The position numbers and the translations under genes are program-made. Positions 1-64,000 of a stretch of 64,000 bases of DNA are shown here, piece after piece. This DNA comes from Amyelois transitella (taxonomy: Eukaryota; Arthropoda; Insecta; Lepidoptera; Pyralidae), in contig NC_083513.1 in the NCBI RefSeq assembly GCF_032362555.1, forward strand, positions 11,098,001 to 11,162,000. Reading direction: 5' to 3'. Every line of letters starts with the position of its first letter. Positions within the stretch are counted from its first letter, which is position 1. The notes beneath the pieces are model-generated. The model had not been told where the DNA came from. It was given only the letters and a program-made list of their open reading frames with translations, and searched no databases.

Positions 1-610
1 CCACTTGTTGATAATCGTAGATCAATTAATTTTATTCACAAATTCAAATCATAATGTCAAAATTTATCTATTGATAAGATAATTACCGTTACACATGCAA
101 AACTTAAAATTATCGTCAAATAACTTATACTAGAATATCAACACAACATAATACTCCACCACTGCCCTCAGACTACGACCACTAACATCATTATATACAC
201 TGCCCAATTAAACGTTGTTTTAATATACTACCGTCTAAATGCTTATTAAAATCTTGTTACTAATATTTTCATTGATTCCTTTTTGTTGAAAAAAACGTTG
301 CGTTAGCCGAAAAAAAGAAATCCTTATACACCTATCTGTTTCAAGAGCATTGAAGCATAAAACGCGTTATTTTGCTTATAAGCAAGGATAAACAATTACT
401 ATTATTTATTTTTTTTGGGCAAAGTATAAAAGTTGCAGAGTAATTTATTACTAGCTAAAAAACGACATGCGGTTTTCAACGCAACACGAAATTATAACCA
501 TCACCGGATATTAGTCTATAGGAAACAACACACCAAAAATTAAAACCGCATCCATTGAAATAGCAAATAATAATTTACTTACAAATTTCATAAGGCACTG
601 CTCAAATTAT
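1..610. other. AT-rich non-coding stretch, no gene seen
   Basis: I see no coding exon, RNA gene or recognisable repeat here. If Fmr1 continues to the left, this lies in a downstream intron or in its 3' region, but no acceptor followed by an FMRP-like frame was found. Confidence 0.5.
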
Positions 611-876
611 CAGTAATATTATAAAGCTGACGAGTTTTTTTGTTAGAACGCGCTAATCTCAGGAACTACTGGTTCGAATTGAAAAATCCTTTTTGTGTTT
701 AGTAGGCCATTTATCGAGGAAGGCTTTAGGCTATTTATCATCACGCTGCAACTATAAGAAGCGAAGAAATAATGGAGAATGTGAAAAAAAAAACGGGGAA
801 AATTGATTCCTCCTTGAGGGCTTCAATGATGCCCAAAATAACTATTCCACGCGGACGAAGTCGCGGGCCCAGCTAG
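611..876 (+). mobile_element. Helitron-like non-autonomous element, GTCGCGGGC...CTAG type
   Basis: It starts near the shared 5' segment (ATATTATAAAGCTGA) and ends in CTAG at 873-876, followed by T. Just before the end is the hairpin CGCGGAC-GAA-GTCGCG, and no terminal inverted repeats are present. The same sequence recurs at 24746, 26525, 27521, 31699, 37413, 51581 and 55256. A 5' TC, a 3' hairpin plus CTAG and an A/T target are Helitron hallmarks, best shown in the 24746 and 26525 copies. No Rep/helicase is encoded. Confidence 0.7.
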
Positions 877-884
877 TATAGTAT

Positions 885-1255
885 TAAGCCAAGTCTGTCC
901 CTGTCTGTATGTATTATACTTAGATCTTTAAAACTACACAAAGGATTTTGGCGCAGACAGATAGATTGATTCAAGTTGTCTGGCCATGCCTTTACCGCAA
1001 GGCCCAGGTAGAAGGGGCTGGCCGAAAAGATTAACACTGGACGTAGCAAATAATATGCGAGCCAATGGACTGAAATCCGAGGAAGCCGAAAACCGTACCA
1101 AGTGGAGAGAGAAGTCGGAATACGGATCCCGGGCCCTGAAACACTTCTGTGGAGGGTGCAACGAACACGCAGAGATAAGAGAGAGATTGATTCAAGATGA
1201 GAGTTTTATGTATAAATGCTACCCATGCGAAGCCGAGGCAGGTCGCTAGTTGTTG
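885..1255 (+). mobile_element. Decayed repeats: short Helitron piece followed by LINE ORF C-terminal remnant
   Basis: Positions 885-985 resemble the internal part of the Helitron copy at 33128. From 986 to 1249 an 87-codon frame carries a GRRGWPKRL...MRANGL...RTKWREK pattern. This looks like the C-terminal tail of an RTE-type LINE reverse transcriptase (typically GRP..RW.D.V..DM...GL...A.DR..W). A related fragment, similarly decayed, is at 7300-7376. No catalytic domain remains. Confidence 0.5.
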
Positions 1256-2060
1256 AAATAAAACAATGAAATGACGTTTCTGACTACAGAAGAAATAAAG
1301 TTTATAACACCCTGTTTGTATAAGGTAATTTTTTAATTCGATTCCCATCAAGGCCTTAATTAAACCAACCAAATTATTACTTGATCCTCATTGATATTAC
1401 TATGACGCGATCCGACAGACTATGACATTTCATTTTGGAGATAACTAACCTAATGATTGTTATTATATGATGAATATCTATCTATACTTATAGAAATCTG
1501 TGTATTACCCGTTCACGGCTTAACTACATGAATTTTTGTGTGGCCATAGTTAATTATTGAGGACAAACATAGAGTACCTTTTCCCTAAAAATTCCCTCGG
1601 CAGTGAAGTCTAGACAAAAACTAAGACACAAATAGTATTTAAATGACATTTGAGCAGCGTCCCAAAGAGATGCCATTCATCCATCAGCACCATCCTCTTA
1701 ATGTACTAATTAAAATGTAAACCAAGGTGCACAGCCGACCAACAGAACATATAAACAGTAGAAATGCATAAATAAACATACAATATTATAAACATAGAGC
1801 ACTACCCACTACATTTTAACTAGCACATTCGGTAATATTTTCAGATTTAATATTATATTTTATTATTTCACAATAATAGCAAAATAATAAAATATGAAAG
1901 AACAATTCATATGCTTTGCAGTTTGCAGAATGAATATAATCATGCGTTTCTCCAAATTAATAAATATATAATCACTAATAAAATTGATTTAACAAATAAA
2001 TAAAAAATAATAAGAAGTATCTAAATTTGTTTCCCGCAAATATACATTGCGCTTACGACG
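1256..2060. other. AT-rich stretch without gene
   Basis: No open frame of interest on either strand. A plausible minus-strand acceptor near 1290 opens only a short frame inside LINE debris and was not accepted as an Fmr1 exon. Confidence 0.45.
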
Positions 2061-2066
2061 AGAATT

Positions 2067-2290
2067 TGCCGTGTGGTTCCCGACACTAATATAAAAAAAA
2101 GGACCACTCCATCTCTTTCCCAATAATGTCGTATAACGCGACTAAGAGATAGGCTTATAACCTTGGGATTCTTCTTATAAACGACGGGCTAGCAACCTAT
2201 CAGTATTTAGAATCTCAATTCTATCATTAAGCCTAACCGCTGAACGCGACCTGTCAGTGCGTCAGGACCGGTGTCTCTGTCCACCCCGTA
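2067..2290 (+). repeat. SINE-like family A copy (CGTGTGGTTCC... type)
   Basis: Matches the abundant family A: CGTGTGGTTCCCG, GACCACTCCATCTC, GATGTCGTA, GGGATTCTTCTT, GGGCTAGCAACC, then a CTCTGTCYACCCCG tail. It ends in CTCTGTCCACCCCGTAC, which on the opposite strand forms the donor side of Fmr1 exon 13. The first intron bases of Fmr1 here are therefore repeat-derived. Confidence 0.65.
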
Positions 2291-2291
2291 C

Positions 2292-5200
2292 CTCTGTCCG
2301 CGCTGGAGACGTCCTGGCTGTCCAGCACGGAGCTCTCGTCGTCTGTCTGCCGGCGTCTGTCTTCGCGCCGTCTGCCGCTCTGCAATGTTCGTATATTTCG
2401 TTAGATTGTACATACAATGTGTGTGGTGAATATAATTAGGGTTCAGTTCTTAAAGGTGTGTATTTATAAGGACTAGCCCCCTTCCGTGTGAATTTAGCGC
2501 CATCTTGAAACACCAATTTAAATATAACTCGATATAGACGTGATTTGTGTGTGTATGTAAAAAATAACTGTGAGGAAACTTGTCCATTCAGGCAGGACCT
2601 GATTTATCAATTCAGTAGGGATGATGGCTTCTTAAAAATTGCACATTAGAAAAAACTTTAGCATCCCCTTAACACGCCCATACAATACAATGATGCGGCA
2701 ACTAAGTTAGGATTTTTTCATATTGATTGTTAATAAAAGTACCCGAAACCGCCGAGCTTGTATGAAGAGAGTTATGAATGTGGACGAAGCGAAAGAAGTA
2801 TGCAGAGATCGTGGCAAGTGGAAAGAGGTAGTCTCTGCCTACCCCTCCGGGAAAGAGGCGTGATTTTATGTATGTATGTATGTATGATTGTTAATTTCTA
2901 GACTTTCCTACTTTTTTTACTGTGCAATGTATCACGTTTCCTTTTTTTTTACAATGCAAGTAGTGTTCACATCGAGATGATACTACACTTACACATGAGT
3001 CTATAATGTGTGTTGCTCTATATATTTTCTTCTGTCATAACATAAGTTTCGTGTACCAAATAAAAATATGAATATCGTAAATGGCATCTAAGAGTTTACA
3101 AATGATAGGAATTCTTTTGGGCGATGGGCTAGTAACCTGCCACTATTCGAATCTCAGTTCTATCATTCAGTCAAACAGCTGAATGTAGGCCACATTCAGC
3201 TGTTTGACTGAATCATATAATCAGCCAGTAGTTTCGTGGCTGTCTCTGTGTGTGTTGCTCAACATATTCATAATGTATGTTTCGTTAATATTGCATATGT
3301 ATTTTGTTATGGGCAACAAAGATGACTTGTATTTGTGCCCCGCGTGTTACACAGCCGTGACTGTGTGTGTGTGTGTCTGTCTGTGTGTCGCGGCACTCAC
3401 GTTGGGGCGCGGCGGCTGCGGGCGGTGCGCGGAGTGCGCGCCGGCGCGCCCGTTCTCCAGCGGCCGCCGCCGCTCCGACGACCTGAACATGAACACACAC
3501 AGGTACATTCATTTCACATTTTAAATTAATATTTCCTATCGTATAACTTAGAAAATTAAAATTTCGATAATTAAAAAAGCGAGATTTATCTACAAACCTC
3601 ATTTCAAAAATAAATATTTTAAATGTTTAATTTGAAATTTTAACTAGTAGTAGTAACTAGTATTGTAAAAAACAAAACGAGTACATTTCATCTCTTGAAC
3701 AAGACTTGAAGAGTTCCCTTGCAAACCTTGCGCAGGTCAGACGGGAGTCGCTTCGTGCAAAAACCTCACCCAATCCAGGGTCCATGGTTGCAGGCATACC
3801 CCGAACTCCTCTCCAGAGTGGTGAGGATGCAACCGGGACTAAAAGTCAAAAGGAAGAAGACTTCTAACAGTGATTCTGACAAATGAAACATTGGAAAATA
3901 CATTTTTAAAAGGGGGTGTTCCTAGATAAAGGTCCGCGTGTGGTAAAATACATGTTTAAAAGGGGGGGTACGTAGATAAACGTGTAGACTAGCCGTGTGT
4001 ACCTGTTGCCGCGCTGGTGGCGCGCGCCGCGCGGCCGGAAGTTCTCGCCGCGCTCGTCGCCCGCGTCCGCCGCGTGCCGCGCGCCGCCTGCAGCACAACA
4101 TCGTCACGTTATCACATCTTATTTATTTATTTGGAAGACCAACTATCGTTGATAAAAATATAGCGTTACGTATGTCAAACAAATGGTCAATTATATTGAT
4201 AAAAAAACACTAATCCATTAAAAAAGTAACATCAATCACTCAAATTCAACAATAAGTATTTATAAAGAATTTAATAGCTCATTAATCTTAACTCACTACG
4301 GACTTCAAATTTTTTGGCGATATCTTTCAAAGCATAGAAATTAATTAATTAATTTTATTAAATCTATGGATCTAGGAGCATATTTACATATAATTTTTCA
4401 CTTTTTCTTAGCTCTGTGTAAGCTTTTTAAATACGGAGGTGTTTGGTCAGTATCTATGAGTAAACTTTATTTGCTGTTTAAGCTGGTAATAATCAAGCGT
4501 TATGAAAGTTGTATTACACAGAGATACTCCTCATTTTGTGCTAAGTCCAATTTTCCGGTTACATTTGTCATTATTTTTCAAATAACAGGGTAAATAAATA
4601 ACAATCTTACGTCATATATAAGTCATTTTTTTTTCAAATCATAAATAATAACTATATCACCTTACTGACGTAAGTCAAGTAACAGGTATGTGATATAAAT
4701 ATTTTTGATATCGCAATATATATGAATCAAGTTATGTAAGCCTCGCAGCAAATACCAGGCGGTCGCACAACGACTCTCGCCGAGGAGAGAAGCCTAGACG
4801 GCAATTTTGACATTGGTTCAGTGAGCGTGTGACGTCATGCCGCCGTGGTCTACGTGCGGGGATATATGTAAGTAAATATAAATAAATAAATATATACGGG
4901 ACAAATTACACAGATTGAGTTTGACTCGAAGTAAGTTCGAAACTTGTGTTATGAGATACTAACTCAACGATACTATATAATAAATAATTATAAAGATAAT
5001 TATTTATTATATAGTATCGTTATGACGGCCTCTGTGGCTCAGCGGTAGTACGCTTGTCTGTGACACCGGAGGTCCCGGGTTCGAATCCCGGTCAAGGCAT
5101 GATGAGAAAAGAACTTTTTCTGATTGTCCTGGGTCTTGGATGTTTATCTATATAAGTATTTATTATAAAATATAGTATCGTTGAGTTAGTATCTCGTAAC

Positions 5201-8200
5201 ACAAGTTTCGAACTTACTTCGAGGCTAACTCAATCAGTGTAATTTGTCCCGTATATATTTATTTAATATTTAATAAACATCCAAGACGCAGGCCAATCAG
5301 AGAAAGTGCGTTTATCATCATGCCCTGGCCGGGATTCGAACCCGGGACCTCCGGTGTCACGGACAAGCGCACTATCGCTGCGCCAGAGGCCGCCAGGCAG
5401 GTGTGCGGGCGGAGTGCGGGCGGTGTACGGGCAGTGTGCGGGTGGAGTGCGGGCGGAGTGCGGGTGGAGTGCGGGCGGTGTACGGGCAGTGTGCGGGTGG
5501 AGTGCGGGCGGAGTGCGGGCGGAGTGCGGGCGGAGTGCGGGCGGAGTGCGGGCGGAGTGCGGGCGGAGTGCGGGCGGAGTGCGGGCGGAGTGCGGGCGGA
5601 GTGCGGGCGGAGTGCGGGCGGAGTGCGGGCGGAGTGCGGGCGGAGTGCGGGCGGAGTGCGGGCGGGGCGGGGCGGTGGGCACTGACCGGGCGGGTAGCGG
5701 GCGCGGCGCGCGCGCGCGGCGGGCGGCGGGTAGAGCGCGCCGGCGCCCAGCACCACGCGCAGCTGCTGGTCGATCTCCTGCTTCTCCGCGCGCAGCTGCT
5801 CCACCTCCTGCGGCACGGTCAGCGGGGTTACTACATCTACTACATCCAGGTTTTCCCACACCCCAACAGCATATGTTCGTATTTAATACATACATTCATA
5901 CATACATACATATCGTCACGTCTATATCCCATGCGGGGTAGACAGAGCCAACAGTCTTGAAGACTAAACGGCCACGTTCAGCTATTTAGCTTAATGATAG
6001 AATTGTGATTCAAATAGTGACAGATTGCTAGCCCATCGCCTAAAAGAAGAATTGTATTTAATGTACACACAAGTTGAGACATTAATCACATTTTACGACA
6101 ACCTAAGACTTGTCTACATAAATGTGCTTGCAATTTGACCATTAAAAATAGCAAACATATTTCTGGTCATGCCACTTCCACCTATCCTTAATAAAGCATC
6201 TAAACATTCCCTTTTTTATTTATATCTTTTTTTCACAACACACATCCCCTTATCATGCTCTTTTTAACCCAATCACTCTGTTTTGTGTTCAGTTTTAAAT
6301 TTAGATAATAATAATTACCTTTAGATGCGCCACGTGGTACTCGACCAAAACTTTAGCGTTGGCAATGTTCTCTCTCGTGCCGACGAACACAAACGGGACC
6401 ATTCCTTCCTCGCGAGGCGTCGATGGCTGTGGCTCGTTGTCACCTTCCACTTTAACCTGGAATAATAAATTAAAATTTCATAAAATATACTCGAAAAGGC
6501 TAGTACAAAGAGGTATGTAAGAACTGGTCACAGACAACCTCGATTTTTAACATTGTACATTTTACCAATCCAATGTTAAGTAATACAGAAAATTTACAGT
6601 GTTAGTAATTATGTTTGTAAAATAAAGATGAAAAAGATATCCAATATAAGATTACCATGCACAGCCTGCTGAAACTCTAGTGTCTGTAAATCTCCCTTGC
6701 GGGGTAGACAGAGTAGTCTTGAAAAGAAATAAGGCTATGTTTAGCTGTTTGGCCTAATATGGTTTCAAATAGTGACAGGTTGCTAACCCATCACCTACAA
6801 TATTATTAGTACCAAACATATTATTAATTAAAGTACAGTATCTGCCTACCCCTATAGGAAAAAGGCGTGATAAATATGTATGTATTAACATGAATATATA
6901 AAAACTAGCGACCCGCCCCGGCTTCGCACGGGTGCAAAATTCGGAAAAAATTATACATAAAAACCACTTGATACACTCTACCTGTTACAAAAAACCGCAT
7001 CAAAATCCGTTGCTTAATTTTAAAGATTTGAGCATGCAGACAAACAGACTAAAATGTTTTATACTATGTAGTGATAAGAAGACAAACAATACAGACGCGC
7101 ACGACGCCGCTCTTGTCCACGATCTCCTGTATGACCTTCCCGCTCTTGCCGATGACCTTGCCCACGAGCGCGCGCGGCACCTTGATGGACTCCTCCGCGT
7201 ACTCCAGCAGCGAGCGCGCCTGCCGCACCGCCTCCAGCGACTGCCGACAGGTTATACTGTTTATATATACTGTCGTGACGTCAATGACGTGGACTCAAAT
7301 CAGGGGAGGGACCAGGCGGAGAGAGAAGTCGGAAGGAACACTTTTGTGGAGGGGGCAACCGGGAACATGCAGAGATGAGGTTATATACAAATTATATTTA
7401 AAAGGATATTACAATTAGTGCCGTGTGGTTCCCGGCACCAATACAAAAAAGAATAGGACCACTCCATCTCGTTCCCATGGATGTCGTAAAAGGCGACTAA
7501 GGAATAGGCTTATAAACTTGGGATTCTCCTTTTAGGCGATGGGCTAGCAACCCGCCACTATATGAATCTCAATTTTATCACTAAGCCAAACAGCTGAACG
7601 TGGCCTATCAGTCTTTTCAAGACTGTTGGCTCTGTCTACCCCGTAAGGGATAAAGACGTGATGTATATGTATGTATTACAATTGGGAGGCAACAGAAGTG
7701 AATGATGATAGGATTCATACAAAGAAAAGTTGAATAAATGGTCAATTTAACATACATGTGGAGGCTGAGAGAAGGCAGATTAAGTATGAACCACATCCTA
7801 CCTATAAATGCGAACGTTTGTAAAGATGTGTGGATCTGTTTGTTACTTCCACGCAAAATGTACCGACAGGTTTTCAAAGAACTGTAGTAATACAGTTTAG
7901 TTAGAGATTTTTAAGCGAAATAAGTTAATTGGTTGTTTGTTTCCTTTTTCATGGGTTATTTATTAAATTAATCTTCAAAATTTTTACGAATATATAATGA
8001 ACAGTCCGGAGAAGGACATAGGATACCTTTTATTCCACTAAAAACCTGTTTTCTTTTGAGGTGGCGCAAAATAACCCAGCCCTTCAAACAATCAAATCTA
8101 ATGAAGGCAAGTTAAACTAAATATTCACAAAGCTGATATTATTATCACCTATCAAACCTTATCTCACTTTTGCGTCAAGCCCTCGCCTGAAAACGTCCCT

Positions 8201-11200
8201 TCAGAAATCAATTATTAACAAAGTAAACTAACTTAATGATTTGAGACAGAGTACGAACGACTATAGACATCCACTGACCTCGCCGCAGATCTTGAACGTG
8301 CACGAGACCTCCTCCAGCTCGATGTTGGTGACGCCCGGCACCTTGCGCGCCTGCTGGATGTTGGCGCCGTGCGTGCCGATCGCCAGCCCCATCAGGTCCT
8401 CGCGCACTGAGAACTCGTCCGAGTAGCTGCCGAGTTGTGTCCAAATATATCGTATACAAATGTTACCTATATAATCACGTCTATATCCGTTGCGGGGTAG
8501 ACATAGCCAACAGTCTTGTTAAAATTGATAGGCCACGTTCAGGCTTTTTGGCTTTAAAATAGAATTGAGATTAAAATAGTGACAGGTTGCTAGTCCATCG
8601 CCTAAAAGAATCCCAAGTTTATAAACCAACCCCTTAGTCGCCTTTTACGACATCTATGGGAGAGAGATAGAGTGGTCCTGTTCTTTTTTATATTGGTACC
8701 GGGAACCACGCGGCACAAAAAGGAGTATAGCTAAATTAATACGAGTGTTGCGCGTAAATGTAGCTGACAAGTAGCCAAGTGAGGCTTTAAAGCCGTGACA
8801 TAGAAATTACAATAACTACTTACTTTGTGCTTCGTGCAAAAACCTGACGAAAAAATCAACGAGTCAGATTGCATGATTTCACTTTGAAATTTTCATTCAA
8901 TGAACGCACCCAGATATATAAGTCAAAATGCAACATTAACTAATTACTAAAACACGATATCTTTTACTTAAGAAATAACCAAACATTCGTTAGCAGTTCA
9001 AAGTCACCTTTTACACTAGCGACATTGCCCCTTTGGATAGCAACATCCTTTGAAACTAACTACTGACTAACAATAATCACTTTTAATCTATTTAACAACT
9101 ACTACATTTACCTACTCCGTGTATTTTATGAGGTTGTTTTTTTTTTAATTTATTTATCTTTTTGTTTATTTAGTTATTGATTATGGCACCAGATTTAAAC
9201 ACATTCAATTCATACATGTGTATTATCTCGTCTATATCCCTTGCGTGATAGACAGAGCTGTATGACTTATAAATGGAATTCAGCTTCTAATAGGTAGTGA
9301 CAGGTTGCTAAGCCTATCGCCTAAAAGCAGAATCCTAAGTTAAGTCTATCCCTTAGTCGCCATTTACGACATCCATGGTAAAGATATGGAGTGGTCAATG
9401 CCTTTGTGCCGGAAACCATACATACGGACAAACATAATAAGATAAATATATTCTGGCGAACGCCAACAGAAATTTTATTGCCCTCATATGTTTTGTGCAA
9501 GCAACTTATTATGTGTTTTATATCAACAAAGAACATACCAATACCATTATCCATGCAAATTAATGTAAATCATACATAATTTACAAGCTTTATTGAGTTA
9601 ATTCACAGAAACATTAGTTCGTATGTACGTCACTATCAGTTAAAGAATTAAAATTTAAAAACCAATTCATCCTAAGTGTTTTAAAAAACATGTCTCGTTT
9701 TAAAAATTCAACCAGTGAAGAAGCACCAAGCCTTATTTAGTTCTAAAATACATTAACTCATAATATCAAAATCCTTGTTCCTTCATTACTGCTTTACTTA
9801 CAAAATAATGAAATGAAATGTGGTCTTATCACGTTTGCTAGCAATTTCGGAATCATTTAAAGTCTGTTAGAATTTAATAGTATTTTCTTTTTCATTAACA
9901 TATCAAGCTTGATACTTCCATACTGATCCAAACGGCATGCAAAACAAAAGAGGTTACCCACAAATCAACAACGCGTTAGGGCATCGTCCATAGCTAAAAC
10001 AGATAATTACCGGCTCCGTTCGTCGCTCCCCTGGCCGGCCGACCGCGATAACTGCTCAAGGGGGCTGAAATTTTGCAGGCGTGTAAGCAAGGCCAAATGT
10101 TTCTGCGGGTAGTGCGCGATAGAAAATTTTGAATCAGCAATGTTGTAAATTATAAATGTATGTGTATATCCAACAAGATTTCAGCTCCTCCAAAAATTTG
10201 CTAAGCAAGCTTTTGGGTTTTGTAATGGAAACAACAGAAAATGTTAGCCGTTCGATTGTTTTTTTTTTTGCAAAACTTTTGGAATGAGCACTGGAAGTAG
10301 AAGAAAACTAATATTATGTGAGTGCAATTCAGGACTTTAAATATTCGCGTGTACGCCCGTGTAAACCACTCTCAAATTTATATTATGATAGAGACTTTTC
10401 TATGATCTTTATTTATCTTTTTAAATCAAAATGGCCAGCATTTTCTGCAGTCAAACTAAGAACAACATCGAATATGTATAAGAAGACAACAAAACCATCC
10501 TTACCCTCCCTGATTGTGTATTTTGGTGGACTCCAACTGCCGCGCCGCCTCCTCAGTCTTTTTCAGCAATAAAAACTTTTGGGCTAGATTCCTGTAAAGA
10601 GAAAATATTGGGTTTAACGTGAAAACTAATTAAAATACATTATCAGTGAAAAAAATTTTGGTTTTAACTGGAATATGCAGATGAGAGAAAAACATTTCAT
10701 AAAATAAAAAAACTTAATTTATAAAACCTCAGGGAGATTTAAATTCTTACTATAGCAGTGCCCTTCGAACAAAATAAGAAATTAAGGAACTAACAATTTA
10801 CACTGTCTTTTTTCTTTAGCTAAATACTAAACATATTTGTGAAGAGTATTATACTACCAAATCGGCATAAATCTAAACGCCGTAGGCCCTGATACTCCCC
10901 GATAATGTCAGCACATTGTCTATGACGCGACAACACGGAAGCGGTGTCGCGTCGTAGACATTTGAAGCTTCAGATGATACACAAATGAAGCCTTATGTAT
11001 GTGCTTTATTATATTGAGTCCATATTAAGGTTCATCAACATTTGGTTCGATAACTATGCAAATGCTAACATACGTAACTTCGTCTGCCAACGATCGCTTA
11101 GGTATAGTTCGCCAGGAATTTTCAACAAATCGTCGAACTATTAATCGACAGAATAGACTCTTACTGTAGGTAAAAGTCAGCCCGAAAACAGTTTCAGACT

Positions 11201-14200
11201 CAGTGACTAGTTATTCTTTCCACTTTTTCCGCGAAAGGGTGTGAACACCCTGACACTATCGTCACCCGTCTCTCTCCGGAGAGAGAAGGTGGCACCCACC
11301 TGAAGTGCATCTCCTGCAGCATCTGCGCGCGCTTCTGCGAGGTCTCGCAGCGCGAGATGACGGCCAGCGCGGCGCGCTCGGGCACGTACCACACCAGCGC
11401 GGCGCCGATCGCCTTCTGGAACTCCTTGTGCGCGTTCTCCACCTTCGCGCTTTGCATGTCGTGCAGGCTGGAAACGAGAACGTTTTTGAATAAAGAATGA
11501 GTTTTTACATATCGCACAGGCTAGAAACGATAACGTTTTTGAATAAAGAATGAGTTTTAGCATATTCATGCAGGCTGGAAACGATAACGTTTTTGAATAA
11601 AGAATGAGTTTTAGCATATCGCGCAGGCTGGAAAGAAAGCGTTTTTGAATAAAGAAAGAGTTTGTCGAATTGTTCCTCGGTAAAGCGTGGCACAGACAGG
11701 GAGCGATGAAGGGGCGGGTGGATAGCACGTCGATTATATTTCTGCATGGTTTAATACACGACTTACAAGAAGCGGGCACGGGTCGCTAATCGCAAATATT
11801 ACCCGCCGTATTCCCGAACCGAGCCGCAGTGGCTCTTTGTCTATGTTACGCATAATGTTCAAATAAGCGACGGACATCCATCACAAACTGGTTCTCTAAT
11901 GATGACTTGAAAAACTACATACATCACGCTTAAGTGCATTTTTGTTCGAGTCCTGTTGTTTCGTTTCCGACAAATGAAAAGACAGATTTTTACTTTTTTG
12001 AAAATTCCCATTTGTTTCCATTTATTTTATTTCAAGAAATAATATTTTTAGCAACAGCCATCCAGCTATTAATCGCCCAGTAACGGATTTAATGTTATAA
12101 TGAATGCAGATACTAAAAATAGGTACTATAGGATCCCAAATTCACGTAATTCACATTCGTGTAATTTTTCCTTGAAAATCTTTATCTCTCGTCATCACTA
12201 CCACTAGACGAATCTCTCATTAAGTGCTTCCATATCTGATAAACACTATCTCTCAAGAGAACTCAGTATCACATCACAATTGCAATGAAGCTGTTGGTTA
12301 TCCTGTTTTTAATCACCGAAACAATATGTTACTACCACAGCGACGTAGGAATTCCTGAAGCGACCAGAATAAAGTCAGCAGAACTAATTAACCAAAGAGT
12401 AACAGGCGGCGAATTAGCAGACTTGGGAGTTTATCCCTTTTTCGCGGGCCTAGTGATAGCTGTGAACGTAAACTTGACGTCAGTATGCGGCGCTTCTATA
12501 ATTTCTAATACAAAATTGATTACGGCGGCGCATTGCTGGACCGACGGTGAGTATCAAGCTTTACTCGTCGAAGTGGTCCTCGCTTCAAATACCTTATTCA
12601 CGGGCGGGACGAGAGTAGCAACCGATGACGTCATCGCCCACGAAGATTTCAACCCGGAATCTTTGCAGAATGACATTGCGATCATAACTGTGCCGAGAAT
12701 CGAATTCAGTGGTAATTTGATGGCGATAAGTTTACCGATGGTGGATTCTTATGTCGGTACTCAGTGTCAAGTGGTCGGTTTTGGCCGGACGGCCGAAGAG
12801 GAACCGTTGACTTTGACACAGCAGTTAAGCCACGCGTATTTGACGGTAATAAGCAACGAGGAGTGTGGTATCTTTTATGGGGAGCTGATTACGGATTCGT
12901 TGGTGTGTACGAGTGGTTTGGACGGGAGGGGGCCGTGTGGTGGGGACTCTGGGGGACCAGTGTTTTATGGAGATGAAGAGTTTACTTTGATAGGTGTGGT
13001 GTCATTTGGAGCGGCGTACGGCTGCGAGGCCGGATTCCCTTCAAGCCATACCAGAGTGACGGCTTTCCTTCAATGGATCAATGAAAGAATGTAACATCGT
13101 GATAATGTTATTAAACACGAATCATTCCAATTAAATAAGTTTTGAGATTTTTCTAATTTCACTTTGACTCATCCAAATTTGACTGTAATAACCCTTAATA
13201 AACCTTACAAATAAGCTGGCTTTTCTAACAGTAGAACAGAATTGTTCCTTGTTCTATTCCGTCACATAATATTTCATAAGAAAAAGCTGATGCAAAGAAC
13301 TTATCAAAACCTTTTAACGTAAATTTAATGACCATTTCTATGTGATGTCATTGAGATGAAAGTTGTTGAATTTTTCTTATCAGGTTGAATGTTAAAATGT
13401 GTCAGTTTGTTTAATAGCATCACTTCTATAAACAGAAAAAAAGGTCATATCGTGTGATATGTGAAAATAAGATTATTGGATGGACCAAAGAGGACAGAGG
13501 ATGAAACAGTGAATACTGAATTTACATTCTTGCAAGGAATCATAGAAGTTGGTCAGTAGGTACTATCATTCTGCCACATAAACTATTAGCCAAATTTTGG
13601 TAAAATGGTAAAATAATATTACGTTTATTATAAATGCGAAAGTAAGTTTGTTTGTCGTCTCTTCACAAGTTTTCTACTGAACAAATTTTCTTGAAAACTT
13701 GTGTAACATACATACACGCCTCTTTCTCGGAGGGGTAGGCAGAGACAAATTTGTGTATACATATCTTAATTACCTAAGATCATAGGGAATACCCTGAAAA
13801 ATATTCATCCCTAGCAAAAACTAGTGCCCATGGGATTTGCGAAAATCCTCTATACTTTACAGGTAGGTGTCGCTAAATTCGCGTGGACAAAGCTGTGTTC
13901 AAAAGTTAGTTTGGCATAAAGAATAACAGTAGTAGATCTAGTAATTTCTACAATATCCAAAGAGACAAAAGCCCAAAACAGTTAATATATAACAAATTTA
14001 GAGTCATACCCTGTGGCCCAAAACAACAGTGGAGAGTGTAATCAAAACAAGCAAAGCGAGAGAGAGAGATATATATATATATACTCACTAATCTTTGAGG
14101 TCATCAGGCACGGTGATCTCAAACTTGTGGAAGGTGGACTTGTCTATGGGCGTCTTAGTGGTCTTCACTCGGAGGCGATCCTTTGGCACAATTTCTGTGT

Positions 14201-16465
14201 AGCAGTTGTCCCATTCCAGATATTCTATCACGAGGAATTCTCCTCTCATCATCTGAAAAAGAAAGGTAAATACCTTTTAAACTAAAAAAAAAAACAAGCC
14301 AATATCAATGGTTCAAATAACTTATATAAAAAGGAAACTATGAGCACATAAAAAAGAATTTATGAGCTCATAGTTTCCTTTTTATCAACTGGTGGGTTGT
14401 AAGCCTGAATGCTTTCAAAATCTTGCAAACAATAACTCTTCTACTTAACTGACTATCAGACAAATTGCAGCCATAACTAGGTTGTAGGCATGAATGTATT
14501 TTGGATGAGGTACCAGGTACATCAAAGATTTTCAAAAATACCTAAGGTCAGTTTTTTTTTTAATTATTATTATTTCAAGAAAATACTAAAGCAACCGACC
14601 ACAGCAATTTATGTTAGATCAACAGTTTGCTGGCATATTTCACTACCTATATGCTTATTTGAAAGTTATTCATTTAGCATTAATTTGTAAAGACCTTCCA
14701 TATGGATTGTGTATTGACAAAGATATTAGGCTATTAGAAAATGAAGAAGAAAATCTTCAAAATAGCAAACCTAATAAAAAGGCAAAACAAGAATGTTGTG
14801 AATCATTGAACTAATTTCGTCCTATTCAGGTCAGTGAACCATAAGTTTATTGACCTGCAGTAGTCAAAATTATCTTCAGAAAGTATTCTAAAGATGTGTT
14901 TCTAATGCAATAATTAATGGTCATAGATCAATAAAGAATGATTTAAATCTTGGAATGTCCAATAAATTAAGATTGTTTTATCATTGATATTTCTCCTAGC
15001 TGACATTTGATGAGTTCATAAAAATGTCAAGAAGAAAGAAATATAGACTTGTAATATATAGATAATTACCATTACAAATATTTAGATTTGTTAGAAACTG
15101 TAAACAATCATCTAAAATGTCTAAATTCCAAAAGATTAAGTCTTTCTACACTCAGAGTATGATTCAATCAATGTAAATGCATGACCAGTAAAATGTTTAT
15201 ATAAATTGTTTAAATTTATACAAATTAACACTCAATTTTGGTTTCACATTTTTTAAGTAATATTTTACATCAAAACAATAAACTAGTAATTTTTTATCTA
15301 TAAATTTCTGTAAATATTGTTAATATGTCAATTCAAACAAGCATAGGCACAATATCCATTAGACCAATGTACATAACCATTAGTTTAAACAAAAAAAAAA
15401 TTTATGACCCATTACTTTATATTACAGGCTAGGTTTATGAAACCCTTCTAAATGTCATACCTCATAGCATGTTACATATAGAATAAGGAGAGAATCAAGC
15501 AGAGTTATGCTGAGTCTCAACTCAAGGATAGCTTTAGTTAAATATGCTAAATAGCAGCTGGCTACAGAGCTGGGCTGTAATACTGGTTTCAATGACTAGA
15601 TATGTATGTACTAAATCTGCACTTCAAAATACTGGCAATGAATGGTGTTGATTTTCTTTATTATTTGACATTATAACAAAAGAGGGTAGCAACAACATTT
15701 AACATGTCCAGGACTATCATTTATAAGTAGGTAGGTATGTAATTCAACACCACTTACCTTGATGTTTGCTGTCCACCACCCACATGCTTCCTTCTCATTG
15801 GATCTCGCAAACACCTCCACCTCTTGGTTTTCGACAAACTCTGTATGCTTCCCGGTGTCTTTAGGTGGGAGAAACACTTGTGAAAAAGGAAACTTCGACT
15901 CTGGCTGCCAGCTACAATGAAATACATACATGTAAATAAAAAGCCGAAAGACAAGATAAAATAACAACAAAAAAAAAATCGATGCACTTACTCATTTTCA
16001 AAGGCTACTAGAACCTCGTTGTCGAGCACGTCGGTGACAATGGCCTAAAAATAAAGAGAATATCAGAACATTCTCAAGTCCAGTAACTTGGGAGGTAAGA
16101 GTTATTACAAGAATAATTAGTAGGTCATACACAAATAAATATGCGCACATTATAATAACTGTAGAAGTCGCACTGTTTGTTTAAATTTATAAGTGCTAAA
16201 AATAAGAAAAGCAGTAATTACAACACATGGAAAAATCACGCCCTGTCAGACGGACATGGCGTCCATTCCAGCCGCGATGATCTTCCCGGAAAATTATTTT
16301 AGTAAGTATATGACAAATCCAGTATCTGGCGCGCGGAAACAAATGCCTAATTGCACCACTTATAGAAATACTGTATTTTGAACAAAACTGTTGTGTACTT
16401 CACAATTTACAAACCTTATAATAAGCACCATTTTCACCGTACACCTCGACCGACAAATCCTCCAT
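2292..16465 (-). CDS. Fmr1: Fragile X messenger ribonucleoprotein (FMRP/FXR family), 3' end missing
   Basis: Minus strand, coding exons: 16465-16415, 16044-15992, 15911-15758, 14252-14089, 11467-11300, 10591-10505, 8426-8279, 7240-7097, 6456-6319, 5807-5687, 4087-4003, 3482-3401, 2379-2292. All have AG/GT borders and matching phases, giving 494 codons. Order of domains: tandem Tudor/Agenet (residues 1 to about 110, [12 protein letters not shown]), KH0-like region (exon 5), KH1 with GTHG (exon 7), KH2 with GKSG (exon 8), a MVPFVFVGT segment (exon 9), and an Arg/Gly-rich tail (exons 11-13). FMRP is a cytoplasmic mRNA-binding translation regulator, ribosome-associated in neurons and germline; this role is known for the family and not shown here. 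The last exon exits in phase 1 and no terminal exon was found, so the gene probably continues past the left edge. The start is the first ATG, giving [13 protein letters not shown], typical of the family. Confidence 0.93.
2745..2884 (+). mobile_element. LINE 3'-end fragment with (ATGT)n tail
   Basis: Encodes the remnant ...[34 protein letters not shown] in decayed form, followed by GCGTGATTTTATGTATGTATG. It is the same 3' end as the longer copy at 17997-18520. Confidence 0.7.
3165..3213. repeat. Perfect fold-back hairpin, 22-bp arms
   Basis: Arms 3165-3186 and 3192-3213 are exact reverse complements around the loop AGGCC. The arm sequence (ATTCAGTCAAACAGCTGAAT) belongs to a partial family A repeat at 3112-3190, so the repeat snaps back on itself. 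Confidence 0.85.
3360..3392 (+). repeat. (TG)n/(TCTG)n microsatellite beside Fmr1 exon 12 donor
   Basis: A run of TG dinucleotides with TCTG interruptions ends a few bases from the GTGAGT donor (3400-3395 on the minus strand). Read in the direction of Fmr1 it is a CA-rich intron start. Confidence 0.8.
3715..3865 (+). repeat. Unclassified interspersed repeat (family E)
   Basis: Contains GAGTCGCTTCGTGCAAAAAC, CCAGGGTCCATGGTTG and CCAGAGTGGTGAGGATGCAA. A reverse-oriented, diverged copy is at 60915-61045 and a short piece at 8826-8850. No ORF. Confidence 0.5.
4885..4991 (-). repeat. tRNA-SINE family B, 3' part, inverted
   Basis: Reverse complement of the SINE B body (ACGGGACAAATTACACAGA...GAGATACTAACTCAACGATA). 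It is joined head-on to the plus-strand copy starting at 5024, producing the hairpin at 4966-5021. Confidence 0.7.
4966..5021. repeat. Perfect fold-back hairpin, 26-bp arms, 4-nt loop
   Basis: Arms 4966-4991 and 4996-5021 pair perfectly around AAAG. The arm contains the SINE B tail motif ACTATATAATAAATAATTA. It lies in the Fmr1 intron between exons 10 and 11. Confidence 0.9.
5024..5275 (+). repeat. tRNA-derived SINE, family B
   Basis: The tRNA-like head at 5024-5098 has an A box (TGGCTCAGCGGTAG) and a B box (GGTTCGAATCC). It is followed by a body with CATGATGAGAAAAG, TTGGATGTTTATCTATATAA and GTGTAATTTGTCCCGTATAT. Other copies are at 5280, 21262, 25105, 27945 and 61756. The A and B boxes imply an RNA polymerase III promoter. 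Confidence 0.85.
5280..5396 (-). repeat. tRNA-derived SINE family B, head half, inverted
   Basis: Reverse complement of the SINE B head, with GGGATTCGAACCCGGGACCT as the B box side. It directly abuts the 11-bp minisatellite that starts near 5399. Confidence 0.8.
5397..5675 (+). repeat. 11-bp GC-rich minisatellite, about 24 copies
   Basis: The unit is GCGGGCGGAGT, with variants GCGGGCGGTGTAC, GGGCAGTGT and GGGTGGAGT clustered in the left third and near-identical units on the right. The period is not a multiple of three and the unit has no stop, so several long spurious frames appear on both strands. It lies in the Fmr1 intron just downstream (gene sense) of the exon 10 donor at 5686-5681. Confidence 0.92.
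5905..6050 (-). repeat. SINE-like family A copy, inverted
   Basis: Contains TCACGTCTATATCCCATGCG, GGGGTAGACAGAGCCAACAG and GACAGATTGCTAGCCCATCG, the reverse complement of family A, preceded by (CATA)n from its tail. Confidence 0.75.
6695..6880 (-). repeat. Fragments of family A and of an (ATGT)n-tailed LINE end
   Basis: CTTGCGGGGTAGACAGAG...GTGACAGGTTGCTAACCCAT is an inverted family A piece. It is followed at 6840-6885 by a short plus-strand TCTGCCTACCCC...GGCGTGATAAATATGTATG LINE tail. Confidence 0.55.
6905..7080 (-). mobile_element. Helitron-like element, GGGGCGGGTCGCTAG type
   Basis: Read on the minus strand it ends in GCCGGGGCGGGTCGCTAGTT with CTAG at 6908-6905. Its body matches the plus-strand copy at 33128-33321. 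Its other end lies about 15 bp from the Fmr1 exon 8 donor (GT at 7096-7095). Confidence 0.65.
7420..7680 (+). repeat. SINE-like family A copy, near full length
   Basis: Runs from GTGCCGTGTGGTTCCCGGCA through GATGTCGTAAAAGGCGACTA, GGGCTAGCAACC and GGCTCTGTCTACCCCGTAAG to GACGTGATGTATATGTATGT. This is one of the clearest full copies. It has no clear pol III boxes, unlike SINE B. Confidence 0.8.
8470..8718 (-). repeat. SINE-like family A copy, inverted
   Basis: Starts in AATCACGTCTATATCCGTTG and ends in GGTACCGGGAACCACGCGGC; near full length in the Fmr1 intron between exons 6 and 7. Confidence 0.75.
8720..10500. other. Fmr1 intron sequence, mostly unassigned
   Basis: Apart from an inverted family A copy (about 9225-9415), I see no gene. 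Positions 10010-10120 are locally GC-richer (CCGGCTCCGTTCGTCGCTCC), with no frame or match to other repeats in this window. Confidence 0.5.
10917..10959. repeat. GC-rich stem-loop, 16-bp arms
   Basis: TGTCTATGACGCGACA (10917-10932) pairs with TGTCGCGTCGTAGACA (10944-10959), 15 of 16 positions, around an 11-nt loop. It lies in the Fmr1 intron between exons 5 and 6. It is more GC-rich than its surroundings and does not belong to a repeat seen elsewhere in the window. Confidence 0.75.
11461..11660. repeat. 53-bp tandem repeat covering the Fmr1 exon 5 acceptor, about 3.7 copies
   Basis: CAGGCTGGAAACG recurs at 11464, 11517 (CAGGCTAGAAACG), 11570 and 11623 (CAGGCTGGAAAG), each followed by CGTTTTTGAATAAAGAATGA. 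On the Fmr1 strand each unit carries TTTCCAGCCTG or TTTCTAGCCTG, an acceptor-like site. The copy at 11467 is the real exon 5 border. Confidence 0.9.
12238..12267 (+). promoter_or_regulatory. Candidate core promoter of the nested serine protease
   Basis: A TATA-like GATAAA at 12238-12243 lies about 25 bp before an arthropod-type initiator TCAGT at 12263-12267. The protease ATG follows 18 bp later, which would give a very short 5' leader. Inference from motif spacing only. Confidence 0.5.
12285..13094 (+). CDS. Secreted S1 (chymotrypsin-like) serine protease, single exon, nested in Fmr1 intron
   Basis: A 269-aa intronless protein. A hydrophobic signal peptide ([17 protein letters not shown]) is followed by a short propeptide and an activation site NQR38|VTGG. 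The catalytic triad is intact: H83 in TAAHC, D130 in NDIAII, S222 in GGDSGGP. The position equivalent to chymotrypsin 189 (six before the serine) is Gly, so trypsin-like Lys/Arg specificity is unlikely; a chymotrypsin- or elastase-like pocket is inferred. Lepidopteran larvae secrete many such proteases into the gut, but tissue and substrate cannot be told from sequence. It lies antisense between Fmr1 exons 5 and 4, has its own TATA/Inr candidate and an AATAAA at about 13197, and shows no sign of decay. Lack of introns suggests a retrocopy or an intron-poor family member. Confidence 0.92.
   Translation: MKLLVILFLITETICYYHSDVGIPEATRIKSAELINQRVTGGELADLGVYPFFAGLVIAVNVNLTSVCGASIISNTKLITAAHCWTDGEYQALLVEVVLASNTLFTGGTRVATDDVIAHEDFNPESLQNDIAIITVPRIEFSGNLMAISLPMVDSYVGTQCQVVGFGRTAEEEPLTLTQQLSHAYLTVISNEECGIFYGELITDSLVCTSGLDGRGPCGGDSGGPVFYGDEEFTLIGVVSFGAAYGCEAGFPSSHTRVTAFLQWINERM
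13197..13202 (+). terminator. Poly(A) signal AATAAA of the serine protease
   Basis: CTTAATAAACCTT about 100 bp after the protease stop codon. Confidence 0.5.
13620..13760. repeat. Short Helitron and LINE-tail fragments
   Basis: TTATAAATGCGAAAGTAAGTTTG is a Helitron-type 5' segment also seen near 19530 (inverted). ACGCCTCTTTCTCGGAGGGG at 13717 is an inverted LINE 3' end. Confidence 0.5.
14061..14088. repeat. (AG)n(AT)n microsatellite at Fmr1 exon 4 donor
   Basis: The donor on the minus strand is GTGAGT (14088-14083), and the intron then runs straight into (AT)n and (CT)n. The microsatellite starts within 6 nt of the splice site. Confidence 0.85.
14326..14385. repeat. 27-bp near-perfect hairpin upstream of Fmr1 exon 4
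   Basis: Arms 14326-14352 and 14359-14385 match at 26 of 27 positions around a 6-nt loop (AAAGAA). It lies about 75 nt before the exon 4 acceptor in the sense of Fmr1 transcription. Confidence 0.88.
14390..15755. other. Fmr1 intron 3, no gene seen
   Basis: AT-rich; the short frames (for example 14490-14690 and 14611-14814) have no recognisable domain or coding-like composition. Confidence 0.5.
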
Positions 16466-17480
16466 TTTGGTTTGAAACACGTTTGAAACTTGAAAGCGCA
16501 TTTGGCGTTTTCGGAGCGAGAATGAGAACGCTAGTCAAACAATACAACCAATCGCATGACAGAATTTATGCATAGACAATTCTATTTTTCCTCGATACTT
16601 TTCTTTTAAAAATGAATGAAACTTGTTTGTATTGATATTTGAATTTCGAATTTTACTTTTTATTTTAAATAAATGTTTTTCTATTATGCGTTATAAATTA
16701 TTAAAGAAAGATTAGAAAGCGGAGGAACAAGAATTAGATAAAATGTATTACAAACTAGATGGGTTTGAATGAAATTTGGCTAATATTAACAATATTATTA
16801 TAATCAGTTGTTCTACATACATACCTCATTGAGAAAGTTATGAAATTTAATAATTTATCTATATATTTTTATCTCTGAATTCCACGGGATGATAATTCCC
16901 CGATTAAAATTTTAATCTTTACACGCTGACGTCAATAATAGATGTACGCTGGACAAGATACTTTTACAAAAAGACAATCTTCCCCCATTGGAAGTGCTTT
17001 CCTCTCTGGATGGATTCCTTCCTCTTCATAATGAGAAGGATGGAATCCACATCCTTGGAACTGACATTATTCGCCGCCTTCATCGCAATGACATATTGTG
17101 ATTAATGTGAATTGTGATTTTTTTGTAATAACAAATTAGGAAAGGTATTATACAATCTGTAAGGAGAAGCTTTTGTTAAGAAATGTTCAAACACAATAAG
17201 TAGGAGTGTGTAAGTGTAAGATATGAAAGTTTTGCAAAACAAGACACATAAGAAGAGATTTCGGAAGTAGGAAAAAATTTTTTTTTGTAATGGGATCTAT
17301 AGTCTCTTGTTAGGAAGTTTGTGAAACCAAAAGTTATGTTATGAATTTTATGTGACAAAACACTAATTTGAATTTGAATGTCATTTACAAACTATGTCAA
17401 TGTCACTCGCTGTCATCGACCAGCTGAGCTGTTGCAATTGCTGATGTTTCTTGTTTTATCTTTTTGAATTCTAGAGAAAC
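16466..17480. other. Intergenic region between Fmr1 and Gmer
   Basis: Contains the Fmr1 5' flank (16466-16600). Around 16970-17060 is a sequence with GAAGTGCTTTCCTCTCTGGA and GAGAAGGATGGAATCCACATC, which I do not recognise. No coding exon seen. Confidence 0.5.
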
Positions 17481-17603
17481 TTAAGCTTTAGCCTAGAATA
17501 GAAAAGCAAGGAAGAAAAGGGAAACTTTTTATCGAAAAAACACATTGAAAACATAAAATTGCCACGGTATTCATAAACTTGACGACATTATTCAACTACA
17601 AAG
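17480..17603 (+). other. Candidate non-coding first exon of Gmer
   Basis: The Gmer start codon lies immediately after a splice acceptor (TTTTAG|ATGAGTG at 17690), so an upstream non-coding exon is expected. CTACAAAG|GTAATATT at 17603 is a good donor in a suitable place. The 5' end is not defined by sequence. Confidence 0.45.
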
Positions 17604-17689
17604 GTAATATTATTTCCCAATTTTCAGAATGCAATATTGTATTTACCAAAACAGTTAATTTTGTTCATTTCATAAAATTATGATTTTAG

Positions 17690-22709
<5,020 letters not shown>

Positions 22710-23099
22710 CCGCTCTTTATGTCCTGTAATTTCCATTGTGTATTTATTGTATATGCATTGTTATAAATAAAAATACTTGAAAAACTTTCGAATTTTCGAT
22801 GAAACTCAGAAAAATCCAAATACATGTACATACTTATAATAATCAGGTCTATTTCCCATGCGGGATAGACAGAGCCAACAGTCTTGTAAATGCCAGTGCC
22901 AATGCAGTCAGCCATGTTGAGCTGCCTAAAAATCCCAAAAAAAAAATCCAATCCCAACTAATATTAAAAAATGCGAAAGAAAGTAAGGATTTTCGCTAAT
23001 CCCACGGGAACTATTGTTTTTACCGGAATAAAAGTTCCTCAATGTCCTTCACCATACTCTAAATTATATGAACGTGATATTATTGATAGATAGATAATT

Positions 23100-23915
23100 C
23101 ATTTATTTGATTTGCTACACACAATTATTGAAGAAGTTTCATTCAGTAATTGACCCGTGAAGAGGTCACAAACAAACTTATTTATTTATTTATGTACACA
23201 AAATTATATACAGAAGCATTTATAACAGTAATACTAGTACAAAGGTGCTACTTATTTCAAAAGAAATCTCTTCCAGTAGACCCATGAGAGGACAGATTAA
23301 TTTTGGAGCGGTATGGCGTGTGCATAAATTTAACTAAACATACATGCTAATACTTACATAATTAAACATGGAACAATTAAATAAATGACAGTAATAAACT
23401 ACATAAACATACCAATATATATATATATCTAATATAATATAAGTCTATTTGGAGAGATAATAGTCTTTAACTCGTCGTTTGAATGAAGAAAGAGTTTGGG
23501 AATCGCGAATATCATGCGGTAAGGAATTCCACAGTCGTGCAGCATGAGCAGAGAAGAAAAAAGAGTAGAAGGAAGTCTTGTGGGTAGGAATAGTAAGAAT
23601 GGTGCGCAAATGAGATCTGCAAGGAGAATTAGACGAATGACGGAAAAAGAAACGTTCTTTAAGATAGGAAGGAAAGGCGGGATTAAATAAAATATTAAAA
23701 AGAAGACAGAGAATGCGAGTATTTCTACGAAAGCGAATGGGAAGCCATTTCAGCTTAGAACGGTAAATGGAAACATGATCGTATTTTCTTAAGCCAAATA
23801 TGAAACGAATACAGAGGTTTTGTAACCGTTCCAATTTATCTAGTAGCTCCTCTGTGGTATCAAGATAGCACGCATCAGTATAGTCCAGAATTGGAAGAAT
23901 CAGGCTCTGCATGAG
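23100..23915 (-). mobile_element. Non-LTR retrotransposon C-terminal fragment (Jockey/CR1-like) with 3' UTR
   Basis: The minus-strand frame 23912-23445 encodes about 155 residues with ILDYTDACY, LERLQNLCIRFIFGLRKYDH, W.P...RR..R...L and ARLWNSLPHDIRDS. This is the conserved region after the reverse transcriptase of Jockey/CR1-type LINEs. 5'-truncated; the AT-rich 3' UTR runs to about 23100. It differs from the (ATGT)n LINE. Confidence 0.75.
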
Positions 23916-23971
23916 AGAGACTTACTTTCGCATATACTATGTAATTTGAGATGTACATAGATAGCTATATA

Positions 23972-24132
23972 CAGGGTGACGTTTTTTTAATAAAGCGTGT
24001 GACGTAATTTTTGAGGGTTTTATAAATGTGAAAACGATGACGTTTAATTTAAATAAAAATAGGCTCAAACAGCTCAGAAGCATGGGTATAGTCTATGTTT
24101 AATAGGACGCAGTTGTTTTAAATGTCACCCTG
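23972..24132. mobile_element. Short MITE with CAGGGTGAC terminal inverted repeats and TA target site
   Basis: Left end TATA|CAGGGTGAC and right end GTCACCCTG|TATA; 161 bp, no coding. TA duplication suggests the Tc1/mariner group. It lies just beyond the Gdh 3' end. Confidence 0.8.
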
Positions 24133-24246
24133 TATATACCTATGCATGTCAGTATGTATGCACATAACAATAAACGAACCACACAAATTCGATACACTCC
24201 AATTTTATTATAGAGTCTCGATCGTTATTTTACACGTACGTATAAC

Positions 24247-32261
<8,015 letters not shown>

Positions 32262-33127
32262 ATGTAAAACTAGATTTAACAATTAATTACAAATATAAAT
32301 AAAAAAATTATAATAAATTACAAATAAAGCTTTGATTTTTGAAGTGGGTTCTTTTCAAAATGACTGTCAGTTTTTGTCAATATGGTTTTTTTGAAGTTTA
32401 CATTATATTCACTGTAGAAGTAAAATAGTTTGTTCTCAAATAGGAATCACTAGAAAATTAAAGAGGCTGCAATAAAAATTAAAGTTATTGCACCTTCACG
32501 TAATAATATTAAATCTGTGTATTGCATTAATTTTGTAGTGCTTTAAAAACATATACCTAAAACACAAAACATGTTTTTCATTGACATTTATAAAAAAAGT
32601 CTCGATGGCCAAGAATAAGCTCTTAAAAAATTTAGTTGTTCAAAGATTTGGGTTTCAGTGATGGTAATTACCATTAATTTGAAAATTTTTGAGATCAATA
32701 CGATAAATTATGATTATGAGGTCGTGAAAAACAATCGACTCTCTTTAGAGGAGGTAAAAAGTGGGCTACTCTTTATTATAATCCTGGTCTGGGAACACAC
32801 ACATACCACGTACTTTATTACTTGCGAAGTAAACAAAAGTTAATAACGGTATAGACGTCTTATAACTATGTACTTACTATTTTCTTGTTACTGTGTAAAT
32901 TTCTATGCAGTAAAGATATTACAAACAAACATAATAGTTATAAGACGTTTTTATTTTACGCGCGAAGAACGATCGCTGGGAAACGGGACAGCAATAGATT
33001 TTTTTCGCGCCATAAAAACGGCTTCGCTCGTGCCGTGCCAAGCTAGGAAGGCTGGAAACTAAAAAGCTGATGGAATTGAGATTCTGGGACAGACTCTTAA
33101 ACCCTTTCTTAGGTGGACCCGGGTTGA
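32262..33127. other. Gap between Gdh and the FARSA 3' end, no gene seen
   Basis: Short frames (32658-32843, 32868-33062) show no domain. TTTTTACGCGCGAAGAACGATC at 32950 and the nearby TTTCGCGCCATAAAAACGG have a related flavour to 42040-42110 (TCGCGCGAAAAATTATTCGC) but were not classified. Confidence 0.45.
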
Positions 33128-33321
33128 TGAAGAATAAATCACTACATAGTATAAAACAAAGTTGCTATTTTAGTCTGTTTGTCTGTATGCTTAAATCTTT
33201 AAAATTACGCAACGGATTTTGATGCGGTTTTTTGTAACAGGTAGAGTGATTCAAGAGGAAGGTTTTTATGTATAATTTTTTCCGAATTTTGCACCCGTGC
33301 GAAGCCGGGGCGGGTCGCTAG
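33128..33321 (+). mobile_element. Helitron-like element, GGGGCGGGTCGCTAG type
   Basis: Ends in CGAAGCCGGGGCGGGTCGCT, then AG and T. Its body (CTTTAAAATTACGCAACGGA, TTTTTTGTAACAGGTAGAGT) is reversed at 6905-7080; a longer relative ends at 39318. Confidence 0.7.
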
Positions 33322-33383
33322 TTATAAATAAAACCAATCACTTCCAACACATTTTTATTTCAATAAATTAAATATAAATAAGC

Positions 33384-36300
33384 TCATTTATCCAATCTAC
33401 ATATAGGATTGTTCTGGACCATCTGCAGGTCCACTTTGGGTCCCACGAGGTCTCTGATGTTGTTCAGGCCGTACTTGATCATGGTGGGGCGCTCCAGGGA
33501 GAGGCCCCACGCGATCACGTTCACGTCCGCTGGAAGCCCCATGGGCAACAGCATTTCAGGGCGGAATACTCCAGAGTTGCCGATCTCAATCCATTTGCCA
33601 AGACCTGGAAAAAGAATTAAACAAAATCTATTATATATCCTACTACTATTATAAAGGCGAAAATTTGTATGGATGTATGGATGTTTGTTATTCTTTCACG
33701 CAAAAACTACTGAACCGATTACCATGAAATTTGGTATGTAGGTAGCTGAAGACCCAGAATAACACATAGGCTACTTTTTATCCCAGAGTTCCCGCGGGAT
33801 TGATAGGGTTTCCATGCGGACGAAGTCGCGGGCGGCCTCTAGTATATATATATATATATACTAGCTGTCCCGGAAAACGTTGTTTTGCCATATAAATAAT
33901 ATTAAATGATGATTGATCAGTTATAGACCGGTGATGAAAAATGATTTGTAAATTGACGACGAAAATGTTGCATTGTACTTTGTTCCGCCGCTTCTTCTAC
34001 ACATGCGCTTTGGAAGCGGTAGTAGTTATAGATTTAAGTGATGTGACGTCAATAAGTGATATGAGTCATCTAGTATCAAAGTCCGCTAAAATGCTGTTTC
34101 AAAAATTTAAGGAATATATAAAAAACGTTTTTTTTTTTATATTAAATTTACCACTAAGACAAAAAATCCTAGCAGGTTTTGTGGATTCTACTCTGGTAAT
34201 ACCGGAACTAACCTAATTATTTGGAAATGCATGTTATAATTTTAAATATAACGTAAAATATTTTCATTATGGCGTATTTTGCTACGAACAATCAATTTAA
34301 AGGGAGTTTGAAACAAACGTCAAGAGTTTTAGAGGGATTTGTTGCAAACAGGGACTAGCAATAAAAAGCGTTATGCAATACGGACAAGACAGTAAGTGAA
34401 TAAATTTTGGTTTTAAAAATAAAACAAAATAATTAATAAAATATTAGCAGTTTTAATACTATCATTGGAAAAAGCAGGTAAAAGCATTAATGTGAATGGA
34501 TTATGTCAGGTAGTACATACCACGCATTATTCGATTTTATTCCATTGTTTATTATCAGATTAATTTTCAAGAAGCGTGGACCGTCATAAGCATCATTATA
34601 TCATTTATTTTTTTGCTAAACAGTATTCAATACTAAGTACGAAGTCGGTAGTTAATTTAACAATCCTTAAACGTTAAATATCAGGTTGATATTAAAATTA
34701 AATGTGAATATTAAAACTAAATATAATGAAGGTACTTTGTAAGTACGTGTTGACTGAAAAATTAATGTACCTACAATATATAACTATACTAATTACTCAT
34801 TTTGTATAACACCATCAAAACACTTTGAAAGTAGTTTTACAGTAACTTTTTACCTACAGTTTTCGAGTTTCCTTAGTGCGTTTCCATGAAGGAATGTCGC
34901 GTAGTTTCTTCCGCGCTTCCTTAGGATCACATTTTTGCACAAATTGAACTAAATTCTCCATGTTTTCTTATTAAAAACAATAAAAAACCGGAGCAACCTT
35001 TCACCTGAGATAAAAAACTGCCATACTGTTTTGAATGACACGTGATCACAATACTGCGCTGTCATTGGCTAATTTCTTTTTAGCGGATTTTGAAGTAAAC
35101 AACACGTATTTTAGCGGGATTTGCAATGAAGGTAAAGTTTTGAGTGCAAATTTCTAAAGGTTTTGCCAGGTTTTGATGAGAGATGATAATGACATCATAA
35201 AAAGAATACGTCCTGGCGCCATTTTTATCTATAACCTCAATTTTTATGAAAAAGTCTTTTAGCGGACTTTGAAACTAGACGCCTCATATCTTGTATCCAA
35301 TTTGGAAAATAAATCTATTCTATTAAATTACTAAAATGGCTTATCACTATGGGGTATGAAAAATAGATGTCGGCCCATTCTCAGACCTACTCAATATGCT
35401 CACAAAATTTCATGAGAATCGTTCAAGCCATTTCGGAGGAGTACGAGAACGAACATTGTGACACGAGAATTTTATATACATATACCTACGATTAAACTTA
35501 CCGCCGAGCTTGCACGAAGAGAGTTATGAACGTGGATGAAGCGAAGGAAGTATGCAGAGATCGTGGCAAGTGGAAATAGTCTCTGCCTACCCCTCCGGGA
35601 AAGAGGCATGATTTTATTGACAAAATTTTTTAAATATTATTTTTGTTGTTTTTAATTTATGTGTATTCAAATTTAATTTCATTATTCAAATTTTTTATAT
35701 GATTTAATATGGTTAACTTAATATGATATACCTGTGTTTCAAATTGTAAAGTGTGATAATTGTAATAGGTGTAAACCGTTTTTGTCACAATAAATAAATA
35801 AATAAAATTTATGTATATATGTATGTATGTACGATTAAAAAAAAAAAGACGCTCGCTCGCTCGCTCGCTTACCGGTATGGTACGCGAAGATCTCCATGCT
35901 AGGTTCGGTGTACGGGTTGTAAGCCGGCTTGAACTGCAGTTTGTGGAACCCCAGCCTGCTGAAGAAGGCGTCCAGGACTCCGATGAGATCGGCGAGCCCC
36001 ACCCCCCGCGCCGCGATCACGCCCTCCACCTGGTGGAACTCCGCCAGGTGGGTGGCGTCCAGGGTCTCATTGCGGAATACCTGGAAAAATTTATTATTTA
36101 AAAAAAAAACATGATAGCGATATACTATAGAGTACGACTGTAGCTTAAAAACTTAAAAAAAATTCTAGTTAATTAAATTTTAAATTCGCTCTTAGTGTAA
36201 GTAGGTACACCCTAACCACATATTTGGTTGGTCTACACAGCATACACGCAAAATTTCAAGTCTCTAGGACCAAAGATGATTATAAACTTTAAGGCGATGG

Positions 36301-39300
36301 GCGGACCAGTCACTATTTGAATCTCGATTCCCTTATTAAGCTAAAGAACTGAATGTGGCCTTTCAGTGTACCCCGCAAGGAATATAGACGTGATTTTATA
36401 TATATATGTATGTCCACGGGAACTATTGTTTTTACCGAGACAGAAAGTACCCTTTGTCTTTCTACAGACTCAAAATTTATATATACGCAAAATTTCAAGA
36501 GTGTTCAGTAGATAACTCATGAAGAGGCAACAAACAAGCTTACTTTAATGATATTAGTTAAAGCTAAGCCTATCTCCACGACAATCAAACATTGGGTTAT
36601 TGCGAGTTATTCGGTTGACATTGACACGTAAACATACATATATCCCTAGCGGGGTAGACAGAGCCACCAGTCTTGAAAAGACTGATAGACCACGCTCAGC
36701 TGTTTGGCTAAGTGATGGAATTGAGATTTGAGTGACAGGTCGCTAACCCATCGCCTAAAAGAGGAATCCCAAATAAGCCTATCCCTTAGTCGCCTTTTAC
36801 GACATCCGTGGGAAAAAGATGGAGTGGTCCTATTCTTTTTTGTGTAACGGTGCCGGGAACAACATGAAACGTAAAAACTGACACAAACCTTATCAATACT
36901 AAAATACTTCTGCGGTCTGAACTCCCCCTGCGCTAGCTTGTACAGCATCCGCGCGCTCACAGCAGTCGTGTGCGTTCGGAGCAAATTCTTCTTTGCCTCT
37001 TCTATTTTCCAGTCGTATTTGTAACCCTGTAATCAAAGATGTAATCTTGTAGCTATTTTCCATTTAGAAATACAAACACGTAGATACAATCAAGCCTCTT
37101 GCCCGGAAGGGTAGACAGAGACTTCATCTTTCCATTTGCCACAATCCCTGCACTCTTCATCGACATTCATATATCTCCTCAAGGATGCTAGTGGGTAACA
37201 GGTACTCTTGACCTGACCTTTTACCAGCATGTCCCTGATACAATAACTCTTTATTGCGCTACAATAATTTACAATTCACAATCACATATAAAAAATAAAG
37301 CAACAAAAGACGACCTTATCACTAAAAGCGATCTCTTTTAGGTAACCTGTAAATTACGTAAAAAACTTCACCCAGAAAAAAGATTAGCAGTTAGCGCTGA
37401 GTTGACTTATGCCTACATTACAAAGCTGAAGAGTTTGTTTGTTTGTTTGAACGCGCTTATCTCAGGAACTACTGGTTCGAATTGAAAAATTGTTTTTGTG
37501 TTGAATAGACCATTTATCGAGGAAGGCTTTAGGCTATATAACATCACGCACGCAACTTTTAGGAGCGAAGAAATAATGGAAAATGTGAAAAAAAAGGGGA
37601 AAATTATTCATCCTAGAGGGCGTCAACGATGCCCAAAATAACTATTCAACGCGGACGAAGTCGCGGGCACAGCTAATGTTATAAATACTATAAACCTCCT
37701 ACATAAACATACTAATATAAATCACATACTCAGGATGAACTAAAGCTATACGTAGTCAGTAGTCATAAAGAAAGAAATTGAAAATCGGGATGATCTTATA
37801 AAATTCTCGTGTCACAATGTTTGTCTCTGTACTCCTCTGAAACGGCTTTACCGATTTTAACCAAATTTTGCATGCATATTCAGTAGGTCTGAGAATCGGC
37901 TAACATCTATTTTTCATACCCATAAGTGTGAAGGGTTGTCCACACTTAACATTTTTTTTTAACTAGAAATTACTTAACAGTGATTTATATGGCAAAACAA
38001 CGTTTGCCGGGACAGCTAGTTATGTATAAAATCTAACAAAGAAATAATTCAAATCACCTGAGATCCATAACCACCTTCGCTGTGAACCTTCTTGACCCTC
38101 TCCAGGTAATCCATCGGGAAGTGTTCACTACTAGCCGGGGATGACATGAAGAACGTGTCATGGGCGTCCCTGGCTGGGTGCTGCTGGGGCTGGAACAGTG
38201 CGTCGAAGTTCCAGAAGGAACTCTCCACGTACATGTTCGTGGGCATCTCCGTGAACCCCATCTCAAGGAATATTTCACGGAATTCTGAACGGACTTTGAG
38301 TAGGGGGTGCAGGTGACCGCATTCCGGAGGTTGACCTGGGTGAATTGGACATTGATAGTTAAGATTGATTAGTCTTGAATATTTTTAGTAAGTTTCATTA
38401 CTTCATCAACTCCATATCTTTCCCTTTAGCTTATAAACTTGGGATTCTTCTTTTAGGTGATGGGCTAGCAACCTGTCACTATTTGAATCTCTCCCACAAG
38501 GGATATTGACTTGATTATTTATGTATGTATGTAGTTTTCAATATGTGTAATTTGTCCTGTATATCCACATCCACACTAATAATAAAGAGGAAAGATTTGT
38601 ATTTTTGTATGTTTGTGTGGAATAAACTCAAAAACTACTGGACCGATTTTGATAAAATTTGGCACAGATATAGAATAGACCTTCAAAAGTGACATAGGCA
38701 TAAATTTGTTTTGAAATAAATTAGTTTTCAGGCAGATTATTCAACATTCATAAAGTAATCCGGGAAAAAAAGCGCTACCGAAAATCTTTCCGTGCGTGCG
38801 CTGGATCCACTGTTGATTATACAGACATACAATGTATTACAAAAATAAAGGTTTTTTGCAGATCTATAAAAAAGTCCGCGACACGATATATCTAACTTCT
38901 ATAATTTAGTAACCACAAGGTATTTTGTGCGTAAAAAAATAATGTAAATTCAAAGGTGCGTTTTGAGAATTATTATTACACAAGCATATTAATCCTTATG
39001 ATTGAAAGTTGTTTTATCATCAAGATAATTTTACGGAGATAAACTTTGTCCTTTACAGCTCAGTGATTGGATAAATAGATTCTGAAATATCGTGAAATTA
39101 AAAACACGCACTCCAAATTATTTTAAGTACCTACGTCACGCGAACGCGCTTGCCGCATAGGTACTTACGCGGTGTCTCGGTAACCTAAGCCGTGTGGTCA
39201 GTTCCTTACGCAGCGTACGCCACCAAAATTGAAAATTTTGAAGCTATTTGACTTAGAATAGAAGTGCTTATAAACACAAAAATATGTCCACCCGTGCGAA

Positions 39301-40563
39301 GCCGGGGCGGGCCGCTAGTAATTATATATATTTCATATAGACTAGCCTTTGGCAGCATATTTCCAAAGAAATTTTCAAAAATAAAAGCAGTTCTCAGAGC
39401 ATTAGGTACTCATTTCTTCTTGTGAATGTCAGTAATTTTTTTCTAAATTAACAAGTTTACAATATAAATCAGTTATAAATGATATCTCTTAAAATTAAAA
39501 TATTAAGTATACTTTGGTCACAAATTATACAAACCTAATGCATCAAAATTGTATGGCTTGAATTCTAGCGTTTTCCACGACCCAGTTTGCAACATTTCAC
39601 TTGTCAAATCAGTCTCCAACTTCTTTATTGTGGTTGAGAACTGTGGTCCTTTTGAAAGAATGAAACTTTTCACTGTAACTTCTTGGAGAAGCTTCCGTTT
39701 CTTGTAATCATTTCTTACATTATCAGCTAAGTTGTCTATGCCTTTCTTTATTTCATTTAGATGTTCTTGTACTGTGTCTACAATGCTGTCGACTTTCCGT
39801 TTTACGAGGGGTGGGGCTGCTGACTTATCTATAAGTATCCAGCCAGATGACATAGCCTTACTGAAACCAACTTTAGCATTGGGTACTGTCTGAAAAGATG
39901 GAATTAAAATATTTTTAAGTGAACTATATCTCTTCTTTCTTTTTCTTCCTTACTATCTCCTTAATTGTATTCTTAGGTTGCATCTGTCTCTAGATTTTAT
40001 TTGTTTTGGGATTAATGAAATTGGTTCTAATAGAGGATATCTATTAATGTAAAAACACATAAGCAGGCTTTACAAAGTACATAATAAAAATCATTACTTG
40101 GTAACTTACAATGTCCAAGGCTTAGCAATCAGTATTTAAAATTTTAAATAAAATGAAAGATTTCAAATAAGAAAGAAAAAAAAAACGATTATAAGAGTGT
40201 AATAGGAAGCAATGTTGGAACCCTCAATATTATATCTGGAAGAAATTATAAAATTAGGTATGAATTGGATTAGAGCAGTTGAGAAACTACCTTCATAAGT
40301 TCGGCCTGGGGTATTCCTGCCTCCGGCACGCTTCTGTAGAGTACAGCCTCATGGCTACCCTTGTCTGAAACCAGTTGCCCTTCTTCTGTGAGCTCCCATC
40401 GCGTATTTTTAACAGCTTCAGAAGTCACCATCTCAAGTGCTTCTAAACTTTTCACAGCACCGACTATTTTCTGATGGTCTTCATGGAACTCGTTTGCTAA
40501 TTTTAAAGTGTCAACTTCATTACACTTATCTAAGTAATGCAAAATCCTTTCATTTAATTCCAT
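33384..40563 (-). CDS. FARSA: Phenylalanyl-tRNA synthetase alpha subunit, cytosolic
   Basis: Six exons on the minus strand: 40563-40291, 39889-39535, 38335-38058, 37026-36889, 36080-35873, 33604-33384. All borders are GT/AG, phases agree, 490 aa (human 508). The N-terminal winged-helix region (residues 1-90, [19 protein letters not shown]) is followed by the class II catalytic core: motif 1 around [27 protein letters not shown], motif 2 [20 protein letters not shown], and motif 3 with [13 protein letters not shown] and its Arg intact. It charges tRNA-Phe as an alpha2-beta2 enzyme with FARSB (not in the window). Introns 3-6 are loaded with Helitrons and family A repeats. The start is the first ATG and matches the family N-terminus. 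Confidence 0.97.
33638..33842 (+). mobile_element. Helitron-like element, GGGCGGCCTCTAG type
   Basis: 5' TCCTACTACTATTATAAAGG; 3' hairpin GCGGACGAAGTCGCGGGC, then GGCCTCTAG. 205 bp, no coding. Confidence 0.75.
34058..35290. mobile_element. TIR element (about 1.23 kb) nested in a Helitron, with an exon-like frame
   Basis: Terminal inverted repeats of about 34 bp: GATATGAGTCATCTAGTATC...(34058-34091) against 35258-35290. The shared core CAAAGTCCGCTAAAA is exact. The core motif TTTTAGCGGAYTTTGAA recurs inside at about 35070 and, degenerate, at 35113. No transposase. Target duplication not resolved. Family unassigned. Confidence 0.7.
34854..34961 (-). pseudogene. Possible captured 5' exon, 35 codons
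   Basis: A minus-strand ATG opens [20 protein letters not shown], then [10 protein letters not shown]...KL, stopping at a TAG that is itself followed by a donor-like GTAAAA. The composition looks coding (basic, no simple repeats), unlike the AT-rich surroundings. I do not recognise the protein. It may be a host exon carried by the surrounding mobile element, or chance. Confidence 0.35.
35500..35615 (+). mobile_element. LINE 3'-end fragment
   Basis: CCGCCGAGCTTGCACGAAGA...CCCCTCCGGGAAAGAGGCAT, same LINE as 17997-18525, in the last FARSA intron. Confidence 0.7.
36635..36868 (-). repeat. SINE-like family A copy, inverted
   Basis: ATATATCCCTAGCGGGGTAG at left, GGTGCCGGGAACAACATGAA at right. Ends about 20 bp from the FARSA exon 4 donor (36888). 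Confidence 0.75.
37085..37245 (-). mobile_element. LINE 3'-end fragment, inverted
   Basis: AATCAAGCCTCTTGCCCGGA...TACTCTTGACCTGACCTTTTA, reverse complement of the (ATGT)n LINE end. Confidence 0.6.
37413..37675 (+). mobile_element. Helitron-like element, CTAG decayed to CTAA
   Basis: ACAAAGCTGAAGAGTTTGTT at left; CGCGGACGAAGTCGCGGGCA, then CAGCTAA. Confidence 0.7.
37780..38018 (+). mobile_element. Helitron-like element, CCGGGACAGCTAG type
   Basis: GATCTTATAAAATTCTCGTG...GGCAAAACAACGTTTGCCGG, then GACAGCTAG|T. A compact copy of the family at 33861-35490. Confidence 0.75.
38570..39318 (+). mobile_element. Helitron-like element, GGGGCGGGCCGCTAG type, about 0.75 kb
   Basis: 5' CACACTAATAATAAAGAGGA; 3' CGTGCGAAGCCGGGGCGGGC, then CGCTAG|T. 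The internal sequence is not shared with the shorter copies and has no long frame. Confidence 0.6.
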
Positions 40564-42709
40564 GTTATCTATTTATATTTATTTTAATAAAATATTACAC
40601 CTTGTTTTTAGGTTACTTGCGACAACGAAGCATAGACTGCAGAAGATTGGATAGAATTGACACTGATAGTGACATTGACGAATATGGAATCGATTTTACT
40701 AACGTGAATTTGTGTACGCCTAACATATAATCAACTTGTCAACCACCGCCTTTCTTGAGTAGACTATAGGTATAGGTTATAGATAGCCTGCGAAATTAAT
40801 ATAACTGAACACCAAAATATAAAATTGCTTAAATATTAAATAATTATTCTTTTTTTTTGTTGACACTTAACACTGAACGACAGCTGGATATTTCCACGTG
40901 ACGACATTCGATCAAATTGTCACAGCTGACGGTGACTGACTGACAGACATACAAATACAGTCAACCGGAAGCCGGCATTTGGTGCGAACGCGTCTGTTTT
41001 TTAAATATCAGTGAAATTGTATTTGGTAGTGCGCAATTAAAATCATAATTTACTTCGAGCATACGCTGATTTCTTTTAAAGGTATAGTTAATGTTGACGG
41101 ATTGCATTAATATTTTTATATCACTATCCTTTAATTCTGTCTGATAAAAAATTTCAACCCGTTGAACCTATTTAATTAAGTAGGTTGGTACACTTGTCTT
41201 AAATATTTTAGTGAAAATAAAATCTATTCTTTGACGGCAATAAGGTAATTCGAATTGGTTCTAGAAATTATTATTCTTTATCAATTGAACAAAAAAGAGA
41301 TACCTATATACCTAACCTACCCTCAACTTTATTATCATAAATTAACAAGTCTACACAGCTTACCACGTAGGTAATTAGTTTCTCAGATTTCATTGCACTC
41401 CAATTCACGTCTACTTACGTACTTAAAGTGAATTTCTTGTTCTACATCATAGTTCTACATTAAAATTTGAATGGTTTTATTTCTAGGTATTTATTTCAAA
41501 ATATAAGACATTTAGTCCTGTGGGGTAGTATATATAAGTAGCTATCTATATATTTTAATTTTTGTCTAAATTAATTAGCAATCTCCATTGCCAATAAAAT
41601 GATGATTTTTGTTTCTTCTCGGGGATGTAGAAGGCGACTTATGTATATATTTAATTGAATACAGTAGATTAGTTTCTTATTAGGTTTCTGCACCTTAGTG
41701 TTTAACTAATTAATGGTAGTTTATTGGGTCCATCCAGGTTCCCTCATTAGGTGGACTAAGAATCAGAAAGGTGTTTTCTAGTGGACTCAGTAATGATGGT
41801 TAGAATGGTAAACTTTTTAACCCAACATACCTACATAATGTAGTTTTTCTGTTAGGTCATCTGGTAGACTGGTAAAGAATGCCAAACGGCATTAAATCCG
41901 CCCTTTGTACAGTTTTTTTTGTGCAATAATAAATTTTTAAATAAATAAATATAAGTAGGAATGTGGGACCAATCACAAAGCTGAGCTAGCTATGTATATA
42001 AGATGTATTACTACCCCCGGAGCTAAATACGCGCGACGTCGTTTTTATCGCGCGAAAAATTATTCGCTGTTTTGCATTTTATTTTGACGGCTAAACATTT
42101 CGCGCGTAGAGCGCATGTGCCATGTTACGGGGGTTATTCATAAGCTTTATAGTTATTTCGTAAGGGCTAACAGTTTTGGGGTAGACAGAGCAAACAGTCT
42201 GAAGAAGACTGAAAGATCTTGTTTACTTATATGGCTTTATGTTGGAATTTAGATTTAAATAATGACAGGGTGCTAGTCCATCGCCTAAAAGAAGAATGTC
42301 ACGTTTATCGGCCTCTCCCTTGATTAATTTGAAGCAGTCATTCAAGCCTATGTTATTTAGGTACCGTTTCTTGTAACTGTAAATTTTTGTGGATTACAAA
42401 AAGAAAAAAACAAACAACTGACTACTAAACTACATTTTTCTTGTAAATTTGGAATTAATATTTCCCAACTTCATAATGTAGGTAGGTACTAAGGTAGGCA
42501 GTAAGGTCAAGGTCACGTAAGTAATTGATAACTCGCAATTATCTTTGAGATAATTTAAAATTGATTACTGTGAGTGTGTAATAAATCAATATCTTATTCA
42601 ATCATTGATTTTGGATAAGTTATTTCAGTAAAAGGTTGAATATTTCATTGTTTTAGGGTTTGGAGACTGCTAGGGTAGTTAGTGTAGTAGTAGGTAGTAG
42701 TGTAGTAGT
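40564..42709. other. FARSA 5' flank and upstream part of the probable SCCPDH 5' UTR intron
   Basis: No coding exon seen. A candidate SCCPDH leader exon (about 40985-41081) is listed separately. An inverted family A copy is at 42165-42310. The 60 bp before the LTR are rich in GTAGTAG repeats. Confidence 0.5.
40985..41081 (+). other. Candidate non-coding first exon of SCCPDH
   Basis: SCCPDH's ATG (49071) follows a splice acceptor directly, so a leader exon is expected upstream. TTTCTTTTAAAG|GTATAG at 41081 is a good donor in a region about 0.4 kb head-to-head with the FARSA start. If right, the two genes share a bidirectional promoter and the LTR element sits in SCCPDH intron 1. Inference. Confidence 0.35.
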
Positions 42710-42795
42710 TGTGATTATTATTGGTGCATGTCATTTATTTGTGGGTATGGAATAAACAAATTGGTCTTGGTTCAACCTGCCTTTCAATTACGACA
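42710..42795 (+). repeat. 5' LTR, 86 bp
   Basis: TGTGATTATTATTGGTGCAT ... TTTCAATTACGACA, starting TG and ending CA. Identical to 47420-47505. It contains AATAAA at 42741-42746, the likely polyadenylation signal. No flanking target duplication is evident. Confidence 0.88.
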
Positions 42796-42902
42796 TGGTG
42801 TCAGGTGTCGTCTAAAATAATTAATTTTCGGTATAAAAAGTCGACTTTAAGCTAAAATTAAGTGTTCGTACGTAGAAAAAGTGATAGTGTTTTATTATTA
42901 CT

Positions 42903-45900
42903 ATGGAACACGCGCGTCCGCCATCGGAATTATGCCTAGAGGGCGGGCCGGCAAACCGCGCTGACGCGTGGCGAAAATGGTACAAGCAGTTTTTGGTGTT
43001 CCTGAAGGCCTCGGGAGTCTATAAAGAACCGACAGATGTACAAGCCAGTCTCCTCATTAACCTGATAGGCTCAGAAGGTTACGACGTATATACTACGTTT
43101 AAATTCGAAAAGGAGACTGATCGGGAGAATTTCGACAAGTTGGTCAGCAAATTTAATGAGCATTTCGGTACGAAACAAAATACTACCATGGCTCGTTTCA
43201 AATTTTTTACAAGAAATCAAGAAAATGGTGAATCTGTCGATGAGTACGTCACAGCATTGAAAATACTTTCGCAGCATTGTGAATTCGAGCATCTCGAAGA
43301 AGGTCTGATACGCGATCGTGTTGTTTGCGGGGTCACCGATGGAAAAATACGTGATCGATTACTGAGAGCTGAGGATCTGACCCTCGCACGAGCTGTGAAG
43401 ATTTGTCAAGCTAGTGAGATGTCTACAGAGGAAAAACGGCAGATAGAAGGAACCAAGGCGGTAACCGACGGGGGCGCGTCGTCGGCAGCCGTGGACGTGG
43501 TGTACGGCGGCGCAGGCGGACCGTCGCGAGCGGCGCGTGGCGGCTGGGGCCGGCCGCGGCCGCGGGGCCAGCTCCGTGCGGCCGGCGCTCGGGGAGCGGC
43601 CACTGCAGGCGGCCGACGCGGGGCAGCTTCTAGGAGTGCGTGTCGGGCTTGCATGAAGGATCAGTGTGACGGAGACTATAAGTGTGCGGCTAGAAATGCT
43701 CAATGTTTTTGGTGCAGTGAACGGGGACATTTTAAAAGTGCATGTCCTAAGTTAAAGAGCAGAGTATACCAAATTGAGGAAGAGTTATCAACTGACGATT
43801 CAGATTTGTACTACGTCTCCACGGTCGACAATTTCGGTGACGGTATGGACAGCCACAAATGGTATGAGACTTTATTTTTATATGGTAGTGATTTAAAAGA
43901 AAGATTTAAGCTAGATACTGGTTCGGATTTAAATGTAATGTCCTTGAAAACATATTGTAAGTTGGGTTTGAACTTATCAGAGTTAACATCAGATAATACG
44001 AGAGCTTTATCGTTTTGTGGCAATTTTATTCCTATTGTTGGATCATGTTACATCAATTGGTTTTATAAAAATAAAGTGTATAAATTACGTTTCATAATTT
44101 CTGAACACGACTGTCAAAATGTGCTGGGCAAATTTTCTTGTGAACAACTAGGCTTAATAAAACGTTTATATTCAATAGATATTAACCAGTATGATGATAT
44201 TTTCAAAGGTTTGGGAAAGTTGCCTGGCAAATACAAAATAGTAACAATTCCGGGCGCGCAGCCGTCAGTCTGTCCCGTTAGAAAAATACCCGTGGGCGTA
44301 CGAGATAAGTTACGAATCGAATTAGATCGAATGGAAAATCTAGGCGTTATTAGAAGAGTGACGCACCCGACCCCGTGGGTGAATGCAATCGTAGTGGCGG
44401 CGAAAAAAGATGGCAGCATTCGAGTGTGCCTCGACCCGCGGCCGCTTAATAGGGCCGTGCGACGCGCACACTACCCGTTGCCGACGCTCACTGATATCGC
44501 GACTAAATTAGAAGGAGCTAGGTATTTTAGTAAATTAGACGCTCGATCTGGATTTTGGATGGTTCAGTTAGATGATGATAGCGCTGATTTATGTACGTTT
44601 GGAACACCATATGGCAGATACCAGTATCTACGTTTACCTTATGGTATAAACTGTGCATCTGAAGTTTTTCATCAAAAAATACGTCAAATATTAGAGGGCT
44701 TAGAGGGCGTAGATTCATTTGTTGATGATGTCATAGTTTGGGGGTCTTCAATTTCAGAACATGACGAGAGGCTTAAGCTTTTATTAAATAGGGCACGTGA
44801 TGCTGGTATTAAATTTAATAAAGAAAAATGTGAATTTTGTGTTCAAACGGTAACTTACCTTGGACATACCTTTAGCTCCAAAGGTATGCAAATAGATGAA
44901 AGTAAACTTAAGGCAATTCGTGACATGCCGAATCCGCAAGACAGGAGTTCATTAGAGCGTTTTTTGGGCATGGTAAATTATTTATCAAAATTTATACCAC
45001 ATTATTCAGAGATAGCGGCTCCTCTACGTATCCTTTTGAAAAAAGACTCTGTATGGAATTGGGACGAAGTACATGAAGCGACCGTGCGGCGTTTAAAAGA
45101 GTCAGTGTGCGCCGCGCCTGTACTGGCTTTGTATTCTGCGCGCGAGCCGGTGCTGTTATCAGTAGACGCGAGCTCTCGCGCGCTCGGCGCAGTGCTCATG
45201 CAGGGCGGCCGGCCGGTCGAGTATGCGTCATCCACACTCACCGACACGCAATGCAGGTATGCTCAAATTGAAAAAGAGCTGTTGGCGATCGTGTTTGCGC
45301 TCGAACGATTTCACCAATATGTTTATGGCCGTAAAGATGTCACAGTGGAGACGGATCACAAGCCATTGGAAACGCTATTTCATAAGGCGTTGGATTCCGT
45401 TCCAGCCAGACTGCAGCGCATGATGTTACGTATACAGGGATACGATTTCAAGGTTACGTATAAACCTGGAAAATATATGTTCGTTGCAGACACCCTTTCG
45501 AGGGCACCTTTACCTGAACAGTTACAACAAAAAGTAAGTGATGAAATTTCGGAGCAATCATGTTTTCTTATAGAAAATGTTAGGTTTAGTGACAGTAAAT
45601 TGAGTATGATAAAGGAGCATACAATGAAAGATGAAGAATGTCAGTTAATTATAAGATATATAAAAAATGGCTGGCCAAATTATAAGTATGAAGTGGATGA
45701 AAGAGTAAAAGAGCAGTGGTCGTATAAGGAAAGTTTTGAATATGTCGATGGTATAATATTTAAAGATAATTTGGTTTATATTCCATTTAAGTTAAGGTAC
45801 GAAATGGTAAAGCGAGTTCACGATGGGCATATGGGTATAGATAGATGCAAACGGCATGCGCGGGATGTGATGTTCTGGCCAGGGATGTCTCGAGACATCG

Positions 45901-46952
45901 AGAGTGCAGTACGCCGCTGTGCGACGTGCGCCGAGAGGGTGGCGCGGCCCGCGCGGGAACCGCTCTTGCCACATCCTATCCCGAGCCTGCCGTGGGCTAA
46001 AATAGGCTCGGACATATTTCAGAACGGTAACAAGTATTTTTTAATCTTAGTCGACTATTTTTCGAATTATATCGAAGTTTGTCCACTGCTGAACATTACT
46101 AGCAAGACAGTCATAACAGCGATGAAGGATCAATTTGCAAGGCACGGCATCCCACAGGAACTGATAACTGATAATGGGCCAGCGTATGCCTCGAAGGAAT
46201 TTGCTACATTTAGTAAGCAATGGGGGTTCAAACATGTTACGAGTTCGCCGAAATATCCGGTATCAAATGGACGAAGTGAGAAGGCAGTACACATAGTTAA
46301 AAATATGTTAACCAAATCTTTGTCATCTGGTTCTGATTTCTATTTAGGGTTGCTAAACCTTAGAACAACTCCCAGGGATGGAATTAGCTCACCATCTCAG
46401 TTACTTATGGGACGCAGGCTTAATTCCAGGCTCCCATCTCACGACTGTAAACTGCAACCCAGCCGTGACAACCGTGACGATTATAAGGCTATCACAAGCA
46501 AGCAAGCCCGCGACAAACAGCACTATGATAAACGAGCACGAGCGTTGCCGGAGCTGCGGGCTGGGCAACGTGTGGTGATGGCGGACGCCGGAGACAGGAA
46601 GCACGCGCGCGTCCAGGCGCGGGCGCCACAACCACGCTCCTACTTCGTAATAGACTCAACAGGAAAGCGGTACAGAAGAAATAGACGCCATTTAATTAAT
46701 GTGGAGGCAGCTCTTTCTTCTCCATCCCAATATACGCCCGAGGAGCAAGAACATTACGAGGAAGAGGATTGGTCCATGGCCGAAAGTGAGGACAACGCAG
46801 ATGATCCTACGTTTGTTTTAACCAGCGGGGATGGGTCGCGTCTCTCTGAGGACTCCCGGGGTGATATTTTGAAAGGCCGGTTAGATCGCGCGCGCAGACC
46901 GGCGGCTGAGGCGGCCCGCACTATTATTGCCAAACTAAATAGGGAAAAATAA
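42903..46952 (+). CDS. Gag-Pol polyprotein of LTR retrotransposon, single frame, intact
   Basis: 1349 aa. The Gag-like region (1 to about 180) is followed by a GC-rich Arg/Gly linker (about 190-250) and a CCHC zinc knuckle at C268-x2-C-x4-H-x4-C281. Aspartic protease LDTGSD at 337-342. Reverse transcriptase with LPYGINCASEVF and the catalytic FVDD at 606-609. RNase H with D755 (SVDASS) and TDHKPLE around 818. Integrase with an HHCC zinc site (H973, H976, C1006, C1009) and D1037, D1090, E1126, the last two spaced by 35 residues (D,D-35-E). Gag and Pol are fused in one frame without the usual frameshift. No env-like frame follows. All catalytic residues are present, so it could be active. Confidence 0.95.
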   Translation: MEHARPPSELCLEGGPANRADAWRKWYKQFLVFLKASGVYKEPTDVQASLLINLIGSEGYDVYTTFKFEKETDRENFDKLVSKFNEHFGTKQNTTMARFKFFTRNQENGESVDEYVTALKILSQHCEFEHLEEGLIRDRVVCGVTDGKIRDRLLRAEDLTLARAVKICQASEMSTEEKRQIEGTKAVTDGGASSAAVDVVYGGAGGPSRAARGGWGRPRPRGQLRAAGARGAATAGGRRGAASRSACRACMKDQCDGDYKCAARNAQCFWCSERGHFKSACPKLKSRVYQIEEELSTDDSDLYYVSTVDNFGDGMDSHKWYETLFLYGSDLKERFKLDTGSDLNVMSLKTYCKLGLNLSELTSDNTRALSFCGNFIPIVGSCYINWFYKNKVYKLRFIISEHDCQNVLGKFSCEQLGLIKRLYSIDINQYDDIFKGLGKLPGKYKIVTIPGAQPSVCPVRKIPVGVRDKLRIELDRMENLGVIRRVTHPTPWVNAIVVAAKKDGSIRVCLDPRPLNRAVRRAHYPLPTLTDIATKLEGARYFSKLDARSGFWMVQLDDDSADLCTFGTPYGRYQYLRLPYGINCASEVFHQKIRQILEGLEGVDSFVDDVIVWGSSISEHDERLKLLLNRARDAGIKFNKEKCEFCVQTVTYLGHTFSSKGMQIDESKLKAIRDMPNPQDRSSLERFLGMVNYLSKFIPHYSEIAAPLRILLKKDSVWNWDEVHEATVRRLKESVCAAPVLALYSAREPVLLSVDASSRALGAVLMQGGRPVEYASSTLTDTQCRYAQIEKELLAIVFALERFHQYVYGRKDVTVETDHKPLETLFHKALDSVPARLQRMMLRIQGYDFKVTYKPGKYMFVADTLSRAPLPEQLQQKVSDEISEQSCFLIENVRFSDSKLSMIKEHTMKDEECQLIIRYIKNGWPNYKYEVDERVKEQWSYKESFEYVDGIIFKDNLVYIPFKLRYEMVKRVHDGHMGIDRCKRHARDVMFWPGMSRDIESAVRRCATCAERVARPAREPLLPHPIPSLPWAKIGSDIFQNGNKYFLILVDYFSNYIEVCPLLNITSKTVITAMKDQFARHGIPQELITDNGPAYASKEFATFSKQWGFKHVTSSPKYPVSNGRSEKAVHIVKNMLTKSLSSGSDFYLGLLNLRTTPRDGISSPSQLLMGRRLNSRLPSHDCKLQPSRDNRDDYKAITSKQARDKQHYDKRARALPELRAGQRVVMADAGDRKHARVQARAPQPRSYFVIDSTGKRYRRNRRHLINVEAALSSPSQYTPEEQEHYEEEDWSMAESEDNADDPTFVLTSGDGSRLSEDSRGDILKGRLDRARRPAAEAARTIIAKLNREK

Positions 46953-47419
46953 ATCATAATGCAATCTGAGCTTAAAATTAGAATTGTATAAAATTGGTAT
47001 AAAAGATTGTACTATGTTACTTCACCCAAGCTGTTATTGTTAATTGTCCGACTTCATAAAATTAAATGTATGTAAGTATTTTTATTTTTGTATGTATGTT
47101 CACCAATTTTCTTAGTCATTTTTTTTTCCAAATTTTCGATTAATATATTTTTGTTTAAAAGGGCTTATATATATCAGCGGTGATCCCATAAAAATTACAA
47201 TGATAAGATTAGCCTTTATAAAAAACTGTAAAAATATACATTAATCTAGATATATAATATATATATATTAAGGTATGTAGTATTGAAGTCGGTTATATGT
47301 TTATTTTTCTTGTTTTTTTTTTTCTCTATGTATATTATTGTTTAAGTTGCTGACTCATAACATAACAAATTATTTTAATTTTTTTTTTCTGTTAATTTTT
47401 TTTTGTGAGGGAAAGATGT

Positions 47420-47505
47420 TGTGATTATTATTGGTGCATGTCATTTATTTGTGGGTATGGAATAAACAAATTGGTCTTGGTTCAACCTGCCTTTCAATTA
47501 CGACA
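47420..47505 (+). repeat. 3' LTR, 86 bp
   Basis: Identical to 42710-42795; preceded by the polypurine tract GAGGGAAAGA (47407-47416) and carrying the same AATAAA. Confidence 0.88.
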
Positions 47506-47584
47506 TGTACCTACCTAGTTTATTCCAACTGTCAGCTTTAATAAAATGTTTTATATGTAGGTACCTATATGCCATCTGGATTCT

Positions 47585-47818
47585 GGCACTTTAGAATAGA
47601 ACCATTCCATTTGCCCATGGATGTCGTAAAAGGCGACTAAGGCATATACTTATAAACTTGTGATTCCTCTTGTAGGCGATGGGCTAGCAACCTGTCACTA
47701 TTTGAATCTCAATTCCATCATAAAGCCATACAGCTGAGCGTGGCCTTTCAGTCTTTTCAAATGTTGGCTCTGTCTACCCTGCAAGGGATTAAGACGTGAC
47801 TCTATGTATGTATGTTGA
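47585..47818 (+). repeat. SINE-like family A copy, 5'-truncated
   Basis: GAACCATTCCATTTGCCCAT to GACGTGACTCTATGTATGTA, between the LTR element and the TIR element. Confidence 0.7.
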
Positions 47819-47917
47819 TATATGAAACACACACGCCACTTTTACGAGGTAGTCAGATACATACATAACTTTTTTGAAGGCGTTTTAATAAAGTTTACTA
47901 TTTTTTCAACTTAAATA

Positions 47918-49055
47918 GGGTAATTGCGCTGGTTTGGCGTCCAGTTCTACTTTTCGTCCATTTCACTTTTAAACGCATATAAAAAGAATATAAACACACC
48001 TATGCACGCATGTTGCAACTTGTCACGATCCTTCATACTTAAGCAACAGTTCTAACAACCACAAAATCCGATTTGTCAAGTGAAAACTTCGAAAAAATTA
48101 AACACAGTGGCCGGCATGTGTTCATGTCTCGTAGACGTCATTGCCGATACAAAAAAAATAGCTGGTGCTGGAACACTCCGTGGTGGGTTTTATGACTATT
48201 TCACATAGATTGGGTAATATTTTGGCATGTAAGGATATTTAAGAGTATAACTAACATTATGTTTAGGTTATTTTACAATGTTTTTGTAGTAATCTTAGTA
48301 AAAGATTGCGGACGAATACTGACATGCCTATTTTACCAATTATTTGGTATCCGTCCACGTGGACGGAAACTAAAACAGCAAGCTAAATATTTGGAATGTT
48401 CATTTTACTTTTTCAGACCTATAAAAAAATATGTGTTTTCTTTAGATATGAACTTTATTGGCTATTTGACAAGATATTTAGTTAACGTCCAATAATTTCT
48501 CAGTATTGCTTGTTTAAAAAAATGTTTAAATGGCATGGACGAAAACTAAACAGCAATTTTTTTTGTATTACTTTTCGTCCATAATAGTGTGGAATCTACT
48601 TCTAACACATTTTCTTGTTAATTCGTACAGGTTTTTCTAGTAGGTACTAAACTATGAAATTAATTGTTATAGATGGATTCGGGGAAATAAAAAAAGCAGG
48701 AAATCTACTGCTGAAGAATAAATATTTTTGTTGATTAAATAAAAGATTATAAAGACAGTTTTTATTTAACATTGCACTTTTACTCTTTTTTACATACTGG
48801 ACGGAAACTAGATCACACCAGGGCGAAAACTAAATTTTTTGGACGAAAACTAGTGAAATCTGCCATTTAACATTTAATTATTTATATAAAAAACAATGTA
48901 GTTAAAATTAAAAGTTTCTTAATTTTTATCAAAAATAGACTATATGAGGTATATAAACAAATATGAGCTATTTTAATTAGGATACTTTATCATATTATTT
49001 TTACGTCTGAAAGCTAGCAACTCCGCTAATTGGACGAAAACCAGCGCAATCACCC
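47918..49055. mobile_element. TIR element, 1138 bp, TA target site, 15 bp from SCCPDH exon 1
   Basis: Left TA|GGGTAATTGCGCTGGTTTGG and right CCAGCGCAATCACCC|TA; TIRs of about 24 bp (GGGTRATTGCGCTGGTTT...CGTCC). TA duplication suggests Tc1/mariner. Inside, GGACGRAAACTA-like words recur near 48361, 48537, 48801, 48832 and 48840. It encodes no transposase (longest frame 78 codons). Its right end lies 15 bp before the exon with the SCCPDH start codon. Confidence 0.82.
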
Positions 49056-49070
49056 TACCAATCTTTTCAG

Positions 49071-52000
49071 ATGTCGCGTCTAGACCTGGTAATCTTTGGA
49101 GCCACAGGTTTTACTGGCAAGAAAGCGGTGGAGCACCTAGCCAAGGGGGGGAAGCAGTATGAGGGGGTCACATGGGGGGTGGCGGGCCGCTCGCAGAGCA
49201 AGCTGGAATCCATCATGGCGGAGATCTCTAAAATAGCAGGTATAATTATTATTACATGAAATCATTGGTTCCGTGTGGTTATCGGCACCAATAAAAAAAA
49301 AAGTATGTCAGTATGTATGTAAAAACAATTTACACAGGTTTCTATGCGAAAGTTTAAAGTATAATCGTATTAACCAGAGTTCCGGAACCCAGGAGCTATA
49401 AACAAGTCTATTTAGAGACTAACGTGGCAGATTCCATCGCTTTCTGTTTATCGTTTTTTGATTGCTACTAATCAGCGCTGCGTAACCTTGATTCGATGCA
49501 TTCCGCATTTGTCCGACCGACTACAGTAAATATACGTACATATAATGAAGTTTATATCCCTTGCGGGGTAAACAGAGCCAACAGTGTTGCAAAGACTGAA
49601 AGGCCACGTTCGGCAGTTTGGCTTAATGATAGAATTGAGATTCAAATAGTGACAGGTTGCTAGCCTATAAGCATATCCCTTATTCGCCTTTTACGACATC
49701 CATGGGAATGAGACGGAGTGGTCCTATTCTTTTTTATGTTGGTGCCGGAACCACCCGGCTTGATTTTCTGTATGCTAAAAGTCACAATTTCCCCATTAAG
49801 ACATACAGCTGAACGTGGCCTTTCAGTCTTTTTTAGACTGCTGTCTCTGTCTACCCAGTAAGACGTGCTTATATGTATGTATGTACTACATACATATAAT
49901 CACGTCTTACTACTACTACTTACTTCGAGGCTAACTCAATCTGTGTAATTTGCCCCGCATATATTTATTTATTTTATTTTATATTTTATATAATCACGTC
50001 TTACTGGGTAGACAGAGAGTACATACTATGTATATTCTAATTAACAGACAAAGACCTCAGCGCTGTGAAGATCATAGTCGCCGATATATCCGACGAGAAG
50101 TCTCTAAAAGACATGTGCAGCCAGGGGAAGGTGCTAGTGAATTGTTGCGGGCCCTACCGACTGTACGGCGAGCCCGTGGTCCGGGCGGCTATAGAGGCTA
50201 AGACGCACTATGTTGACGTCAGCGGGGAGCCACAGGTAATCTATGAGTTTCTGTAGATGTGGTTACCTGTAGCATATAGCAGGTGTCCATCGACGCAATT
50301 CCTTCTTAAGGACATGTGCAGCCAGGGGAATGTGCTAGTGAATTGTTGCGGGCCCTACCGACTGTACGGCGAGCCCGTGGTCCGGGCGGCTGTAAAGGCT
50401 AAGACGCACTATGTTGACGTCAGCGGGGAGCCACAGGTAATCTATGAGTTTCTGTAGATGTGGTTACCTGTATCATATAGCAGGTATCCATCGACGCAAT
50501 TCCTTCTAAAGGACATGTGCAGCCAGGGGAAGGTGCTAGTGAATTGTTGCGGGCCCTACCGACTGTACGGCGAGCCCGTGGTCCGGGCGGCTATAGAGGC
50601 TAAGACACACTATGTTGACGTCAGTGGGGAGCCACAGGTAATCTATGAGTTTCTTAACCCTGTGGTTACTTGTAGCAAATAGCAGGTATCCATCGACGCA
50701 ATTCCTTCTTAAGGACATGTGCAGCCAGGGGAAGGTGCTAGTGAATTGTTGCGGGCCCTACAGACTGTACGGCGAGCCCGCGGTCCGGGCGGCTATAGAG
50801 GCTAAGACGCACTATGTTGACGTCAGTGGCGAGCCACAGGTAATCTATGAGTTTCTGTAGATGTGGTTACTTGTATCATATAGCAGGTATCCATCGACGC
50901 AATTCCTTCTAAAGGACATGTGCAGCCAGGGGAATGTGCTAGTGAATTGTTGCGGGCCCTACAGACTGTACGGCGAGCCCGTGGTCCGGGCGGCTATAGA
51001 GGCTAAGACGCACTATGTTGACGTCAGCGGGGAGCCACAGGTAATCTATGAGTTTCTGTAGATGTGGTTACTTGTAGCAAATAGCAGGTATCCATCGACG
51101 CAATTCCTTCTCAAGGACATGTGCAGCCAGGCGAAGGTGCTAGTGAATTGTTGCGGGCCCTACAGACTGTACGGCGAGCCCGTGGTCCGGGCGGCTGTAG
51201 AGGCTAAGACACACTATGTTGACGTCAGTGGGGAGCCTCAGGTAATCTATGTGTTTCTGTAGATGTGGTTACCTGTAGCATATAGCAGGTGTCCATCGAC
51301 GCAATTCCTTGTTAAGGACATGTGCAGCCAGGGGAAGGTGCTAGTGAATTGTTGCGGGCCCTACAGACTGTACGGCGAGCCCGTGGTCCGGGCGGCTATA
51401 GAGGCTAAGACGCACTATGTTGACGTCAGCGGGGAGCCACAGGTAATCTATGAGTTTCTGTAGATGTGGTTACTTGTATCATATAGCAGGTATCCATCGA
51501 CGCAATTCCTTGTTAAGGACATGTGCAGCCAGGGGAAGGTGCTAGTGAATTGTTGCGGGCCCTACAGACTGTACGGCGAGAAGAGTTTCTGTTTGCGCTA
51601 ATCTAAGGAACTACTGGTTGGAATTGATAAATTATTTTTGTGTTGAATAGACAATTTATCGAGGAAGGCTTGAGGCTATATAACATCACGCTGCAACTAT
51701 ATTGAAGAAATAATGGAAAATGTGAAAAAAAAACTGAGAAAATTATTCATCCTTGAGGGCTTCAATGATGCCCGAAATAACTATTCCACGCGGACGAAGT
51801 CGTGGGCACAGCTATTCGTTAGATAAAAGATGCCTATATTGTTCTAATGCTATAAACAAGTTTTTATCCTCGTAAATTTTGTTTTTATCATTAGTTTTCA
51901 TACCGTACCGGTATCATCTGACGCGAGCTCGTAAAAACATCGGGGCGCATACGCATCATACAAGTTAAACATAAACATTGCGTCATCAGAAACAGGTTAA

Positions 52001-55000
52001 CGCGTCTAGTTTTGGCCGGGTACCGACAATGACATAGCAAAAAAAGTAGGTATACAAGAGATTCGAACCTGTGTCTTTCTGCGCATCACGCATTTCAACC
52101 AGGCACCTTGCCGATTTGACCGCTGACGCTCTTGTCCCTTCCCCGTGACCCTTGAACAGTCACGTCCCCAAAAAAAGGATATGCCAAAATATTTGAACAT
52201 TGGATAATGGTAAATGCTGCACTTGATACATACATACATAAAATCACGCCTCTTTCCCGGAGGGGTAGGCAGGGACTACCTCTTTCCACTTGCCATCCGA
52301 TCCGATCTCTGCATACTTCCTTCGCTTCATCTACATAACTCTCTTCGTGCAAGCTTGGCGTTTTCGGGTACTTTTGACCTGACCCTGCACTTGATGAATA
52401 TGCTTATTCCCTTATTCGCCACTTACGATGCACAATAAGAAAGATAGATAAAACTCTTTATTGCACCATAAATGTAAAACATACACAACAGCACAAAACA
52501 GATAGTGATGGTACAAAGGCGGACTTATCGCTCATGCAAATCTCTTCCAGTCAACCTTTGGGTGCGCAAGGGCAACAAATAAATTCATTCATTCATATAA
52601 TCACGTCTATATTCCTTGCGGGGTAAGCATATCCAGATCCAGTCCTGTAATACTGACAGGCCACGTTCACCTGTTAGGCTGAATGACATAATTGATATTC
52701 AAATATACATACATACATACATATGGTCACGTCTATATCCCTTGCGGGGTAGACAGAGCCAACAGTCTTGAAAAGACTGAATGGCCACGTTCAGCTATTT
52801 GGCTTAATGATAGCCATCGCCACCATCGCCTAAAAAGAAGAAGTTTGTAAGCCTTTCCCTTAGTCGCCTTTTACGACATCCATGGGAAAGAGATGGAGTG
52901 GTCCTATTCTTTTTTGTATTTGTGCTGGAAACCACACAGCACATTCAAATATATACGTTTGATTTTAGGTACTTATACAAAATATGCATGTGCAGTATTG
53001 TTTTTTGTATACGGATGTTATCATAATCTTTTTATCGGCCGTTCAGTGTGATATGATTCATCAGTAGGTAGGTATATTAATACCACAAATGTTACATACC
53101 AGTACCACGTATGGTCGGCCTTGACGTCGTGGGCCGCCGGTTAGGTCATAATCTGATGAAAATTATTCTCCGATGATGCAAAGTGAATTAATTATGGAAA
53201 TTGTGGAAACAATTCAAAATGGAAGCCATTGTTATAAGTATTGTTTTTATGTCTCAGTTTCCATGCATAGGTACATACATACATATGGCCACGTCTATAT
53301 CCCTTGCGGGGTAGACAGAGCCAACAGTCATGAAAAGACTGAATGGCCACGTTCAGCTATTTGGCTTAATGATAGAATTGAGATTCAAATAGTGACAGGT
53401 TACTAGCCCATCGCCTGAAAAAGAATCCCAAGTTTGTAAGCCTATCCCTATAGCCTATGCATAGGTTAGTGCATATAAAGTATCGTATGTGAAATGTTGT
53501 TTTTGGTTTATGGTTTAAGCTCATATTTTGGTAGTATCGTTGGGATGATCTGATGACAGTAACCTGTGAGGCTGTAAGCAGAATATAACATTGAGAACAT
53601 TTAAATTATCGTTGGAAGTTGGAATTGAACCAGTCCATATCTTTCCAATACGTGTCACTTATTGATGTTATCATAACTTAAGTCTAAGCGCACATGTAGA
53701 AGAAGCGGCGGAAGGAACTACACTGCAGCATTTTCACCGGACGTCAATTTGACCCGATGACATTAACCTATCAGACTGTTAGCAGAATATAACATTTAAA
53801 ACATTTAAATTATCGTTGGAAGTTGGAATTGAACCACTCCATATCTTTCCAATAGGTGTCGTAAAAGGCGACAAAGGGATTGATAGGCGACTATTTGATT
53901 CTCAAAAAATACTTATTACAGAAGAATTGTGTAAATAAATTCTCAATTATTATAGGATACAGTTTTAATTCCAATGCAGTACAGGTCCAACTACTTACAT
54001 TCATTCGTGTGATAGCTCGCGTGACTTGTTTCCTTTTACGGATAACTAGTCGCAATTTATGCAACACTGTTTTTTAACAGCATATTATTTGTTAATTATT
54101 TAGCAGAAAAACTCTAGAATCATGTGGATTCCGGTTTCATGCGATTTATTTCGCAATCTCTCCTTCATTGTGGCGTTGTTGCCCCAATTGCGCATGCGCC
54201 GCCAATATCACCTCGACCAACTCTTTTGGTCTTTGATGAAAAAATACGTAGGTACCTGATTTACCAGTTTGTGATATTATTGAGCATTTTATTTGAAGGC
54301 AAACTACATAGATTTTTTTGGGCTGCTGGCCTAAAGACCGCTCCTTCTATTTCCAATGAATGTCGTAAAAGGCGACTAAGGGAATGCTTTTAAACTTGGG
54401 ATTCTTCTTTTACGCGACGGGCTAGCAACCTGTCACTATTTGAATCACAATTCTATCAAATTTTAATTACTAGACAAAAACGGTGCCGTATCTCATTGGT
54501 GCCGTGTGTCTCCCGGCACAAAAAGAAAAAAGACGCCACTCTATCTCTTTCCCATGGATATCGTAGAAGGCGACTAAGGGAAAGGCTTATTATAAACTTG
54601 GGATTCTTCTTTTAGGCGACGGGCTAGCGACCTGTCACTATGAGAAAGAGATAGAGTGGTGCTATTCTTTTTCCTATTGGTGCCGGGAACCACACGGCTT
54701 ATTTTTTTTTTTTAACTGGTTTATTATAAGTAATTATGTATTGATTCTTACAGTTCATCGAGACGGTCCAGTTGAAGTACTCGGCCCAAGCTCGGGACGC
54801 TGGCGTGTATATAATTAACGCTTGCGGGTTCGACAGTATCCCCAACGATATGGGCGTCATCTTCCTGCAACAGGCTTTGGCTGGTGAGACAATGATATGA
54901 TACATACATACATACATAAAATCACGCCTCTTTCCTGGAGGGGTAGGCAGAGACTACCTCTTTCCACTTGCCACGATCTCTGCATATTTCCTTCGCTTCA

Positions 55001-58000
55001 TCCACATTCGTAACTCTCTTCATGCAAGCTCGGCGGTTTCGGGTACTTTTGACCTGACCCTTTACCAGGACGTCCTTAATTTGATCATGATGATACGATT
55101 GATATGATATGATTATACATACATACTGTTTCATATAGGAATTTATGATTTATATTAGGATATTTGTAAATTAAACACATTCGAGTATGTTTCTTGTTAG
55201 TTTATCTTTCTTGACAATGACATTGACACTCATATGACACACATACATACATACACTAGCTGTGCCCGCGACTTCGTCCTCGTGGAATAGTTATTTTGGG
55301 CGTCATTGAAGCCGTCAAGGATGAATAATTTTACTCGTTTTTTTTTTCACATTTTCCATTATTTCTTTGCTCCTTATAGTTGCAGCGTGATGTTATATTA
55401 TAGCCTAAAGCCTTACTCGATAAATGGTCTATTCAACGCAAAGAATTTTTATGCTGAAGAGTTTAACAAACAAACTCTTCAGCTTATAATATTAGTAGGT
55501 GTAGATATCGTCACGTTTACATCCCTTGCGGGGTAGCCAGAGCCAAAAGTCTTGGTAAGACGTTCAGCTGTGTGCCTTCGTAGAATGGTATTGAGATTCA
55601 AATAGTGATGGCCCATACCCTACAAGAGGAATCCCAAGTGTTTAAGCCTATTCCTTAGTCGCATTTTACGACATCCATGGGAGAGATATGAAGTGGTTCT
55701 ATTCTATAACACACGTCACTATTTGAATCGATTCCATCATAAAGCCATACAGCTAAACTAGGCCTTTCAGTCTTTTCAAAACTGTTAGCTCTGTCTACCC
55801 CGCAAGGGATATAGACGTGACTGTATGTATGCATTTTCTCCTATTACCTTTGTTGTAATAAAATATTGTATTTTCCCAGGCGGTACCCTAAACTCGGTGG
55901 AGTCTTACATGAGTACATACGTCCCGCCGGAGTACCAAGCCGAGGCTAGGAAGAGCGGCCTCATAAACTACGGCACTTGGGAGTCTCTTGTGCACAGGTA
56001 TTTGTTTATATTTATTCAGTGCAGAGAATATATCATAGTCCATTTTATTTAGGGACTGAAGTAAAACTTAACGGTACTCGGCATTTAGCACTATCCGCGC
56101 CTATCTCTTTCTTGCGGTCAACAAATATAAAAGAGTAAACGAAACAAATATAGTTTTGTCGCCGCGCTTCATGATGCTCGCCTAGGAACATAAAGTTGTG
56201 GAGCCGCTTTGTTTTATTTTTTATGATTTTTTATTTTGATACTAGTTCGGCTGATTAATTATTTAATTAGGTGAATGGAAATATGTAATGTTATCTGAAA
56301 ATGGTACCTGTTAAAACGATTAAGTAAAATTTGGTAAGGGGGTGATACTACATCAATTACACGACTATCTAGTTAATTCTAATCACATGCCAACGAAGTC
56401 GCAAGTAAATCCTTACAGAACAACATACATACATTTACGTGTATTTCAGTTTTCCGCAGAACGCCATAATAAGGAATTAATGGATTTCTATTATAGCGAG
56501 AGACCGAGGTGAAGAGTTTTTAATCGGGATCGAACCCGTGACCTCCGACTTGGCAGTCAGGCAAGATGATCATTAGGCCACAGAAGTCCACAAAAAACAA
56601 AAGAACTACCTTTAAAGTAAAAAACAAACTACTTACATCCAAATCGACACATAATCACAGACATTCAAACACTCATACACCCAAACAAACTCCTTCTAAC
56701 ATCCAATAGACAATTTTTATTGCAACGCATTTCGTATCAAAATGTTAAAGTGTGTGAAGGTAAACATTTTAAAATAACAAAGCCACTCCACTAGCCTCTT
56801 TGTTCTAAATGAAACATTGAGTTAATACCATGTCACGCCAAACTACGTTTTTTAAGGATTGCGTGCCTTATTCTAAAACATTTAAGGTTCAATTTTCAAT
56901 ACACTTGTTTTTGGACTTAGGACTTTGTCAAATAGTCGAAGTAATATGCGTAATAATAATTACGTATTGAGGTGAGGACGATATTTTGTTTTATTTTGCT
57001 CGGAACTGTTTATCTAGTTGTTTATAGTTGATCGAAGTTTTTTAGTATGTTTTCACGCCGTCACGGATGTCGTAAATTTGATGTGCTATAGTTCGTCTAA
57101 AAATATTACATTAGGTATAGGCTATGACCGCGTCCCAGCATAAGTCGTGTAAGTTTTTGTGAAAAAAATAAATATAATTAGAAAAAAATACGATTAGGTA
57201 TGACTTTGAACGCTAAAGTGTTACATACATGCAATCACGTCTATTTCCCTTGCGGGGTAGACAGAGATAATAGTCAGCTTCAGCTTAATGATAGAATTGA
57301 GACTCAAATAGTGACAGGTTGCCAGCTCATCGCCTACAAGAAGAATACCAAGTTGATAAGCCGTTCCCTAAGTCGTCTTTTACGACATCCACTGGAAAGA
57401 GATGGAGTACTTCTATTCTATTAAAAGTGCCGGGAACCACACGGCAAGTTAACTTTCCTTAGTATAGGTAAACTTCGTGATACGGGATATAAAATGGTCC
57501 TATTAATGTTTAGTGCATAAAATAATGAACTGAAGACTATGAATTGTCTATTGTTTTGTTTCAGTTTATCGCATTACAGCGAGTTGAGCTCTCTTCGTAA
57601 GCAGTTGTACCCCGAGAGGCTTCCTACCTTCAAACCGAAGCTGGAGAGACGGTGAGCCTTTACATACATAAAATCACGCCTCTTTCCCGGAGGGGTAGGC
57701 AGAGACTACCTCTTTCCAATTGCCACGATCTCTGCATACTTCCTTCGGACCATACTCATACTTATTATATGTGGTGAGGTGAAGAGCGTCGTTGGTCGAA
57801 AGGTTAAGTTGTCTAGCTAAAGTGTGTGGGGAGTCAGGTTCAAAACTTATTCTACTTCGGTCATGTATCAATGACTTATGTGCATTTTGAGTGGCAAACG
57901 ATGCTCTTACGCTGAGGCTGAGGCTAATATATATATATATATAATATTTCCTTTTTTGTTTTCATTGTAAGTATGTCCGTAATGCCTACCCGGGCACCCC

Positions 58001-61000
58001 CGGAAGTAGCATATTGTTGTTTACGGCCAGCATTATGATGAGGGGGTACCCTTTCGGGAGCACCATACTACATGTTTATTTTTATACATATTATTGTTTC
58101 TTTTTTTTTGTCTTTTTGTTATGGTGTTTTATGAATAAATTCTTTATACATACATACATATGGTCACGTCTATATCCCTTGCGGGGAAGACATAGCCAAC
58201 AGTCTTGAAAAGACTGAATGGCCACGTTCAGCTATTTGGCTTTAAGATAGAATTGAGAATCAAATAGTGACAGGTTGCTAGCCCATCGCTTTAAAAAGGA
58301 ATCCCAAGTTTGTAAGCATATCCCTTAGTCGCCTCTTTCGACATCAATAGTAAAGAGATGGAGTGGTCCTATTCTTTTTTGTATTGGTGCCGGGTACCAC
58401 ACGACAAATTCAATTAACACAGTAAATTATTTTTATTTATCCTGTTTGGAGGGAAACATTCCAGCAGCTCTTTGAACAGCCGCGTGACTCTATAAATTTG
58501 TCTTTGAGCAGTCGCGTGACACTATAAATTTGTCTTTGAGCAGTCGCGTGACACTATAAATTTGTCTTTGAGCAGTCGCGTGACACTATAAATTTGTCTT
58601 TGAGCAGTCGCGTGACACTATAAATGATCGCAGGCCGGTCCTCCACAAGCGTGACAACGCCTGGTGCGTGCCGTTCCTGGGCGCGGACGGCTCCATCGTG
58701 TACCGCACGCAGCGGACTCTGCACGAGGCGCACGGCGACAGGCCTGTGCAGTTCAAGGTGATAACACACATACATACATACATACATACGTACGTACATA
58801 CATACGTACGTACACACGTACATACATACGTACGTACACACGTACACACGTACACACGTACACACGTACACACGTACACACGTACACACGTACATACATA
58901 CATACGTACATACGCACATACATATGGTCACGTCTATATCCCTTTCGGGGTGGACAGAGCCAACAGTCTTGAAAAGAGTGAAAGGCCACGTTCAGCTATT
59001 TGGCTTAATGATAGAATTGAGATTCAAATAGTGACAGGTTGCTAGCCCATCGCTTAAAAAAGAATCCCAAGTTTGTAAGCCTATCCCTTAGTCGTCTATT
59101 ACGACATCCATGGAAAAGAGATGGAGTGGTCCTATTCTTTTTTGTTTTGGTGCCTGGAACCACACGGCACTACACACTTACAAATATAGATCTCTTAAAT
59201 CTAAATCGTGGACGAATGCGCATTGTCTACATCAAAAAAAAACATGAATGAACGTAGAAACTTAACATACAAACATTAATATATTTCTTTGAAATACCTG
59301 GTTGACTGGAAGAAATCCCTCACAGGGATAAGTCCGCCCTTGTACGTCGTTATTTTTTATGTTTTTTATGTATTACTTTTAATTTGTTATGTACAATAAA
59401 GAATTTACAAACAAACAAACAACATTCCTTTCAGGTATACGTGCAACTCTCGAACCTATTCTACACCACGCTTATGATCCTAGCCGGGATTGTGATATTC
59501 CTAATGTCTAAAACGAAATTCACTCGGCAACTGTTACTGGAACACCCTAGATTGTTCTCGGGGGGGTTTGTCACTCGTCAGGGACCGAAAGAGGAAGTCA
59601 TGAACAACTCGTACTTCCGGTTCGACATGATCGGCGCTGGGTGGGAGAAGGGGCGGGATGTGGAGAAGACGCCGCCTAATAAGGAGATCGTTGCTAGGGT
59701 GAGTTATACATACATACATATGTACATATATACATATATACATACATATATACTTATATATATACAAACATACAAACACACATTGATACATACATTCATT
59801 CATATGTATAATCACGTCTATTAATTAAGGACGTCCTGGTAAAGGGTCAGGTCAAAAGTACCCGAAACCGCCGAGCTTGCATGAAGAGAGTTATGAATGT
59901 GGATGAAGCGAAGGAAGTGTGCAGAGATCGTGGCAAGTGGAAAGAGGTAGTCTCTGCCTACCCCTCCGGGAAAGAGGCGTGATTTTTATGTTATGTTATG
60001 TAAATCACGTCCATATCCCTTGCGGGATAGACAGAGCCGTAGAAAGGCCGCATTCTGCTGTTTGGTTTTATCATAGAGTTGAGATTCAAAGAGGAATCCC
60101 AAGTTTATAAGCCTATCTCTTAGTCGCATTTTACAACATCCATGGACACGAAATGGAGTGGTCCAATTCTTTTTTCTATTAGTGTCCGAAACCACACGGC
60201 ACTATATTTGATAATAGATAAATCAGAAATTGTGAAAGACGACTATAGGAACACGCAGACGTAGCTACTGAGCTTGGAAACTGTAATTTAGTATTAAGTT
60301 CTTCTTCTTATAGACATTATTCTGAAATTTCCCCCCAAAATAAGGAGCTTATTCAATTTTATTTTGCAGGTGTCGGGTGTGAACCCTGGGTACGGCGCGA
60401 CAGTGGTGGCGTTACTTTACTCGGCCTTAACGGTGCTCCGCGAACAGGACAAGATGCCGCAGTAAGTCATAGTTTAAAGTGAAAAAGATATGTATTGTAT
60501 ATGTTAGGGTAAATGTGGATTTTTAAACAAAACAATTATATGTAGCCGTGTGGTTCCCGGCACCAATACAAAAAGGAATAAGACCACTCCATCACTTTCC
60601 CGTGAATGTCGTAAAAGGCGACTAAGGGACAGGCTTACAAACTTGGGATTCTTTTTTAGGCGATGGGCTAGCAACCTGTCACTGTTTGAATCTTAATTCT
60701 ATCATTGAGCCACATAGCTGAATGTGGCCTATCAGTCTTTTCAAGACTGTTGGCTCTGTCTACCCCGCAAGGGATATGGACGTGACCATATGTACCTATG
60801 TATGTATGTACAAATATATGTTATTTACCGTAATGTATTTGTTTTGTTTAAAAAACTCTCAAAAACTACTGAACCGATTATGATGATATTTTACATTTTC
60901 CAATACTAGACATTAAGGTTTCGTCCCCCTGACTTTTGTGCCGGTTGCATCCTCACCACTCTGGAGAGGAGCACAGGTATGCTTTTGACCATATATCCTG

Positions 61001-61306
61001 GATCGGGTGAGTCGGGGTTTTACACGAAGCGACTCATATCATAGACACGTTCGGGCTTCACACGGGTAGAATTTACAGATATAAACCTTCCTCAGAAAAG
61101 CCTCTTTTCAATATTACAAACGGGAGCAAAATCCGTTCGCAACTTTCCGAGATTAGCGCATACAAACAGACAGATAAAATAGGGGGACTGGGAATGTTTT
61201 CAGGCATGGTGTCTTGACCACAGGAGTGGCCTTCCGCAACACGAACCTGATTAAAAATCTCAACGAAACAAAGGAACTCAAGTTTGAAATACTCGAGGGC
61301 AAGTGA
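49071..61306 (+). CDS. SCCPDH: Saccharopine dehydrogenase-like oxidoreductase
   Basis: Nine exons: 49071-49239, 50048-50235, 54754-54883, 55880-55997, 57565-57651, 58634-58757, 59435-59698, 60370-60461, 61204-61306. Phases match and give 424 aa (human 429). Start MSRLDLVIFGATGFTGKKA holds the Rossmann GxxGxxG. VLVNCCGPYRLYGEPVVRA, HYVDVSGEPQF and CGFDSIPNDMG match the SCCPDH family. A hydrophobic segment YTTLMILAGIVIFLM (exon 7) is a likely membrane or lipid-droplet anchor. The family resembles lysine-pathway saccharopine reductases but its substrate is unsettled; it is found on membranes and lipid droplets. Exon 2 is followed by a tandem array of copies of its own 3' part (50311-51580). If only exon 2 itself is used the protein is normal. 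Confidence 0.95.
49545..49762 (-). repeat. SINE-like family A copy, inverted
   Basis: TATATCCCTTGCGGGGTAAA at left, TTGGTGCCGGAACCACCCGG at right, in SCCPDH intron 1. A second, 3' fragment in plus orientation is at 49795-49885. Confidence 0.7.
50110..51580 (+). repeat. SCCPDH: Tandem exon array: 201-bp unit, eight copies, in SCCPDH exon 2/intron 2
   Basis: Copies of GACATGTGCAGCC start at 50110 (inside exon 2), 50311, 50512, 50714, 50915, 51116, 51317 and 51518. Spacing is 201 except one 202. Each full unit is 126 nt of exon (42 codons, DMCSQGKVLVNC...VSGEPQ) plus 75 nt starting GTAATCTATG and ending TTCCTTCTTAAG. The exon part is phase 0-0, stop-free in all copies, with CAG|GTAATC donors. 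Copy 1 is the ancestral exon end; copy 8 is cut after CTGTACGGCGAG. Copies differ by a few bases: K7N, I28V and E29K in copy 2; V23A in copy 4; K7N in copy 5; G6A and I28V in copy 6; plus several silent changes. Confidence 0.95.
50311..50436 (+). CDS. Putative duplicated SCCPDH exon (2b)
   Basis: 42 codons, phase 0-0, between TTCCTTCTTAAG and CAG|GTAATC. Differs from exon 2 at K7N, I28V and E29K. Whether it is spliced in is unknown; five further full copies follow at 50512-50637, 50714-50839, 50915-51040, 51116-51241 and 51317-51442. Confidence 0.45.
51581..51815 (+). mobile_element. 5'-truncated Helitron-like element ending the exon array
   Basis: AAGAGTTTCTGTTTGCGCTA to GCGGACGAAGTCGTGGGCAC, then AGCTAT. 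It replaces the array sequence in the middle of copy 8, so that copy has no donor. Confidence 0.75.
52050..52130 (-). repeat. tRNA-derived SINE family C, inverted
   Basis: GATTCGAACCTGTGTCTTTC and CACCTTGCCGATTTGACCGC mirror the family C head at 22148. Confidence 0.55.
52226..52385 (-). mobile_element. LINE 3'-end fragment, inverted
   Basis: (CATA)n, ACGCCTCTTTCCCGGAGGGG, TTCGCTTCATCTACATAACT, GGGTACTTTTGACCTGACCC: reverse complement of the (ATGT)n LINE. Confidence 0.7.
52715..52945 (-). repeat. SINE-like family A copy, inverted, near full length
   Basis: (CATA)n then GGTCACGTCTATATCCCTTG to TGTGCTGGAAACCACACAGC. A truncated inverted copy precedes it (52600-52700), and another follows at 53270-53460. 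Confidence 0.75.
54359..54695 (+). repeat. Two partial SINE-like family A copies plus an inverted piece
   Basis: GTCGTAAAAGGCGACTAAGG (54362) and GGTGCCGTGTGTCTCCCGGC (54500) in plus orientation. AAGAGATAGAGTGGTGCTAT...GGTGCCGGGAACCACACGGC follows inverted at 54644-54700. This last piece ends about 55 bp before the SCCPDH exon 3 acceptor. Confidence 0.65.
54903..55085 (-). mobile_element. LINE 3'-end fragment, inverted
   Basis: (CATA)n, ACGCCTCTTTCCTGGAGGGG to TTTACCAGGACGTCCTTAAT; encodes QIKDVLVKGQVK...[12 protein letters not shown] on the minus strand. Starts about 20 bp after SCCPDH exon 3. Confidence 0.75.
55256..55506 (-). mobile_element. Helitron-like element, inverted
   Basis: CTAG at 55256-55259 followed by CTGTGCCCGCGACTTCGTCC; the other end CTTCAGCTTATAATATTAGT ... 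GATA. An inverted family A copy (55507-55700) follows directly, and a plus-strand family A 3' part lies at 55725-55830. Confidence 0.75.
56460..56600 (-). repeat. tRNA-like SINE head (family D)
   Basis: On the minus strand: GACTTCTGTGGCCTAATGAT (A box region) and GGAGGTCACGGGTTCGATCC (B box region). The anticodon arm does not give a convincing tRNA. Single copy in the window. The rest of 56000-57200 (SCCPDH intron 4) shows no gene. Confidence 0.5.
57225..57448 (-). repeat. SINE-like family A copy, inverted
   Basis: CAATCACGTCTATTTCCCTT to GTGCCGGGAACCACACGGCA; internal deletion near the middle. Confidence 0.75.
57660..57870. repeat. Inverted LINE 3' tail (57660-57752) followed by SINE family C (57784-57870)
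   Basis: ACGCCTCTTTCCCGGAGGGG...TCTGCATACTTCCTTCG, then AGCGTCGTTGGTCGAAAGGT and CAGGTTCAAAACTTATTCTA. The LINE piece begins within 10 bp of the SCCPDH exon 5 donor. Confidence 0.6.
58143..58410 (-). repeat. SINE-like family A copy, inverted, full length
   Basis: (CATA)n, GGTCACGTCTATATCCCTTG to TTGGTGCCGGGTACCACACG. Confidence 0.8.
58471..58628 (+). repeat. 32-bp tandem repeat, five copies, against the SCCPDH exon 6 acceptor
   Basis: The unit TTTGAGCAGTCGCGTGACAC + TATAAATTTGTC starts at 58471, 58503, 58535, 58567 and 58599. The last copy runs into GATCGCAG|GCCGG, the exon 6 acceptor at 58633. Each unit holds an AGCAG and a TATAAA word. Confidence 0.92.
58765..58925 (+). repeat. (CATA)n/(CGTA)n/(CACA)n compound microsatellite
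   Basis: About 160 bp of tetranucleotides starting 8 bp after the SCCPDH exon 6 donor. It is the expanded tail of the inverted family A copy that follows (58926-59170). Its lack of stops creates false frames on both strands. Confidence 0.9.
58926..59172 (-). repeat. SINE-like family A copy, inverted, full length
   Basis: GGTCACGTCTATATCCCTTT to TTGGTGCCTGGAACCACACG. Confidence 0.8.
59704..59815 (+). repeat. (CATA)n/(TATACA)n microsatellite beside SCCPDH exon 7 donor
   Basis: Begins within 10 bp of the donor AGG|GTGAGT at 59698. Confidence 0.85.
59822..60000 (+). mobile_element. LINE 3'-end fragment
   Basis: TTAAGGACGTCCTGGTAAAG ... CCCCTCCGGGAAAGAGGCGT, the best-preserved tail after 18525. 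It is followed directly by an inverted family A copy (60000-60200). Confidence 0.75.
60545..60815 (+). repeat. SINE-like family A copy, full length
   Basis: AGCCGTGTGGTTCCCGGCAC to GACGTGACCATATGTACCTA, then (ATGT)n. An inverted family E repeat piece follows at 60915-61045. Confidence 0.8.
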
Positions 61307-61755
61307 AAACAGTATTGTATTTAACGTATTTCAAAAAAAAAGTAGCTGCTTTTTTTGGTAAATTATGTGCCAATGTGTCTTTAGCCTTACTGTGCCTGAT
61401 AGCGCAAAATGATGATACACCCAAAAAAAAAATATGTTTCTCATAAAAATTTATTTCGTGAAATTTGCTCTTTTGTGGGATTAAAGTTATGTGATTATTT
61501 ATTATTATTTTTTTTTAATTGGTAAAAAAGAATAAAGAAGTCCCGTTCCGTTTTTTTTTTGTAAAATTTACGTATGAGCTTCTTAATGATCAAGCCGGAT
61601 TTACATTACGAAATTAGTTGCATGACATTTGTTTTACAAAAAATATGCGCACAGCACAAAACTACTCCAGTTGCACAAAAGTAATGCATGCATTGTAAAA
61701 CTGAACGTCTACACGTGAAATTACTGGTTCAATTAGTTTTATCAAACCAATTTCT

Positions 61756-62006
61756 GACGGCCTCTGTGGCGCAGCGGTAGTACGCTTGTCTGTGACACCG
61801 GAGGTCCCGGGTTCGAATCTCGGCCAGGGCATGATGAGAAAAGCACTTTCTGTTTGGCCTGGGTTTTGGATGTTTATCTATATAAGTATTTATTATTATT
61901 ATAAAATATAGTATCGTTGAGTTAGTATCTCGTAACACAAGTCTCCAACTTACATCGAGGCTAACTAAATCTGTGTAATTTGTCCCGTATATATGTATTT
62001 ATTTTA
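61756..62006 (+). repeat. tRNA-derived SINE family B, full length
   Basis: GACGGCCTCTGTGGCGCAGC (A box), GGTCCCGGGTTCGAATCTCG (B box), body to TTTGTCCCGTATATATGTAT. It lies downstream of SCCPDH. Confidence 0.85.
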
Positions 62007-62009
62007 TTT

Positions 62010-64000
62010 AATTTCGAGCCACTAATTTCGTAATGTATATCCGGCTTTAGTTACATACGGAATAGTTAAAAAAGCGCTCCTGCCTCTTTTATTTTAATTC
62101 TGAGAGGAATAATGTGTTAAAACACAGATTTTTATTCACTACTGCATTTAGCTTGATTTAATTGTTCGCCTATACTATAATAATAACTTGCTTTTATAAC
62201 TGAAAAATATATTATAAATAACTTTATACAGATGCCATATATAACAAATATACAAGTTATGTGTGACAGCGATTCCCATGCACCATTTTCATACAACTTT
62301 ATCTTTGCACTACATCATAGGTAATGTCAAATTAATATTGTATGTTTATATTGTTTATGTAAATTCGATTATATATTTTTTTACATTTTTTGTTAATAAA
62401 TAGAGGAAATACAAAATTTTATAACAAATAAAAAAATATTCATTGAATATTACGAAATTTTTCATTCCAGATGTATTTATTTGCGTTTTGTTAACTTGAT
62501 GTTAATATAATGCTTATATTTTGTTATTAATTAAAGAGATAATTTCTTACTATGTGTTTTCTTTCCATATCTAACCATACATAAAGATATTTTCAAGAAA
62601 TCGGTGTGATCTATCAAATGTGTTACGCTTGGTCCAAAAATTTCTCTTCCCAACTCTATATGGGAGCAATGTAAGAGTCAAACTATTTTCGATTCATGGC
62701 AAATGAAATCGTGGGCAACAGCCAATGTCTAATAAGAATTTTTAACTTTGTTAATGCCATCTACAGCATATAACGGGTAACATTTATAAACAATACTTAG
62801 TACAGGTTTATGCTTTTAGTAACTGTATTTTAGTTTCAGATTTCACCGATAGATAGCGCAATCGCACATTTCACAGGCTTCATTTTGTAAATCGTGGGCT
62901 TAGGTTAGACCATAGAATTCGGAATAACACCATAGAACTGGTAAATGCCGTGCGGTTCCTGGCACTTAACAGTTCGATGCTACTTTCGCTTTATCCACAT
63001 TCATAACTCTCTTTATTCAAGCTCGTCGGAATAATAATATGTTTTATTTTTAGTATGGATTTATAATGAGGGATATTAGAGTATTTTTTATCATATCATA
63101 CCTTTAGCATTTGTCCTGAATGCAGTTTCTTTGGAGAAGAACCTGGAGTTCACATAAAATCATGATTCAGTTTTTTACGTAAATCTCTTGCGTACCTAAC
63201 TCTTATTTATGTAAAACAGGAGACCCTAATCCATTATGGATAAGGTATATAATTTCTACTATTCATATTTCATATTTCTTTAGATTCCTTGCTCGTACCC
63301 TTGTGGTTCCCGTCACCTTAAAATAGGGAAAGGGACTAATGAAAAGGAAAATACACTTGGCATTCTTCTTTTAGGCGATGGGCTGGAATCTGTCACTATT
63401 TGAATCTCAGTTCTATCATTGAGCTATATAGCAGAACGTGGGATTTTAGTCGTTTCAAGACTGTTAGCTCCGACTGCCCCGTAAGGTATATAGACGTGAT
63501 TTTATGTAGGTAAGCTTTTGATGTTTCAAAACACGTTGAGGTAAGTAAAACTTCAGATAGAAAATAGATATAATTAATTTATTGATAATGTTATTAGGTA
63601 ATAGCTTAATGATAGAAATGTACACACCAACCTAACACGCATTATATACACGACTACTCTGTTCATTATTAGATACATTTGCTTTTGACAATACACGGAA
63701 TTCAGTGAAAAATGTTAGGTAATATTTCTTTTAAATATAATTTGCGATTGAAATCAGAAAAATAAGTGGATACTATTATATCCAATAGGGAAACTTAATT
63801 CATTATAAAAAAAGGTCTATTAATAGCAATTTTTATCCTGTTTTTTTGGTATGTCCTTGCAAAACGATCTTTTTATTACATGCAGTAGGTACCTACTCAA
63901 TAAATTAGTAAATGAGCTTTGGTCTAAAAATAAAAGTTAATTTTATAAAATAAATACAAAAAATACGATAACGTCGCTTACTTATGAAGATTTCTAAACT
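62010..64000. other. AT-rich intergenic sequence, no gene seen
   Basis: Beyond SINE B I find only a LINE scrap (ACTTTCGCTTTATCCACATT, 62984-63030, inverted) and a decayed family A copy at 63298-63510 (plus). No coding frame is supported to the window edge. Confidence 0.5.

Follow-up and report, generated by a model that had tools for sequence, protein, structure and literature searches.

Tandem genomic duplication is named as one accepted route of intron gain in a review (PMC3443670). The RdRp gene of potato gained a new intron when a segment spanning an intron/exon boundary was duplicated in tandem, and 106 RNA-seq reads confirmed that this intron is spliced (PMC4974935). Two further systems combine tandem repetition with exons. 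In the KIV-2 repeat of human LPA (PMC11462820, PMC11201333), tandem units hold exon sequence together with splice sites and are homogenised, and in insect Dscam (PMC1397879, PMC6071210) tandem exon copies lie within a single gene.

Here we describe an array that is unusual but of this known kind, in the SCCPDH gene of the navel orangeworm, Amyelois transitella, a pyralid moth. It lies in a 64,000-nt stretch of genomic DNA (the window), whose positions are used throughout. As in the potato case described, the duplication runs over an exon/intron boundary, one splice site comes from the parental intron while the other would be recruited at the joint, and the coding length would change, i.e. the gain would be 'imprecise' (PMC4974935). 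In the moth it is the donor side that is repeated and the acceptor that would be new, the mirror image of potato; the moth array has six full extra units where potato has one, and splicing is backed by RNA-seq reads in potato (PMC4974935) whereas in the moth it is a prediction from the DNA. Its units measure 0.2 kb, with an acceptor that would be a by-product of the joint, whereas those of KIV-2 are 5.6 kb long and protein-coding. The moth copies are nearly identical, in contrast to the diversified, mutually exclusive exons of the Dscam type. Narrow searches of open papers found no description of this array.

Splicing of the nine exons of SCCPDH (49071-61306) gives a protein of 424 amino acids, identical to the deposited sequence P0001, 'saccharopine dehydrogenase-like oxidoreductase isoform X1 [Amyelois transitella]', one of a cluster of four sequences. 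This identity confirms the gene assignment and the bounds and phases of exons 1 to 3, which had been predicted from the DNA. By its name, 'isoform X1' implies one or more further isoforms; in the deposited form exon 2 is joined directly to exon 3 and the cassettes, the exon-like parts of the array, are absent. Residues 7-140 match the NADP-binding family PF03435. One intact copy of SCCPDH is present in the window, and because the gene is intact the array, which takes up the beginning of intron 2 (50236-54753), lies in a live gene. The gene contains a second tandem array, of 32 bp x 4.9 (58469-58625), which stops 8 bases short of the exon at 58634; most of its units contain TTTGAGCAG, which places several AGs just upstream of the true acceptor at 58634.

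The analysis with TRF confirmed the array inside SCCPDH (50103-51580; period 201, 7.3 copies, 95% matches), and its score of 2674 was the highest among the 16 TRF rows of the window. The repeat unit consists of the last 126 nt of exon 2 and the first 75 nt of intron 2, arranged head to tail as originally predicted. Exact anchors delimit the native unit, six full copies and a partial copy of 63 nt (Table 1). The units are spaced by 201 bases with a single exception of 202, which is due to a spacer of 76 nt; the first junction coordinates proposed for the copies were correct, while the later ones are displaced by this spacer (50637/50714 and on). In all six full copies the exon-like part is open over 42 codons, with AAG directly before it (AAG/GAC) and GTAATC directly after it (CAG/GTAATC), so that a GTAATC donor and an AAG joint occur in each full unit. 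The pyrimidine tract expected before each copy is generally present, but it is interrupted by a G before copy 6 and before the partial copy. The alignment of the units has 22 variable columns out of 202, among them a complex change that is private to copy 2. Elsewhere in the window we observed a minisatellite at 5403-5665 (GC-rich 11-bp unit GTGCGGGCGGA, 23.9 copies, 92% matches) and a tandem array at 11454-11663 with 4.0 copies of a 53-bp unit.

Table 1. Positions in the window of the SCCPDH exons, the units of the array and the adjacent repeat
Feature	Position	Strand	Remarks
SCCPDH exon 1, coding part	49071-49239	+	ends in phase 1; spliced CDS = P0001
SCCPDH native exon 2	50048-50235	+	donor CAG/GTAATC; ends in phase 0; spliced CDS = P0001
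SCCPDH exon 3	54754-54883	+	phase 0 acceptor CAG/TTC; spliced CDS = P0001
Other SCCPDH exons	55880-55997, 57565-57651, 58634-58757, 59435-59698, 60370-60461, 61204-61306	+	
Unit 0	50110-50310	+	126 nt from the end of native exon 2 + 75 nt from the start of intron 2
Native exon 2 end, exonic part of unit 0	50110-50235	+	exact anchors
Copy 1, exon-like part	50311-50436	+	K84N, I105V, E106K
Copy 2, exon-like part	50512-50637	+	protein as native; spacer 50638-50713 (76 nt)
Copy 3, exon-like part	50714-50839	+	V100A
Copy 4, exon-like part	50915-51040	+	K84N
Copy 5, exon-like part	51116-51241	+	G83A, I105V
Copy 6, exon-like part	51317-51442	+	protein as native
Partial copy 7	51518-51580	+	first 63 nt alone, without donor
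Interspersed repeat, 14 nt after array	51595-51814	+	relatives at 650, 24796, 31742, 37453, 55452 (reverse)

Exon 2 ends and exon 3 starts in phase 0, and the copies are phase 0-0. Splice sites were scored with generic matrices, which rank even authentic acceptors weakly: the eight authentic acceptors scored -0.29 to 6.75, the true exon 3 acceptor ranking only 22 among the 263 AGs of intron 2. On the same scale the AAG acceptors of the copies scored -1.14 to 0.65 (rank 30-78 of 263), and the donors of the extra copies scored the same as the native donor. The original prediction that each joint makes a new acceptor thus holds for the presence of the AG, while these mediocre scores make its role as an acceptor only possible; by sequence the AAGs are candidate sites of poor to ordinary quality. 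It had also been proposed that any number of copies could be spliced in without a change of frame. This is true for the AAG (126 nt) and for a competing CCAG 15 nt past it (AG 50326; 111-nt piece), but not for the AG at 50322, which gives a 115-nt piece and breaks the frame. A further site also violates the rule. In copies 3-7 (50714-51580) a silent change of CGA to AGA, absent from the native exon and from copies 1-2, creates CCCTACAG/AC; by arithmetic its predicted use leaves 76 nt, out of frame, and three of these sites are within the 15 best AGs of intron 2 under the generic matrix.

Retention of a spacer leads to an in-frame stop in all seven cases. The predicted end after VIYEFL applies to five of them; of the others, one reads VIYVFL and one VIYEFLNPVVTCSK before the stop. 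Splicing of exon 1 straight into a copy does break the frame, as had been claimed, and reads GHVQPG... to a stop (seen in that frame for copies 2-6). We therefore rejected a mutually exclusive exon array: exon 1 ends in phase 1, the copies start in phase 0 and do not contain the 62 nt with which exon 2 begins, and the frame reaches a stop. The junction sequences expected from copy to copy (GGGGAGCCACAG/GACATGTGCAGCC) and from copy to exon 3 (GGGGAGCCACAG/TTCATCGAGACGG) do not occur on either strand of the genomic window, and the spacer-retaining sequence GAGCCACAGGTAATCTATGAG occurs there six times.

Three protein searches were run, in which the best 120 matches were listed out of 975 (first), 1911 (second) and 387 (third); the second and third queries, of 676 aa and 192 aa, contained cassettes. 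None of the 257 proteins among the matches listed, which are protein records and not RNA, carries tandem cassettes. In four of the 257 a second match lies 379-424 aa from the first, and each of these four is two whole genes fused. P0121, the best match listed for a cassette query, was rejected as a repeat protein for this reason, and P0122, P0125 and P0126 likewise each consist of two whole SCCPDH genes joined. The best match listed for the 676-aa query is a two-gene fusion from Parnassius apollo, and a full cassette form would have matched this query better than the fusion does. The relatives' proteins listed are without cassettes as well; a protein sequence does not display introns. In P0077 (Eumeta japonica, 608 aa) unrelated residues follow the same GEPQ exon end and the sequence resumes at FMET; the extra residues look like kept intron sequence, and a gene-model error is possible.

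The ten variable sites in the exon-like part comprise five synonymous and five nonsynonymous ones. This gives a dN/dS of about 0.30 (5/96.7 over 5/29.3; Fisher P 0.0496, binomial P 0.07-0.12), so that the coding changes appear, at a borderline level, mildly conservative. The corresponding pi-N/pi-S was 0.25 with the native unit included and 0.27 among the six copies alone. For four of the five amino-acid changes the new residue also occurs at the corresponding position of relatives (131 proteins; P 0.007-0.056 depending on the threshold), in a test that was devised after the changes were seen and that left out 6 of 137 proteins with lengths outside 360-480. The openness of the copies is weak evidence, because the probability that a random point change creates a stop is about 0.04 and only ten sites have changed. 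Exon and spacer variability did not differ significantly when counted by events (10/126 vs 8/75, P 0.61) or by columns (10 vs 12, P 0.10), and the mean pairwise distance was lower in the exon part (0.032) than in the spacer (0.062). Exchange with a constrained native exon would alone mimic a coding pattern; hence dN/dS cannot separate translation from conversion.

Thirty of the 45 pairs of ten informative two-state sites failed the four-gamete test, with the native unit included. Since all four combinations occur in so many pairs, the units appear to have exchanged sequence, through unequal crossing-over or conversion; some of the pairs may reflect recurrent mutation. At residue 83 the native protein has G and copy 5 has A; of 130 relatives, 72 have A and only one has G. 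It is possible that copy 5 kept the ancestral residue while G spread, in either direction, through the remaining units and the native exon, or that A83 is a chance change. The KIV-2-like features found here are a complete, phase-compatible exon in every full unit and signs of recombinational homogenisation; a translated product of the KIV-2 kind was not found among the 257 listed proteins, P0001 is without cassettes and the coding-like constraint is weak.

The joint of the array puts intron position 75 beside exon base 50110. The sequences at the joints, TTCT(A/T/C)AAG/GACATG, are similar to TCTAAAA/GACATG in the exon, which hints that the breakpoint had a short homology. The interspersed repeat next to the array, which may be a Lep1-type Helitron, was considered as part of a mobile element that built the array. 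This proposal is unsupported, as the relatives of the repeat lack exon 2 sequence in the stretches aligned. An interspersed repeat of ~180 bp (CACGTCTATATCCCTTGCGGGGTAGACAGAGCC...; e.g. 53272-53453) has many copies on both strands of the window, including other SCCPDH introns.

With moderate confidence we favor an in-place tandem duplication over the exon/intron boundary, with units that exchange sequence and with copies that are normally skipped. A 201-bp segment across the exon 2/intron 2 boundary would have been duplicated in tandem and expanded to about seven units, which would then have swapped sequence with one another and with the native exon. Every unit would inherit the parental donor and the new joint would supply a possible acceptor AG, such that with each duplication step the gene would gain one candidate intron of 75 nt and one candidate in-frame cassette of 126 nt. 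Under normal expression the whole of intron 2 would be spliced out in one piece, perhaps with rare noisy inclusion of copies. The duplication in place is consistent with copies that are tandem, in register and contiguous with the native exon, and the exchange of sequence with the four-gamete result; the potato mirror case also speaks for this account. Skipping agrees with the direct exon 2-exon 3 splice of the deposited protein, the mediocre AAG acceptors and the cassette-free proteins listed. Because the known protein has no cassettes, the copies are most likely a by-product of duplication. Against skipping stand the coding-like conservation of the copies and the intact state of all donors; moreover, gene models can miss repeats, and the protein evidence consists of the best 120 matches per search. 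Spacers of 75 nt also have a plausible intron size.

It is less likely, and in our judgment unlikely, that beta-alpha-beta cassettes of 42 residues are used in varying number behind exon 2, whether in a particular tissue or at an appreciable level, and that selection keeps them open. The phase, the open frames, the intact donors, the dN/dS and the tolerated residues would fit this. So would the structure: in the AlphaFold model of SCCPDH, which is confident (mean pLDDT 93.8; 39 aligned proteins), the cassette is a single strand-helix-strand segment, residues 78-119 (strand 83-88, helix 93-106, strand 110-113). This part lies in the fold common to saccharopine and carboxyspermidine dehydrogenases (top Foldseek match 8h50_A, TM 0.61 by query, 12% identity); a sequence search of solved structures gave no match. 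However, residues 78-119 show higher conservation across the family (mean 0.82) than the remaining residues (0.66) and belong to the best-conserved part of the nucleotide-binding domain, where an insertion would probably be disruptive. The lack of such a protein among the 257 listed matches, the rival out-of-frame AGs beside mediocre AAGs, and the lack of a significant difference in variability between exon and spacer by events also argue against use. A bolder form, which we regard as distinctly improbable, is a nascent coding VNTR: SCCPDH transcripts would carry zero to six cassettes (424 + 42n residues) under purifying selection, and exchange between array and exon would have moved the unusual G83 of the native protein, A83 being kept in copy 5.

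The copies could also form a splicing decoy that, through its internal AGs and its six additional identical donors, sends some pre-mRNA to early-stop transcripts and so lowers or tunes SCCPDH output. The stops in all seven spacers and the native-like donor scores would suit such a role, but use of the first donor would sidestep the problem, and we hold this function to be doubtful. An assembly artefact or a wrong copy number is very improbable: the array is known from a single assembly, but the 22 variable columns and the private change in copy 2 are not expected from a stuttered duplication of one sequence, and the record carrying P0001 is 12 Mb long.

Should the cassettes be spliced, the array would show introns and exons being multiplied by tandem duplication at a rare, early stage, one experiment being repeated six times in one gene. 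If the copies are skipped, as we favor, a working exon can have a good deal of intact splice-like and open coding sequence beside it that goes unused, which calls for caution in naming open, in-phase copies exons. Either way, conversion between the array and the conserved exon would be a testable route of change in the native protein.
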